In this document: in pieces, positions 1 to 55,598 of the stretch | Layout: the number at the start of each line of letters is the position of its first letter | Numbering within the stretch: the stretch's first letter is position 1 | Assembly: GCA_015296075.1 (NCBI GenBank) | Contig: DVDV01000133.1 | Location: forward strand, 1-55,598 | Direction: 5' to 3' | Length of the DNA: 55,598 bases | From: Leptolyngbyaceae cyanobacterium M33_DOE_097 | GTDB lineage: Bacteria; Cyanobacteriota; Cyanobacteriia; Leptolyngbyales; Leptolyngbyaceae | Position numbers and translations under genes: made by a program | The notes under the pieces: model-generated | What the model was told of the DNA's origin: nothing | Databases searched by the model: none | What the model saw: the letters and a program-made list of their open reading frames with translations, nothing else

Positions 1-221
1 GAGAATAATTCTCACAAAAATATTCATTTTGAACAGCTATCAATGGCTGGAATACCCATTCTGCCGTTCATAAAATTGAGCGCACAAGCCTTTAGAGGCT
101 CTGACTTCAGTACAAATGTTTCAAAATGAGAATTGCTGAATCGATTCGGTTCAGACGGAAAACCGACATCCCAGAATGATAAGCTAGCGAATGCACGAAA
201 ATATCTTTTAGGATCAAGGGA

Positions 222-1289
222 ATGACTGGGACAAGCCAAGCCCCGTTGTTGTTACGAGCAGCACGTGGAGAAGCAGTTGAGCGTCCACCCGTTTGGATGA
301 TGCGGCAAGCAGGGCGCTATATGAAAGTTTATCGAGACCTGCGCGATCGCTATCCATCCTTTCGCGAGCGATCTGAAAATCCTGATTTGGCGATCGAAAT
401 TTCACTCCAGCCATTTCGCGCTTTCCAACCCGATGGCGTGATTCTGTTTTCAGACATTTTGACACCGCTGCCTGGTATTGGTATTCCCTTCGACATTATC
501 GAAAGTCGCGGCCCTGTGATTGAGCCAGCCATCCGCACGGCTGAACAGGTTGACAAGCTCCACCCGATCAATCCCGAAGAGTCGATGCCCTTTATCCGCA
601 CGATTTTGCAAACTCTGCGGCAAGAAGTGGGCGATCGCGCGGCTGTGCTTGGTTTTGTTGGCGCTCCGTGGACACTCGCAGCCTACGCCGTTGAAGGCAA
701 AAGTTCTAAAGACTACACCGTGATCAAGAGCATGGCGTTTAGCGAGCCTGCGATCCTCCATACGTTTTTAGGTAAGTTGGCCGACGCGATCGCTACCTAT
801 GCCTGCTACCAAATTGAGTCGGGTGCGCAGGTGGTGCAAATGTTCGACTCCTGGGCGGGGCAACTTAGTCCCCAGGACTATGACACCTTTGCGTTGCCCT
901 ATCAGCAACGGGTTGTGCAACAGGTGAAGGCAAAACATCCAGAGACACCCTTGATCCTTTACATCAGCGGTAGTGCAGGTGTGCTTGAGCGCATGGGGCA
1001 ATCAGGTGTTGATATTGTCAGCGTTGACTGGACGGTTGACATGGCCGATGCCCGTCGTCGTCTTGGCCCTCAGATTGGGGTGCAAGGCAATGTTGACCCC
1101 TGTGTGTTGTTTGGTGCGAAACCATTTATTCGCGATCGCATTCTCAACACGGTGCGCCAAGCCGGTGGAAATCGCCACATCTTAAACTTGGGTCATGGTA
1201 TTCTACCGGGAACTCCTGAAGAAAACGCGGCTTACTTTTTTGAAATTGGTAAGCAAAGCCACCAGTTGTTAGCAACTTCTGCTCGGTAA
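222..1289 (+). CDS. hemE: Uroporphyrinogen decarboxylase HemE
   Basis: Cytosolic enzyme that removes four acetate carboxyls from uroporphyrinogen III to give coproporphyrinogen III, in the branch leading to heme and chlorophyll. The 355 residues match the usual family length. Visible hallmarks are the N-terminal [13 protein letters not shown] segment (the substrate-binding Arg loop), the [10 protein letters not shown] region, the GAPWTLAAY block and the C-terminal [13 protein letters not shown] motif. The ATG at 222 follows the purine-rich stretch AGGATCAAGGG at 210-220. No partner gene is adjacent; the next gene starts 220 nt downstream, beyond a long inverted repeat. Identification is secure. 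Confidence 0.97.
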
Positions 1290-1324
1290 GTCAGTCCATG
1301 AATTTGGGCCACAAAAGCGTTAAT

Positions 1325-1397
1325 TTTGGTGCCACTTTGATTTGTTGAAGGATAAACTCGTTTATTACTTCGCGAAACAAATTAAAGTGGAACCAAA
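1325..1397. repeat. 22-bp inverted repeat behind hemE
   Basis: The left arm is 1325-1346 and the right arm 1376-1397. They pair over 22 positions with one mismatch (1331 with 1391) and one G-T pair (1339 with 1383). The 29-nt loop contains its own small hairpin, ATAAA-CTCG-TTTAT. It starts 36 nt after the hemE stop and has no T-run after it, so it is not a classic Rho-independent terminator. It could be a processed 3' hairpin, a MITE-like remnant or a cruciform. Confidence 0.75.
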
Positions 1398-1509
1398 GTC
1401 TGGGTTGGTGGCTTACGTTTGACTTCCAGTGCAATATTTTGCTCGCCTGAACGAATGCTCCTCCACGCCGTAGGTTATTAGTCTTGTCTCTTTACTTTTC
1501 TGAAATCCA

Positions 1510-2502
1510 ATGACCTCAAAACGGATCTTTCTGACTGGCGCAAGCGGGTGCATCGGTCACTACGTGGCAGAAGCATTCATTCAAGAAACCGATCACGAGC
1601 TTTATTTACTGGTTAGGGATCCTGCAAAGCTGCGTTTTAATTACAACGCGCGCCCTGGGGTGCATATTGTTCAAGGTGATCTGCGAAAGATCGAAGAGTT
1701 TGCTGACTTATTACAAACAATTGATTGTGCGATTTTGATTGCCACGTCTTGGGGTGGCCCAGAAGAAGTTTATGAGGTCAATGTTAAGAAGACGCTGAGC
1801 CTGATCGAACACCTCAACCCCGATCGCTGTGAGCAAATTATTTATTTCTCGACGGCTAGCATTTTAGATCGCAAGAACCAACCTCTCCCCCAAGCCAAAG
1901 AGTTTGGCACCGATTACATTCGGTCGAAGTATATCTGCTATCAAGAACTGCACAAACTGGCGATCGCGCCCAAAATTACGACGCTGTTTCCCACATTGCT
2001 GTTAGGTGGCGATAACAACAAGCCTTACTCGCACGTCTCTTCTGGCATTGCTCAGGTTGCCAGGTGGATCGATGTAATTCGCTTTTTGCGAATTGATGGA
2101 AGTTTTCACTTTATTCACGGCAAAGACGTCGCTCAGATTGTGCAGTATCTAGCCGATCATCCATCCCAAGCGACAGAACCGCGCCAGTTTGTGTTGGGTA
2201 ATGCTCGCACAACTGTTGACCAATTGATCGAAGAGTCGTGTGCTTACCTCAACAAGCGCATGTATTTTCGGATTCCACTCACGTTTGGCTTAGCTGATCT
2301 GATTATTCGCCTGTTTCACATCAAAATGGCTGAGTGGGATCGGTTTTCGATGGAGTATCGCCACTTTACCCACCAGGATGTGACGAGTCCACAACGGTTT
2401 CACTTGCCGACCTACTGTGCCACCGTCGCAGACATTCTCAGAATCAGCGGCCTCAGACCTCACAAACGACCGTTTAGCTTTCGTAAATCGGTCAAAGTTT
2501 AG
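1510..2502 (+). CDS. NAD(P)-dependent epimerase/dehydratase (extended SDR)
   Basis: Rossmann-fold oxidoreductase of the NAD-dependent epimerase/dehydratase type, 330 residues. The N-terminus has the dinucleotide-binding glycine motif TGASGCIG right after the first strand (residues 9-16). A DCAILIAT strand follows, and the catalytic region has a serine in YFSTAS and a YxxxK-like sequence in DYIRSKY (Tyr and Lys four apart). A hydrophobic or amphipathic stretch near residues 250-275 could touch a membrane. The substrate cannot be told from sequence; nucleotide sugars, sterol-like compounds or flavonoid-like reductions are all possible in this superfamily. The gene stands alone and converges on dapL across a shared hairpin. 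Confidence 0.8.
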   Translation: MTSKRIFLTGASGCIGHYVAEAFIQETDHELYLLVRDPAKLRFNYNARPGVHIVQGDLRKIEEFADLLQTIDCAILIATSWGGPEEVYEVNVKKTLSLIEHLNPDRCEQIIYFSTASILDRKNQPLPQAKEFGTDYIRSKYICYQELHKLAIAPKITTLFPTLLLGGDNNKPYSHVSSGIAQVARWIDVIRFLRIDGSFHFIHGKDVAQIVQYLADHPSQATEPRQFVLGNARTTVDQLIEESCAYLNKRMYFRIPLTFGLADLIIRLFHIKMAEWDRFSMEYRHFTHQDVTSPQRFHLPTYCATVADILRISGLRPHKRPFSFRKSVKV

Positions 2503-2510
2503 CAATGAAA

Positions 2511-2539
2511 AACCCCGGAGTTCTAATGAGTCCGGGGTT
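2511..2539. terminator. Bidirectional terminator between epimerase and dapL
   Basis: AACCCCGGA (2511-2519) and TCCGGGGTT (2531-2539) form a perfect 9-bp GC-rich stem with an 11-nt loop. It lies 8 nt after the epimerase stop and just before the dapL stop on the other strand. Flanking A and T residues are short, so termination strength is uncertain, but the position between convergent genes fits. Confidence 0.8.
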
Positions 2540-2546
2540 CTTGCGC

Positions 2547-3782
2547 TTAAGCCTTGAACTTTTCCGTGATACGGCGAGTTGCTTCTTCTACATTTTCGCG
2601 GCTGTTAAACGCCGAAATGCGGAAGTAACCTTCCCCAGCGGCACCAAAGCCCGAACCGGGAGTGCCAACTACGTTGCAGGTGTGCAGCAACTTGTCAAAG
2701 AAATCCCAACTCGACAAACCATTGGGGGTTTTCACCCACACATAGGGGGCGTTGATGCCACCGTAGACCTGCAAACCTGCGGCGGTCAGTTGCGCCCGAA
2801 TGATGCTGGCGTTTTCCATGTAGAAGTTGACCAACTCCTTCACCTGGGCTTGCCCAGCCTCAGAGTAAACGGCCTCAGCCCCTCGCTGCACAATGTAAGA
2901 CACGCCATTAAACTTGGTCGATTGGCGACGGTTCCAGAGTTTCCACAACTCGACATCTGAACCATCTGATGCTTTTGCTTTCAGGGCCTTAGGCACAACT
3001 GTCAACGCACAACGGGTGCCTGTAAAGCCCGCATTTTTTGAGAAGGAGCGGAACTCGATCGCACATTCCCGTGCGCCTTCAATCTCAAAAATTGAGTGGG
3101 GCAACTCTGGGTCGGTGATAAACGCTTCGTAAGCGGCATCAAACAAAATAATCGAACCGTGCGATCGCGCGTAATCAACCCACGCTTTCAGGTGTTCTTT
3201 GGTTGCCGTAGCCCCGGTGGGATTGTTGGGGAAGCAGAGATAGATTAAGTCCACCTTCTCTTGGGGAATCTCTGCGGTGAAATTGTTGTCGGCGGAGATG
3301 GGCAAATAGACCAACCCTTCGTACTCACCCCGCTCATTGGCGTCGCCCGTATGACCAGCCATCACATTGGTATCGACATAGACGGGGTAAACCGGATCTG
3401 TGACCGCAATCCGATTGTCACTCCCAAAAATATCGAGAATGTTGCCACAGTCGCACTTTGAGCCGTCTGAGATGAAAATTTCGGAGGCATCTACGTCACA
3501 ACCTCGTGCCTGAAAGTCGTGCTGAGCAATCTTTTCGCGTAGCCAGCCGTATCCTTGCTCAGGGCCATATCCCTTAAAGGAGGCGCGATCGCCCATTTCT
3601 TCAACTGCCGCAATCATCGCCTCGCGACAAGCGACAGGCAACGGTTCTGTGACGTCACCAATCCCCAAGCGGATGATTTTGGCAGCGGGATTCGCCTCGG
3701 CAAAGGCAGTGACCCGTCGCCCAATCTCAGGGAAAAGATACCCTGCTTTCAACTTTAAGTAGTTTTCGTTAATGCTTGCCAT
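2547..3782 (-). CDS. dapL: LL-diaminopimelate aminotransferase DapL
   Basis: PLP enzyme that converts tetrahydrodipicolinate directly to LL-2,6-diaminopimelate, bypassing the succinylase and acetylase steps. This is the lysine/peptidoglycan route known in plants, chlamydiae and cyanobacteria. The 411 residues match the family length. Visible features are the N-terminal YLFPEIGRR start, the [11 protein letters not shown] block, FPNNPTG and the PLP lysine K249 in [13 protein letters not shown]. The ATG at 3782 gives the expected short N-terminus. DAP epimerase is not in the window, but murE, which consumes meso-DAP, is at 48.4-49.9 kb. Confidence 0.96.
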
Positions 3783-3935
3783 ACTTCGACTGCTACAAAC
3801 GCCTCTAGCTAGCTTACTAAGGATTGGGCAAAAGTTTGGCAGGTTCGCAGGCTAGGGATTGAGTTTTATTGGCTGGAATCAAATTCAGCAACCTGAGCCG
3901 CTAGATTGCTGCTGACTCAAAGTCACTTCTCTCGC

Positions 3936-4079
3936 CTACATCCAGCCCAAAAGCAGCCCGATTGGAGCAGGCACCATCTCACCCCGAAAGTCGAGCAGTT
4001 GCACGACCAGCAAGTAGGCAACACTCAGCGCGATCGCGATCGCCCCGGTGATAATCGCCACAAATTTTGACCGTTCCAT
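3936..4079 (-). CDS. Small single-span membrane protein (47 aa)
   Basis: I chose the ATG at 4079 because GGGAGAACGAT sits directly before it. The peptide has a charged N-terminus (MERSK), one strongly hydrophobic helix of about 22 residues (roughly 6-28), then a short tail with a second hydrophobic patch ending in LLLGWM. No function is recognised. A -10-like TATAGT and an adjacent perfect dyad lie 32-59 nt upstream, which supports a real, regulated gene. An in-frame extension to 4199 has no ribosome site and would run through the promoter-like region. Confidence 0.6.
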   Translation of the reverse strand: MERSKFVAIITGAIAIALSVAYLLVVQLLDFRGEMVPAPIGLLLGWM

Positions 4080-4110
4080 ATCGTTCTCCCGACTGCATCC
4101 TCTGTTCACA

Positions 4111-4138
4111 CTATAGCTTTGCTTTGGATGCCAAAGCA
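4111..4138 (-). promoter_or_regulatory. Dyad plus -10 element before the 47-aa membrane gene
   Basis: On the minus strand a perfect dyad TGCTTTGG-CAT-CCAAAGCA (4138-4120) ends 3 nt before TATAGT (4116-4111), which resembles a -10 box. The dyad therefore covers the spacer and -35 position, a classic operator placement. The gene start is at 4079. This is a sequence-based inference only. Confidence 0.45.
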
Positions 4139-4369
4139 GTGTCTGCGACTCAATTTCCACGTCGTCCGAGGCGTATCTACAAAAGCGTGCTAGCGTCAAT
4201 GGGCAAATGTACGAATCTGCGATCGCGTGAGCGCAGATCCTGAACTAGAACAGCAAAAATTACGGATGTTACCCGTCGGAAGCAAGCGCTAATTTTGCTT
4301 CAGTTCCTAAAAATCGCACACAAGTCTACGTATCGATCCGTTTCGATATCCCTTATCAGGAGTAGTGTA

Positions 4370-4738
4370 ATGACGATTTCTGGGGCATCTACTTATTCGT
4401 TACAGCCGATTCCACTTAAAGTCTTTAAACCGACAACCAGTTTTACAGCCGCCAACGCAAGAACTATGCTGAACGAATTTAAAGCATGTATGGAGGCTGG
4501 GGTGCAATTTATGCTCGTGGATCTGCGAGATGTGCAGTTTATGGACAGTTTTGGTTTAGGGGTGCTGGTTTCGATGCATACCAAACTCAAAATGGCGCAC
4601 GGCAGGCTAGGTATTTGTAACCTGCACCCCAGTATTACAACCCTGTTCAACTTGTCGGATATGCACAATCTGTTTCAAATTGTGCGCGATCGCGCTGAGT
4701 TTGAGCTTGCTTTGTTAGATCGTCGATCCTCGCTTTAG
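4370..4738 (+). CDS. STAS-domain protein (anti-sigma factor antagonist type)
   Basis: A stand-alone STAS domain of 122 residues, the fold of SpoIIAA/RsbV anti-sigma antagonists. The key motif is VDLRDVQFMDSFGLGVLV, where S60 in MDSFGLG is at the site phosphorylated in family members by an HPK-type anti-sigma kinase. I chose the ATG at 4370 because AGGAG (4358-4362) precedes it at good spacing; an upstream extension to 4295 is hydrophobic junk without a ribosome site. No cognate kinase, PP2C phosphatase or sigma factor is adjacent, so the partner is unknown. Confidence 0.85.
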   Translation: MTISGASTYSLQPIPLKVFKPTTSFTAANARTMLNEFKACMEAGVQFMLVDLRDVQFMDSFGLGVLVSMHTKLKMAHGRLGICNLHPSITTLFNLSDMHNLFQIVRDRAEFELALLDRRSSL

Positions 4739-4814
4739 TTCTAGGATTTTGATGGATGGGTGCAACCGGATATGAGTATGATGAACATGAATTTTGCGCC
4801 CTTCAACAAATGCT

Positions 4815-5792
4815 ATGGCGAATTCAGGCATTGCAACTACGGAAACCTACTCCGGACAGTCTCCGGTAGTAGAGATCCACGAACTGAATAAAACCTACCG
4901 CACTGGGTTTTGGCTCAATCAAAAGGTCACCTCGCTCAAGCCGTGTACGCTCAGCGTGTTGCAAGGTGAAACGTTTGGTCTGCTGGGACCCAATGGGGCA
5001 GGTAAAACAACGTTATTGAAAATCTTATTGGGCATTACCCGTCCTTCGGGAGGGCGTGGCTTGCTGCTGGGGCATCCGTTGGGCGATCGCTCGGTCAAGC
5101 AACGAGTGGGTTATTTGCCTGAAAATCCTTACTTTTACGATTACTTGACAGGTTGGGAGATGTTGCAATTTACGGCGGGGTTATTTCAAATTCCGCCGAG
5201 TGTGCAGCAAAAACGCATTGCTGAGTTGCTCGATCTGGTTGGGTTAGCGCAGTCAGCGGCTAAAGGCAAACAACTGCGGCGCTACTCAAAGGGAATGTTG
5301 CAGCGGGTGGGCATGGCTCAAGCATTGATCAACGACCCCGATGTTGTGTTTTTAGACGAGCCGATGTCAGGGCTTGACCCGCTCGGTCGTTACCAAATTC
5401 GCGAAATTATCCAGTCCTTAAAGGCGCAGGGCAAAACCATCTTTTTTAACAGCCACATTCTGTCGGATGTCGAGCGACTCTGCGATCGCATTGCCATTCT
5501 GGCGCAGGGTGATTTGTTATGCATCGGCGCCCTACAAGACTTGTTAGGCAGCGCTCAGACTTACTCAGTGAAAGTGCGAGGCGGCAACCCAGATGTCTTA
5601 AAAAACCGGGTCAGCGATCTGAAATTTGAAGACGGCACCTGGCAGGGACACTTAATGGGCAACCCGCAAGACTTTATTGCTAGCCTCAATTTGATGGGTG
5701 CGCAATTGATTGCAATGGAGTTATCGCGCTCTTCCCTTGAGGAATTTTTTGTTGAGCAATTGCGGCAACGGGGTATTCGTGCGAGTGCTTAG
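4815..5792 (+). CDS. ABC transporter ATP-binding protein (ABC-2 type)
   Basis: Cytoplasmic ATPase of an ABC exporter. Motifs in order: Walker A GPNGAGKTT, Q-loop replaced by YLPENPYF as is usual in the ABC-2/DrrA-NatA class, signature YSKGMLQRVGMAQ, Walker B VVFLDEPMSGLD and switch histidine in FFNSHIL. The C-terminal ~90 residues are the extra domain seen in NatA/CcmA-like subunits, ending in SLEEFFVEQL. A TTG at 4794 would add 7 residues; I prefer the ATG. No permease gene follows: the next gene, 217 nt away, encodes a TVP38-type protein. The partner and substrate are therefore unknown. Confidence 0.88.
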   Translation: MANSGIATTETYSGQSPVVEIHELNKTYRTGFWLNQKVTSLKPCTLSVLQGETFGLLGPNGAGKTTLLKILLGITRPSGGRGLLLGHPLGDRSVKQRVGYLPENPYFYDYLTGWEMLQFTAGLFQIPPSVQQKRIAELLDLVGLAQSAAKGKQLRRYSKGMLQRVGMAQALINDPDVVFLDEPMSGLDPLGRYQIREIIQSLKAQGKTIFFNSHILSDVERLCDRIAILAQGDLLCIGALQDLLGSAQTYSVKVRGGNPDVLKNRVSDLKFEDGTWQGHLMGNPQDFIASLNLMGAQLIAMELSRSSLEEFFVEQLRQRGIRASA

Positions 5793-5807
5793 CTTAAGAA
5801 ATTAAGC
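5792..5807. terminator. Small hairpin on the ABC ATPase stop codon
   Basis: GCTTAA-GAAA-TTAAGC is a perfect 6-bp stem with a GNRA-type tetraloop, beginning at the last base of the stop codon. It has no T-run, so it may stabilise the 3' end rather than terminate. Confidence 0.35.
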
Positions 5808-6009
5808 GGACTATGGCTCGTCAATTACTGACTTGTCGTCCGATCAATTAGCCTTTTGAGTGTACTTAAGGAACTGATTTTGTGAAGTCGTTGCCACTAA
5901 ACTGATAAAGACAGGCATGATGCACCCGCTTCCTGAATTTCTCAAGTTGGGCAAAATGTGTCACTTCGTAAGTCCTGGGAGAGTCAGTACAGTGTAAGGG
6001 CGATCGCCC

Positions 6010-6666
6010 ATGCGAACGGCAAAACGAGGGTTGATGTTGGTGCTACTGGGGCTAGTTATTGCAGCCCTGATTGCGTTCACCCCGATTCGATTTTTATTTG
6101 ACGAAGGAGAACTGAAGCGCGCGTTAGAAGCGTCTGGCGAGTGGGCAGGATTAATTTACCTGCTAGTCTTTATCGGCGCGACAGTGCTTGGTTTCCCCGG
6201 AAATATCATGACCATCGCCGGAGGGGCAGTGTTTGGCATGGTTTGGGGTGTTTGCCTGTCTCAAATTGGGGCAACTGTTGGAGCGATCGGTGCTTATTGG
6301 GTGGCTCGGCGCGTCTTGCATGACTGGTTTCAGACTCGGTTTCAGCACTCACGATTATTGCACCGACTGAATCGAGCGATCGCCCACAACCCGATGGGCA
6401 TTCTTCTAGCAACACGGCTCAGTCCGCTGGCACCGTTTAGCCTGATCAACTTTCTCTATGGGTTGACTCAGATACCACTCAAAACCTATGCCAATGGAAC
6501 GTTTTGGGGCATTTTGCCACTGACTTTTGTGTATACCTGGCTGGGTGTGAGCGGCAAAGAACTGTTGTCAGGCGGAGAGCGACTCCCGTTTATCGTTGCG
6601 CTGAGCTTACTGGGATTGTTAGCCCTGTTGCCGTCTTTGCTGGGGCGATCGCGATCGGTAAGTTAA
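6010..6666 (+). CDS. TVP38/TMEM64 family (DedA-like) membrane protein
   Basis: Polytopic inner-membrane protein of 218 residues in the SNARE-associated/VTT superfamily, whose bacterial members are linked to lipid scrambling and membrane homeostasis. Visible features: an N-terminal signal-anchor helix (about residues 8-28), the core FPGNIMTIAGGAVFG segment with its re-entrant glycine-rich loop, the second repeat RLSPLAPFSLINFLYGLT with the conserved R-x-x-P pattern, and two C-terminal helices. The ATG at 6010 directly follows a HIP1 site; no strong Shine-Dalgarno is visible. It stands alone, so no partner can be named. Confidence 0.88.
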   Translation: MRTAKRGLMLVLLGLVIAALIAFTPIRFLFDEGELKRALEASGEWAGLIYLLVFIGATVLGFPGNIMTIAGGAVFGMVWGVCLSQIGATVGAIGAYWVARRVLHDWFQTRFQHSRLLHRLNRAIAHNPMGILLATRLSPLAPFSLINFLYGLTQIPLKTYANGTFWGILPLTFVYTWLGVSGKELLSGGERLPFIVALSLLGLLALLPSLLGRSRSVS

Positions 6667-6934
6667 ATCGATTCCAGCATTTTTATCCCTGGGGTAATGT
6701 CTTGGCTCATTTTCTTTTGGTTAGCAGAATATCGACTTTGGTGTTAGTAGAAAGTTCCTTCAAACCCTGAATCTGAAAGGATTTGAAACGTTTTTCTCCA
6801 GCCAGTTTGATAACTGCCACAGTTTTTCAAAATTTGTCCTGAGCAATCTTTTCTACGCGTGGACTGTCAAAAATAAGCCTGACAAAGGTTGCCCCTTTGA
6901 GGCTGTTTAGCTTAAAACCGACAGACCTAAACCT

Positions 6935-7711
6935 ATGAATTTGCGATTGAAAGCGGTTGCCCTTGCAACCCTTGTATTTGGTTCTATGAGTGTTTCGTTA
7001 CCGGGTCAATCATCCACTTTGTTTAGCAAAGCCGAAATTGACCCAAGTCGCTTTGTGGCAGTAGCATCGCCCTACGCCAACGGTGCGCGGCATCAACTGC
7101 TAATTCTTGAGCAAGTTGCTAATACGCGAGCCTGCTGGAGCGAAAGCGGATCTTATCCCACCCGGATCGATCCATTGCTCCTACAGTATGACTTCACCAA
7201 CATCTGCGGTCGCAGTACCGATAGCAACGGCTACTCGATTCGAATGGCAGACCGAGATTTAGGTGTTCAGTATAGTTTACGTGTCGTTGAGCGCGGCGGC
7301 GAACTGCGGCTGGTTGGTGTTCCTCTGTTTAATCGAACCTTACCGGAATTAGAAATCGGGCGGACGTATGGTGTGACGAATGGATTTGCCAAGATCTTTT
7401 TGAACTCAGGTTGGCGGATGACGCGCCGAACCTATAACGGGCAAGCTGTTGGGCATGTGTACTTGACCAACGATCGCAGTTTAGAGAGTGTGGTTGCGGC
7501 TCTACCCAAACCCACGACTCCAACCACTCCAACGACTCCGACACGCCCTGTTACCCCACGACCAACTCAACCTCCCACATCATCGCGGCCTCAACCTTTG
7601 CCCCCACCGCCGAATGTGAATCCTGCGCCGGTGAACCCTGCACCGAGTCGTCCGGTGTTTAGACCCGGAGCCGGAGATTACGTGGTGCCGACCATCATTA
7701 TTGAGCAGTAG
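6935..7711 (+). CDS. Secreted DUF3747 protein with Pro/Thr-rich tail
   Basis: A 258-residue exported protein. Residues 1-26 are a typical signal peptide (MNLRLKAVALATLVFGSMSVSL). The central part (about 35-190) has the pattern of the cyanobacterial DUF3747 domain, with RFVAVASPY, QLLILEQ, ACW and YDFTNICGRSTDSNGYSIR, and two cysteines that may pair. From about residue 190 a low-complexity PTTPTTPT / PAPVNPAP linker runs to an ordered end (GDYVVPTIIIEQ). The role is unknown; location is likely periplasm or outer layer. A terminator hairpin follows. In-frame start choice is clear because the signal peptide begins at the ATG. Confidence 0.82.
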   Translation: MNLRLKAVALATLVFGSMSVSLPGQSSTLFSKAEIDPSRFVAVASPYANGARHQLLILEQVANTRACWSESGSYPTRIDPLLLQYDFTNICGRSTDSNGYSIRMADRDLGVQYSLRVVERGGELRLVGVPLFNRTLPELEIGRTYGVTNGFAKIFLNSGWRMTRRTYNGQAVGHVYLTNDRSLESVVAALPKPTTPTTPTTPTRPVTPRPTQPPTSSRPQPLPPPPNVNPAPVNPAPSRPVFRPGAGDYVVPTIIIEQ

Positions 7712-7801
7712 CAAAATCAAGGCTACGCCAGTCAAACGTTGTCGATCCCTAAAATCTCAGACTTCTGGGGATCTCGGTCGAGTCTCATAGTTTCTAAACA
7801 A

Positions 7802-7844
7802 AAACCCTGGCTGTTGAGATCGCGCTTCTCACCAGGGTTTCTTT
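7802..7844 (+). terminator. Rho-independent terminator of the DUF3747 gene
   Basis: AAACCCTGG (7802-7810) pairs with CCAGGGTTT (7832-7840); a nested GAGA/TCTC pair closes the loop, and CTTTT follows. It lies 91 nt after the stop. Confidence 0.75.
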
Positions 7845-7898
7845 TATGTGGCTGTTTGATAATAGGGAGCGATCGCTGGCAAGCTTGCTCCCATACAA

Positions 7899-8279
7899 CT
7901 ACTTCTGCTCAGGTGGGACTAACTTGTCCCAAGCGGCTTTGGCAGCTTCAGAAAGACGATGTCCAAAGTCCTCAACTTCTTTGACAACTGTGTGCCAGTT
8001 TGATTCGGCATCTTGTTGAAGTTGCTGCACCGACTGCTCAATTTGGTGCGGTTCAATCAGTTGGGTTTGTTCGATCGCCTCGCGGGCTTGTCGCACGGCA
8101 TTGAGATACGTTTCTCGCGTTAAATCACCTGCCGCTTGAATTTCAGATAAAGCTCGTTTCCGAATTGCATCAATCAAAGCTGCCGTCTCTTGCCGCACAT
8201 CATCCGTTTGCGTTGGAGTCGGTTGAATTTCTTCTGGGGGAGAAACAATCATCGAAGACTCTTGATCTAGATCAGTCAT
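7899..8279 (-). CDS. Acidic helical hypothetical protein (126 aa)
   Basis: Not recognised. I chose the ATG at 8279 (MTDLDQES), preceded by GTGAGG; an extension to 8330 lacks a ribosome site. After a disordered Pro/Thr/Gln-rich start (to about residue 28) the protein is almost entirely helical with heptad-like spacing (TAALIDAIRKRALSEIQAAGDLTRETYLNAVRQAREAIEQ) and ends in DKLVPPEQK. This suggests a small coiled-coil or membrane-surface protein. It lies 180 nt downstream of the HtpX gene on the same strand and could share its transcript. Confidence 0.65.
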   Translation of the reverse strand: MTDLDQESSMIVSPPEEIQPTPTQTDDVRQETAALIDAIRKRALSEIQAAGDLTRETYLNAVRQAREAIEQTQLIEPHQIEQSVQQLQQDAESNWHTVVKEVEDFGHRLSEAAKAAWDKLVPPEQK

Positions 8280-8459
8280 AGTATGCCTCACCAGCTTTTT
8301 AACGCCGATTGAACGAATTTTGCTACTCAACTATTCAGGTAGAGCTTCACCAGCCAAGCCCATTCTTAAATAACCAGCAGCCAAAGAAGAGAAGGATATG
8401 GGTAGGCTCTCGGCGAGTGCAAAACCTGCTCAGAACCTACCTGTCTAACTTCAGGATAG

Positions 8460-9335
8460 CTATGCCGCAGAGATGCTGGTCATTTCCTGTTCAAGTTGTA
8501 ACAAGCGTTCAATCCGTTTCTGGGTGGGTGGGTGAGTTGAAAACAGGCTTGTCAAACCTTCACCAGCAAACGAATTAATGATTAACAGCGGCTCGAAGGC
8601 AGGGTTAGCTTGTACCGACATCCGTTGCGCACCCACTTCTAACTTTTGCAGGGCGCTAGCCAGTCCACGCGGATTGTTGGTCAGACGAGCAGCCCCGGCA
8701 TCAGCTTCAAACTCACGGGTGCGAGAGATCGTCATTTGGATCAGACTTGCAGCCAGAGGTGCCAGGAACATTGCCAACAACAGACCAATCGGGTTAGGCC
8801 CACGGCGATCGTCAGAACTGCCACCAAAGGCCATGCCATAACTGGCCCACTGCGCCATATAAGCTAACTGTGAAATTGCCCCGGCGATCGTAGCTGCCAC
8901 CGCTTGAGTCAATGTATCGCGGTTGATCACGTGAGTTAACTCGTGGGCAATTACCCCTTCTAACTCGTCGGTAGTGAGCATATTCACAATGCCCTCGGTC
9001 ACAGCAACGGCAGCATGTTGCGGGTCACGTCCAGTTGCAAAAGCATTGGCTGCTTGCCCCGGCACGACGTAGAGTGCAGGAGTGGGAATATTTGCCTTTT
9101 GGCTCAGCCGCTCTAGCATTTGATAAAGCTCAGGCGCTTGCTCAGGACTGACAGGTTGAGCTTGGTAAGCGCTCAACGCAATCTTGTCTGAGAAATACCA
9201 GGAACCCAAATTCATTACGGCCGCCATAACGATGCCAATGATAATGCCGCTGGTGCCACCCACAATAAAGTAGCCAATTCCAACGAGCAAAGCACTGAGC
9301 AAACTGAGCAAGCCGAGGGTTTTGATCTGATTCAT
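8460..9335 (-). CDS. htpX: HtpX-type zinc metalloprotease (M48)
   Basis: Membrane-bound M48 endoprotease of 291 residues that degrades misfolded membrane proteins with the active site facing the cytosol. Two N-terminal helices (about 5-25 and 28-48) anchor it. The zinc motif HELTH is at 131-135 (H131, E132, H135), and the third ligand is in the EFEAD motif near E208-E210. Two more hydrophobic segments lie between (about 145-165 and 183-203). Length and domain order match HtpX. Paralogues are common in cyanobacteria, so the symbol denotes the family. Confidence 0.92.
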   Translation of the reverse strand: MNQIKTLGLLSLLSALLVGIGYFIVGGTSGIIIGIVMAAVMNLGSWYFSDKIALSAYQAQPVSPEQAPELYQMLERLSQKANIPTPALYVVPGQAANAFATGRDPQHAAVAVTEGIVNMLTTDELEGVIAHELTHVINRDTLTQAVAATIAGAISQLAYMAQWASYGMAFGGSSDDRRGPNPIGLLLAMFLAPLAASLIQMTISRTREFEADAGAARLTNNPRGLASALQKLEVGAQRMSVQANPAFEPLLIINSFAGEGLTSLFSTHPPTQKRIERLLQLEQEMTSISAA

Positions 9336-9484
9336 ACCCTAGTCTCCTTCTAAATAACCGCTGTTATGAAAGTGCGGCTTTTTCTTCCTTCGATAATAGT
9401 GAAGTTTTTTCTTTCTTCATATTAAGGAATCTGTGTTTTTAGACGGGTGAAGAAACCGAACAGAAGCGTTAGGGAAATATCACG

Positions 9485-9979
9485 ATGCTAAAAATAATTT
9501 ATTCATTCCATCATTCTTTGCATCAATTTATCCTTCCATCAAGCTTTAATAAAGTACCTGAAATGGGTGAGGCAAGTGTTGTAGCGATCGCCACTATCTT
9601 TGCGATTCTCACCATGTCACGTTCTCGCTTTTGGAAGCTCATCCTCGGTTTATATGCCTGTCTCTTCTGCGTCATTTTGGTGTTGGCCTACACAGGGCAA
9701 CTCCCCGCATTCTTAACCACAAACGACAAGTTGGGGCATCTGGTGCTGTATGCGATCGCGACTTTTGTTGGGCATACCGTGTTGCGATCGCGCAAACTCA
9801 AACTCGGAAACTGGCTTTTACCTGCTTTTCCCTTTGGGTTTGGCCTTTTCACTCTGGTCGAAGAATGCATTCAGTCTCAATCTCCTAATCGCAGTTTTGA
9901 TGGCGTTGATCTGATTGCGAGTTTTGTGGGAATTGCTTTTGGTTATTGGCTGGTAGAACGGCAGCAGAAAAAGTCGTGA
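9485..9979 (+). CDS. VanZ-like membrane protein
   Basis: Small polytopic protein whose C-terminal two thirds match the VanZ-like pattern: TNDKLGHLVLYAIATF, a GFGLFTLVEECIQS helix with the conserved Glu-Glu, then SFDGVDLIASFVGIAFGYWL. Four hydrophobic helices are visible. The start is uncertain: the ATG at 9485 gives 164 residues, but in-frame ATGs at 9563 (MGEAS) or 9614 (MSRSR) would give a more typical short N-terminus. VanZ was named for teicoplanin tolerance, but most family members have no known role and no resistance cluster is present here. Confidence 0.75.
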   Translation: MLKIIYSFHHSLHQFILPSSFNKVPEMGEASVVAIATIFAILTMSRSRFWKLILGLYACLFCVILVLAYTGQLPAFLTTNDKLGHLVLYAIATFVGHTVLRSRKLKLGNWLLPAFPFGFGLFTLVEECIQSQSPNRSFDGVDLIASFVGIAFGYWLVERQQKKS

Positions 9980-10059
9980 ACGGTTAAGGAGCCTGGTTGT
10001 AAGGAGTGAGCAATGCTAAACTCCGTTGAAACAATTCCATTTGATTCAATTCCTGTCCC

Positions 10060-10455
10060 CTAACACGAGCGCTCAATGTCTCGCAAATGTAGATCCAAAG
10101 CTTCGACGGAGACTTGAATTTCACGCACCGATAGCGCTAGAGAAATAATCATCAAGATCAAGCTAATTGCAAAAATCATTTCTCCCAGTCGGTGTTGACC
10201 CGCAAACAGGACAAACATGCAAACCACGCATAGCAAGAAGCTACTGACACCGAAGGCTTGCATCTGTTGCACCAGTCGTACCCGATAACGCAAGCTTGAA
10301 ATCTCTCGGAGCAGCAGGGTACTCGGCTCTGATTTGTGGGTGGCGTGCAATTGGCGAATCACCGTGGCCAGGGTGAGAAACCGATTGGTGTAAGCCAGCA
10401 GCAATAACGAAATCGCAGGAAACAACAGAGCGGGGGTTGTGAGCGTTAGTTCCAT
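10060..10455 (-). CDS. DUF2721 membrane protein
   Basis: A 131-residue integral membrane protein with the family pattern: an N-terminal helix with TTPALLFPAISLLLLAYTNRF, a cytoplasmic helix LREISSLRYRVRLVQQMQAFG, then two more transmembrane helices (VSSFLLCVVCMFVLFAG and MIFAISLILMIISLALSV) and a C-terminal amphipathic helix. No activity is known for DUF2721. I chose the ATG at 10455; one at 10461 adds two residues. Confidence 0.8.
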   Translation of the reverse strand: MELTLTTPALLFPAISLLLLAYTNRFLTLATVIRQLHATHKSEPSTLLLREISSLRYRVRLVQQMQAFGVSSFLLCVVCMFVLFAGQHRLGEMIFAISLILMIISLALSVREIQVSVEALDLHLRDIERSC

Positions 10456-10860
10456 AAGCAATCGGGCAAAATCAAAGGGTGATCAGCAGGCAATACCCCT
10501 CCTATGATTCATTGAATTCTGGAATGAACTTGAGAAACCCACGTTCTTTTAAGCATGCCAAAAGCGTTATTTAGCAACTGACTGTTTGGAAAGAAATTTT
10601 TTATTTTAGAGCCAATTTTCGGAATCGATTCTATTAAAAATTAGTCTCACTTGAGTCTCAGAATGGTTGTGATTGAGTCTTTTGAGGTGAGGCTTGAAAA
10701 GCTTGCTGGGAAAGGGTTTGCCGGATGGAAAATCCCCCTCTCAAAACGGTGGGGCGGTGATACAATAGAAAAGCTAATATGCCTTCCCATTTAGTGTGGG
10801 TAAACTTTGGCTCGAATCAGGTTATTAGCTGCAATCTGAACACTTGGAGTTGTTGACTGT
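10456..10860. other. Intergenic region before gyrA (about 405 nt)
   Basis: Divergent promoter region for the DUF2721 gene and gyrA. TACAAT at 10761-10766 could be a gyrA -10 element about 95 nt before the start, but no good -35 precedes it. GGAG at 10846-10849 is the probable gyrA ribosome site. No ORF with a plausible start and no RNA gene seen. Confidence 0.5.
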
Positions 10861-13443
10861 ATGACCTTTTCCCAGGATTCGCCCCAGGATCGGATTATCC
10901 CGACAGATCTGAGTAACGAGATGTCCCGATCCTACCTGGAATACGCCATGAGCGTGATTGTGGGGCGGGCGTTACCCGATGCGCGAGATGGTTTGAAGCC
11001 AGTGCATCGCCGCATTCTTTACGCAATGCATGAGTTGGGGTTAAGCCCCGATCGCCCTTTCCGAAAATGCGCCCGTGTTGTCGGGGACGTGATCGGTAAA
11101 TATCATCCACATGGCGACCAGGCCGTTTATGATGCCCTGGTGCGAATGGCGCAAGACTTTTCAATGCGATCTCCCCTGGTTGATGGACACGGCAACTTTG
11201 GCTCAGTAGACAATGACCCCCCAGCAGCCATGCGATACACTGAGTGTCGCTTGCGGCCCGTCACCACTGAGGGGATGCTGCAAGACATTGAAGCTGAGAC
11301 GGTTGATTTTGTAGCGAACTACGACGGCTCACAGCAAGAGCCAACGGTGCTTCCGGCTCGTTTTCCCCAACTGCTGCTCAACGGCTCATCGGGTATTGCT
11401 GTGGGGATGGCGACCAACATTCCACCCCATAACTTGGGTGAAGTGATTGACGGGTTGACTGCATTGATTCACAACCCAGAGCTGACCGATCTGGAGTTGA
11501 TGCAATACATTCCGGGACCTGACTTCCCGACCGGGGCGCAGATTCTTGGGCGCAGTGGCATTCGTGATGCTTACACAACAGGGCGCGGCTCGGTTGTAAT
11601 GCGTGGGGTTGCGTCGATCGAAACGATTGAGCATCGAGGCCGCCCGGACCGCGAAGCAATTATCGTGACTGAGTTGCCCTACCAAACCAATAAAGCGGCG
11701 CTGATCGAAAGGATCGCCGAAATGGTGAACGATAAGCGTCTGGAAGGGATTTCAGATATTCGGGATGAGAGCGATCGCGACGGGATGCGGATCGTGATTG
11801 AGCTGAAGCGCGATGCCTACCCGCGAGTGGTGCTCAACAACCTCTACAAGCAAACGCCATTGCAAGCCAACTTTGGGGCCAACATGGTGGCATTGGTGAA
11901 TGGCGAACCGCAACTCCTGACCCTCAGAGACTTTTTGAGCGTCTTTCTAGAGTTTCGTGTTGAAGCCATTACACGACGAACCCAGTACTTCCTCCGCAAA
12001 GCCGAAGAACGCGACCATTTGTTGCAAGGTTTGTTGATTGCGCTGGCTAACCTTGATGAAATCATTCACTTGATTCGTCATGCGGCTGACACACCCACTG
12101 CCAAGCAAGAGTTGATGAGCCGCTATGAGCTATCAGAAGCTCAGGCAGATGCGATTCTGCAAATGCAACTGCGTCGTTTGACTGCGCTGGAAGCGGAAAA
12201 GATTCGCCAGGAGCACGAAGAGTTGCAGGCGCAGATCGCTGACTATCAAGATATTTTGGCGCGGCGTGAGCGCATTCTCGACATGATTGTTGAGGAAGTC
12301 ACACAGATTAAGACGAAGCACGCGACCCCTCGTCGCACGGTGATTGAGCAATCAGAAGACGATTTGGCAGATGCCGACCTGATTGCCAACGAGCGCGCGG
12401 TGATCTTGCTGACCGAGCAAGGCTACCTGAAGCGGATGCCCGTTAACACCTTTGAAGCGCAGAGTCGGGCGACCAAGGGTAAAGCGGGTGCCCGTATGAA
12501 GGAAGATGATGCGGTGGAGTTGTTCCTCACGTGTCATGACCACGATAGCGTCTTGTTCTTTAGCGATCGCGGGGTGGTCTATTGCCTGCGGGCCTACCAG
12601 ATTCCGGTTGGGTCGCGCACATCACGGGGCACACCGATCGTGCAATTGCTGCCAATCCCGGTGAATGAAAAGATTACGTCGATCATCCCGGTGACTGAGT
12701 TTACCGAAGACGAATATCTAGTCATGTTGACCCGCAACGGTTACATCAAGAAGACAGCACTGGCGGCGTTTGGCAACATTCGCTCAAACGGTCTGATCGC
12801 GATTTCCTTAGAGGAAGGCGACCAACTCCGTTGGGTGCGGCGGGCACGCGAGCAAGACACCATTTTGATTGGGTCGAGCTTGGGTAAGTCGATTCACTTC
12901 CGGGCGAACCACGAGCAACTGCGTCCGTTAGGGCGGGCAACCCGTGGCGTACGAGCGATGAACCTGCGCGAAAGCGACAGCCTCGTGGGGATGGATATTC
13001 TACCCAGCCAAATTGTGGCTGACTTAGAGCAAGAACTCGAATCGGCCAGTGTTAGTGATGAGGATACGACTGAAACCGCAACTAGCCTTGGCCCCTGGGC
13101 GTTGATTGTGACAAACGGAGGCTATGGGAAGCGGGTGCCTGTATCTCAGTTCCGCTTGCAAAACCGAGCCGGGATGGGGATCGTGGCGATCAAGTTCCGA
13201 AAGGCGGGCGATCGCATGGCGGCTTTACGCATTGTCGGCGAAGAAGACGAACTGATGATGATTACCAACCGGGGCATTATCATTCGTCAGGCGGTCAATG
13301 CGATCTCGTCTCAGTCACGAGCAGCGACGGGGGTGCGGGTGCAACGCCTCGACGAAGACGATGCGATCGCGGCAGTTGCCCTTGTGCCACGCTCAACCGA
13401 AGAAGCGGCAGCTTTAGAGGATGAGGAAATAGACGAAGAATAG
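10861..13443 (+). CDS. gyrA: DNA gyrase subunit A
   Basis: Breakage-reunion subunit of gyrase (860 residues), which introduces negative supercoils with GyrB. The N-terminal winged-helix domain carries the catalytic tyrosine Y126 in AAMRYTE. The coiled-coil gate follows (about 370-500) and then the C-terminal beta-pinwheel. A GyrA box-like sequence QSRATKG (534-540) sits in the first blade, aligned with QRRGGKG of E. coli GyrA, supporting true gyrase rather than topo IV. At the quinolone-contact position equal to E. coli Ser83 the residue is Gln ([11 protein letters not shown]87). An acidic tail ends the protein. A second, box-less paralogue lies at 32.9-35.4 kb. Confidence 0.95.
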
Positions 13444-13481
13444 GCGATCGCAACTTAAAACAGACTGGATTTGATTTTTTG

Positions 13482-13518
13482 TTAACGGAGGGTGAAATCA
13501 TCCTCCGTTAATTTTTTT
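13482..13518 (+). terminator. Strong Rho-independent terminator of gyrA
   Basis: TTAACGGAGG (13482-13491) and CCTCCGTTAA (13502-13511) form a perfect 10-bp stem with a 10-nt loop, followed by seven T residues (13512-13518). It is 38 nt after the gyrA stop. Confidence 0.93.
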
Positions 13519-13686
13519 AGCGTGGCGTTCTCAGTAATCCTCGGCAAACCTCGTTGGGCGCGCCTTTCGTGGTGATTTTAAGCACTTCACCGATCTCTGA
13601 CGTAGGTAACTGAAATGCCGCAAACATTCGAGTTGTGTGAGGTATTCTGGATGAAGTCAAACCAGGGATTTAGGTTGGATATTGCA

Positions 13687-14853
13687 ATGAAGCTGGCAGC
13701 ACGAGTGAGTCACGTTACGCCGTCAATGACTTTGGCGATCGCCGCAAAAGCCAAAGCGCTGAAGGCAGAAGGCATTGATGTCTGTAGTTTTACAACAGGG
13801 GAGCCAGATTTTGACACCCCCGCTCATATCTCGGCGGCTGCAAAGCAAGCTCTCGATGAAGGCAAGACCAAATACGGTCCGGCGGCAGGTGAGCCAAAAC
13901 TGCGAGAAGCGATCGCCCTCAAACTACAAAACGAAAACGGGCTTTGCTACGGAGCAGAAAACGTCATTGTTACCAACGGTGGCAAGCAATCGCTTTATAA
14001 CTTGATGCAGGTGGCAATCGAGCCGGGTGATGAAGTGATTATTCCAGTACCATACTGGTTGAGCTACCCAGAGATGGTGACTCTAGCGGGTGGAACTTCA
14101 GTCTTCATTCAAACCACAGCCGAAAACGATTACAAAATTACACCCCAACAACTCCGGCAGGCAGTTACACCTAAGACGAAGTTCTTAATGCTCAACTCGC
14201 CATCGAACCCAACGGGGATGGTTTACTCACCCGACGAAATTCGAGCGATCGCGGATGTCGTGGTTGAGACAGGCATCTACGTTGTGTCTGACGAGATTTA
14301 TGAAAAGCTGCTTTACGACGGTGCTAAGCATTTTAGTATTGGGGCTGCCAGTCCAGAAGTGTTTGACCGCACGATTACCAGCAACGGATTTGCGAAAGGC
14401 TACTCCATGACAGGTTGGCGGGTTGGGTACCTGGCCGGGCCAGTGGAAGTGATCAAAGCAGCATCTGCCCTGCAGGGGCACAGCACTTCTAACGTCTGTA
14501 CTTTTGCTCAGTACGGTGCGCTGGCGGCTCTGCAAGGGTCGCAAGCACCCGTCGAAGAAATGCGACTGGCGTTTGCCGAGCGCCGAAAGTACATGTTAGA
14601 AGCGCTCAAGTCGATTCCCGGTTTGAGCTGTGTCAAGCCCGATGGAGCCTTCTATCTCTTCCCCGATATCAGTCAAACGGGGCTAAAGTCGCTCGATTTT
14701 TGTGCAGCGCTCCTCGAAGAACAGCAAGTCGCTGCCATTCCTGGAATTGCCTTTGGCGCAGACGACAACATTCGTCTCTCCTACGCAACGGATATGGAAA
14801 CTATCAAAAAAGGCTTAGAGCGCTTAGAAAAATTCGTGCGATCGCGCGCCTAG
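13687..14853 (+). CDS. aspC: Aspartate-type aminotransferase (class I PLP enzyme)
   Basis: PLP-dependent aminotransferase, 388 residues from the ATG at 13687 ([18 protein letters not shown]). This is the usual start of the subgroup Ib aspartate/prephenate aminotransferases, so I reject the 24-residue extension to 13615. Visible: [10 protein letters not shown] substrate loop (36-45), [11 protein letters not shown] (96-106), SPSNPTG (171-177), SDEIYEKL (201-208), PLP lysine K237 in [14 protein letters not shown] and the carboxylate-binding Arg in NIRLSYA near the end. It moves amino groups between aspartate and 2-oxoglutarate; some members also act on prephenate. It stands alone after the gyrA terminator. 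Confidence 0.92.
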
Positions 14854-15005
14854 TTTTTTTTAGACGAGGTTTCAGAAACTCTCGGAAGCCCTACCCTAGA
14901 AGTGGTACGGCTCAATTTTTTATGCTCACTTCAATACCAAGTGTTCGCGTGCTTCATCGTAAAGAGATGTACCTGTACTTCCCGTAATTACTTTTTTATT
15001 CCCTG

Positions 15006-15287
15006 CTAAACCGATCGCCGAGTTTGAAAGTCTACCAAATTTTCCACGGCTTCATAAGCGACATCAACACTGGTCACAACCGCTCCTGGAGAACCCATAT
15101 AGCACCAACGCAGCATCGCCTCAATATCCGCGCGATCGCCTTCAAATACGGCCTCCACTCGTCCATCTTGCAAGTTGCGCACCCAACCCGCTAAGTTTGC
15201 CTGACGCGCAGTCTGCTCGGTATGGTAGCGATAACCAACGCCTTGCACTCTGCCTGAAATCCACACATGGGCGCGAATTTTTTCCAT
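15006..15287 (-). CDS. acyP: Acylphosphatase
   Basis: Small cytosolic hydrolase of acyl phosphates, 93 residues from the ATG at 15287 ([12 protein letters not shown]). The catalytic arginine lies in [12 protein letters not shown] and the catalytic asparagine in [17 protein letters not shown], both in the family's diagnostic patterns. An in-frame extension to 15347 has no family match. The C-terminal ~15 residues after [20 protein letters not shown] are the usual last strand. It is 120 nt downstream of the flavodiiron gene on the same strand; co-transcription is possible. Confidence 0.92.
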
Positions 15288-15407
15288 AGAGCAGTTCCAG
15301 ATGATTTGTGAAATGAGAGAAGCGTTGTGAATAGGTTTCCGAAGCAAAACTTTTCACAACCCAACGAGAATCGCGATGTAAGACGAGCCGCTTAGAACTG
15401 CTTTAGT

Positions 15408-17222
15408 TTAATATTGGTTGCCTGATTTGCGGTGGTTAACAGCTGTCACCCCGGCTAAATCAAAAACGCGACCGTTATTGACCGTTGCATAGATCAGCCA
15501 GTGATCGCCACACTCCATCCGCGTTTGCACCGTACACTCCAGGTAAGAGAGCGCTTCGGTGAGAATGAGGCAGCCTGTTTCGCTTGGCTCAGTTGCCAGA
15601 GTTGCAAACGGATCTTCCGTCGGCAGAAATGAGCGCAGGAAGTGGCGCCGTAAAGGGCTACCCTCTTTGAGAATATTGAGGACAAAATGTTCGCCGGGAT
15701 TTGCCAAAAACTCGGCATTGCCATATTGCGCGATCGCGATGGTGATACCCGGTGGCGTAAAGCTTGCCTGTGAAACCCAGGAGGTCAACACCGCTAAGTT
15801 TTGGTTGCCTTTTTTAGCAGTTACAACGCAGAGTGAGCCAGTGACACGACCCACTGCTTGTCCGGTGCGATCGGTTTGGGCTTCGGCAATAAACTGGCGC
15901 GGGGTGGCAACCTTACGCGCTTTTTTGAGCGCAAAGACAAACTCGTTGCCAGCAGCTTCACACTGTTGCAACACCGCTTCAGTTGGTTTGAACTTGACCC
16001 GCAACGTTTCAAAACCTAAGCGATAACCGGCATCCTGCAATTTGCTTTCTAGGATATCAACCGCTTCCCCACTCCAACCGTAGGAGCCAAACACACCTGC
16101 AACTTTCGTTTGTGCTGCTGTTGAGAGAATCACCCCCAATGCGGTTTGAATCTGCACCGGAGCATGTCCCCCCAAAGTTGGCGAACCAATTACAAAACCA
16201 TCGCAGGTCGCGATCGCCCGTTCAATTTCAGCGGGGTCAGCAAACTCACAGTTGATCGCCTGCACCGCTGCACCTGCACTGCGAATCCCCTGCGCGATCG
16301 CCTGGGCCATGGTGGCTGTGTTGCCGTAGGCCGAAGCGTAGAGCAATGCTACGGAAAAGTCTTGATCTTGCTGCTCAGCGCACCATTGTTGATAGTCCAG
16401 CGTTAAGCGACTGAGGCTGTGCCGCACAATGGGGCCGTGGCTCGGTGCATAAATTTTTGCTTTGGCGCTACCTAATTTATTAATAGCGGCTTCCACCTGC
16501 GTTGCTTGGGCGGCGTGAATACAGTCAAAGTAGTAGCGGCGATCGTCTTGCAGGTCGCGCCAATGCTCATCAAACACCGCTTCGCCGCAAATGTGTGCCC
16601 CAAATAGCTTGTCAGTAAACAAAATTTGGGTGGCCGGATCGTAGGTGATCAACGCATCCGGTAAGCGTGGAGTCGGCACAAAGAAGAATTGCAGGTCATG
16701 CCCATCACCGAGATCCAGGCGATCGCCATCTCGTACAATGCGCAATTTCAATGTGCGGTCGGCGGCATACTGAATCCCTAACTCAACGGCTTCGTCAGCA
16801 TGGGCTGAGGTTGCGCTCGCGCTTTCTTCGCTGAGTAAGGATTGCAACGCGATCGCCCCCGGTTTTGAACAAACGACCGTCGCGTAAGGCGCAAGTTCTA
16901 ATAACCGTTTGAGCGTTGCAACCCGGTTGGGGTTAACGTGGCTAATGATGATGTAACTCAGTCGTTGATAGTACTGATGGAGTTGCAACTCATCTAAAAA
17001 CAGATCGGTAAATGACTCCCCCGGTGGGTCAATTAATGCTGTTTCTTGCGCTTGAATCAGGTAAGAATTAGCCGTTGTACCTTTTTGTCGCGCGTATTCA
17101 ATCTCAAATTTGAGCCGTTCCCAAGTTCGCGATCGCAATACGAGGGTATTGCTTCCCACTTGAGCAACCTGCACGTCTCGAGGTTGTTTGAGCGTTTTAA
17201 CGGGTTCAGATAGAGAAGACAT
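15408..17222 (-). CDS. Flavodiiron protein, Flv1/Flv2 class (degenerate metal site)
   Basis: Cyanobacterial flavodiiron protein of 604 residues with the three-domain order: metallo-beta-lactamase-like (about 30-270), flavodoxin with YASAYGNTATMAQ (about 291-430) and a C-terminal flavin reductase module (about 450-600). Family members reduce O2 with electrons from the photosynthetic chain. The canonical iron ligands H-x-E-x-D-H, H, D, H are here H95, N97, N99, R100, R186, K205 and H262, so five of seven are replaced by neutral or basic residues. That is the pattern known for Flv1 and Flv2, which work as heterodimers with Flv3 and Flv4. Lacking the flv4-flv2 operon context, Flv1 is my preferred but unproven reading. 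No partner gene lies in the window. Confidence 0.9.
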   Translation of the reverse strand: MSSLSEPVKTLKQPRDVQVAQVGSNTLVLRSRTWERLKFEIEYARQKGTTANSYLIQAQETALIDPPGESFTDLFLDELQLHQYYQRLSYIIISHVNPNRVATLKRLLELAPYATVVCSKPGAIALQSLLSEESASATSAHADEAVELGIQYAADRTLKLRIVRDGDRLDLGDGHDLQFFFVPTPRLPDALITYDPATQILFTDKLFGAHICGEAVFDEHWRDLQDDRRYYFDCIHAAQATQVEAAINKLGSAKAKIYAPSHGPIVRHSLSRLTLDYQQWCAEQQDQDFSVALLYASAYGNTATMAQAIAQGIRSAGAAVQAINCEFADPAEIERAIATCDGFVIGSPTLGGHAPVQIQTALGVILSTAAQTKVAGVFGSYGWSGEAVDILESKLQDAGYRLGFETLRVKFKPTEAVLQQCEAAGNEFVFALKKARKVATPRQFIAEAQTDRTGQAVGRVTGSLCVVTAKKGNQNLAVLTSWVSQASFTPPGITIAIAQYGNAEFLANPGEHFVLNILKEGSPLRRHFLRSFLPTEDPFATLATEPSETGCLILTEALSYLECTVQTRMECGDHWLIYATVNNGRVFDLAGVTAVNHRKSGNQY

Positions 17223-17486
17223 AGCTCATTGAAATTGCGCCTATAGGAGCACGATAACACTGTTAAAGGTGCAACTTGCCGCGATCGCGACGAGACTCCT
17301 CTCAAAATTTTCAATCGAAGCGATAAGCGGACTTTAAACTTTGTAGGTGAAGAGATTTGCTAGCGTCGAGGCGGTTGGCGATCGCTGAGTCTTTGGGTTG
17401 CTTCTCTCTTCTCTAGTTAAGAATCTAGCTCAGAGCAACGCGGTTGCTAAGTTTAGCTTCCCAGGCGATCGCTCTATTCAAAATAG

Positions 17487-17756
17487 CTATGGGAAATAGC
17501 GATAAAACTCTCGACGATGTAAAACTCTTACTACTTCTAACGTATCTTTATTTAGCTCAAGTCCAATCCGATAATCACCGACTCGAATACGATATTGATT
17601 TGTTGTACCTACCAGAGCTTTAACCCCAGACAAATCTTGCAGAGATTGAGCTTCTGGTAGAGCTATGAAAATAAGATCGTAAATCTGTTGATATACGGGC
17701 TGATTTTTTAGCCTCTTCAAGTCTTTTAAGAAAAGCTTCCGGTATTCGACCTTCAA
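17487..17756 (-). CDS. RelE/ParE-family toxin
   Basis: An 89-residue basic protein with the RelE/ParE fold pattern: an N-terminal strand and helix (KVEYRKLFLKDLKRLKNQPVYQQIYDLIF), the LSGVKALVGTTNQYRIRVGDYRIGLEL core and the C-terminal VVRVLHRREFYRYFP, where Arg and Tyr residues would sit at the RNase site. Family members cleave ribosome-bound mRNA or poison gyrase; which applies cannot be told here. Its ATG overlaps the antitoxin stop by 4 nt, the usual arrangement with antitoxin first. Confidence 0.88.
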   Translation of the reverse strand: MKVEYRKLFLKDLKRLKNQPVYQQIYDLIFIALPEAQSLQDLSGVKALVGTTNQYRIRVGDYRIGLELNKDTLEVVRVLHRREFYRYFP

Positions 17757-17986
17757 TCATCGTCCTCCGCTTCCAAAAACTCGATTGCCTCTTGCCGATT
17801 TAGCAAAGGTGTTTCTCTAGCTTCTTCCATTGCTTTACTCAAGCAATAGTCTTCTAACCCTTCAGCAAGCTCCTCAAGAGAGCCGTTCGCTTGAGGCAAC
17901 AGTTTTCTCCACAACTCAATGGGGATAACAACCGCTTTAGGATTACCTTCGGAGTCTGTAAGATATTCGATCGCAAGATTGGTCAC
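17753..17986 (-). CDS. Antitoxin of the RelE/ParE-type module
   Basis: A 77-residue acidic protein upstream of and overlapping the toxin (ATGA). The N-terminal half (LAIEYLTDSEGNPKAVVIPIELWRKLLP) has the strand-strand-helix pattern of Phd/YefM-like or RelB-like antitoxins, which bind operator DNA. The C-terminal half is acidic and probably wraps the toxin (EELAEGLEDYCLSKAMEEARE, ending EAEDDD). Its start overlaps the stop of another small ORF by 4 nt, so the module may be translated from a longer transcript. Confidence 0.82.
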   Translation of the reverse strand: MTNLAIEYLTDSEGNPKAVVIPIELWRKLLPQANGSLEELAEGLEDYCLSKAMEEARETPLLNRQEAIEFLEAEDDD

Positions 17987-18174
17987 GATTTTTCTCCTTG
18001 ATGCTCTACGGTGTCGGGCATTTGCTGGATGATCTCCATCACGCGAACGCTAGCGGTACAGACCCGTTGCAACAGGTCGATGACGTGTTCTTTGTAGTCG
18101 GCAAATTTATAGGTGTCGAAGAGTTGGGCGATCGCAGAAGTTTTAGTCTTCTTCTTTTTGTGCTGAGCAAGCAT
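17983..18174 (-). CDS. Small ORF preceding the antitoxin (63 aa)
   Basis: Not recognised. It starts with a Lys-rich stretch (HKKKKTKTS) and continues as a helical segment (IAQLFDTYKFADYKEHVIDLLQRVCTASVRVMEIIQQMPD). Its stop overlaps the antitoxin start by 4 nt, the same coupling as between antitoxin and toxin, which argues for a real gene. No clear ribosome site precedes the ATG at 18174, and the ligA start region is not involved. It could be a third component, a remnant of a larger gene, or chance. Confidence 0.45.
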   Translation of the reverse strand: MLAQHKKKKTKTSAIAQLFDTYKFADYKEHVIDLLQRVCTASVRVMEIIQQMPDTVEHQGEKS

Positions 18175-18205
18175 TCATTTCAAAATAGCGCAGTTTCTCA
18201 GGCGA

Positions 18206-20296
<2,091 letters not shown>

Positions 20297-20456
20297 TCAT
20301 TTCTCAACATAGTTTACCGAGCAAACCGTTTGTCTGTGGAGCATTTCGGCTTCAATCAACCAACTTTCGCACAAACCTAAACAAACTCGCACCCGCTTCA
20401 GATTGTCAGAAAATTGCCTGTAGAATGAGTTGCTATCCTACACTTCTCAAATTTCT

Positions 20457-20816
20457 ATGACGGTCGAGCAAAAGGTTGACCAGGCCACTAGCAATATCGA
20501 AATCCTGATTGATCAGGTCGGAAGATTGACCGAAAGTATTGCCGAGATGCGATTTGCGATCGTGGAAGGCTTTGCTGAGACTCGCCGTGAAATGGCAGAA
20601 GGGTTCGCTGAGACTCGTCGTGAAATGGCAGAAGGCTTTGCTGAGACTCGTCGTGAGATTTCAGAAGGTTTTGCGGAAATGAGACAAGCCTCAAATGAAC
20701 GTTTAGCGCAATTAGAAGCTGTCGTTGACCGACAAGCGATCGTCGCTGAGCGGTTGGCTGCTACGGTTGAACGCCAAGCCCAATTGATGGAGCGGATGTT
20801 TAGCGATCGCCCTTAA
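20457..20816 (+). CDS. Coiled-coil protein with 11-residue repeats (119 aa)
   Basis: Hypothetical protein that is one long amphipathic helix. Residues about 37-76 contain an 11-residue unit, GFAETRREMAE, three times nearly perfect plus a partial fourth (GFAEMRQ). Eleven-residue periodicity suits a right-handed or hendecad coiled coil. Flanks (EQKVDQATSNIEILIDQVGRL; ERLAATVERQAQLMERMF) are also heptad-like. I chose the ATG at 20457; a TTG at 20430 would add nine residues. It is probably an oligomeric scaffold; no enzymatic motif is present. Confidence 0.75.
   Translation: MTVEQKVDQATSNIEILIDQVGRLTESIAEMRFAIVEGFAETRREMAEGFAETRREMAEGFAETRREISEGFAEMRQASNERLAQLEAVVDRQAIVAERLAATVERQAQLMERMFSDRP
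20565..20687 (+). repeat. 33-bp tandem repeat inside the coiled-coil gene
   Basis: Units at 20565-20597, 20598-20630 and 20631-20663 each encode EGFAETRREMA or a close variant, and a diverged partial unit follows at 20664-20687. Units 1 and 2 differ at only a few bases, which suggests recent slippage or recombination, so copy number could vary between strains. Confidence 0.9.
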
Positions 20817-20891
20817 GGCAGGCCAACCCCTTCAACAAAAAGAGGGAAAGAGCGATCGCCCTTCCCCTCCTTTAACGAATAAAAATCAGTC

Positions 20892-22802
20892 TTACTTCAC
20901 TAACGCCTTCACCTTGTTCATAATGCCGACGGGGTCGATGCCCTGGTAGGGGTGGTGCTCCCATAAGCCGCCGCAGCCTTCTTCATGGGTACCGAGGTAA
21001 GCATACTTAGGCGCATAGCCACGCTCCAGCAACCAGGTGCCAAAGCGACTCCCCAGACCAGTCTTGCGGTTAAAGCACTCAGCCACCAACACGAAAGGTG
21101 CTTTACCTAATTTCGCCATCATCTCTTCATCGACAACGTTTAATGTTGGCTTATTGATCAAACCAACATCAATCCCTTCCTGCTTCAAACGCTCAACGGC
21201 ATCTAAGGCACGATAGAGTGTGTCGCCAAAGCTGACGATGTAGCCAGCCGTTCCTTCGCGCACGACCTCATCTTTGCCAGGGGTAAACTGATAGCCAGCC
21301 CCATACAGCTCGTTACCACTTGCATCAAGTAAGATTGGGGTCTTCGAGCGGGTTGAGAAGACAAAACGTAGCCCTTCATTAAAGAAGATCGACTCAACAC
21401 AGGCTTTCATTTGATGAGCGTCGGCTGGGAAGTAGAGTTTGGTGTCGTAACCATCATCTAGCCCATTATCCGCAAACATGTTGTTGAGGCCGAAGTGGCA
21501 GGTGTTGTCTGCCATATCATCAATCCCAGAGTGGGAGAAGTGGCAGAGCAGGTTGGAGTAGTTCAACCGGGCCATCGTGATTTCTGAAATGCACATTTCG
21601 AGGAAAGCAGCGAAGGTGGCGAAGATCCCTTGCTTACCTTTTGCCATGCCAAAACCCGCGGCGGCGGAGATGTTACCGCGCTCCATAATCCCCGAGGGAA
21701 TAAACACCTCAGGATGAGCGTCGTGAATCTTCTTCAAGCCACAAGAGCCTTCCAGGTCGCTATCGATGACAAGTACGCTCTCTTTGCGTTCTGTTTCCGA
21801 CATTTTGCCGAGAATGCTGACGACGGCATCGCCAAAGACGTTGCGGTTAGAATCCCAGGTTTCACTAATGCCCAAGAAGGTATAAGTATTCTTAGGTTTC
21901 TGAATGTTATTGATGTAGTGGATCGCCGCCTGATACCCCCGCTTCTCTAGATAAGGGATAGCGAGCTTGACCGAAATCACATCGTGACCGTGGTTTGATC
22001 CTTCTAAACCATCAATGCCGGGGCACATGGGGCGCTTACAAATCACCGCGATCGCACCAGGTGTATTCACCGCTTCGCAGATAGCAGCGTACAGCGCATC
22101 AATATCTTCACCATTGACTTCGATGACCTTGACGCCATGACCTTCTAAGGTTCTCTTCACGCTGTAGCCAGGCAGATACTGAGACGGGTGCCCCGCGATC
22201 GTCACATCGTTGTCATCAATGATCAACTTGACATCGAGATGCTGAGCCACTGCGAGCCGAGCCGCTTCAGCGTCGTTTCCTTCTTGCTGAGAACCGTCAG
22301 AACCAAGACAAAAGACAGTCTTGCCAGGGTTAGCCAGTGCAACCCCGTTCACATAAGGCCACATGTGACCCAAACGACCAGAGCTAAACTCAACACCGGG
22401 GGTCAAGCCCAACTCTGGGTGACCTGGCAGTTTAGAGTTTGCTTCGCGATAGTGCATCAACTGCTCGGCAGGCATGTGTCCGCGCAGGACGGACATCAGG
22501 TATTGAGTGCCAACCCGGTGCCCAGCTTCATCAAAAAAGGTCGGCACAAACTTGTCAGGGTTCCCCCGAAACAGCGCATCTAAAATCATGACTTCAGGCA
22601 CTGTGTCATAGGGACCGCCTGTATGACCACCAACACCCCGGGCTGCACCTGTCACAGTGAAAAAGACGATCGCATCGCGGCAAAGCTGAATGTTGTGCTC
22701 TAGATCTGCCCGTTGCTCATCCGTCAAAGTGGGTTGAGAAGGATCGAGTACAAGCGGCTTGTAGGTACTGAGGTCGATCGGAAAGGTTTCTGTCGTTGTC
22801 AT
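20892..22802 (-). CDS. Divergent transketolase-like protein
   Basis: Thiamine-diphosphate enzyme of the transketolase superfamily, 636 residues from the ATG at 22802. It has an N-terminal TPP domain (SSGRLGHMWPYVNGVALA; GSDGSQQEGNDAEAARLA with the later DDNDVT in place of the usual GDG...NN), a central pyrimidine-binding domain (GIMERGNISAAAGFGMAKGKQGIFATFAAF) and a C-terminal domain (GLINKPTLNVVDEEMM). The histidine-rich phosphate and substrate loops of classical TktA are altered, so the substrate may not be a pentose phosphate. An in-frame ATG at 22832 is possible but less well placed. A perfect dyad lies 118-141 nt upstream. I cannot assign a pathway. Confidence 0.8.
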   Translation of the reverse strand: MTTTETFPIDLSTYKPLVLDPSQPTLTDEQRADLEHNIQLCRDAIVFFTVTGAARGVGGHTGGPYDTVPEVMILDALFRGNPDKFVPTFFDEAGHRVGTQYLMSVLRGHMPAEQLMHYREANSKLPGHPELGLTPGVEFSSGRLGHMWPYVNGVALANPGKTVFCLGSDGSQQEGNDAEAARLAVAQHLDVKLIIDDNDVTIAGHPSQYLPGYSVKRTLEGHGVKVIEVNGEDIDALYAAICEAVNTPGAIAVICKRPMCPGIDGLEGSNHGHDVISVKLAIPYLEKRGYQAAIHYINNIQKPKNTYTFLGISETWDSNRNVFGDAVVSILGKMSETERKESVLVIDSDLEGSCGLKKIHDAHPEVFIPSGIMERGNISAAAGFGMAKGKQGIFATFAAFLEMCISEITMARLNYSNLLCHFSHSGIDDMADNTCHFGLNNMFADNGLDDGYDTKLYFPADAHQMKACVESIFFNEGLRFVFSTRSKTPILLDASGNELYGAGYQFTPGKDEVVREGTAGYIVSFGDTLYRALDAVERLKQEGIDVGLINKPTLNVVDEEMMAKLGKAPFVLVAECFNRKTGLGSRFGTWLLERGYAPKYAYLGTHEEGCGGLWEHHPYQGIDPVGIMNKVKALVK

Positions 22803-22919
22803 AACTCGAAATTCCTGCTTAGTGGAGAGCAAAAAGGCAAAGTGCCCAGGTCAGAACAGTTACCACGTGCGATCGCGGTGAACCGCTGTTTGAGAGTGTA
22901 TCTCGCTTCAGGATACCGA

Positions 22920-22943
22920 ACTCTGTTATCTCCATAACAGAGT
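22920..22943. promoter_or_regulatory. Perfect 10-bp dyad upstream of the transketolase-like gene
   Basis: ACTCTGTTAT (22920-22929), loop CTCC, ATAACAGAGT (22934-22943). There is no T-run on either side, so termination is unlikely. It lies about 120 nt upstream of the transketolase-like start and about 92 nt downstream of the pentapeptide gene stop; a repressor or activator site is a reasonable guess. Confidence 0.5.
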
Positions 22944-23001
22944 CATTTAAAGTGATGAACTGATTTAGAGACGACGGACTTCATCAGAATAAAGACTTTG
23001 A

Positions 23002-23026
23002 CTACTAAATCAGCAAATCTTAGTAG
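23002..23026 (-). terminator. Weak hairpin after the pentapeptide gene
   Basis: CTACTAA (23002-23008) pairs with TTAGTAG (23020-23026) about 9 nt past the pentapeptide stop at 23035. On the minus strand a T-rich stretch follows (GTCTTTATTC). Low confidence. Confidence 0.35.
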
Positions 23027-23034
23027 AGATGTTT

Positions 23035-24033
23035 TTACCCTTCGTGGATTGATCCATCAGCCATTGTTGTACCGCTAAGAGTGGCACCACTTAAATTGGC
23101 GCTGCTCGTTTCGGCATTCACAAGATTGGCATTCGTCAGGTTGGCAAAGCGCAGGTCAGCCCGACCTAAATAAGCTTCAACCAGCATCGCCTCTTCTAAC
23201 TCTGCCCAACGCAAATCCGCTCGACTTAAATCAGCCCGATTGAGTCTGGCCTGCTTCAGTTTTGCCCGCACTAAAATAGCTCGGCTTAACTTCGCGTCAG
23301 TGAGATTGGCGATCGAGAGATTCGCTTGAGTCAGGTTAGCTTCACTAAAGTCAGCCCGTTGTAGTTTACCATCAAACAAATCTGCACTTGTCAAGTCAGC
23401 CGATTCTAGGCGAGCATCTGTTAAGAATGCGCCTCGGAAGCTTGCACCAAGCAGGTTTGCGCTGTTTAAATTAGCTTCATGTAGATTCGCTTCTTGTAAA
23501 TTCGCTCCCCGCAAATCCGCTTTTGACAAATCAGCTCCAGATAAATTCGCGCCTCGCAAATCCGCATTGCGCAAGTTAGCGCCTCTTAAATCTGCCCCTT
23601 CATAAACCCGCCGCTCAAACCGCAAGTTTGCCCCGCGCAGGCACGCACCTTGCAAATTCGCTCCAGCTAATTTCACTTCGCGCAAGTCAGTGCTGATCAG
23701 ATTGGCATCCAATAGGTTTGCTAGAGATAAGTTGGCATAGCGCAAGTCAGCTCCATAGAGAACAGCTCCGTGCAGGTCAGCATCTTGCAAATTTGTGTGC
23801 AACAGGTCGGCTTGACTCAGGTTCGCACCACATAAACGGGCTTTTGTTAGGTTGGCATGGCTGAAGTTGGCCCGGTTGAGATACGAAAAGACGAAAAGAG
23901 CGCCTGATAAATCACATTCTTGGAAATCAACGCCGATTAGATCAGTACCCGAAAAATCAGTGCCAGCAAGGCTCTCACCCCGAAAGTTGGTTTCTCCAGC
24001 TTCATACCGCAGTAGTAAATCACTCAGCTCCAT
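23035..24033 (-). CDS. Pentapeptide-repeat protein
   Basis: A 332-residue protein made almost wholly of A(D/N)LxX pentapeptide repeats, from about residue 12 to 320, which fold into a right-handed quadrilateral beta-helix. A break occurs around LRFERRVYEGADLRG (about 138-152), which may bulge the solenoid. No signal peptide and no transmembrane helix, so cytosolic. Its ATG at 24033 lies inside the end of the cyclase gene (14-nt overlap), so the two are likely translationally coupled. Solenoids of this kind act as scaffolds, and some bind gyrase, but nothing here points to a specific partner. Confidence 0.93.
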   Translation of the reverse strand: MELSDLLLRYEAGETNFRGESLAGTDFSGTDLIGVDFQECDLSGALFVFSYLNRANFSHANLTKARLCGANLSQADLLHTNLQDADLHGAVLYGADLRYANLSLANLLDANLISTDLREVKLAGANLQGACLRGANLRFERRVYEGADLRGANLRNADLRGANLSGADLSKADLRGANLQEANLHEANLNSANLLGASFRGAFLTDARLESADLTSADLFDGKLQRADFSEANLTQANLSIANLTDAKLSRAILVRAKLKQARLNRADLSRADLRWAELEEAMLVEAYLGRADLRFANLTNANLVNAETSSANLSGATLSGTTMADGSIHEG

Positions 24034-26299
24034 TGTTTGCTACGCCTGGATCAGAAGGAGGATTTGAAGAAACAAGCCAATCAGAAGTTGCGATCGCCTC
24101 CGACACAGGCGGAACATCTGGCTGGGTTTTGCCTGACAGGTCGGCTACATCAGGATTACTGTAACGGTTTGCCAGTTGACACGTCATCTCGTCAAGCCCT
24201 TGTAGTGCCGTTGGTGTGCTTTCTGCCATACGCGTTTCGGAGTTGTCAACCGGGGTAATATCCGTATCCTCGACGAGGGGGGGCACTGTTACAGGAATGC
24301 TGCCATGCACGTAGAAAAACCGGAGAGACTTGATCAGGCGAGTTGCCGTGTGGACGTACTCATCTGGATTGGGCTGCTTTCTAGCGGCGCGATAGAGCAA
24401 ATCTTCTAAATCAGTATAGGAGCGGCACTGGTTTAGGGTTTCACGTAAAAGACCATCTAAATCAATCGCTTTTAGATTGAGCCAGTCTTGATAAGAGAAT
24501 GTGAATTCACCTCGCAGGGCAGAAAATAGCAGAATCTTGGCACAGAGAGGATTCGCATTTCGCATGATGTCGAGGCGCGCATCAAACAAGCTAAACAATG
24601 GCTCTGCGACAGGAGTTTGATGGCTGCCTGCGGGCTGAGTGGCGGACATTTCTGCCACCGAGGATTCTGCTGCTGGAGGGGGTGCCTCAGCTGGAGCCGC
24701 TGGTAGTTCGTAGCCAGGGTAGAGCGGTGTCATGTGGCGCAGAATGGTATGCGCGATCGCCCCATATTCTGCTGGTTTGCTCAAGGTTCTCACGACCGAC
24801 CCCAGAGCTTCTTCAAGCTGCTTACCCGCTGGGGCAATTTGGTAAAGTTGCCGCACTAAGCTCTCAGTATTGAGATTGTTAAGGGCTGAAGCATTGTTTT
24901 CCCAACGGCGATCGCATAGATAGAGCATCAGCTTTTTGATCCGCAGCAGGTTTTGCTCTTGCTCTAATGCCGTACCCACTTCTCGGCAAATCTGACTTGG
25001 ATCTGGCTCAACTGGGGCGCTTGCTGCTGGCTCTTGTGGGGGAAGCGCAGGCGATTGCATGGTATGACTCGCTGGAGCCTCTGCCTGAGAGTGATAGAGC
25101 GGATAAAATTGCTGCAAAATGGTGTTCGCAACCAACTGATACTCCGCCGACTTGCTCAACGTTTGAACGAAGCGATCTAGGGTCGTCTGCAACCGCTCGG
25201 CAGTCGGAAATAAGTGATGTGCCTCAGCCACCAGGGTCGTCATTGACACCGCATTGAGTTGATCGGGGTTGCTTTCCCATTTGTTGCGGCAAACGTAATA
25301 GCACAGCTTTTTGATCCGCGAGAGGTTACTCGATCGCTCGATTGTTTGAGCCACTCGACTATATAGGGTTTCGGCCTCTGGTGAAACCACGTGAGGCATT
25401 TCGCGATGCGCTGTTACCTGCGTTGTTGATCCATCCAGCTCAACAGGTGTAGAGGTTGCTGGGTAAAGCCGCCCAGCTTCTGCCAAAATCAAATTTGCGA
25501 TCGCCCCATACTCGGCTGGCTTGCTCAGCGTTTTAACGGCACTGTGGAGAAAGTTTTGTAATTGGTTAGGGTTGGGGGCTAATTTAACCAGATCTTGCAG
25601 CAACCCATGTAGGTCTAAGCTGTTCAGCGAATTTGTATCGCTTTCCCAGACATTTTTGCAGGCATAGTAAATTAGCTTGCGAATCCGGAGTTGATTCTTA
25701 TTGTTCTGGAGGTTTTCGACGACTAGGCCGAGTGAGTCTTGAGGCTCCTCTTCTGGATGCAGTAAAACTTTGTAAGCGGGGACAACTTCGTCAATATTCT
25801 TAAGCTTGCGTGGCCCCAGAAATTGGGTTGTAATTTGCAGCCCATTTTTAACGACGTCGTAAACCGTTTGTGAAATAATAATGCCACCCGGGTCAGCTTC
25901 AGCTTGCAGACGGGCCGCAATATTTACGCCATTGCCCATCACATCAGTGTCGGTGATAAACATATCGGCCAGATGCACACCAATTCGATGTTTCAAGGAA
26001 TCTCGTTCAGAGAGAACGGCCGTGGCTTCACCAATTTTTTCTTGAATCTCAAGCGCACATTTCACCGCCCGAATGGCGCTAATGAAGTACATCAGCAGCC
26101 CGTCACCCGTTGACTTTAAAACGCGGCCCTCGTACTTTTCACAGACCTTCTGCATCAGCTTCAGATCACGCCGGATCAAGTCTAGGGTGTGGTCTTCATC
26201 CCGCGACATTCTGGCACTAAACCCAACACAGTCGGTAAAGACAACTGTGGCAAGTGTGCGATGTCCTCTTAGCTCAGATGATTGGGTGTTTGTTTCCAT
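24020..26299 (-). CDS. Class III nucleotidyl cyclase with four helical repeats
   Basis: A 759-residue cytosolic signalling protein. Residues 12-180 form a class III adenylate/guanylate cyclase domain with the metal-binding aspartates in VFTDCVGFSARM (D23) and KSTGDGLLMYF (D66), and the GNGVNIAARLQ helix with the catalytic Asn and Arg region. Downstream, a ~75-residue helical module recurs at about 205-280, 328-402 and 453-528 with the core R-I-(R/K)-K-L-x-x-Y-x-C-x-x-x-W-E and T-L-S-K-x-A-E-Y; a fourth, diverged copy is at about 587-665 (RKQPNPDEYVH). Pro/Ala/Glu-rich linkers separate them. I know no named domain for the module. The gene overlaps the pentapeptide gene, so the pair is a likely operon. 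Confidence 0.88.
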   Translation of the reverse strand: METNTQSSELRGHRTLATVVFTDCVGFSARMSRDEDHTLDLIRRDLKLMQKVCEKYEGRVLKSTGDGLLMYFISAIRAVKCALEIQEKIGEATAVLSERDSLKHRIGVHLADMFITDTDVMGNGVNIAARLQAEADPGGIIISQTVYDVVKNGLQITTQFLGPRKLKNIDEVVPAYKVLLHPEEEPQDSLGLVVENLQNNKNQLRIRKLIYYACKNVWESDTNSLNSLDLHGLLQDLVKLAPNPNQLQNFLHSAVKTLSKPAEYGAIANLILAEAGRLYPATSTPVELDGSTTQVTAHREMPHVVSPEAETLYSRVAQTIERSSNLSRIKKLCYYVCRNKWESNPDQLNAVSMTTLVAEAHHLFPTAERLQTTLDRFVQTLSKSAEYQLVANTILQQFYPLYHSQAEAPASHTMQSPALPPQEPAASAPVEPDPSQICREVGTALEQEQNLLRIKKLMLYLCDRRWENNASALNNLNTESLVRQLYQIAPAGKQLEEALGSVVRTLSKPAEYGAIAHTILRHMTPLYPGYELPAAPAEAPPPAAESSVAEMSATQPAGSHQTPVAEPLFSLFDARLDIMRNANPLCAKILLFSALRGEFTFSYQDWLNLKAIDLDGLLRETLNQCRSYTDLEDLLYRAARKQPNPDEYVHTATRLIKSLRFFYVHGSIPVTVPPLVEDTDITPVDNSETRMAESTPTALQGLDEMTCQLANRYSNPDVADLSGKTQPDVPPVSEAIATSDWLVSSNPPSDPGVANNGAE

Positions 26300-26958
26300 A
26301 CTTGTGGCTGAGAAGAGGGATTTGACAACCAGCAGGCAACTGACATCAAGCGCTAGGGAAAAAACGCAGTTTTGTCGCTTTTCGCACGCCTAAATGCGAT
26401 TTCCCTGTTAAGAGTACACCACGGAACTCCGTTCGCCTATGCCGTCTAATTACTAGATTGCCCTAAGGCTTCTCTTTTTGAACGACGAAACGTAAATCAA
26501 TTCGTTCTCCGCAAGTCTAAGCTTGAGATACAGAGGCGCTGACCAGAATTCCTGAGAAATATCTGGAGGGATGAAAAGCCGTTTTCAACTTAATCGTTGA
26601 TAGATGCTATGCCAACGGTATATGTGCCGCTTTGCAACATTTAAGTGATACAGTGCGGGGCACAATTTAACGATTTATCAAGGAACTACTGGCATTCGTG
26701 ACGATTTTCAAGCGAGAAATGTTGTTTGCCCGACTGACCGTCAAATTTCTCTGACAGCATTAAGCGCCGAGGCTGACAACATCAGAAAAGTGCGCGATCG
26801 CAAAAAAGTCCCGCGCCCATCATAAAAGATCTCCACGGCGATAAAATGCAACCGTTGCATCTTTAAGGATGGTGTTTAGCCGCAAGCTTGCGGACTCAAC
26901 GGGACTTGTGAAAGAAGGTTCCTATCTCTTTCTACATCAGCACAAACTGGTAACAGGT
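26300..26958. other. 659-nt non-coding gap with several dyads
   Basis: Lies upstream of the cyclase gene and downstream of aroB (both minus strand). Contains ATGCAAC-C-GTTGCAT (26846-26860), the 14-nt perfect palindrome CCGCAAGCTTGCGG (26880-26893) and GAGAAAT/ATTTCTC arms (26714-26720, 26745-26751). No ORF with a ribosome site and no tRNA seen. It may hold the cyclase promoter and aroB 3' structure, or an unannotated RNA. Confidence 0.5.
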
Positions 26959-28056
26959 CTAATTGGGTTGCATTTGGTGAAGCATGTGTTGAATAGTAGC
27001 TGTTGGCACCTGATCAACAATGGTTGCTACGCCAATTTGGGTTGGCAAAATAAACCGAACTTTGCCATCTTGCACTTTTTTGTCGGTTTGTAGAGCCGCA
27101 ACGATCGCGTCAATATCCAAACCGGAGGGCAACTGGGTCGGCAAGCCTGCTGTTTGGATCAGGTTTAGCTGGCGATCGCAGCTCGCTTGATCCCACAAGC
27201 CCATGCCAACGGCAATTTGCCCCGCCGCGACCATGCCAATGCCGACCGCTTCACCGTGATTGACCACTTTGTAACCTGTCAAGCTTTCAACTGCGTGCCC
27301 AATTGTATGACCGTAGTTGAGGATGGCGCGTAAGCCAGCTTCTTTCTCATCTTTGCTGACCACATGCGCCTTTGCCTGACAAGAATGGGTCAGAATGGCT
27401 TCTAATAACGATTCTGAAACCGCCGAAAATTGATTCAACCGTTTTGCGGCTTCTAACGCCTCAAATAACTGAGCATCCCAAATTACGCCATACTTAATCA
27501 CTTCTGCCATGCCAGCGCGAAACTCGCGGGCTGGAAGCGTCTTTAGTACCTGGGGATCGATCAAAACCAGGCGTGGCTGGTGAAACGCACCAATCAAGTT
27601 TTTCCCTTGGGGATGGTTGACGCCCGTTTTACCCCCGATCGCCGCATCCACCATTGCCAGCAGTGAGGTTGGCACCTGCACGACGTTGAGGCCGCGTAAC
27701 CAGGTAGCCGCCGCGAACCCGGTCATATCACCGATCACCCCACCACCCAAGGCAACAAAGGTAGACGATCGCTCAAACCGTTCAGCAAGGGCTGCGTCAT
27801 AAATCTTTTGGAGCGTTGCCGGGGTTTTGTAGCGTTCTCCGGCAGGCACGAGACACTGCGAAACCGAAAACCCAGCCGCCTGTAAGGATGCAATGGCGCG
27901 ATCGCCATAATGCTTAAAAATGCTTGGGTTTGATACTAACAGCACTTTGCCCTTGAGGTTTTGCTGCTGCATCGATTGCCCCAGAGCATCTAGACTGCCA
28001 GGCTCAATCACAATGCTGTAAGGGTGCTTGGGTAACTCGACCGAAATCGTAGGCAT
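26959..28056 (-). CDS. aroB: 3-dehydroquinate synthase AroB
   Basis: Second enzyme of the shikimate pathway, converting DAHP to 3-dehydroquinate with NAD+ and a divalent metal. The 365 residues match the family. Visible: NAD-binding [45 protein letters not shown] with the substrate-contacting Lys and Asn, the [10 protein letters not shown] block carrying the first zinc ligand Glu, and the two zinc histidines in [11 protein letters not shown] and [10 protein letters not shown]. The ATG at 28056 gives the expected N-terminal strand. Confidence 0.97.
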
Positions 28057-28280
28057 GACGCTATTCTCAAAAAATCCACAGGGGCTAAAGGTCGGTCACC
28101 CCACTTAAGAGCAACCTGACTCTAAGCCTCATCTATTTACAGCTTAGGCTGTGATGGCGACGAAAAGAATAGAATCTAAAATCAGCAGAAATCGGGGATT
28201 CCAGAGTGCCCCCTTCTTTCAGTAAACTAAGACGAGGTCTAATTTTGTATCGTTTTAGTAATACTGTTGGAGAGTTTGCA

Positions 28281-28376
28281 ATGGCTGCAGTAGTTTCTTA
28301 CGTTTTTGGCCTGGGTGCTGCCTTTGGTCTCGCGATCGGTCTGTATTTTGGTCTCCGCTCAATCAAGCTGATCTAA
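28281..28376 (+). CDS. petL: PetL-like cytochrome b6f small subunit (31 aa)
   Basis: A 31-residue single-helix membrane peptide, too short for ordinary gene finders: hydrophobic helix (about residues 3-25) ending in YFGLRSIKLI. The tail with small basic cluster followed by KLI resembles the end of cyanobacterial PetL, a peripheral helix of the b6f complex, and the length fits (31-32). GGAGAG at 28269-28274 lies 6 nt before the ATG. A hairpin follows the stop. Other tiny thylakoid proteins of similar form exist, so the name is probable, not certain. Confidence 0.7.
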   Translation: MAAVVSYVFGLGAAFGLAIGLYFGLRSIKLI

Positions 28377-28389
28377 ATCTCAAGGCTTT

Positions 28390-28422
28390 CCAGTCGGGAT
28401 TGAGCTTTCACATCCCGACTGG
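28390..28422. terminator. Hairpin between petL-like gene and coiled-coil gene
   Basis: CCAGTCGGGAT (28390-28400) and ATCCCGACTGG (28412-28422) form a perfect 11-bp stem with an 11-nt loop, between convergent genes. There is no T-run, so it may be a 3' stability element as well as a terminator. Confidence 0.75.
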
Positions 28423-28438
28423 CAGCGATGCTGGGGGA

Positions 28439-29164
28439 TTAGCGAAGCCGGGTCGATTGCGAAGGTCGGTTTGGGCTTGTCGGCGAAGCTGAGGGGCGTC
28501 CGGGGTCAGTTGGGCTAGCAGGTGGATGGAGTTGCTGGCGGCCATTGCGAATCACCCGCAGCATCTCAGCTAATTGTGCTTCCATATCTCGCAAAACGCG
28601 ATCGGCATACTCATCGGCTCCTGCCTGGATCCCTTCGCACTCTAGCAAGGCCATGTGTTGCATGTCTTCTAATTCTTTTTGAGCCTGACGCCGCATTTGC
28701 TCGATCTCAGCGACCGTTTGTTGGCGCACAGCTTCGCATTCTTGCTGCACCTGCTGTCGCAGTTGTTGGGCTTGCATTTCAGCCTGACGTAAGATCCCCA
28801 TTTCATTGGTAATCTGAGCTGCCTGACGTTCTGCCGCCTCAATAATTTCCTGAGCGTATTGCTCAGCTTGCAGCAACAGCTCATCTCGGTGGTTTAGCAC
28901 CTCTTGGGCTTCACGAAATGCATCGGGTAGCCCAACGCGAACTAGGTCGAGCTGCCCCAACAGCTGCTCCTCATCAACCAGCGTCCAGCGAGTGATGATC
29001 AGGCGCGGGCTATCGAGAATCATTTCCTCTAGCCGATTGAGTTCGCGCTGAATGTCTATGTTTCGTGGTCGGGGGGAGTCTCCCCGATGCGATCCGTTAC
29101 TGTCGGATCCTGGCCGGGAGAATCCGCGATCAGAGCTGATACTGGCTGAATCTTCGCGTAGCAT
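28439..29164 (-). CDS. Coiled-coil protein overlapping coaD (241 aa)
   Basis: A long-helix protein: a disordered Ser/Arg-rich lead (1-35), then [33 protein letters not shown] (about 37-70), a Gln/Glu/Ala-rich coiled coil (about 90-210) with [22 protein letters not shown], and a Pro/Ser tail. DivIVA-like or ATP-synthase-b-like proteins look similar; I see no decisive motif. The start is uncertain: ATG 29164 lies 109 nt inside coaD in another frame, and a start nearer residue 37 would have to use a non-ATG codon or M48. Proximity to coaD suggests a transcript shared with it. Confidence 0.7.
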
Positions 29165-29631
29165 CGGTAGATATCCAGAGCAACATGAGAAGGGACAAGA
29201 TGATCAACGGTACCACCAAAGCGGGCAATCTCTTTAACAAGACTACTGCTTATGAAGCCGTATTCCGTTGAGGTAGCCAAAAACACCGTTTCAACCTGAT
29301 CTGAGAGTGTTTTGTTTGTGTGTGCCATCTGTAGCTCTAACTCAAAATCAGATAGCACCCTTAAACCTCTCAGTAAGATTTTTGCTTGACGCATTCTGGC
29401 GTAGTTAACGGTTAAGCCATCAAAACTGTCAACTTCAATGTTGGATAGATGCAAGGTTGAAATGCGGATTTGCTCAAGGCGCTCCGCCACGGTGAATAAT
29501 GGCTTTTTATTAGGGTTACGCAGCACCGCTACGACAACCTGGTCAAATAGACGACAACCACGCTCGATAACATCAAGATGCCCCAGAGTGATTGGGTCAA
29601 AGCTGCCAGGGTAAATCGCAAGCACACACAC
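29056..29631 (-). CDS. coaD: Phosphopantetheine adenylyltransferase CoaD
   Basis: Transfers AMP to 4'-phosphopantetheine in coenzyme A synthesis. Motifs: [21 protein letters not shown] with the HxGH-type [27 protein letters not shown] and the [14 protein letters not shown] pattern. The 191 residues exceed the usual ~160: the last ~30 ([27 protein letters not shown]) look disordered and are encoded in the stretch that overlaps the next gene. The extension may be a by-product of that overlap. Confidence 0.95.
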
Positions 29632-29735
29632 AAACCAAAGCTACTGACGCGATTATAGGAGATATTTCTATTTAGAAGGCTCCTATTGTTACATCTTGCG
29701 GAAACCCTTAGCATCTGCAAATCTACGATCTGTAA

Positions 29736-29930
29736 CATGCAATTAGACTTGATAAACTTGCTCAAACTCCGATTTTCTTGGGAAATCAGGCCATGCTTGC
29801 CGATAAAGTAGAACGACTCTTGGGTTAGAAAGTACAAGCTTATAAACTTTAAGATACCGCTGCTAAGCTTGCTGCCTATCAGCCGTTAGAGTTGTCTGTA
29901 GAGGACGAGTTGAGAAAGTTTAAGATTTAG
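29736..29930 (+). pseudogene. Possible decayed gene remnant
   Basis: One reading frame keeps a protein-like composition across two stops (29826-29828 and 29847-29849): LDKLAQTPIFLGNQAMLADKVERLLG, then a short piece, then AAKLAAYQPLELSVEDELRKFKI. The last part looks like a C-terminal helix pair. I do not recognise the parent family. A sequencing error cannot be excluded. Confidence 0.35.
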
Positions 29931-30048
29931 ATAGTCAAGGCAATCTTTGTTCGCAGTTTGGTGAAGAGTGGTTGTGCGATCGCGTGGCCTGAACAGGCCC
30001 ATTGTGTTTTTGCGTGGCAGAAAATCTCCGAAGTTTGGTTAATTGCCT

Positions 30049-31143
30049 ATGCTCAGTGAAATCGAAGCAGCTTTTGAGCGCAAAGACTACAAGACTGCCG
30101 CTCAGCTCTTAAAAACGCTGCAAAAACAGTCGCCTCAAGATGTTTGGGTTCGCTTTTATCTAGCGCGTTTGCAGGAGGTCGGGGGGCAGCTTGACACGGC
30201 AGAGCAGCTTTATTTGCAACTCCTCCAGCAATCAACTAATACCCGGCTCGTGGGTCAGGCACGGCAGGGTTTGCAACGTCTGGCAGAACTACGTCGATCG
30301 CGCCGACAGACAGCGATCGCTGCAGCCAATGCGGATCCAGGTAATGCCGGGTTAGGCTTTATGGTGCTAGAAGCGATCGCTGATGAACCCCGCAAGCAGG
30401 CAGCCGAGGGCCTTGCACGTATCGTCGGCACTGATGTATACACCGCGCAAATGCTCATCCCTAAGCGGGGTTGGCGACTTTACCGCAGTGGCAATTTTGC
30501 CGAGTTGCAGGTCTATGGTAAGGAGTTAAAGGCAGCCAAAGTGCCTGTTTTTTGGGCCGCTGCCGCTGAAATTGAAAAAATTCAAGTTTTTCGAGTCAGC
30601 CATTTTCAAAGTTTGACCCCAGCCACGGTTGTCTGTCGCAACGAGCAAAATCAGTTGGGGGCACTGCGATTTGAGTGGTCAGAGGTGAGCCAATGCGTTG
30701 AGGGCCTGTTACCTATTTTTGAGGAAGTGTTGGATCTGGGCTACCGCGATCGCCCGATTTGGAAAGAAAGTACCCAGGATTACGCCCGTTTCTACGACAT
30801 TCACCTGCCCCAACGGGGCTGTGTTTTGCGACTGCATGATAGCGCTTACAACTACAACGAAGGGGTTACGATCGCTCCTAACCCTGCAGCTAGCAGCCAA
30901 CACGACCGCAGCACGATTCGCATGAAGTGGAATCAGTTGATGGAACAATTGAAGCGATCGCAGCCCAACCCCCCAATTTGGAGTGACTTCACCACGTTTG
31001 GAGAGTCAGCCGCCGACTTTGATACAGCCCTGCACCGCTTAAAATCGCACATTTTTCTATCACGCGAGGCAGACACTTATTGGGATGCGGCCTTTCATGT
31101 CTACAGTTGCTTGATTTATTTGCAACAAAAAAAGGGTGATTAA
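30049..31143 (+). CDS. TPR-like hypothetical protein (364 aa)
   Basis: The N-terminal ~90 residues show two tetratricopeptide-like helix pairs (EAAFERKDYKTAAQLLKTLQKQSPQDVWVRFYLARLQEVGGQLDTAEQLYLQLL). The middle has a GLGFMVLEAI region and a segment around MLIPKRGWRLYRSGNFAELQVYGKELKAA. The C-terminal half is a mixed alpha/beta domain (ALRFEWSEVSQCVEGLLPIFEEVLDLG; QRGCVLRLHDSAYNYNEGV) I do not recognise. I chose the ATG at 30049 over the TTG at 30043. A terminator overlaps the stop codon. Probably cytosolic; role unknown. Confidence 0.75.
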   Translation: MLSEIEAAFERKDYKTAAQLLKTLQKQSPQDVWVRFYLARLQEVGGQLDTAEQLYLQLLQQSTNTRLVGQARQGLQRLAELRRSRRQTAIAAANADPGNAGLGFMVLEAIADEPRKQAAEGLARIVGTDVYTAQMLIPKRGWRLYRSGNFAELQVYGKELKAAKVPVFWAAAAEIEKIQVFRVSHFQSLTPATVVCRNEQNQLGALRFEWSEVSQCVEGLLPIFEEVLDLGYRDRPIWKESTQDYARFYDIHLPQRGCVLRLHDSAYNYNEGVTIAPNPAASSQHDRSTIRMKWNQLMEQLKRSQPNPPIWSDFTTFGESAADFDTALHRLKSHIFLSREADTYWDAAFHVYSCLIYLQQKKGD

Positions 31144-31155
31144 GTTCACCCTTTT
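31130..31155. terminator. Bidirectional terminator overlapping the TPR gene stop
   Basis: AAAAGGGTGA (31130-31139) and TCACCCTTTT (31146-31155) pair perfectly over 10 bp with the stop codon in the loop. A and T runs flank both sides, so it can serve the plus-strand gene and the minus-strand gene ending at 31180. Confidence 0.85.
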
Positions 31156-31179
31156 CTAAATAAGTTAGAGCAGCAAAAA

Positions 31180-31674
31180 CTAACCCGAAGTTTTCACTTG
31201 TTTTGCCATGTCTAAAAATGACTTCATGTTTGCACCGGGACGACGACGACCTGCTGCAGTCGGAGCCGCCAGATAATCGGTTGCAAAATTCGTCACTTTT
31301 GGCTCAGGCAGGTTAAGCCCATTGTTGGTGTTAGTAGGAGCCACAGGCTTGGCTTTATTTGCCTTTGTTGTTGTCACCTGCTTGACTTCGTTGACAATGG
31401 GTTTCACGTTTTCTTCGACGACTTGTGTTGCAGCAGAGACGGCCACTTTGCCATCTGTAACAGGCTCAGTCACCTTCGGAGGTTGAGTTGTTGCAGCCGC
31501 AGGCTTGGGGTTGGATGCTGCTGGAGCAACGGCAGCGGGAGCAACAGCACCCTGCCCTTTTGCATCTTCGAGTTCAAGGTAATAGCCCCCCGACTTTTTA
31601 CCGCCAAACAGCCCACCAACAAACCCTAAAATTCCAGAAAATAACTTGCCAAGAAAGTTAAATAAACCGCTCAT
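31180..31674 (-). CDS. Bipartite hypothetical protein: amphipathic N-terminus, basic C-terminal motif
   Basis: A 164-residue protein from the ATG at 31674, preceded by AGGAG; the in-frame extension to 31719 has no ribosome site. Three parts: a Gly/Phe-rich amphipathic helix (MSGLFNFLGKLFSGILGFVGGLFGG, about 1-26) that could lie on a membrane; a short SGGYYLELEDAKG block; a ~75-residue Ala/Pro/Val linker; and a C-terminal segment with GRRRPGANMKSFLDMAKQVK. The composition suggests a tether that links a membrane to a partner bound by the C-terminal motif. No family recognised by me. Confidence 0.7.
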   Translation of the reverse strand: MSGLFNFLGKLFSGILGFVGGLFGGKKSGGYYLELEDAKGQGAVAPAAVAPAASNPKPAAATTQPPKVTEPVTDGKVAVSAATQVVEENVKPIVNEVKQVTTTKANKAKPVAPTNTNNGLNLPEPKVTNFATDYLAAPTAAGRRRPGANMKSFLDMAKQVKTSG

Positions 31675-31723
31675 TCCGACTGCTCCTAGTACTTCGACGT
31701 GCCAATAAAAAATCTGCAAGAGG

Positions 31724-31785
31724 ATTGTAAAAAATGCCGATCCTTACCCAAGAACAACTTACCCGTTAACTTTGTTTAACAAAGT
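31724..31785 (-). promoter_or_regulatory. Promoter and upstream dyad of the bipartite protein gene
   Basis: On the minus strand TTGGGT (31751-31746) and TACAAT (31729-31724) are 16 nt apart, a plausible sigma-70 promoter 50 nt upstream of the start. Just upstream of it lies a perfect 17-nt dyad, ACTTTGTT-T-AACAAAGT (31769-31785). The placement would suit an activator site. Confidence 0.5.
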
Positions 31786-32236
31786 CAGTTCTCAGTGGGT
31801 AATCAAATCCAACGATTCAGTGAATACAGTAAAAACAGATTCACCTAAGCTGCCATCACCGATTTCCCTGATAGTTGACCTGGTTAGCAAGGGCGATCGC
31901 TGCAAGCTTTCCAATAAATAATCGTCCCCGATTATGAGATTCTGCCAGAGCTGGTTGCAAGATCTATCTACACTTTGTTGCAAAACTTAATTCTGTGTTG
32001 AGAGAATTATTTTTGGTAGAATCCTCTGACCTGAGTTCTAAGCAATCACCTCTAATGCCACTGCTGTTTCGATGCATCCATAAATAGGGCGATAAATGCC
32101 ATTTTATCTACTGCCACAGGTGATGGATCAACCCCTTTAGCCTAGCAATTAGACTTGTAAGTAGAACAGGACTGTTAATTCTTTGCTAGATTTTATTAGT
32201 CTTACTACTAAATTGTTAAGCAATATTTCATTAAGT
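31786..32236. other. Divergent intergenic region
   Basis: About 450 nt of AT-rich sequence between the bipartite protein gene and the hydrolase. TTGTGT and TAGAAT near 31993-32022 are about 18 nt apart and could be the hydrolase promoter. A 63-codon minus-strand ORF (31792-31983) has no ribosome site and looks random. No RNA gene seen. Confidence 0.4.
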
Positions 32237-32902
32237 ATGGTTGCTGCATCACAAAATCCCGTCTTACTAATTCATGGCATTTGGGATACGGGTGCTATTT
32301 TTGACTCGATGGCGGCTCACCTCAACCGGAAGGGATGGGATGTTCACACAATCGACTTAGTACCCAATAACGGTGATGCGCCGCTTGAAGATTTAGCGGA
32401 GCAAGTTGCAACCTATGCCCGAAAGCGGTTTGGGGATCAACCTTTTGACCTGGTGGGTTTTAGCATGGGCGGGTTGGTTGGGCGCTACTATCTCCAACGG
32501 CTAGGAGGAATTCACAACGTCCAGCGTTTTGCCACGCTCTCTTCTCCGCATAATGGGACATTAACCGCGCATGGGTATCTGCGCCCCGCCGGATATCAAA
32601 TGCGGATTAACAGTGAGTTCATACAAGATTTGAACACTGATATCCACACCCTCCGTCAAATCAACTTCACCTCGGTATGGACTCCCTTAGACGCAATGAT
32701 TTTGCCAGCTAGCAGCTCCATCGTGCCAGTCGGTCGTCTGGTAAAGGTATGGGTGCCCCTGCATGCATGGATGGTATCGGACTGGCGCGGCATTTTGGCT
32801 GTGGAAGCCGCATTGTCTGAGCCACTGGGCCAGCGGTCAGGTGCGGCTGAGTCTACTCTTCCGCTTCCGACTCTGCTTCCTCTTCGTCGCCGGGCAAGTT
32901 AA
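32237..32902 (+). CDS. Alpha/beta hydrolase, lipase-like
   Basis: A 221-residue alpha/beta hydrolase of the triacylglycerol lipase/PGAP1-like type. Oxyanion-loop motif [11 protein letters not shown] (about 10-19), nucleophile elbow [16 protein letters not shown] with Ser76, and later candidates for the acid (TPLDAMILP) and histidine (WVPLHAWM). I chose the ATG at 32237; a TTG at 32183 would add 18 residues. The last ~17 residues ([16 protein letters not shown]) are read antisense to the acidic tail of the gyrA paralogue: the two genes converge and overlap by 50 nt. No signal peptide; substrate unknown. Confidence 0.85.
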
Positions 32903-35435
32903 TTGGGGTAATGCTCGCCAAGCGCTCGTCGGTATTGAGTTTAAGCAGGCGATCGCCCTTATCATCCCGTCCCTTCATTGGGCGAGTGTCTGGCTCAATT
33001 CGCGTCATTCGGCTTGCGGTTGTAGTAATCATGACTGGCTGTTGCGGAATCGCGACCACAACCCCTGCCAGCGTATCAGAACGATTATTGAAGACAAACA
33101 CTTGAATCCCCAAATCACCAGGCGTTGAGAGCCTCAAACTACTCAACGGCAAGCGCTTGGCGTAACCCTGCTCAGAAATCAGTAAGAAGCTCTCATCGGG
33201 AAAGACGATCGCACAACCGATCATCTGTTCTTGGCGACGCAGCCGCATTGCTACATTTCCTTGCGCGGTACGGCTCATCACGGGTAAATGCTCGCCAATT
33301 TCAAGGTGAAGTGCTCGTCCCCCTGACGATGCCAGCACAATTCGATAGCCCTCTTCAACCAGGGAAGCATGGGTTAGTTGATCGTCTTCCTTCAACTTGA
33401 TCAGCGTTAACCCCCGGCCTGTTAAGTCGGCAAATTCTTCAATGCTGAGCCGTTTAACGCGTCCCTGCTGGGTCACAAGTAGCAAGAAAAAGGATTCTAA
33501 ATCTTCGGGTAAGAGAAATGCGCTCGCAATCAGGTTGCGATCGCCCTGGGTTGAGGCCGGCAATAGCGTCACGAGGGGGGTGCCCTTGGCGTTACTACGC
33601 CCAGATGCCACTGGAATATCCGCTACACTGACCGGATATGCCTTCCCGGTGCGAGTGATTACGACTAGCATGTTGCCCGTCGTAGCGAACATCGTTTGGG
33701 TCACAAAGTCGTCCTCCTCTTCGAGGACACCTGCCTGTTTTTCGACCATGCGGTTGAGGTTGCGCTGGTATGCCTTGGGGGTCAGCCGCCGCACGTAGCC
33801 CCGTTGCGTAATCTCGACAACCGTTTCCTGTTCTTCTTCAACTTCAAGATCGAGAGTCGCCAACAGCGGACTATCGAGGTCTAACCCTTCAATATCAAGG
33901 CGCGGTTCTCCATTCGCCTGGGTTGCAGTTTCGTGCAGACCCAAGATCTTTGTGCGACGGTCATCCCCAAACTTTTTCTTGAGTGCGCGCAGATCCTTCT
34001 TCAGCGCTTTTAGCAACTCACGCCGATCGCCCAAGAGTCGTTGCAGCTCGGTCACTCGTTCGGCCAATTCATCAAACTCGGTTTGCAGATTTTGCCGCTC
34101 CATGCCCGTCAGACGGCGGAGGGGCATCGCCAGGATCGCATCGGCTTGGCGATCGCTAAACTCAAACTCCGCCTGCATTTCGGCCTTCGCAGTGCTGCCA
34201 TCGGGGGCATTCCGCAAAATTTCGATGATCTCATCCAGATGATTCAAGGCCAATATCAAGGCTTCTAGCAGATGCAACCGAGCTTCAGCCCGATTTAGCT
34301 CGTGCTGATAACGCCGAGTGAGCGTCTCCTCACGAAACGTTATAAAGGACTGGAGTAACTCCCGCAGGCTCATCTGCTTGGGTTGCCCGTTATCGAGCGC
34401 CAATAAAATCGCCCCAAAGTTGGTTTGAAGTGCCGTTTGCTTGTAGAGAATGCCCAGAATTTTTTGTAGATTGGCTTCTCGCTTCAGCTCAATCACCACG
34501 CGAATGCCCTCGCGATCGCTCTCATCCCGAATATCGGCAATTCCTTCTAAGCGTCCCTGGTTGACCAAATCTGCCACCTTCTCAATCCAGGCCGATTTGT
34601 TGACCTGGTAGGGCAGCTCGGTCACGACAATCGCCGCCCGTCGATGGCGGCCTCGACCCGGTTGCACTTCCTCAATTTGCACCACCCCACGCGCTGGGAT
34701 GCTACCACGCCCGGTCAAGTAAGCTTCACGGATCCCCTCCTGGCTAATAATCTCGCCACCTGTAGGGTAGTCAGGGCCGGGGATCAGTTCTAAAAGTTTC
34801 TCATCTGACAGATTAGGGTTATCAATAAGGGCGATCAAACCATCCACCACTTCGTTGAGGTTGTGGGGTGGAATGTTGGTTGCCATTCCAACCGCAATGC
34901 CCGAGCTGCCATTAAGCAACAAAATCGGGAGCTGAGCTGGCAAAACCGATGGCTCTTGTTGGGAGTTGTCAAAGTTTGAGACAAAATCAACCGTCTCATC
35001 CCCAATCTCGGTTAACAGCGCGCTATTACCCACTTCGGCCAAACGGGTCTCAGTGTAACGCATGGCCGCAGGTGGGTCATCATCAACCGAGCCAAAGTTA
35101 CCGTGCCCAGCCAAGAGCGGGTAGCGACTTGAAAAGTCTTGCACCATCCGCACGAGCGCGTCATAAACCGCCTGATCACCGTGGGGGTGATATTTACCCA
35201 ACACATCCCCGACGACACGGGCGCATTTACGATAGGGGCGATCGGGGGTCAAACCGAGTTCGTGCATGGCATAGAGAATGCGACGGTGAACGGGTTTTAA
35301 CCCATCCCGTGCATCGGGCAATGCCCGCCCCACAATCACGCTCATGGCGTATTCCAGATAAGACTGTTGCATCTCGGTGTGCAACGCCGTCGAAATTATC
35401 TGCCCGCCAGAAAGCATATTGAGTTGCTTAGCCAT
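32853..35435 (-). CDS. Second DNA gyrase/topoisomerase IV A-like subunit
   Basis: A type IIA topoisomerase A subunit of 860 residues, the same length as GyrA at 10.9 kb. Catalytic tyrosine Y127 in AAMRYTE, winged helix, coiled-coil gate (about 370-500) and a C-terminal beta-pinwheel. Where GyrA has its box, this protein has [14 protein letters not shown], so the DNA-wrapping box is lost; that favours a ParC-like, decatenating role or a specialised gyrase. The Ser83-equivalent residue is again Gln (Q88). Cyanobacteria commonly carry such a second gene. It ends in an acidic tail ([12 protein letters not shown]). Confidence 0.9.
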
Positions 35436-35631
35436 GTCGTACGTTCCTCGTTTGTGTCCTCGAACCCTCTACACAGATGCTTAAAAATCTAAAACATAAT
35501 CGAATCTTCATCTATCTTGCGGATTACTGTTTCAATTTGTTTGTACAGCCAATTAGCATAGTGAAAAATCCTATCCTGAATTTCGTTATGAGTTTACTGG
35601 TGCGATCGCTAGGCCACGCTGTGAGGAAGCT

Positions 35632-36030
35632 ATGAAAACAGTTTTGATTGTTGAGGATGATCCAATCAATGCACGAGTTTTTTCCAAAATATTGATGAAA
35701 CGCGGTGGTTTGGCGGTAAAGCACACAGAAGATGTCGAAGAGGTGATGCAAATTGCCCAGGCTAAAGAAGCCGACATCATTTTGATGGACGTCTCGCTGG
35801 CACGTAGCGTCTATCAGGGGAAATCGGTGGATGGAATTCAAATCACCCAGATGCTCAAGCAAGACCCTGAAACCGCCCATCTGCCCATTATTTTGGTGAC
35901 AGCCCATGCGATGCAGGGCGATCGCGAAAACTTTTTAAAACAGAGTGGGGCAGATGACTACATCTCAAAACCCGTTGTTGATCATGAGTCGTTTATCAAC
36001 CAGATCATGGCGTTGTTGCCAAATGACTGA
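35632..36030 (+). CDS. Stand-alone response regulator receiver (CheY-like)
   Basis: A 132-residue single receiver domain. Acidic pocket D9/D10, phospho-acceptor D53 in ILMDVSLA, T90 in ILVTAHA and K113 in YISKPV are all present, so it should be phosphorylatable. There is a small insertion after D53 (RSVYQGKSVDG), as in DivK/PilH-like and phytochrome-partner regulators. No output domain, and no kinase gene next to it. The ATG at 35632 has GAGGAAGCT just before it. Confidence 0.92.
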   Translation: MKTVLIVEDDPINARVFSKILMKRGGLAVKHTEDVEEVMQIAQAKEADIILMDVSLARSVYQGKSVDGIQITQMLKQDPETAHLPIILVTAHAMQGDRENFLKQSGADDYISKPVVDHESFINQIMALLPND

Positions 36031-36264
36031 GCCGCGATCGCCGATTTCGTGATGCCAGGTTAACCATCACCCCAGATGCAACCCAACCAGCATAAACTAC
36101 CGATACCCCGACTATAAAAGCAATTCGTCATTTTCCACCAAAGTTTTAACTCGTAGCATCAAAGATACCAAAAATTTCGCAGAAATAGATACTTTTGTAC
36201 TATTGTGCCAAATTTTGTCTCTGCGCTTCAAGCTCAATGGCTCAAACGACCTTAGATGCAGACA

Positions 36265-37095
36265 TTACTGTCGGGTAGACAACTCTAAAACCTGGTTTAG
36301 CTTGCCGCTCTGAAACCCTTCTAGATCGAGTGTGACGTAGACAAACCCAAAAGATTTGAAGGCTTCGACCAGGGCTGGCAGATTCGCAGTTAAAACAAAC
36401 TCTTTGAGCTGGTCAGCGGGGAGTTCGATTCGGGCGGTATCGCTTTCAGAGCGGACACGGAGCGTCTTTAGCCCTAACCGACGCAGATATACCTCCGCTC
36501 GGCCTACCCGTTGGAGCTTCGCAATCGTAATTTCTTCGCCGTAAGGAAAGCGAGAGCTAAGGCAGGGTTGAGCAGGTTTATCCCAACAGGGTAGGCCCAA
36601 ATGTTTCGCCAACTCGCGTACTTCCAATTTGGTGATGCCAACTTCTGCCAGGGGCGATCGCGCACCGCGTTCTTTTGCCGCTTGAATGCCCGGTCGATAG
36701 TCCTGCAAATCATCAGCATTGACGCCATCTACAACGTAGGGATAACCCTGGGCGATCGCCATTGGCTTGAGCGTGTCATGTAATTCGCTTTTGCAGAAAT
36801 AACAACGATTGGTGGGGTTTGCCGCGTAGTTGGGGTTCTCCATCTCGTGAGTCTCAACCAACTCATGCCGAATCCCGATTTCGGCGGCCTGAGTGCAGGC
36901 ATCCTCTAAATCTTCAGGTAAGAGTGAAGGCGAGACAGCCGTTACAGCCAGGGCGCGATCGCCTAACGCATCGGAGGCAACCTTAGCGACCAAAGTGCTG
37001 TCAATGCCACCTGAATAGGCAATCAAGGCCCGATCCATTTCAGCAAACAGGGCTTTTAACGTTTCAAATTTTTGCTGCAAAGTTTCTGACAACAT
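36265..37095 (-). CDS. larE: ATP-dependent sacrificial sulfur transferase LarE
   Basis: A 276-residue PP-loop enzyme that donates sulfur to the pyridinium-dithiocarboxylate scaffold of the nickel-pincer cofactor used by lactate racemase-type enzymes. The ATP pyrophosphatase loop SGGIDST is at 28-34. Cysteines C98 and C101 (NRCYFCKSEL) and C178 (QPCLSSRFPYG) fit the three-cysteine layout of LarE proteins that hold a [4Fe-4S] cluster, rather than the single sacrificial cysteine type. LarB and LarC are not in the window, so the final nickel enzyme here is unknown. Confidence 0.88.
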   Translation of the reverse strand: MLSETLQQKFETLKALFAEMDRALIAYSGGIDSTLVAKVASDALGDRALAVTAVSPSLLPEDLEDACTQAAEIGIRHELVETHEMENPNYAANPTNRCYFCKSELHDTLKPMAIAQGYPYVVDGVNADDLQDYRPGIQAAKERGARSPLAEVGITKLEVRELAKHLGLPCWDKPAQPCLSSRFPYGEEITIAKLQRVGRAEVYLRRLGLKTLRVRSESDTARIELPADQLKEFVLTANLPALVEAFKSFGFVYVTLDLEGFQSGKLNQVLELSTRQ

Positions 37096-37277
37096 AGCTT
37101 TTTGGGAATCTCGTGCGTCGCATAAAAGGATTCCTTTTCAGCGTAACGAATTCAGTGACTTATTAAGACCCGCGATCGCCCTAGAAGTGCCGCAAGACAC
37201 TATTCATCGCCTTAGAACTGGCACTTTTGCAGAAATCCTATGGCCCAAACGGCATCAACAGGAGGGAGACACAACAA

Positions 37278-37307
37278 AAAAGGAGAAGTAAACCTACTCC
37301 TCCTTTT
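37278..37307 (-). terminator. petE terminator
   Basis: On plus coordinates 37278-37290 pairs with 37295-37307 over 13 bp with one mismatch and an AACC loop. It lies 28 nt after the petE stop and the stem itself ends in a T-run on the minus strand. Confidence 0.82.
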
Positions 37308-37334
37308 CACCGAAGTTAAAAATGGCTAACGAAA

Positions 37335-37754
37335 TTAGCCAGCAACATTGATTTTGCCAACCATACCAGCGGTGCGGTGTGGTGCGCAGTAATAGCTATA
37401 GGAACCTGCAGGAGCATCTTTGGGGATGGTGACTTCAAAACCCTGACCAGGAGTCATCTCCATGTTGGGGTGAGATAAAGACTTAGCCAGTGCCTTATCT
37501 TGACCAGGAATTGCTTTGTCGTCAAAGACAACGTTGTGAGGAGGAACCTTGTTTACGAGAAACTTAACGGTATCACCAGGTTTAACGGTCACTTCTGCGG
37601 GTACAAATTGCAGCATACCGTTGTCAGCACCCATTTTGATGGTGACGGTATCAGCGGCAGCCGGATCAGCCGCAGCAAAGAAGCTACCAATGACCAGCAG
37701 GGCCGCGAAGAGGGTCAGGTAAAGGCTCTTTGTCAAAGACTTAATCTGTTTCAT
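37335..37754 (-). CDS. petE: Plastocyanin precursor
   Basis: Lumenal blue-copper protein that carries electrons from cytochrome b6f to photosystem I. The 139-residue precursor has a Sec/Tat-type signal peptide (1-34, ending PAAA-DTVT). Copper ligands are H73 (PPHNVVFDD), C123, H126 and M131 ([11 protein letters not shown]). Mature length about 105 fits. A 10-nt palindrome TAATCGATTA (37766-37775) sits in the leader. It follows psbV and psbV2 on the same strand, though terminators separate the genes. Copper-dependent control is typical of petE, but no regulator site was identified. Confidence 0.97.
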
Positions 37755-37887
37755 GACTTCTCAATTAATCGATTATTGGCTTCAGATCTGATTCTACAAC
37801 CAAACTACGACGCTTTGTCGAAGTTTCTTTCGGGTAATTTCGGTTTCTGCGGCTGTAGTTTCACGGCTTGACAAATTTTCGTAAGCT

Positions 37888-38394
37888 TTACTGAATCGGC
37901 TCATCTGTGAACTTTTTCACGCCCCAGCCTGGTGCCGTTTGCGCCGCTCTCAGCACGAAGCCCGCTAGATTTTCGATGTCTGCTTGAGCCAACCAACTTT
38001 CCGGTACTTCTCGACACCAGATGGTGTCTTCGCTGCCATCGTAGGTCAACGGATGCCGCATGTATTCCACTAAGGCGTTGATTGTATCGCGCGGTGGGGT
38101 TGCTCCCTGTAAGTCTTTGAGAGAAAGCGATACAGTCGGATTTGATAACGTGCCACCCGCCACATGGCAGTTCAAACAGTTGCGCTCAAACAGTTGCTTA
38201 CCACTGGTCAACTGCTCCGGTGAAAAGGTCTTGGTCGCCCCGTCTGCATCCAGTTCTAGAGCCACTGGCTCAGTCACTTTCAGGTACTTCGTAATGTAGG
38301 GATCCTTAGCGGCATAGGCTGGAGATAGCAGAAAGCACCAAAGTGCGATCGCCAGGGTAAACAGACGACACAGCCAGACAGATGAGTTGAGCAT
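37888..38394 (-). CDS. psbV2: Cytochrome c-550-like protein PsbV2
   Basis: A 168-residue lumenal c-type cytochrome, paralogue of PsbV. I chose the ATG at 38394: signal peptide MLNSSVWLCRLFTLAIALW then PAYA-AKDPY. Heme motif C73-x-x-C76-H77 in NCLNCHVAGG. At the place of the second axial histidine of PsbV (EVHPS) this protein has C127 in DTIWCREVPE. A Cys ligand is the known peculiarity of PsbV2 in Thermosynechococcus, so the name fits well. Tail ends GVKKFTDEPIQ, not the GGGKIYY of PsbV. Its role is not settled; it may partly replace cytochrome c-550 at PSII or act in another lumenal redox step. Confidence 0.88.
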   Translation of the reverse strand: MLNSSVWLCRLFTLAIALWCFLLSPAYAAKDPYITKYLKVTEPVALELDADGATKTFSPEQLTSGKQLFERNCLNCHVAGGTLSNPTVSLSLKDLQGATPPRDTINALVEYMRHPLTYDGSEDTIWCREVPESWLAQADIENLAGFVLRAAQTAPGWGVKKFTDEPIQ

Positions 38395-38406
38395 TAGTTT
38401 GAGATA

Positions 38407-38470
38407 GAAAAAACAACAAAAGGGCAAAGTAAGGCAGCCTTACCGTAGAAGCTGCAACCTACTCTGCCCT
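38407..38470 (-). terminator. psbV terminator and branched hairpin
   Basis: On the minus strand AGGGCAGAGTA (38470-38460) pairs with TACTTTGCCCT (38431-38421), with GTAAGG/CCTTAC arms inside, and TTTGTTGTTTTTT follows (38420-38408). It sits in the gap between psbV and psbV2 and should end most psbV transcripts. Confidence 0.78.
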
Positions 38471-38487
38471 CAACGTATTAAACAGGT

Positions 38488-38979
38488 TTAGTAATAGATC
38501 TTGCCGCCGCCCCACTTGTCGCCAACGACTTTGGGTTGAATCAAGATGTGACCTGCGATCGCGACCAGGTCTTCTTTGGTCAGGTTTCGCATTTCGGGGA
38601 AGATATCTTTGCTCTTAATGCTGGGGTGAACTTCGGAAATCTCAACTGCACCATCATAGGAGGTTGGAACTTCCATGTAATCTACCAAAGCATCAATCGT
38701 GTTGCGAGGAGGGGTAGCCAACTCTAACGATTCGGGGTCAAGCCCGACGTTAGGGTCTGTTTTAGTCACTCCACCAACATGACATTGAGCGCAAGCATAT
38801 TGAAATAGGCGTTTTCCTTCTTTAACTTGCTTCAGTGTCAAAACAGTCGTATCACCTGCTGCATTAATCGGCACTGTGCGAGTTGCTTCATCGAGTTCAG
38901 CGGCCGCAACACTGCTGACAAACGTCTGAAACGCGAAGAATACAGTGGCTACCAGAAGCCAAATGTATCTTTTAAACAT
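38488..38979 (-). CDS. psbV: Cytochrome c-550 of photosystem II
   Basis: Extrinsic lumenal subunit that stabilises the oxygen-evolving Mn cluster. 163-residue precursor: signal peptide 1-26 (ending SVAA-AELDEATRT), heme motif C63-x-x-C66-H67 (CAQCHVGG) and second axial ligand H118 in EVHPSIKSKDIF, which equal H41 and H92 of the mature protein. It ends with WGGGKIYY. AAGGAG precedes the ATG by 4 nt. First gene of the psbV-psbV2-petE cluster. Confidence 0.98.
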   Translation of the reverse strand: MFKRYIWLLVATVFFAFQTFVSSVAAAELDEATRTVPINAAGDTTVLTLKQVKEGKRLFQYACAQCHVGGVTKTDPNVGLDPESLELATPPRNTIDALVDYMEVPTSYDGAVEISEVHPSIKSKDIFPEMRNLTKEDLVAIAGHILIQPKVVGDKWGGGKIYY

Positions 38980-39300
38980 GGTTCTCCTTAGTGTGGCTCA
39001 GGTTGTGTCTTATGAGTTTACCGCGACTCAATCACCTGAACCCGGATGCAGCAACTTCAAGAGCTGATGACTGGGCATGGCATAGTCTCTCGCTTCAGAG
39101 AGAATCACCCAAGTGGTTTAGGAATTCTCAAACAGAGGTTCTGCTTAATCGGCAAGGGAGCCAACCCACCTCGCAAAATAGACTCACAAGAATCGTTTGC
39201 GACAGTGGCAGACATCCGGTTGGATTGAGTCCTTTTTAATATCTTTATCATGCCATGACCCATTACTTTCCCAAGTTTGAACTGGCTTAATGGATTTGCA
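38980..39300. other. psbV upstream region
   Basis: About 320 nt carrying the psbV promoter. An 82-codon plus-strand ORF (38991-39239) has no ribosome site and unnatural composition, and I regard it as chance. No other feature seen. Confidence 0.5.
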
Positions 39301-39334
39301 AAAAAAAAGGGGAGACACCAACTGGTATCTCCCC
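39301..39334 (-). terminator. Rho-independent terminator, minus strand
   Basis: GGGGAGACACCA (39309-39320) pairs with TGGTATCTCCCC (39323-39334) over 12 bp with one mismatch. On the minus strand it is followed by eight U (39308-39301). It is 225 nt past the gatB stop, behind a separate gatB terminator, so it probably ends another transcript. Confidence 0.85.
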
Positions 39335-39458
39335 CCTATATCATCAGGGTGCATCTACTTATCATATTATGCCATTTATAGGCTGGGGGGTGTCACCCCT
39401 CATTGAAGAAATTGTAATTTTTCTTTGAAGTTTGGTCCGAGCGCCCCGGTAGGGGATC
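39301..39458 (-). ncRNA. Candidate small RNA (about 160 nt)
   Basis: Between two terminators with no ORF, the minus strand carries CCCC-TACC-GGGG (39451-39440 region), AAGAAA/TTTCTT arms (39427-39405 region), GGGGTG-A-CACCCC (39399-39387) and the strong terminator 39334-39301. TAAAAT at 39468-39463 could be a -10 box. The 5' end and family are unknown; I do not recognise Yfr1, Yfr2, 6S or IsaR1 signatures. It could instead be the 3' UTR of gatB. Confidence 0.4.
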
Positions 39459-39505
39459 CTTATTTTAGCTAGAGCAATCCTATTTCTGCTGATAAATAAT
39501 AAAGA

Positions 39506-39539
39506 GGGATGGCGGTTTGGGGTTACTGGTCGCCATCCC
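39506..39539 (-). terminator. gatB terminator
   Basis: GGGATGGCG (39506-39514) and CGCCATCCC (39531-39539) form a perfect 9-bp stem with a 16-nt loop, 20 nt after the gatB stop; the minus strand then reads TCTTTATTATT. Confidence 0.8.
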
Positions 39540-39558
39540 GCGTAGGATAAACGAGACT

Positions 39559-41055
39559 TTACTCAGCGCTGGTCAACTTGTGTGCCAGTATCTGGTTTGT
39601 AAGCTTCGGGTCGGCTCGACCGTTTGTTTTCTTCATCACTTGACCGACAAAGAAGCCTTGCATTTTAGTTTTCCCAGCCCGAAATTGCTCTAACTCTTTG
39701 GGATGAGCCGCCAGTACTTCGTCAATTAAAGCCCCGATCGCATCCGCATCTGAAAGCTGAATCAGCCCTTCTGCTTCGACAAGTTTGGTGGGGGAACCGC
39801 CTGACTCTAAAAGTTTAGGCAGAACGGTTTTAGCCCCGGCATTGCTGATCGTGCCCGCTTCAATCAGACCAATTAGCTCAGCCAAGTTTGCAGGCGTAAG
39901 CTTTAGATCGGTGATGGCTAGCTCAGAATTGGCATTGAGGTAGGCACTCAGATCTTGTGTGATCCAGTTAGCGGCTTGCTTTGCAGGTGCCCCCGCTGCA
40001 ACGGTCGCCTCAAAATACTCAGCTTTGGCGCGATCGTCGGTTAAAACCCGCGCATCATAGGCCGACAGCCCCAACTCACTTTCGTAGCGCTCCCGCTTTT
40101 GGTAAGGCAGTTCGGGTAGCTCAGCCTTCCAGGTTGAAAGTTGCTCTGATGAAACTTGAATCGGCCCCAGATCAGGCTCAGGGAAATAGCGGTAATCACT
40201 CGACCCTTCTTTCACCCGCATGCTAATCGTGCGCTGGCTGCTTTCATCCCACAGGCGAGTTTCTTGCACAATTTTTTCGCCCGTCTCGATCGCCTCGATT
40301 TGACGGTCAATCTCATATTCGATCGCCCGCTGAATCGCATTGAACGAGTTCATATTCTTAATTTCGACCTTGGTGCCAAAGGTTTCAGTCCCAACTGGAC
40401 GAACTGAAATGTTGACATCGCAGCGCAACGACCCTTCTTGCATGTTGCCGTCGCTCACACCCAGGTAACGCACAATGCGGCGTAGCTCTTGGGCATACTC
40501 GGCGGCCTCTTGCCCAGTGCGCAGATCAGGTTCAGACACAATCTCAATCAGAGGGACGCCCGCCCGGTTGTAATCTACTAAAGAGTAGCTGGAGCCAGCC
40601 AGGCGATCGCTGCCACCATGCACCAGCTTGCCTGCATCTTCTTCCATGTGCAGACGAGTAATGCCAATGCGCTTGCGGGTTGCTGAGCCACTCGCTTTGT
40701 CGTATAACTCGATTTCAAGCCAGCCATGCTCGGCGATGGGCAGATCGTACTGAGAGATTTGATAGTTTTTAGGTAAGTCGGGGTAAAAGTATTGTTTGCG
40801 ATCGAATTTGCTGTAAGGGGCAATCTGACAGTTAAGAGCCAGCCCTGCTTTGACGGCATATTCCAATACTTTTTGATTTAAGACTGGCAACACCCCCGGC
40901 ATCCCCATACAAATTGGATCAATATGGGTATTGGGCGGCGCACCAAATGCCGTTGAGCTAGGGGAAAAAATCTTAGTTTCTGTACTGAGTTGGCAGTGAG
41001 TTTCTAGACCAATAACGGCTTCGTACTGAGTTTTTGCCGGAGTCGCAGTCGTCAT
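39559..41055 (-). CDS. gatB: Asp/Glu-tRNA amidotransferase subunit B
   Basis: Kinase/transferase-activating subunit of GatCAB, which amidates Glu-tRNA(Gln) and Asp-tRNA(Asn). Hallmarks: YEAVIGLETHCQLSTETKIF at the N-terminus, the GMPGVLPVLN block, FDRKQYFYPDLPKNYQISQYDLPI, HMEEDAGK with the metal-binding acids, DYNRAGVPLIEIVSEPD, and the C-terminal YqeY-like helical tail (FFVGQVMKKTNGRADPKL). I chose the ATG at 41055 (498 aa); an ATG at 41070 adds five residues. gatA and gatC are not in the window. Confidence 0.96.
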   Translation of the reverse strand: MTTATPAKTQYEAVIGLETHCQLSTETKIFSPSSTAFGAPPNTHIDPICMGMPGVLPVLNQKVLEYAVKAGLALNCQIAPYSKFDRKQYFYPDLPKNYQISQYDLPIAEHGWLEIELYDKASGSATRKRIGITRLHMEEDAGKLVHGGSDRLAGSSYSLVDYNRAGVPLIEIVSEPDLRTGQEAAEYAQELRRIVRYLGVSDGNMQEGSLRCDVNISVRPVGTETFGTKVEIKNMNSFNAIQRAIEYEIDRQIEAIETGEKIVQETRLWDESSQRTISMRVKEGSSDYRYFPEPDLGPIQVSSEQLSTWKAELPELPYQKRERYESELGLSAYDARVLTDDRAKAEYFEATVAAGAPAKQAANWITQDLSAYLNANSELAITDLKLTPANLAELIGLIEAGTISNAGAKTVLPKLLESGGSPTKLVEAEGLIQLSDADAIGALIDEVLAAHPKELEQFRAGKTKMQGFFVGQVMKKTNGRADPKLTNQILAHKLTSAE

Positions 41056-41438
41056 AAGAGCAATTCTCATGAATTCGTAGACCCTTATTTTAGCCGCTTA
41101 CCGACGATTCACAGTTTTAGCCAGGGTTTGATGACGGTGTTCCTGTAAAGGGACGACGACTGAACCATACTCAAAAAGGCGACTCAAACCTTCAAAGCTG
41201 CGAAGAAGTCAAGAACTCAGTTGGCCTTCAGTAGGGTCAAACGTTGCGTCTCTCAGAGTTAAACCCGTTTAGAAACTGCACATAGCCCATGCGTCTTCTA
41301 ATTCTTTGACTGCTTTGATCTTTTTGAGTGGTCTTTGAGTCTAATCAAGCATCTTCATTGGAGAACCGGCCCCAAACCAGGCAGTTTGAGCCGCATAAAC
41401 TTAAAAAGTACAATGCCATTTTTGGACTAAATCGTTGT
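41056..41438. other. Divergent intergenic region gatB / methyltransferase
   Basis: About 380 nt. An in-frame extension of the methyltransferase (from 41328) runs through its last part without a ribosome site. I see no hairpin, RNA gene or clear promoter box. Confidence 0.4.
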
Positions 41439-42224
41439 ATGTCTGACTCTTCGCAGCTATATGAGATGAACCCACTGGAACGGTTTAGCGATCGCGCGGC
41501 AGCGTATGCTAAGTACCGCCCAACGTATCCAGCTCAAGCAATTGATGCAGTTTTGACTGGGCTGAAGCCCCCAGCTCAACTGGTGATCGCGGATATTGGA
41601 GCTGGCACTGGCATCTCCTCTCACTTATTCGCTGAGCGAGGTGCTAAAGTATACGCCGTGGAACCAAATGCTGAAATGCGTCAGATGGTGAAGCCGCATT
41701 CTCAAATTACCTGCTTGCCAGGAACGGCTGAAAAGACAGGACTCGCGATCGCCTCCGTGGACTTAGTGACTTGCTTTCAATCATTTCACTGGTTTCAACC
41801 TGAATTAAGCTTGCAGGAATTTCACCGTATCTTGCGGTCTCAGGGGCGAACTGCTTTAGTTTGGAATGATAAAGATCTGTCAGACGCTTTTACGGCACAC
41901 TACCGTAACTTAATTCGTGAAGCTTCAAACAATGATCTAGTAGAAGAGCGAAAAAGCGATGCGTTATCTTCAGAAACCCTAGCCATTAGTTCTTTATTTA
42001 AGAACTTTCGACTTCTTTCATTTCCAAATAGTCAAATTACAAATTTAGATGGATTAATTGGTCGAGCTAAAAGTACTTCCTATGTTCCCCAGGGGGGGGA
42101 TAAATATCAAAAATTAGTCAAGGCTTTAGAGCAACTGCACAAGCAGTTTACTGATGAGAGCGGTAATGTTGCGTTAAAGTATCAGACGAGAGTGTACCTG
42201 GCAGAGGCTGTCGCAAAAATCTAA
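41439..42224 (+). CDS. Class I SAM-dependent methyltransferase
   Basis: A 261-residue methyltransferase, best start ATG 41439 (MSDSSQLYEMNPLERF); an ATG at 41466 is also possible. SAM motif I is VIADIGAGTGISSHLFAERG, followed by VYAVEPNAEMR (acidic ribose-binding position) and the post-II motif VDLVTCFQSFHWF, as in UbiE/YcgJ-like enzymes with the FHWF signature. The C-terminal third varies (LIREASNNDLVEERKSDALSS). The methylated substrate cannot be predicted and no neighbour suggests one. Confidence 0.85.
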   Translation: MSDSSQLYEMNPLERFSDRAAAYAKYRPTYPAQAIDAVLTGLKPPAQLVIADIGAGTGISSHLFAERGAKVYAVEPNAEMRQMVKPHSQITCLPGTAEKTGLAIASVDLVTCFQSFHWFQPELSLQEFHRILRSQGRTALVWNDKDLSDAFTAHYRNLIREASNNDLVEERKSDALSSETLAISSLFKNFRLLSFPNSQITNLDGLIGRAKSTSYVPQGGDKYQKLVKALEQLHKQFTDESGNVALKYQTRVYLAEAVAKI

Positions 42225-42721
42225 AGGAAAAGTTAAGGCTGAACACTCTACTTGATAATTACAGAAATAAAATTGGTCAATTGTTGTTTTTAAACCCAGA
42301 ATAATGGAAAGCGATGCAAGAGTTAAGAGGTTGTCTTTACTTCGACAAGCGGTCGTAGGTGATTAATCTGCTTTAAAGTAGTTTCTGAGAAGAAATCTAC
42401 CTTGTGGCTGAAGCAGAATAGAACCAGGGATTGCTAATATCTTATGTATCTGTATCAATTGTTAAAGGTTAAATTTTCTATACCGTTTTTTATTTAAGGG
42501 GTTTTATCCTTGTAAGGAGGGTTCTAATTTATTAGATGGTGAATTATATTCCGTCGAACTTATATCGCTTGTGCATCTATTAGTTTTTAACTTTCCAGAG
42601 CTTCATTTAGAAGTCTTTTCAATTATTGAAATACTATGATTTTTTGACCTGTCAAACCTGTTTGGTAGGATGAGAATTCCCTGAATCAACTCACTTAAAT
42701 TAGTTAGGTCTATTTAACTTT
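42225..42721. other. AT-rich 497-nt gap
   Basis: Markedly A/T-rich compared with its neighbours. No ORF with a ribosome site; AAGGAGGG near 42517-42524 is not followed by a start codon at a usable distance. No inverted repeat above 6 bp seen. May hold a long NYN-gene leader or a decayed region. Confidence 0.4.
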
Positions 42722-43240
42722 ATGCAGTACGGTCCTACCCGTTTGTCCATCTTTGTAGATGGCAACAATATGTTTTATGCCCAGCAAAAAAATGGCTGGT
42801 TTTTTGACCCGAAAAAGGTTTTAGAGTACTTTACCAAAGACCCGGACGTATTGCTGGTCAATGCTTTCTGGTATACAGGGTTAAAAGATTTGCAAGATCA
42901 AAGAGGCTTTAGAGATGCTTTGATCAGTTTAGGCTACACCGTGAGAACAAAAATTTTGAAAGAGTATTACGACGACTCTTCGGGGCGGTACTCTCAAAAG
43001 GCAAATCTCGACATTGAAATCGTCGTTGATATGTTTAATACGGTTGATCAATACGATCGCGTCATTCTATTTAGTGGTGATGGTGATTTTGAACGCGCGA
43101 TCGAGCTTTTGCGTGGTAAAAGTACCCACATTACAGTTGTTTCAACTGAAGGAATGATTGCCCGCGAATTGCGTAACGCGACCGATCGCTACATCGATTT
43201 GAATGATGTCCGTAAATATATTGAGAAAGTAGACGCCTGA
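42722..43240 (+). CDS. LabA-like NYN-domain protein
   Basis: A 172-residue NYN (PIN-like nuclease fold) protein. Acidic residues expected at the metal site are present: D13 and N15 in IFVDGNNMF, D97 in KANLDIEIVVDM, and D120/D122 in FSGDGDFERAI; so a ribonuclease activity is plausible. The LabA/LabA-like group (DUF88) contains proteins linked to circadian repression in Synechococcus, but paralogues exist and this one need not share that role. The start lacks a strong ribosome site. Confidence 0.88.
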   Translation: MQYGPTRLSIFVDGNNMFYAQQKNGWFFDPKKVLEYFTKDPDVLLVNAFWYTGLKDLQDQRGFRDALISLGYTVRTKILKEYYDDSSGRYSQKANLDIEIVVDMFNTVDQYDRVILFSGDGDFERAIELLRGKSTHITVVSTEGMIARELRNATDRYIDLNDVRKYIEKVDA

Positions 43241-43262
43241 AAGGTTATGCCACGCAAGCGAT

Positions 43263-43955
43263 TTATCCGTGCTTGACTTGGTGAACAACCAGCATTTGAT
43301 TGCCATCCAGTTGAAATTCGTAATCGACATGCTGAATCTGGGTGCGGTAACCTTGACTGCTAAGTTCTGCGATGACTGCCGTTAAATAGGGGCTTGGCTC
43401 ACCCGAAACATCTAGCAGCGGAAAAATGCGGACTTCGTCTGCCACACGTAGCAACTCTTGCATCGCCTCCAAATGAAAGTCAAGCGAGAGTTGTCTGGAG
43501 TAACTAAAAAGTAAGTGAGAACAAACGGCCAGATCAAATGTCTGGTTTAGAAAGGGGAGGGACGGCAACGCGCTGACTTGATAGCGGTTTGCTTGCAGTC
43601 CCCACTCAAAATCATTTAAGAAGTCCTGCATAGCAGCCATGCGGATCCGGCCTAATGCTTCAGGAGAGTCGATTTCACGCCAGACATAATTATCTAGATT
43701 AGCTTTGACTCCAGCCAGGATGACATCGTAAGTGGCTGCGATGCGATCGCGGATCTCATTGGCTGTGAACTGGTACAGCGGATCACACGAGATGACGGAG
43801 TGCCCCAGCTGAGTCATCTCGGCGTTAAAACTGGCGGGACCACCACCACAATCGAGAATTTTCTTGTGCAGATCGTTGGGGGTTAGCTGAAACATGCGTC
43901 TGTACTCTGCCAGCGATCGCCCCCACGGCACAATTTGATCGAGCTTTAAGCCCAT
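43263..43955 (-). CDS. SAM-dependent methyltransferase-like protein
   Basis: A 230-residue class I methyltransferase-like fold. Motif I is KKILDCGGGPASFNAEMTQLGHSVISCDPLY, slightly atypical (D-C-G-G-G-P). A conserved-looking DFEWGLQANRYQVSALPSLPF insertion precedes LAVCSHLLFSYSRQL. C-terminal strands (VRIFPLLDVSGEP; YRTQIQHVDYEFQLDGNQMLVV). It starts 17 nt after the aminotransferase on the same strand, so the two likely form an operon. Substrate unknown. Confidence 0.78.
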   Translation of the reverse strand: MGLKLDQIVPWGRSLAEYRRMFQLTPNDLHKKILDCGGGPASFNAEMTQLGHSVISCDPLYQFTANEIRDRIAATYDVILAGVKANLDNYVWREIDSPEALGRIRMAAMQDFLNDFEWGLQANRYQVSALPSLPFLNQTFDLAVCSHLLFSYSRQLSLDFHLEAMQELLRVADEVRIFPLLDVSGEPSPYLTAVIAELSSQGYRTQIQHVDYEFQLDGNQMLVVHQVKHG

Positions 43956-43972
43956 ACATCACTCCTTAAGAC

Positions 43973-44884
43973 TCATCCCAGAAAAATCGTATCAACCCAC
44001 TCGCGATAGTGCGGCTCTCGATTTTCGGTGATGGCGACTAACTTTTGCTGCAACATTTGGGTGATGGGTCGCGCGGAAGGTAAGCAATAGTTTTCGACCT
44101 GGCAGATAGGCGTAATTTTGGCAGCAGTGCCACAGAGAAAAACCTCATCCGCAATCAGCAGTTCCGACTTGTCAACAGCTCGTTCGCAGATGGGGATGCC
44201 CAAATCACGGGCAAGCGTCAGCACGCTATCGCGCGTAATGCCTTCTAAAATATCTTGCTCAACACCAGGGGTGATTAACTGCCCGTCCCGCACAATAAAC
44301 ACGTTCATTCCCGATGCTTCGCTCACTTTACCTTGAGCATTGAGCAGAATAGCCTCGTCAAAACCTGACTCAACCGCTTCTGTTTTGGCGAGAGCCGAGA
44401 CGATATAGGCAGAGGTTAACTTGCCGCGCAGGGGTAGACTGGCATCGGCTTGCCGACTCCAGGAACTGATGCGACAACGCACCTCGTTTGGTAGGTAAGA
44501 GTCGAGGTAAAGTCCGTAAATCAAGAAATCTTTTTCGACCTGGTGTAAGCGTGGTGCAATTCCCAGGCCCGCAGTGTAGACCAGGGGACGAATATAAAAC
44601 GGTTGTTGGGGTTGATTGCGCTGCACAAACTCAATGATGCGAGTTTTGATGGTGGCAGCCGCCAAATCATAGTGGAGGAATCGGGCACTGTTGCTGAGCC
44701 GTTGGCAGTGGCGCTCAAGTCGAAACAGAAGAATTTCTTGTGGGTTTTGGGGATTAGGGATGCCGCGTAGCCCACCGACAGCACCCGTGCCATAGTGTAG
44801 CGCGTGGGTCGCGATGGATAGTTTAGCTTCGTCAAAGGGAAGAAACTGCTGTTGAAAATAGGCGATCGCGAGAAAAGAATTCAT
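43973..44884 (-). CDS. ilvE: Branched-chain amino acid aminotransferase (class IV)
   Basis: Class IV PLP enzyme of 303 residues. THALHYGTGAVGGLRG (26-41), RLERHCQRLSNSA, the PLP lysine K155 in RGKLTSAYIVSALAKTEAV, FDEAILLNAQGKVSEASGMNVF and LEGITRDSVL are the family motifs. It interconverts leucine, isoleucine and valine with their 2-oxoacids. D-amino acid aminotransferases and aminodeoxychorismate lyase share the fold; the GTGAVGGLRG region favours IlvE. It heads the two-gene unit with the methyltransferase. Confidence 0.88.
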   Translation of the reverse strand: MNSFLAIAYFQQQFLPFDEAKLSIATHALHYGTGAVGGLRGIPNPQNPQEILLFRLERHCQRLSNSARFLHYDLAAATIKTRIIEFVQRNQPQQPFYIRPLVYTAGLGIAPRLHQVEKDFLIYGLYLDSYLPNEVRCRISSWSRQADASLPLRGKLTSAYIVSALAKTEAVESGFDEAILLNAQGKVSEASGMNVFIVRDGQLITPGVEQDILEGITRDSVLTLARDLGIPICERAVDKSELLIADEVFLCGTAAKITPICQVENYCLPSARPITQMLQQKLVAITENREPHYREWVDTIFLG

Positions 44885-45050
44885 AATTTTGACTGGATGA
44901 ATGATAAATCACCAGTTTCGGGGGAGTTGGGCGATCGCGGAAGGTACAGATTTTTGCAAATTGGCTAGAACGATTTTCTGCAACCCTTCTAGCCAGATTG
45001 TGAAACGGTATTTAAAGGCCGCTGACACAATACCGCTCTAAGTCCACAAA

Positions 45051-45818
45051 TCACGGGGGACTGCGATAAGCGGGGATACAGCGTAAAAAGGTTTGGGCTT
45101 CGGGGTGAGCAGACTGCTGAAATTCTTGAGTCGTACCCAGAAAAACCAGCCGACCCTCTTGCATCAACCCAATTCGAGAGGCTAAGGTAAACGCCTCTTG
45201 GATGTCATGGGTCACAAAAACCACAGTCTTACCCAACTCTTGCTGCAAGCGGTGCAATTCCTGTTGTAAATCTAAGCGCGTAATCGGGTCTAGTGCGCCA
45301 AAAGGCTCATCCATCAGCATAATCGGCGGGTCAGCCGCGAGCGCACGCGCAACCCCCACCCGTTGTCGCTGTCCGCCCGAAAGTTGAGCAGGGTAGCGAT
45401 CGCAAAATTGGTGTGGGTCAAGCCCAACCAGATCGAGTAGTTCGTAGACTCGCGTTTTAATCTTCGGTGGTTCCCAACCTTGTAAGGCTGGAACTAGCCC
45501 AACATTTCGCTCAATCGTGAAGTGAGGAAACAGCCCCGTTTCTTGAATCACATACCCGATTTGCCGCCGCAGTTGGATCACATTCCAATCCACCGTTGCT
45601 TGCCCTTCGACGTAAACACGCCCACACGAAGGGTTAATCAATCGATTAATCAGCTTCATGGTTGTGGTCTTACCCGAGCCACTCCGCCCTAGCAAGACTA
45701 GAAACTCTCCTGCTGCGACATCAAAATTGAGATCTTCTAATAAGATGCGTCCCCCGACTTCAAAACCGACCTGCTCAAAGCGAATCATAGGGTTGGGTGA
45801 AGGAGAGGGATCTTGCAT
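45051..45818 (-). CDS. ABC ATPase, glycine betaine/osmoprotectant type
   Basis: A 255-residue importer-type ATPase. Walker A GRSGSGKTT, YVIQETGLFPHFTIERNVGLVP (the Q-loop pattern of the ProV/OpuCA/OsmV group), LSGGQRQRVGVARAL and IMLMDEPFGALDPITR. It lacks the CBS domains of full OpuCA. Its start is 28 nt behind the radical SAM gene on the same strand. No permease or binding protein follows within the window; beyond its stop lie 166 nt and then the ilvE start on the same strand. Substrate is thus open. Confidence 0.88.
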   Translation of the reverse strand: MQDPSPSPNPMIRFEQVGFEVGGRILLEDLNFDVAAGEFLVLLGRSGSGKTTTMKLINRLINPSCGRVYVEGQATVDWNVIQLRRQIGYVIQETGLFPHFTIERNVGLVPALQGWEPPKIKTRVYELLDLVGLDPHQFCDRYPAQLSGGQRQRVGVARALAADPPIMLMDEPFGALDPITRLDLQQELHRLQQELGKTVVFVTHDIQEAFTLASRIGLMQEGRLVFLGTTQEFQQSAHPEAQTFLRCIPAYRSPP

Positions 45819-45846
45819 CAGGTGCAGCTAAAAACGCTAAAGGCAA

Positions 45847-47421
45847 TCAAGCCGATAGTACCAGTTCTTTTGAGGGACTTTCCATGGGGGCGACCAAAGC
45901 CTCTTCTAAAGGTGCACAGCCGAGGCGTTCCTCAAGAATATTCATTACTTCGCGGCCAAAGTCGTTGGGGTTCCGGTTCCAAGCTTGCAGGCAGACTTCC
46001 CCAAAGAAAGAACCCAACGGCTCTGGATTCCACAGCAATTTATTCGCCACCCAGGGATAGTAAATTGCCAGAGGGTTATAGCCTTTTTTGAGAATATTCT
46101 TCTTAAAGGCGTACTCTTCCAGATGAGTGTGGGGCTGTAAACCGATAAAAAAGATAGCTGGCTCAACTTTGTCTGCGCCGAAAATTCGCTCTAGCTCACG
46201 ATGGTAGGCGATCGTTTGGCGAATTGTTTCGGGTCGCTCGTCAATTACGTTAAACGAGTAGTTGACTGAAACCAGGTCGTTAAACCCAGCCGCTTTCAAA
46301 TCACGGCAGTTTTGCAAGACGGTGCGCAGGTTATAGCCCATTCGCATCTTCCGCACAAGCTCTTGCGAACCGCTGGTAATGCCAATCTCAAAGTAGTTCA
46401 TCCCTGTTTTGACCATCAGGTCACATAGTTCAGGGTTAAGGTTGTCAGCCCGAATGTAGGCCGCCCAGTGAATGTCGGTCATGCCGGAATCCACAATTTT
46501 TTGCAGCAGCTCAATTACGTCAGGAATGTACTTTCTCGCTGGAATCAACTGGGCATCGGTAAACCAGAAGTTGCGAATGCCGCGATCGTAGAGTTGTTGC
46601 ATCTCTGCCACCACCTCATCGGCCGGATTCACCCGCACCTGTTTGCCTTCGACGACTGTGTAGATGCAATAGCAGCAGTTATGGGGGCAGCCTCGCTTAG
46701 TTTGCACGCCCACATAAAAGTCTTGCGCTTGCAAATAGTACTCAAACTCTGGCCAGATCGATTCGATGTAGGTGTAGTTGCAGGCGGTTTTTTCAATTGG
46801 GGCCGGTTCTTCATGGATCAAGCGATCGCGTGGAGTCGTCTCACCCACTACATAGCAGCGATCGCGGTCAATATTTTGCCCCCGCACGAGCTTTTCTAAC
46901 AGGGCTTCTCCTTCACCAACCGAGACGATCGCGCCTTTGGGTAAGCTTTTGCCTAACTGTTCATAAAAAACGCTCACTGCACCACCGCCCACCACGGTCT
47001 TCATTTGGGGAACGTATTGTTTTGCCCGTTTTGTACCGCGGCGAATCAGCCCGATATTGCGGCGCAACTCCGCCACATAAGAAACCACCATACGCAAGCC
47101 ACCAAACGCCCCACGCAATTTACGCAGGGGGTTGCGAGCGTAGTTAAACTCAAAGGCATTTTGCAGTGGGTTGCCCGCTCGCCCACCAACCGGCGCGTAG
47201 ATTTGAATGTCGCGCCATGAAAAAACGAGAATGCTTGGCTTAAACTCATCAATCGCTTGATCAAGGGCACTTGCATAATCAAGCGGCGGCACGGTGCCTA
47301 AATCAAAGATCCGCTGCGGCAATTTTGGGAACTGCTTATGGACGTGATCAGCTAGATAAACAACGCCGATCGGAAAAATGGGATTACAAGGAAGCCGAAC
47401 GTAGAGGATGCGATTTTCCAT
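45847..47421 (-). CDS. B12-binding-domain radical SAM protein
   Basis: A 524-residue radical SAM enzyme. The cluster ligands are C245, C249 and C252 in RGCPHNCCYC. The N-terminal ~190 residues match a cobalamin-binding-like alpha/beta domain (VVYLADHV, ILVFSWRD, TVVGGGAVS, SVGEGEALL), although the usual DxHxxG motif is absent, so cobalamin binding would be base-off without a histidine, or lost. The TIM-barrel part has FWFTDAQLIPARKYIPDV and GMNYFEIGITSGSQELVRKM. Methyltransfer or carbon-skeleton chemistry on an unknown substrate. It is upstream of the osmoprotectant-type ATPase. Confidence 0.85.
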   Translation of the reverse strand: MENRILYVRLPCNPIFPIGVVYLADHVHKQFPKLPQRIFDLGTVPPLDYASALDQAIDEFKPSILVFSWRDIQIYAPVGGRAGNPLQNAFEFNYARNPLRKLRGAFGGLRMVVSYVAELRRNIGLIRRGTKRAKQYVPQMKTVVGGGAVSVFYEQLGKSLPKGAIVSVGEGEALLEKLVRGQNIDRDRCYVVGETTPRDRLIHEEPAPIEKTACNYTYIESIWPEFEYYLQAQDFYVGVQTKRGCPHNCCYCIYTVVEGKQVRVNPADEVVAEMQQLYDRGIRNFWFTDAQLIPARKYIPDVIELLQKIVDSGMTDIHWAAYIRADNLNPELCDLMVKTGMNYFEIGITSGSQELVRKMRMGYNLRTVLQNCRDLKAAGFNDLVSVNYSFNVIDERPETIRQTIAYHRELERIFGADKVEPAIFFIGLQPHTHLEEYAFKKNILKKGYNPLAIYYPWVANKLLWNPEPLGSFFGEVCLQAWNRNPNDFGREVMNILEERLGCAPLEEALVAPMESPSKELVLSA

Positions 47422-47785
47422 TGCACATGCAAAATAGAGGAGTCGAGCAGGGAGCAGTTGCGAAAGCCCAATTATCTAGGAATCAGCAGACTGTTTTGTA
47501 AAGTTCGAATAAATTATGAAACGTGTATTCATATATCTTTACGATACCATTGACCTTTAATTTCTGCCCTGAATCAGTGAGTGAAAGATCGTGAGAAGAC
47601 AGTAGAGGGTTATCAATCGAGCTTATTTACAAGGATAAGAAGGCTATAATTTTGCGAGAAAGCAAATTCTTGTTATGACAACACTTCTGAGAAGCCTGCG
47701 GTTGGTAATCGGATTTACAGCCTGAGCTATTTCGCAGGTGCTAGGGTCATAGTGTTAACTTATTAATCGGTAAAGGCTCCTGGAT
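47422..47785. other. Divergent intergenic region before the DUF1830 gene
   Basis: About 364 nt. TATAAT at 47645-47650 is a good -10 candidate for the plus strand, 135 nt before the DUF1830 start; TTATTT 16 nt upstream is a weak -35. No RNA gene or repeat seen. Confidence 0.45.
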
Positions 47786-48142
47786 ATGGCTCAGATATTT
47801 GATCCCCTGCCTTCGGATAGTGCCAGCTACATTGTTTGCTGTTACGTCAACGCAACAAGTCGAATTCAGGTTGCTCGCATTACAAATATTCCTAATTGGT
47901 ACTTCGAGCGAGTGGTTTTTCCAGGGCAGCGTCTAGTATTTGAGACTCTACCAGAAGCCATGTTAGAGATTCACTGTGGCATGATGGCGAGTGCAATTCT
48001 CTCAGATACGATTCCTTGCGAGAGCCTGAAGATTTTTGAGGGGGAGCGTGAAGCGGCCTTCGGCGCGGAGGAACAGCGACTTGAGCTGTTAAACGAAGGT
48101 CGGCCAGAAAGCTCGCCAGAGGCTCTAATTGCTTCTTCTTAG
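47786..48142 (+). CDS. DUF1830 protein
   Basis: A 118-residue protein with the family core IVCCYVNATSRIQVARITNIPNWYFERVVFPGQRLVFET (about 16-55), followed by AMLEIHCGM and IPCESLKIFE. DUF1830 proteins are small, soluble and largely cyanobacterial, and no activity is known. The acidic tail after residue ~88 is variable. The ATG at 47786 follows GGCTCCTGGAT; a hairpin with a short T-run lies about 150 nt downstream. Confidence 0.88.
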   Translation: MAQIFDPLPSDSASYIVCCYVNATSRIQVARITNIPNWYFERVVFPGQRLVFETLPEAMLEIHCGMMASAILSDTIPCESLKIFEGEREAAFGAEEQRLELLNEGRPESSPEALIASS

Positions 48143-48293
48143 AGAATTTTGAGATCAAACCATAGGATATTGATTGATTTACAAGTTTTTTTATTAAGCG
48201 CAATCATTGATTTCCCCATCTATTGGTGGTGAAATATTGCATTTAAGCGTTAACTTGCTTGTTTTTTAAGTAGACAACCAAATAGATTGCCAG

Positions 48294-48338
48294 CCCCCTT
48301 GCTACAGAGCTTAAGAAAGCAATGGAACAGGGGGTTTT
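48294..48338 (+). terminator. Terminator between DUF1830 gene and murE
   Basis: CCCCCT (48294-48299) pairs with AGGGGG (48329-48334) with TGCT/AGCA inside (48300-48303, 48318-48321) and TTTT after it. Interrupted stem; it lies between convergent genes. Confidence 0.55.
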
Positions 48339-48350
48339 GACGTATTTGAG

Positions 48351-49862
48351 TTAGCTTTTGCCAGCGAAGCGATCGCCCAAGGCTGCACGGGCCTGTTCGC
48401 GATCGTCAAAGTGAATTTTTTCAGTCCCTAAAATCTGATAGTCTTCATGTCCTTTTCCAGCGATTAGTACCCCATCTCCGGGTTGCGCCATCAAGATCGC
48501 CTGCCGAATTGCGATCGCCCGATCTGCGACAACATCCGGTTCAGCCGGGGCAGAGATACCTGCCATAATGTCGTCTAGAATGCGCTGAGGGTCTTCGGTG
48601 CGGGGGTTGTCAGAGGTGACGATGACGTGATCAGCCAGGTCGGCAGCGATGCGTCCCATTTGGGGCCGTTTGGTGCGATCTCGATCGCCACCACAGCCAA
48701 AGACACAGATCATTTTGCCGTGAATGAAAGGACGAGCTGCCCTTAACAGATTCTCTAAGCTGTCGGGTGTGTGGGCATAATCAACAATCACGCTGATATC
48801 CTGGTCAGCCGAGGTTTGCACCCGCTCCATCCGACCGGGCACCCCGTCGAACTGAGCCAGCGTTTGGGCGAGAAAGTCGAGTTCCAACCCTAAATGCAAC
48901 CCTGCGGCGATCGCGGCCAGCACATTCGATAGGTTGAACTGCCCAACTAGCGGCGAGTTAAAGGGCACCGTGCCTTTTGGGGTATGCAACAGACCACTCA
49001 CGCCATTGGCTGCGTAGGTCAGGTCACTTGTCCACAAATCCGCGCGGCTGTCAGTTGTGCTGTAGCTCCAAACCTGGTTGCGTTCAATCGTCTGGATCAG
49101 CCGTTGACCGTAAGGATCATCCAGATTAATTACAGCTAAACCCTGAAGATAGGCCGGGCTAAACAGCAACGCTTTAGCTGAGAAGTAATCTTCCATGTCT
49201 TTGTGGAAGTCGAGGTGGTCTTGGGTCAGGTTGGTGAAGACAGCCACCTCAAACGGACATCCGAGGACGCGTCCCTGCGCTAGGGCATGAGAGCTAACTT
49301 CCATCACACCCACGTCGCATCCGGCTGACACGGCCTCGGCCAATTGTTGTTGCAGCTCCACCGGAAAGGGAGTCGTGTGAGCCGCTGTTTTTTGGTAGCC
49401 ACGCCAACGGGTGTACAGCGTCCCTAACAGGGCTGGCGTTTGACCTGCTTGTTCAAGGAAGAACTCAATCAAATGCGTTGTCGTCGTTTTGCCATTGGTG
49501 CCAGTGACGCCCACTAACTTAAGTTGTGCCGCAGGGGATTGGTAAAACGTGGAGGCTAACTGAGCGCATGCCTGGGCTAAATCGTCAGCCACAATCAGAC
49601 AAGGAGTGGCAGGTTCACTCGCAGCCCGCTCTTGTGCTTTTGCAAAAGCAGCTGGCGAAACAACCGCCGCGATCGCCCCTGCCTGGATTGCACTCGCCCA
49701 GAAATCACCGCCATCGACCCGTGTACCTGGCATCCCGATAAATAAGTCACCTGGCTTACAGGCCAGAGAATTGGTCGATAACCCTGTTACCTCAGCATTT
49801 AAAGCGGGATGATCAGGCACGGTTGCCTCTGACACGACCGCTAACAACTCACGCAACTGCAT
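48351..49862 (-). CDS. murE: UDP-MurNAc-tripeptide ligase MurE (meso-DAP type)
   Basis: Cytosolic Mur ligase that adds diaminopimelate to UDP-MurNAc-L-Ala-D-Glu. 503 residues with N-terminal UDP-binding domain, ATP loop GVTGTNGKTTTTH (118-130), EVSSHALAQGR and the DNPR motif at 418-421 (SDNPRTEDPQ), which is diagnostic for meso-DAP over lysine. It starts 26 nt behind the thioredoxin-fold gene and may be in its transcript. Links to dapL at 2.5-3.8 kb in the same pathway. Confidence 0.97.
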   Translation of the reverse strand: MQLRELLAVVSEATVPDHPALNAEVTGLSTNSLACKPGDLFIGMPGTRVDGGDFWASAIQAGAIAAVVSPAAFAKAQERAASEPATPCLIVADDLAQACAQLASTFYQSPAAQLKLVGVTGTNGKTTTTHLIEFFLEQAGQTPALLGTLYTRWRGYQKTAAHTTPFPVELQQQLAEAVSAGCDVGVMEVSSHALAQGRVLGCPFEVAVFTNLTQDHLDFHKDMEDYFSAKALLFSPAYLQGLAVINLDDPYGQRLIQTIERNQVWSYSTTDSRADLWTSDLTYAANGVSGLLHTPKGTVPFNSPLVGQFNLSNVLAAIAAGLHLGLELDFLAQTLAQFDGVPGRMERVQTSADQDISVIVDYAHTPDSLENLLRAARPFIHGKMICVFGCGGDRDRTKRPQMGRIAADLADHVIVTSDNPRTEDPQRILDDIMAGISAPAEPDVVADRAIAIRQAILMAQPGDGVLIAGKGHEDYQILGTEKIHFDDREQARAALGDRFAGKS

Positions 49863-49888
49863 CTCAACTCGTCCTCACAAAGTCTCCT

Positions 49889-50224
49889 CTATTGTGGGCG
49901 ATCGCGGTTCAAAAATTTCTGTAACATCTGCTCCAACTGTGCAATTGATGCTCGGGGTGAAGGGCGCGGAATCGGCACCAACGTCTCGGCTGGAACAGGG
50001 ACATTGCTGGCTTCAGTGGCGATCGTGGGTGCGGCTAATGATGATTCGCTTTCTTTTACCCAAAATAAAACCGGAATTTCGTACTGGTAGGCTTGAAACC
50101 AGTCGTCACGGGTGGTGATATCCCGAACTTCTAACTCAATCGGCAGGTTAGGGAGTTGCTCTAACTTTTCTTGTAGTCCTTCACACAGATGGCAACCCGG
50201 CTTGCTGTAGAGAATTAATTGCAT
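49889..50224 (-). CDS. Glutaredoxin-family (thioredoxin-fold) protein
   Basis: A 111-residue protein. The first ~60 residues are a glutaredoxin-like fold with C10-H-L-C13 in YSKPGCHLCEGL and a cis-proline-like EIPVLFW. An Ala/Pro/Val-rich insertion (TEASNVPVPAETLVPIPRPSP) separates it from a C-terminal helix (IAQLEQMLQKFLN). Similar to the DUF836/glutaredoxin-like group. It likely reduces or senses disulfides; its position before murE is probably transcriptional convenience. Confidence 0.82.
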   Translation of the reverse strand: MQLILYSKPGCHLCEGLQEKLEQLPNLPIELEVRDITTRDDWFQAYQYEIPVLFWVKESESSLAAPTIATEASNVPVPAETLVPIPRPSPRASIAQLEQMLQKFLNRDRPQ

Positions 50225-50498
50225 AAATATTATTGACTCCTTGCCTCTTGCGCCGATGCGGTCAAGAGTCTATCGATTTGCGATGAATTACAACGTTTAG
50301 TAACGTGCAGGCAGGCTTAGCTCTTATCTGAAAGCCAATTATAGAGAGGCGTTGATGCTTCGCAGGTGAGCCTCTATCATGCCTGCGCAATTGGGAAAAA
50401 TGTCAACCCCCCGTTAAACAAGTGACTTCAGCGATTCAAATTTGCTCTGGTTTCGGTATGGTAGTAGATGCGAAAACTGACCTCCCTTAACCGGAAAG

Positions 50499-51230
50499 AT
50501 GAACCAATCGACGGAGCCATTGACTCAACCGGCAATTCTAGACCTGAAAAAACTGAATCAAAAGTTTGAAAAGTCACACCCAAAAGATATTCTCGCCTGG
50601 TGTGTAGTCAATATTCCAACCGGATTAGTCCAGACAAGTATCTTCAACGTAGACGATATGGTCATTACTGACCTGCTCTATCGCGCGCTAAGACCCTTTC
50701 ATCCGGTGCCTGTCTTATTTGTCGATACGCTGCACCACTTTCCAGAAACATTGGATCTAGTTGCTGCATCGAAAGAAATTTACAATCTCAATCTCAAGCT
50801 TTATCGCATCCCTAAAGTCAAGAGCCGTGCTGATTTTGCGACTAAATTTGGAGCCGCCCTGTGGGAAACTGACATCGATAAGTTTCATCAAGTGACGAAG
50901 GTTGAGCCGCTCCAGCGAGGGCTGAAGGAACTAGGCGCGATCGCATGGATTACGGGGCGTCGGCGTGACCAGGCCGCAGCTCGGGCAAATATTCCCATTT
51001 TTGAGTTGGATCAGCAGCAACGGTTAAAGGTCAATCCGCTTGCCAATTGGAGCCGGAAAGAGAGCTGGGCGTATGTGTTTGAGCATGACGTGATTTACAA
51101 CGCTCTTCACGATCGCGGTTATCCCAGCATTGGCGATGAGCCGCTCACAACCCCCGTGGCTTCTGGTGAAGAAGAACGGGCGGGGCGTTGGCGTGGTAGC
51201 GATCGCACTGAGTGCGGGATTCATCAGTAA
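50499..51230 (+). CDS. cysH: Phosphoadenylyl-sulfate (PAPS) reductase
   Basis: A 243-residue assimilatory reductase that makes sulfite from PAPS using thioredoxin. FVDTLHHFPETL, GAIAWITGRRRDQAAARANIPIFE, the PLANWS segment and the C-terminal catalytic cysteine C239 in ECGIHQ are all present. The CC...CxxC cluster ligands of APS reductases are missing, so PAPS is the expected substrate. A hairpin terminator follows 31 nt after the stop. Confidence 0.93.
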   Translation: MNQSTEPLTQPAILDLKKLNQKFEKSHPKDILAWCVVNIPTGLVQTSIFNVDDMVITDLLYRALRPFHPVPVLFVDTLHHFPETLDLVAASKEIYNLNLKLYRIPKVKSRADFATKFGAALWETDIDKFHQVTKVEPLQRGLKELGAIAWITGRRRDQAAARANIPIFELDQQQRLKVNPLANWSRKESWAYVFEHDVIYNALHDRGYPSIGDEPLTTPVASGEEERAGRWRGSDRTECGIHQ

Positions 51231-51260
51231 GTTCAGGGTCTCACTAAACTCATACAGATT

Positions 51261-51296
51261 AAGTGTCATAATGCGAGTTGGTTTGTGACACTTTTT
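51261..51296 (+). terminator. cysH Rho-independent terminator
   Basis: AAGTGTCA (51261-51268) and TGACACTT (51286-51293) form a perfect 8-bp stem with a 17-nt loop and end in TTTTT (51292-51296). Confidence 0.8.
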
Positions 51297-51595
51297 CAGT
51301 TGTGCGATCGCGCCGCTTTGCTGGCTCCTTAACAAAAAATACTAAGGATTGTTGCTTGATTGGCGATACGACGGTAAACAATGGCTTGCTTGTTAAGCAG
51401 AGTGATTGGTTTGCTTTAATTCTTTCGACACAAAAGGATTAAGGCTGCTTGTTGGGGATCAAATGAAGGGATACCCTAACTAAATGGCACTGTCTCAGGT
51501 CAAATTAAGCAAAATTTGTATCCGTGAAAAGGCTGTTTTCTGTCAGCATAAGAACTGAAGCTGGCACGCATCGTTACTTTAGTTAGGCGGGATCA
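51297..51595. other. purD upstream region
   Basis: About 300 nt between the cysH terminator and purD. No ORF, repeat or clear promoter pair found; the ribosome site before the purD ATG is weak. Confidence 0.4.
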
Positions 51596-52876
51596 ATGAA
51601 AGTATTGGTGGTTGGGAATGGTGGGCGTGAACATGCACTTGCCTGGAAGCTTTTAGAGTCAGGGAAGGTCAAGCAAGTCATTTGCACACCGGGTAATGGG
51701 GGAACTGCAACTCTACCTCGCTGCCAAAACCTTGCATTAAACGTCAAAGATTTTGAAGGCATTGCCCGCTTTGCCCTCGTCAACAATGTGGCCTTTGTGG
51801 TGGTTGGTCCCGAAGACCCGCTTGCTGCTGGCATTACTGACTTTTTGCAAGAACAAAAGATTGCTGTGTTTGGCCCAGATAAGCTAGGGGCACAAATTGA
51901 AGCCAGCAAAGCGTGGGCAAAAGCCTTGATGCTGGAAGCAAGTATTCCAACGGCGAAGGCGGCGGTGTTTAACAATCGTGAAGCAGCCCAGGCCTATGTC
52001 AAGGCTCAAGGTGCGCCGATTGTTGTAAAGGCTGACGGGCTAGCTGCCGGAAAGGGGGTGACTGTTGCGGATACGGTTGAGGCGGCTGAAGCTGCGATCG
52101 CTGCTGCTTTTGGTGGGCAATTTGGCGCGGCGGGTAAGACGGTCGTGATTGAGGAATGCCTTACCGGTCAAGAAGTCTCGGTGCTAGCCGTAACCGATGG
52201 CATTACGATTCGTCCCCTGTTGCCAGCTCAAGACCATAAGCGAATTGGGGAGAATGATACGGGTGCTAACACGGGTGGTATGGGTGCCTATGCCCCAGCT
52301 CCACTGGTGAGTCCGGCGATGATGCAACGCATTCAGGATGAGATCCTAGAACCTGCGATCGCGATTTTGCGCAAGAAAGGGATTGATTATCGCGGTGTTC
52401 TCTACGCTGGCTTGATGATTACCCCGGCAGGTGACCCAAAAGTGATCGAGTTTAACTGTCGCTTTGGCGATCCTGAAACGCAGGTGGTCTTGCCATTGCT
52501 CCACACGCCTCTAGAAGACATTATGCTGGCGTGTATCAAGCAGCGTCTGGCTGACTTGCCTGAGTTTGAGTGGAAGACAGGAACCTGTGCCTGTGTGGTG
52601 GCTGCGTCAGAGGGATATCCTGACATTTACAAAAAAGGCGCGCCGATTACAGGAATTGAAGCGGCTGAGAGTAGTGGGGCGTTTGTGTTTCAGGCGGGTA
52701 CGCAAGCAAAACCCCAAGGGTTACTCACCGATGGTGGTCGCGTCTTAGGTGTTTCAGCGATCGGGGAAGGATTTGACCACGCGTTTGAGCAAGCTTATGC
52801 TGCGTTGAGCCAAATTTACTTTGATGGAATGTACTTTCGGCGCGATATTGGGCATCAAGTACGCACCATCCGTTAG
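51596..52876 (+). CDS. purD: Phosphoribosylamine-glycine ligase PurD
   Basis: ATP-grasp enzyme joining 5-phosphoribosylamine and glycine in purine synthesis. 426 residues, with N-terminal KVLVVGNGGREHALAWKL, the GPEDPLAAGITDFL block, ATP-grasp loop PIVVKADGLAAGKGVTVAD, LPAQDHKRIGENDTGANTGGMGAYAPAP and the metal-binding EFNCRFGDPETQVVLPLL. A complete, standard gene. It is 195 nt upstream of the sensor kinase on the same strand. Confidence 0.97.
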   Translation: MKVLVVGNGGREHALAWKLLESGKVKQVICTPGNGGTATLPRCQNLALNVKDFEGIARFALVNNVAFVVVGPEDPLAAGITDFLQEQKIAVFGPDKLGAQIEASKAWAKALMLEASIPTAKAAVFNNREAAQAYVKAQGAPIVVKADGLAAGKGVTVADTVEAAEAAIAAAFGGQFGAAGKTVVIEECLTGQEVSVLAVTDGITIRPLLPAQDHKRIGENDTGANTGGMGAYAPAPLVSPAMMQRIQDEILEPAIAILRKKGIDYRGVLYAGLMITPAGDPKVIEFNCRFGDPETQVVLPLLHTPLEDIMLACIKQRLADLPEFEWKTGTCACVVAASEGYPDIYKKGAPITGIEAAESSGAFVFQAGTQAKPQGLLTDGGRVLGVSAIGEGFDHAFEQAYAALSQIYFDGMYFRRDIGHQVRTIR

Positions 52877-53071
52877 AACGGCGATTGAGGAATATCCTAA
52901 AATAACGAAAGACACTTACAAGCCATGAAAGGTTTTGCTTGAATCCGTTGGTTTCAAATGCATGGATTTCTAGATGAAGACTGTACTTTGGAAAGAGATG
53001 GATTCTTCTCTAGAAACTGTGCCGCATTGCTCTGGTGGATTGTTGATTGTTTTACTTTTTAGGATAAGTGC

Positions 53072-55138
53072 TTGATTGCCTTGCTTGCTAACCTCCGACA
53101 GATAATTGCAAATTGGTGGTCAGAGTTTACCCTCCAGACTAAGCTCATGGCGATCGCAACCCTAGTGGTTTCGCTCGTGATGAGTGGCTTAACTTTCTGG
53201 GCGGTGAATACGATTCAGCAGGATGCTCGCTTGAATGACACCCGCTTTGGTCGTGACTTGGGGCTGTTGCTGGCGGCCAACGTTGCGCCACTGCTGGGCG
53301 AAGACCAACGGACTGAGTTGGCTCGCTTCTCCCATAATTTCTACAGCAGCACATCGAGCCTGCGTTACATTCTCTACGCCGACGAAGAAGGCAACATTTT
53401 TTACGGCATCCCGTTCTCAGAGTCAGAAGTGCAAAACTCGCTGACCATTCGCCGCAAAATCAACCTCCCTGACGACTACGGGCAAAATCTAGAGCAACCG
53501 ATGGTGCGCCAGCACATCACACCCGATGGGGAAGTGACCGATGTGTTTGTTCCCCTTTACTACAACAATCAGTATCGGGGCGTTTTGGCGATCGGCACTA
53601 ATCCCAACCCAACAGTTGTGACCTCATCGCACCTGACACGCGATGTCACCGTGGCTGTATTTGTCTCCATCTGGGTGATGGTAATCCTGGGGGCTGTCTT
53701 TAACGCTTTGACCATTACTCGACCGATTAAGGAATTGTTGGTTGGGGTGAAAAACATTGCATCGGGTAACTTTAAGCAGCGCGTCGATTTGCCCTTTGGT
53801 GGTGAACTGGGCGAGTTAATTCTCAGCTTCAACGAGATGGCCGAAAGGTTAGAGCGCTATGAAGAGCAAAACATTGAGGAGTTGACCTCTGAGAAGGCGA
53901 AGCTCGAAACTCTCGTGGCAACGATCGCTGATGGAGCCGTGTTGATCGACACGGAGATGCAAGTGATCTTGACGAATCCGACGGCGCGGCGCTTGTTTGG
54001 TTGGGAGGGACAGGCGATCGATGGTCAGAATTTGCTACACCTGTTGCCTAGTCCGATTTTGACGGAAGTGACACGGCCACTCTATCAAATCATCAAGGGT
54101 GAGCTAAAAGAAGGGGCTGAGTTTCGGATTGCTCTGCCAGAACCCAATGAGCGAACCGTCAGAATCCTACTGACAACGGTTTTGGATGCCACTCGTGAAA
54201 GTGTGCGAGGCATTGCCATCACGGTGCAAGATATTACGCGTGAAGCAGAACTCAACGAGGCCAAAAGTCACTTTATTAGCAACGTCTCCCATGAGCTACG
54301 GACTCCGCTGTTCAACATCAAGTCCTTTATTGAGACGCTCTATGAGTACGGTGAAGACTTGGGCGATGCTGAGCGCCGTGAGTTTTTAGAAACGGCGAAC
54401 CGAGAAACCGATCGCTTGACGCGTCTGGTGAACGACGTACTCGATCTCTCTCGCCTTGAGTCTCACCGTGCTTACACCATGGAAGCGGTCGATTTGGCAC
54501 AACCGATTGAGCAGACTTTACGCACGTATCAACTTAACGCACGTGATAAAGGGATTGAGCTAATTCAAGAAGTCAGCCCCAACTTGCCCCCTGTGATTGG
54601 ACACTACGACCTGCTACTGCAAGTCTTTACGAACCTGGTGGGCAATGCGCTGAAGTTTACCCTTTCGGGTGGCAAAGTAGCGATTCGCGCCTACCCGTTA
54701 GAGCATACCAATACAACGTGTGCAGTTCAGGTGGGGCAGGGCAGTCAATTTTTATGCCCCCCTCTCGAAGACGATTTTGTCAGTAATGGCACATTGAGTT
54801 TGCAAGCGATTAAGAAAGTGCGGGTTGAGGTGGCTGACACAGGTATTGGCATTGCGCAGGAAGACCAAAAAGCGATTTTTGATCGGTTTTTCCGGGTTGA
54901 AAATCGGGTTCACACCTTAGAAGGGACGGGTTTGGGCCTGTCGATTGTGCGCAACATCATTGAAAAACATCATAGCCAGGTTCACTTAGTCAGTGAGGTG
55001 GGCATAGGCACTACTTTTTGGTTTGATTTGACAATTTTTCAAGAGGTTCCTCCCCCTGAAGGAAATGCCCGCTCGGCTGAAAATGCGGGTGTGCCGCCTC
55101 AACCAGCAGAAACTAAAGTCTCAGTAATTTCTTCTTAG
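53072..55138 (+). CDS. nblS: Sensor histidine kinase NblS/Hik33 type
   Basis: A 688-residue membrane kinase with the Hik33/NblS architecture: TM1 (about 26-46), an extracytoplasmic sensor loop (about 50-190), TM2 (about 190-213), HAMP (about 213-268), a PAS domain (about 275-390), HisKA with H407 in SNVSHELRTP, and HATPase with NLVGNALKFT, DTGIGI and GTGLGLSIV. Family members, often with regulator RpaB, respond to high light, cold, redox and nutrient stress and control phycobilisome breakdown genes. The TTG at 53072 has AGGA at 53061-53064; the next Met is residue 26, inside TM1, so a TTG start is well supported. Confidence 0.92.
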   Translation: MIALLANLRQIIANWWSEFTLQTKLMAIATLVVSLVMSGLTFWAVNTIQQDARLNDTRFGRDLGLLLAANVAPLLGEDQRTELARFSHNFYSSTSSLRYILYADEEGNIFYGIPFSESEVQNSLTIRRKINLPDDYGQNLEQPMVRQHITPDGEVTDVFVPLYYNNQYRGVLAIGTNPNPTVVTSSHLTRDVTVAVFVSIWVMVILGAVFNALTITRPIKELLVGVKNIASGNFKQRVDLPFGGELGELILSFNEMAERLERYEEQNIEELTSEKAKLETLVATIADGAVLIDTEMQVILTNPTARRLFGWEGQAIDGQNLLHLLPSPILTEVTRPLYQIIKGELKEGAEFRIALPEPNERTVRILLTTVLDATRESVRGIAITVQDITREAELNEAKSHFISNVSHELRTPLFNIKSFIETLYEYGEDLGDAERREFLETANRETDRLTRLVNDVLDLSRLESHRAYTMEAVDLAQPIEQTLRTYQLNARDKGIELIQEVSPNLPPVIGHYDLLLQVFTNLVGNALKFTLSGGKVAIRAYPLEHTNTTCAVQVGQGSQFLCPPLEDDFVSNGTLSLQAIKKVRVEVADTGIGIAQEDQKAIFDRFFRVENRVHTLEGTGLGLSIVRNIIEKHHSQVHLVSEVGIGTTFWFDLTIFQEVPPPEGNARSAENAGVPPQPAETKVSVISS

Positions 55139-55505
55139 GCTGCGATCGCAGGTTGGGAGCAGTAGGAGTGGTGCTTTGTGATCCCAAACAAACAATAAAA
55201 ATTGCTAAAAATAGCGCCAGATTGTAAGACAGTTTCTTTACTGATCGGAAAAAATCAGCTCGCTTTTGTATTCGATTAAACTTCTGAATCGAAGTGACTG
55301 AGTCGATCTACATTCAAAACCGATTCTATCAACAGAAAAGATTCATCTTTTCAAGCAGTCATCAATCGCAGCGGCTAATGCAAAGAAGCTTAATGCTTTT
55401 TCTAGAAAATTTAACAAAAGCTAAGATTTTCGCGAATGTGTGCGTAGTAAAAATAAATGTAATTGCTCAACTAGGTTGACTTGATGCAGTCTCAAGGAGA
55501 GGATG
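55139..55505. other. Gap between nblS and the transposase start
   Basis: Holds nothing I can support as a gene. A short ORF at 55294-55479 has no ribosome site. The palindrome CTGCGATCGCAG at 55139-55150 includes a HIP1 site. Confidence 0.4.
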
Positions 55506-55598
55506 GTAAGCTTTTGGCATGAAAGAACTGCCCCCTCTAAATGGACTGAGCCACGCGGAGAAGGATGCCCTGATTCAAGGGCTGTGGCAAGAGCTGCA
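55506..55598 (+). mobile_element. Left edge of a possible IS66-family element (truncated by window)
   Basis: An ORF begins at ATG 55519 and runs off the window after 26 codons: MKELPPLNGLSHAEKDALI, then QGLWQEL. This resembles the N-terminus of IS66-type transposases (TnpC), which begin KELP-x-L with SHxEKD-LI. GTAAGC lies just before it (55506-55511), as expected for an IS66 left inverted repeat, and GAGAGGA precedes as a ribosome site. The assignment rests on 26 residues, so it is tentative. Confidence 0.5.

Follow-up and report, generated by a model that had tools for sequence, protein, structure and literature searches.

HetL of Nostoc PCC 7120, which is accompanied there by 31 other pentapeptide-repeat genes, binds HetR via charged faces, and the substitution D151A impairs binding; by the count of that paper, only two pentapeptide proteins have a demonstrated complex, HetL-HetR being the second such complex known (PMC7476756). 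In cyanobacteria, SpkB-type kinases combine a Ser/Thr kinase with pentapeptide repeats (PMC2176072). EAD1-10 and VMAP-M domains are small and helical, and the signalling enzymes to which they are attached are interchangeable (PMC7159879); class III cyclases such as 3mr7, Ma1120 and CyaC contain a catalytic domain with all six canonical residues. These are the respects in which the locus described here resembles the last three groups, while its likeness to HetL lies in a right-handed beta-solenoid of A(D/N)LXX repeats. Here, the window, that is, the whole stretch of 55,598 nucleotides analysed, contains the following pair of genes.

23035-24033, minus strand: pentapeptide-repeat gene, 332 aa (Pfam PF00805, 4.8e-78), one-to-one partner of the module gene across cyanobacteria
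24020-26299, minus strand: cyclase-module gene, an open reading frame of 759 aa

The stop of the 759-aa frame and the start of the 332-aa frame overlap by 14 nt, as the first-pass annotation had claimed and as the ORF coordinates bear out. The cyclase-module gene is neighboured by aroB, the pentapeptide gene and a transketolase-like gene. The four-module layout described below, with a downstream pentapeptide gene, is also found in relatives L008 (64% identity, best segment) and L009 (47%), and relatives at 47-66% identity have an identical four-module layout, which excludes chance. No Rfam match was obtained in a scan of the window at 20-30 kb, and promoters in a promoter/terminator scan did not rise above the level of shuffled sequence. 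Elsewhere in the window, a short ORF at 20430-20816 (plus strand) consists of three tandem, near-identical 11-residue units (EGFAETRREMA) and is probably a coiled coil. Moreover, a DivIVA-like coiled-coil gene with no Pfam match adjoins coaD at 28439-29631 (minus strand); a gene of the same kind (L106:8212-9337), together with coaD, directly adjoins the module-pentapeptide pair in L106. The 759-aa protein is divided as follows.

25760-26263, minus strand: class III nucleotidyl cyclase catalytic domain (aa 13-180), from PF00211, PDB matches and six catalytic residues
25460-25723, minus strand: canonical module 1 (aa 193-280), HMM, confident in the full-length model
25091-25363, minus strand: canonical module 2 (aa 313-403), six predicted helices, HMM, AlphaFold pLDDT 94.3 with a 12-row alignment
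24716-24985, minus strand: canonical module 3 (aa 439-528), HMM and full-length model
24308-24586, minus strand: terminal module (aa 572-664), conserved LFDxRLxIMxxxNPLxAKILLFS, terminal-class HMM
24173-24193, minus strand: tail motif DEMTCQL (aa 703-709), within the low-confidence tail of aa 665-759

The cyclase domain that had been claimed earlier is confirmed by Pfam PF00211 (Guanylate_cyc, 2.5e-10, over the cut-off, residues 17-163) and by PDB entries 3mr7 (4.6e-25) and 4wp9. The canonical catalytic residues D23, K62, D66, D119, N126 and R130 are all present, comprising the two metal Asp, the base-selecting pair and the transition-state Asn and Arg. They are kept in 33 of 34 aligned rows, L129 being the exception among cyclase-bearing relatives. 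From the K/D base-selecting pair, the enzyme is predicted to be an adenylyl cyclase. PADLOC models of PycC also match the domain, weakly (2.7e-9). A Pycsar reading was rejected, since a Pycsar system couples a PycC-type cyclase to a PycTM or PycTIR effector, whereas no such effector gene lies beside this cyclase, where aroB, the pentapeptide gene and the transketolase-like gene are found instead.

The remainder of the protein is built from a module of about 90 residues, present in four copies according to the HMM. The cores RIRKL, RIKKL, RIKKL and AKILL start at residues 205, 328, 453 and 587, giving spacings of 123, 125 and 134, in agreement with the four modules and the spacing of about 123-134 residues noted previously. 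The structure prediction that had been proposed as a check was made from twelve module copies taken from three proteins, and returned a 95-residue model with six helices, a mean pLDDT of 94.3 and a pTM of 0.85, that is, a confidently predicted six-helix fold. All four modules are again helical when the full-length protein is modelled; there, the linkers and the last ~95 residues are of low confidence, and the cyclase part came out poorly, the input being limited to three sequences. The module is an unnamed domain family, absent from the models of Pfam and NCBIfam. No Pfam cut-off was reached in hmmscan by the module copies, nor by module-only proteins of other lineages, and there was no match in NCBIfam. 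Among PDB sequences no family match was found, the single low E-value being a 31-residue match to a designed helical repeat protein, and Foldseek returned no PDB fold below E = 1 for the module model, its highest-probability match, the NLRP3 PYD (pyrin domain), being not significant (TM 0.39, probability 0.16). A profile match to a known family, which would have counted against the first-pass annotation, was not seen in these searches. Across genomes, 216 distinct modules were collected.

EAD1 and VMAP-M1 were considered as the family of the module and rejected (hhalign probabilities 2.3% and 0.4%, against 99.8% for a positive control), and EAD2-EAD10 and bDLD gave no Pfam match to the module at the level of hmmscan. 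These values bear on the idea of a conflict or defence system, in which the modules would be effector-associated domains on the EAD principle or Death-like adaptors, or the cyclase Pycsar-like. A repeated small helical domain with exchangeable enzymes does resemble EAD architecture (PMC7159879), and both the PycC matches and the weak pyrin fold point the same way. This idea is nevertheless very improbable, given the hhalign and pyrin scores above. Furthermore, none of the neighbours checked was recognised as a STAND, vWA-MoxR-type ternary, caspase or membrane effector gene, and the pair is near-universal and mostly single-copy, unlike patchy defence islands. In Nostoc-like genomes, one neighbour is an AAA-vWA gene with a match to Mg-chelatase subunit D.

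The comparison of the four modules shows that the canonical and terminal classes are homologous (hhalign 99.8%). The first-pass annotation had counted three clear copies and one diverged copy; it was right that four homologous copies exist, but the fourth, judged by its sequence and its own HMM, is a separate and strongly conserved terminal class, not merely a diverged one. With class HMMs, module proteins show the same order: an enzyme may stand at the front, followed by one to three canonical modules, then a single terminal module and finally a tail. Searched with the separate class HMMs, every pentapeptide-paired protein examined has the terminal module, except one broken by a frameshift. 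The only intact proteins that lack it are L117 and L118 of one genus (g53), and the same genus is also without the pentapeptide partner gene. Their joint loss, a single event in one lineage, suggests that it is the terminal module which would work with the partner.

Of the 194 cyanobacterial genomes of the class, 145 match the module profile (E <= 1e-6) and 142 the pentapeptide protein (E <= 1e-60), the latter mostly once per genome. Both genes are present in 141, the module only in 4 (G046, G071, G097, where the one listed match is a 59-residue open frame, and G103), the pentapeptide only in 1 (G154) and neither in 48; the small-genome family f2 is without both. In a phylum-wide sample the module was found in the same class only, with none outside. 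Viral contigs contained no module, and neither did plasmid records, in which a kinase-fused query matched kinases only. Of 57 module loci examined, which are not a random sample because some were picked as odd, 51 have the pentapeptide gene on the same strand at a distance of no more than 400 nt, and in nearly all cases it is the downstream gene; in two genomes (G091 and G157) the genes of the pair are located apart. Adjacency is thus conserved across cyanobacteria, and the scattered adjacency that would have refuted the first-pass reading was not seen. When 19 loci from 19 families were compared pairwise, the pair was present in all, and flanking homologues occurred in only 25 of 171 locus pairs; by our reading, most of the 25 are antisense frames inside the pentapeptide gene itself. 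That the two genes stay linked in changing surroundings suggests that their co-inheritance or co-expression is under selection.

Such a distribution could also be expected of a housekeeping pair, that is, structural or assembly factors acting for example in the envelope, division or the photosynthetic membrane, with output enzymes as late feedback add-ons. The pair is near-universal in oxygenic cyanobacteria and was not found outside the class, and it lies near coaD and a DivIVA-like gene in both the window and L106. The outer neighbourhood, however, is otherwise unconserved, and since several lineages with complete genomes are without the pair, it is not essential everywhere. We regard this explanation as unlikely.

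The enzyme at the front of the module protein is exchangeable. No recognised enzyme domain occurs in the module proteins of f24, f25, f32, f18, f19, f31, f5, f37, f34, f26 and other families; a cyclase is carried by most members of f1 examined and by f13, f6, f7, f10 and f17; and in f23, L096, L110 and L111 have a Hanks Ser/Thr kinase (Pfam Pkinase), the kinase-module genes of L110 and L111 being followed by the pentapeptide gene. In L129 (5039-6760) the N-terminus is cyclase-like with all six catalytic positions changed and is undetected by Pfam, and the pentapeptide partner is kept. When labels are mapped on a tree built from 55 pentapeptide partners, that of the cyclase changes about 8 times, at least 3 of these being forced by well-supported branches, and that of the kinase once; the no-enzyme label of L082 there merely reflects its broken cyclase-module gene (G300 contig C1, about 1.628 Mb), which a frameshift or a sequencing error has split into two frames. 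Moreover, cyclase-kinase fusions without modules exist at L103:5944-8034, L105:5785-7842 and L108:7273-9333, so that every pairing among cyclase, kinase and module is represented. The cyclase of these fusions is 57-63% identical to that of the window, and their end is formed by a duplicated domain whose core is RCIGPMA and which differs from the helical module.

Since the enzyme may be a cyclase, a Ser/Thr kinase or missing, at least three versions exist, and the description of a cyclase with sensor and scaffold fits one branch only. Of the earlier proposal that a cyclase, a sensor or binding module and a scaffold are made together, the module-pentapeptide linkage is conserved, and the cyclase is just one of these versions; the conserved unit appears to be the module protein plus the pentapeptide protein, with the cyclase outside the core. 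The same evidence weighs on a mainly cyclic-nucleotide system, in which the modules would sense a ligand and switch the cyclase, the pentapeptide rod would be a scaffold, and cyclase-free forms would be decayed remnants. It would account for the cyclase form in many families and for the retention of the six catalytic residues in all cyclase-bearing relatives examined except L129. Yet many families are cyclase-free while modules and partner stay strongly conserved, and in f23 a kinase stands in place of the cyclase; we consider such a system quite improbable.

The partner has 10 stretches of A(D/N)LXX repeats. Over 55 partners, residues H88, D109, D116, R118, C131, R133, R138, E140 and D158 are near-invariant beyond what the repeat demands, and most of them cluster.

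23614-23709, minus strand: near-invariant non-repeat residues D109, D116, R118, C131, R133, R138 and E140 (55 partners)

A conserved interruption of the repeat, RFERRVYEG, follows residue 139, beside the invariant residues, and the patch D109-E140 is a candidate partner-binding site. The protein scores 220.4 bits against the NCBIfam HetL equivalog NF047416, below the cut-off of 260. Two partner matches (G043:C4:11883-12872 and G068:C1:114516-115505) contain an in-frame TGA. Behind the module gene of L126 (9406-11519) comes a second pentapeptide protein, which is more divergent (38%), and the orthologous partner (48%) is located ~1.7 kb upstream.

A conserved short motif in the C-terminal tail was not mentioned in the first-pass annotation. 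The tail itself (aa 665-759) is probably disordered according to the model. Of 70 distinct proteins, 27 have the pattern acidic-x-x-T-C-Q-[LFI] in their tail, whereas shuffled tails would be expected to give 0.3; its carriers include forms with no enzyme, with a cyclase and with a kinase. The pattern is absent from many lineages, for example the Nostoc-like forms examined. In 221,589 residues of other ORFs it did not occur, and in the genome of the window the scanned codon pattern is in frame only in the 759-aa protein, a privacy which rules out a general genome-wide ligand. Kinases and FHA domains are known to prefer acidic residues ahead of the Thr and a hydrophobic one at +3. The motif would fit these preferences and is, as a hypothesis, most likely a docking or phospho-threonine site.

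Taken together, we judge the odds to be even that these genes form a cyanobacteria-specific adaptor/scaffold pair with exchangeable output enzymes, acting as a two-part signalling adaptor. The module protein, with one to three canonical six-helix modules, a terminal module and a disordered tail, would be made together with the pentapeptide beta-solenoid; the terminal module would dock on the conserved charged patch of the solenoid, canonical modules may bind other copies or client proteins, and assembly or client binding would set the activity of the attached output enzyme. In the window this enzyme would be a homodimeric adenylyl cyclase; elsewhere its place is taken by a Hanks kinase or, presumably, by an enzyme recruited in trans. 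Physical contact, the sensed signal, the direction of control, the cAMP output and the role of the tail motif are what we infer, and linkage and co-loss of the two genes are no proof of contact. The signalling assembly suggested earlier is plausible with a constant module-pentapeptide part. We lean slightly towards a broader statement, namely that an undescribed domain family, with its own terminal subtype and private tail motif, and its dedicated pentapeptide partner form a near-universal two-gene signalling core of oxygenic cyanobacteria, into which cyclase and Ser/Thr kinase outputs have been plugged, exchanged and lost. If true, an ancient signalling device is exposed, missed so far because the module is modelled by neither Pfam nor NCBIfam, and an unnamed domain joins Ser/Thr-kinase and cAMP networks. 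For about three quarters of the sampled cyanobacterial genomes, one pentapeptide protein gains a strongly predicted dedicated partner, and a testable docking module, the terminal copy, can be named with candidate surface residues.

In a literature search limited to open-licence papers, no description of the module-pentapeptide pair was found. The class III cyclases 3mr7, Ma1120 and CyaC are all without the helical module, whereas in the window protein the cyclase is an optional front end. The cyclase-kinase fusions above differ from it in having neither the helical module nor a pentapeptide neighbour. SpkB-type kinases are single polypeptides with no helical module reported, in contrast to the two genes found here. 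EAD and VMAP-M domains are associated with vWA-MoxR or STAND, and EAD1 and VMAP-M1 have no profile similarity to the module, which is tandem, pentapeptide-paired and has a distinct terminal copy. HetL-HetR offers by analogy a precedent for a pentapeptide protein binding a regulator (PMC7476756); compared with the shorter HetL, the partner, at ~330 aa, has its own invariant residues and repeat interruption and a fixed partner gene.

Follow-up and report, generated by a model that had tools for sequence, protein, structure and literature searches.

On the minus strand of the DNA analysed here, a stretch of 55,598 nt from Leptolyngbyaceae cyanobacterium M33_DOE_097 (contig DVDV01000133.1; hereafter the window), gatB and psbV are separated by a region that had been annotated as a likely small RNA from 39458 to 39301. 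This raises the question of whether a gene of its own lies between the two, what it encodes and what would turn it on. We consider it likely, with a probability of about 0.65, that the region holds a stand-alone, HetR-activated gene for a trans-acting antisense RNA of about 60 nt, belonging to a sister lineage of NsiR1. The features concerned are the following, where class II denotes that lineage:

39559-41070, minus strand: gatB, the gene most often found upstream of class II RNAs (Pfam GatB_N and GatB_Yqey; synteny)
39506-39539, minus strand: gatB terminator-like hairpin between gatB and the RNA gene (folding)
39387-39399, minus strand: palindrome GGGGTGACACCCC centred at -35, putative HetR recognition site (13 of 17 bases as in the hetP site)
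39366-39374, minus strand: extended -10 element TG-G-CATAAT (letters read; consensus of 67 genera)
39300-39360, minus strand: class II NsiR1-like small RNA, predicted transcript (Rfam RF02399; models R1 and R2)
39342-39358, minus strand: conserved 5' core GTAGATGCACCCTGATG, presumed base-pairing region (comparison of 32 class II RNAs)
39306-39337, minus strand: intrinsic terminator hairpin and T-run (terminator consensus scan; folding)
38488-38979, minus strand: psbV-like cytochrome c-550 gene, downstream (Pfam Cytochrom_C550)

A separate small RNA gene between gatB and psbV is well supported at the sequence level, because a conserved promoter, a conserved RNA, a terminator of its own and the occurrence of class II in 120 genomes all point to it. 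In this respect the initial annotation holds, whereas its extent has to be shortened to the conserved RNA at 39360-39300; what lies immediately upstream of 39360 on the minus strand is promoter and not RNA. The RNA is taken to be about 60 nt rather than 160 nt long because the Rfam match covers 39360-39300 and the stretch 39465-39380 (minus strand) folds like shuffled sequence (z -0.33; 72 of 200 shuffles fold equally well). The latter stretch is located upstream of the predicted start at 39359-39360. The three small hairpins that had been described within about 160 nt are therefore not borne out, and one of them is the DNA palindrome GGGGTGACACCCC at 39399-39387. The 61 nt from 39360 to 39300 (minus strand) fold at -24 kcal/mol with a z of -3.26 against shuffles, and when the complete 159-nt stretch is folded as a single RNA (z -2.20) the main stem of the predicted structure is the terminator hairpin. 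This second strong terminator was recovered at 39337-39306, with nine T residues at 39308-39300 (minus strand) in place of the eight U residues that had been counted. The terminator ascribed to gatB corresponds to a terminator-like hairpin that spans exactly 39539-39506 on the minus strand (-17.2 kcal/mol, z -4.15 against shuffles) and that was missing from the terminator consensus scan on account of an interrupted U-run and a long loop. The region had also been said to hold no ORF. This is fair in substance, although mechanical ORFs of 34, 38, and 56 aa do touch the RNA; the pattern of conservation across class II, i.e., a fixed 5' core, a hairpin of variable length and a T-run, looks like that of an sRNA and not of coding sequence.

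NsiR1 (RF02399) is the sole Rfam match in the window. It covers the full model (positions 1-60, 39360-39300, minus strand) and scores 41.7 bits, where the cut-off is 39, with an E of 7e-5 for the whole window. The view that the RNA is not Yfr1, Yfr2 or 6S RNA is in agreement with this, while its kinship with NsiR1 had been overlooked. The covariance search that had been proposed as a check gives this match to NsiR1, and models of class II match copies in 120 genomes. The window RNA shares with NsiR1 a score above the gathering threshold and a conserved 5' core followed by a terminator within about 60 nt, but it has no DIF1 motif (TCCGGA) near -35 and is not placed upstream of hetF. The Rfam model finds three copies above cut-off in this genome, on contigs C105 (58.3 bits) and C345 (49.5 bits) and in the window (41.7 bits). 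Both of the others carry TCCGGA at -35. The C105 copy, the best class I copy, and a gene for a CHAT and TPR protein that is probably HetF-like are oriented divergently, with the copy about 460 nt upstream of the gene. There were also 14 weak matches in the genome (29 bits and below), and the five that were read (L004-L008) consist of terminator hairpins and lack the 5' core.

A scan for the core pattern GTAGATGCACCCTGA returned at least 117 stretches, which were pooled with 37 further loci. Together these hold at least 220 copies with a T-run in at least 138 loci, a count that includes two non-cyanobacterial records (L056 and L060) passing the T-run filter. At least 127 copies have TCC[GT]GA near -35, at least 46 have the palindrome GGGGTNNNACCCC with at most 2 mismatches, and at least one has both; L009, with a palindrome at -57 and DIF1 present, was taken out of the palindrome set. 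Matches to a 15-base core in the non-cyanobacteria L042, L066, L070, L071, L087, and L150 fail the T-run filter and were regarded as chance. Most palindrome copies have a second terminator type in common, with GAT or GGT after the core. A covariance model, R1, was built from 32 of these class II RNAs including the window copy; near-duplicates were left out, as were L068, L076, L082, L109, L132, L133, L135, and L151, which have the palindrome and a different terminator half. R1 was built on the RNA alone without the promoter. Across the 32 RNAs the core GTAGATGCACCCTGATG is invariant or nearly so, and it is mostly common to class I NsiR1.

The genome studied here is hetR-positive (PF03574, E 1e-77) and its HetR has both domains (PF03574 and PF18460). 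In a sample of 386 genomes from the phylum, HetR was called by PF03574 at E 1e-6 and class II by R1 at E 1e-6, the latter by scoring 15 first-look candidates per genome so that absences are soft. Class II was found in 84 genomes spread over the phylum and HetR in 80; both were present in 75, class II alone in 9, hetR alone in 5 and neither in 297 (Fisher p 4e-63, kinship ignored). Rescoring of twelve genomes with R1 revealed 40.8-bit copies in G051 and G341, just under the pre-set E, and class I-like scores only in G091, G115, and G363. The counts for the 386 genomes keep the pre-set threshold, and G051 enters the set of 120 class II genomes used below via E 1e-5. Among 58 relatives, this genome included, 45 had class II (E 1e-5), 48 had HetR and 44 had both, again with kinship ignored; G040 was the only one with class II and no HetR. 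In two draft genomes, G040 and G274, no hetR was found by profile or by protein search, the latter run without a positive control. In genus g89 a class II copy is found on the same strand as hetR at a distance of about 3.6 kb (L239, G329) or 4.9 kb (L194, G244).

The promoter was read for at least one copy in each of the 120 class II genomes (phylum sample and relatives), and the palindrome was called as GGGGTNNNACCCC with at most 2 mismatches at -44 to -39 from the core. Of the 110 hetR-positive genomes 104 have it, representing 65 of 67 genera and all 20 families, and so do 2 of 10 class II genomes without detectable hetR. Counted by distinct copies it was found in 133 of 151, i.e., 131 of 141 in hetR-positive and 2 of 10 in hetR-negative genomes; the second copies L240 (G329) and L244 (G244), which match R1 without having the core pattern, were dropped. 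When repeated fetches are counted, 145 of 163 class II upstream regions have the palindrome, where letter shuffles give 0.09 on average; among the matches listed none of 126 class I copies has it at the class II position. It was found in 85 of the 95 hetR-positive copies of the phylum set (101 in all) that lie outside the core-pattern scan set. The palindrome is degenerate despite hetR in all five g56 genomes read and in one of g64. Conversely, it is kept in the hetR-negative G040 (perfect) and G274 (1 mismatch) and absent from G061 and seven genomes of genus g63. By genus the contrast is 65 of 67 hetR-positive against 2 of 4 hetR-negative (p 0.014), which is weak because seven of the eight hetR-negative genomes without the palindrome are one genus.

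A consensus of one copy per genus at fixed offset (67 genera) reads [AG]GGGGT[GT][AT]CACCCC-T-CA, followed by TG-n-[CT]ATACT and, ahead of the core, by TG.TAA, with T 0.87 and G 0.94 at -16/-15 and [CT]ATACT at -13 to -8. Judged from these letters, the class II promoter is probably best described as one of the extended -10 type in which the palindrome stands where the -35 element would be. As a marker by itself GGGGTNNNACCCC was rejected. It has 47 places in this genome against 12 for a reversed control pattern, and of 19 places read (18 stretches) 7 fall in one dispersed repeat, 4 inside genes and 8 between genes; the pattern alone is not specific because many of its places fall in the repeat or in genes. 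The dispersed repeat carries GGGGTNNNACCCC beside GGGGTGCAGGGG (L306, L311, L313, L318-L320, and L323), and two of the places between genes (L321 and L322) resemble a second repeat.

The palindrome resembles known recognition sites of HetR. According to an excerpt of PMC4192349, the HetR site of hetP is GAGGGGTCTAACCCCTC, HetR requires GGGN5CCC, and the consensus quoted is tnantngnGGGtcaanCCCanca, while a ChIP consensus shows little conservation after CCC. In the 17-bp frame 39401-39385 (minus strand) the window site GAGGGGTGACACCCCCC is identical to the hetP site at 13 of 17 bases; both arms match those of the hetP site except for one base, and GGGN5CCC is present at 39398-39388 (minus strand). 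The flanking letters at -46, -44, -27, and -26 played no part in site selection and can be compared with tnantngnGGGtcaanCCCanca across the 67 genera. The A two bases before GGG, which is in the ChIP-seq consensus, is present at 39400 and has a frequency of 0.51 at -46 (G 0.46), and T at -44 one of 0.48. The CA after the second arm is conserved (C 0.90 at -27, A 0.82 at -26) and fits tnantngnGGGtcaanCCCanca; this supports the older consensus only, because the ChIP consensus is little conserved after CCC. Other letters of tnantngnGGGtcaanCCCanca do not agree, with C 0.97 at -29 (a in the consensus), C 0.01 at -36 and A 0.12 at -34, although the C at -29 is found in the hetP site itself. HetR-recognition sites have been described as distinct from DIF1 promoters, which need HetZ (PMC7377430, in excerpt), and by their letters class II and class I would fit the former and the latter, respectively. 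The exact core of the hetP site, GGGGTCTAACCCC, also occurs on the minus strand at another place in this genome (L307 1535-1547, C93:6234-6246), between ORFs of 135 and 324 aa, and this place is a candidate HetR target on sequence grounds.

It is conceivable that the palindrome is instead the operator of another regulator, possibly a repressor, and that HetR merely has the same phylogenetic range. The two hetR-negative genomes that keep the palindrome, the disagreeing letters of tnantngnGGGtcaanCCCanca, and the small number of hetR-negative genera without the palindrome (only two) would be in line with this, and the remaining GGGGTNNNACCCC places read show no visible tie to differentiation genes. 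We nevertheless find this explanation rather unlikely, as the near identity of the arms to the hetP site, the flanking CA, the presence of GGGN5CCC and the very strong co-occurrence with hetR all argue for HetR itself.

If HetR is the probable activator, it may still be asked whether the RNA is simply another NsiR1 copy that is regulated like those linked to hetF. Its score above the Rfam cut-off and the 5' core in common would suggest so, but unlike both other copies above cut-off in the genome it has no DIF1, and its terminator half differs. The covariance models separate the two classes. In 49 loci tested with R1, class II copies scored at least 44 bits and class I copies at most 36.4 bits. 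The window copy scored 57.7 bits with R1, in whose training set it is, and 56.0 bits (E 4e-13) with R2, a model of 21 RNAs from which it was left out and which gave class I copies at most 37.4 bits. Furthermore, an Rfam scan of 20 other loci holding class II recognised none of the 20 class II copies, the only NsiR1 match there being a class I copy. A plain NsiR1 copy is therefore improbable, and the sequence comparison places the window RNA in class II, which would be a sister group of NsiR1. Seven loci with the palindrome and other terminators scored 22-37 bits with R1. L068, L076, L082, L109, L132, L133, and L151, which combine the 5' core and the palindrome with other terminator halves, may constitute a third group. 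Loci of Microcystis and Hydrococcus (L079, L114, and L099) have a class II-like RNA (44-54 bits with R1) and no palindrome, and one genome (G403; L203 and L249-L251) has ten class II copies over seven contigs, with a cluster of three inside 0.9 kb of L251.

The genomic setting bears on whether the RNA is independent of its neighbours. At least 70 of 121 class II loci have gatB upstream on the same strand, at distances of 62-1293 nt, and at least 55 of 121 have an argJ-like ORF downstream, likewise on the same strand and at a median distance of 273 nt; both counts are lower bounds as many loci are short. The commonest setting seen is thus gatB - RNA - argJ, and the one argJ-like neighbour that was checked has Pfam ArgJ. 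In the window psbV takes the place that argJ has in many relatives. It is followed within 37888-38979 (minus strand) by a second, divergent member of the cytochrome c-550 family in tandem, and then by a plastocyanin-like gene (37335-37754). With argJ so often nearby, the RNA could serve argJ or psbV, whichever lies downstream, as a 5' leader or attenuator, but a leader of argJ would be expected always directly before argJ, and an argJ-like ORF was seen downstream in 55 of 121 loci. Downstream of the RNA is psbV both in the window and in the genus mate G001, in whose 8-kb stretch gatB was not found. Besides this genome, the phylum sample contains 83 genomes with class II; among the loci read from them, a gatB-linked copy was found for 55 genomes and not for 28. 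Tandem and multiple class II copies occur, and the core is also that of class I NsiR1, which has been studied by experiment as a free sRNA (excerpt of PMC9045159). All of this makes a leader quite improbable. That the RNA is a fragment of the gatB 3' UTR is hardly credible in spite of the frequent upstream gatB, given the separate terminator-like hairpin of gatB, the conserved promoter adjoining the RNA and the copies away from gatB.

For a stand-alone gene activated by HetR, we infer transcription, HetR binding and activation, an antisense mode of action and targets as follows. HetR would bind the GGGGTNNNACCCC palindrome centred at -35, which replaces the -35 hexamer, and bring RNA polymerase to the extended -10 element. 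Transcription would begin at about 39359-39360 and stop at the gene's own terminator. The largely unpaired and nearly invariant 5' core GUAGAUGCACCCUGAUG of the RNA may then pair with target mRNAs close to the ribosome-binding site, so that they are translated less, which is the effect of NsiR1 on hetF and alr3234 in Nostoc. NsiR1, which is located upstream of hetF in Nostoc, pairs in antisense with the hetF 5' UTR and the alr3234 start codon (PMC9045159). By analogy, trans-acting antisense control is the likeliest mode for class II because the core GUAGAUGCACCCUGAUG is the same as in NsiR1.

Perfect complements of the core (CAGGGTGCATC) occur at 63 sites in eight genomes, and 50 of these were read in context (30 loci and 20 stretches). 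A crude filter identified 21 of the 50 as the RNA genes themselves; it misses L369 and L380, which resemble RNA genes, and flags L359 and L387, which do not. Among the 50 sites read, no shared sense-strand target was found by the 11-base perfect complement in the eight genomes, which is weak evidence of absence. A recurring complement in L377 (G023) and L383 (G039) was rejected, because the site is antisense to the coding stretch of a conserved protein segment (VDAPCTGQSLL) and the mRNA does not contain the complement. A similar noncoding-looking stretch with the core complement was seen in L354, L362, and L384.

It is tempting to speculate that class II is an unlisted, phylum-wide sRNA family, older than heterocysts, through which HetR acts directly at the RNA level in multicellular cyanobacteria, although we hold this broader view tentatively and at somewhat less than even odds. 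If it is true, HetR fires class II via its own site while class I NsiR1 is fired from DIF1 promoters, which depend on HetZ, so that the cascade has two branches leading to RNAs with a common seed, and class II would be part of the role of HetR in filamentous strains that never make heterocysts. NsiR1 would then split into two lineages with two promoter types, one of which was caught by the Rfam scan here. A conserved sRNA with a HetR-type promoter in Leptolyngbyaceae also offers a concrete and cheap test of direct HetR output in this family. In the literature searched on NsiR1, HetR sites, gatB, and argJ, class II was not recognised, and an earlier mention is possible.

Several known systems can be compared with this gene. 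NsiR8 and NsiR9 of Nostoc sp. PCC 7120 are set apart by their description; they are 171 and 122 nt long against about 60 nt, and homologs have been reported only in heterocystous strains. RNA162 of Limnospira indica PCC 8005 appears alike by description, as it is a 57-nt RNA said to resemble NsiR1, from an RNA-seq study of a non-heterocystous strain (excerpt of PMC8400943). The promoters of hetP and hetZ in Anabaena sp. PCC 7120 share with class II GGGN5CCC, matching arms and the CA after the second arm. The class II site, which is predicted, differs from them in preceding a non-coding RNA, in having its palindrome nearly fixed at -35 and in being present also in Leptolyngbyaceae. Closest is NsiR1 itself, which has in common with class II the 5' core GUAGAUGCACCCUGAU, a length of about 60 nt, a 3' intrinsic terminator and often tandem copies. 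In class II the terminator sequence differs, a HetR-type palindrome with an extended -10 replaces DIF1 (TCCGGA), and the gene adjoins gatB, whereas NsiR1 is located upstream of hetF.
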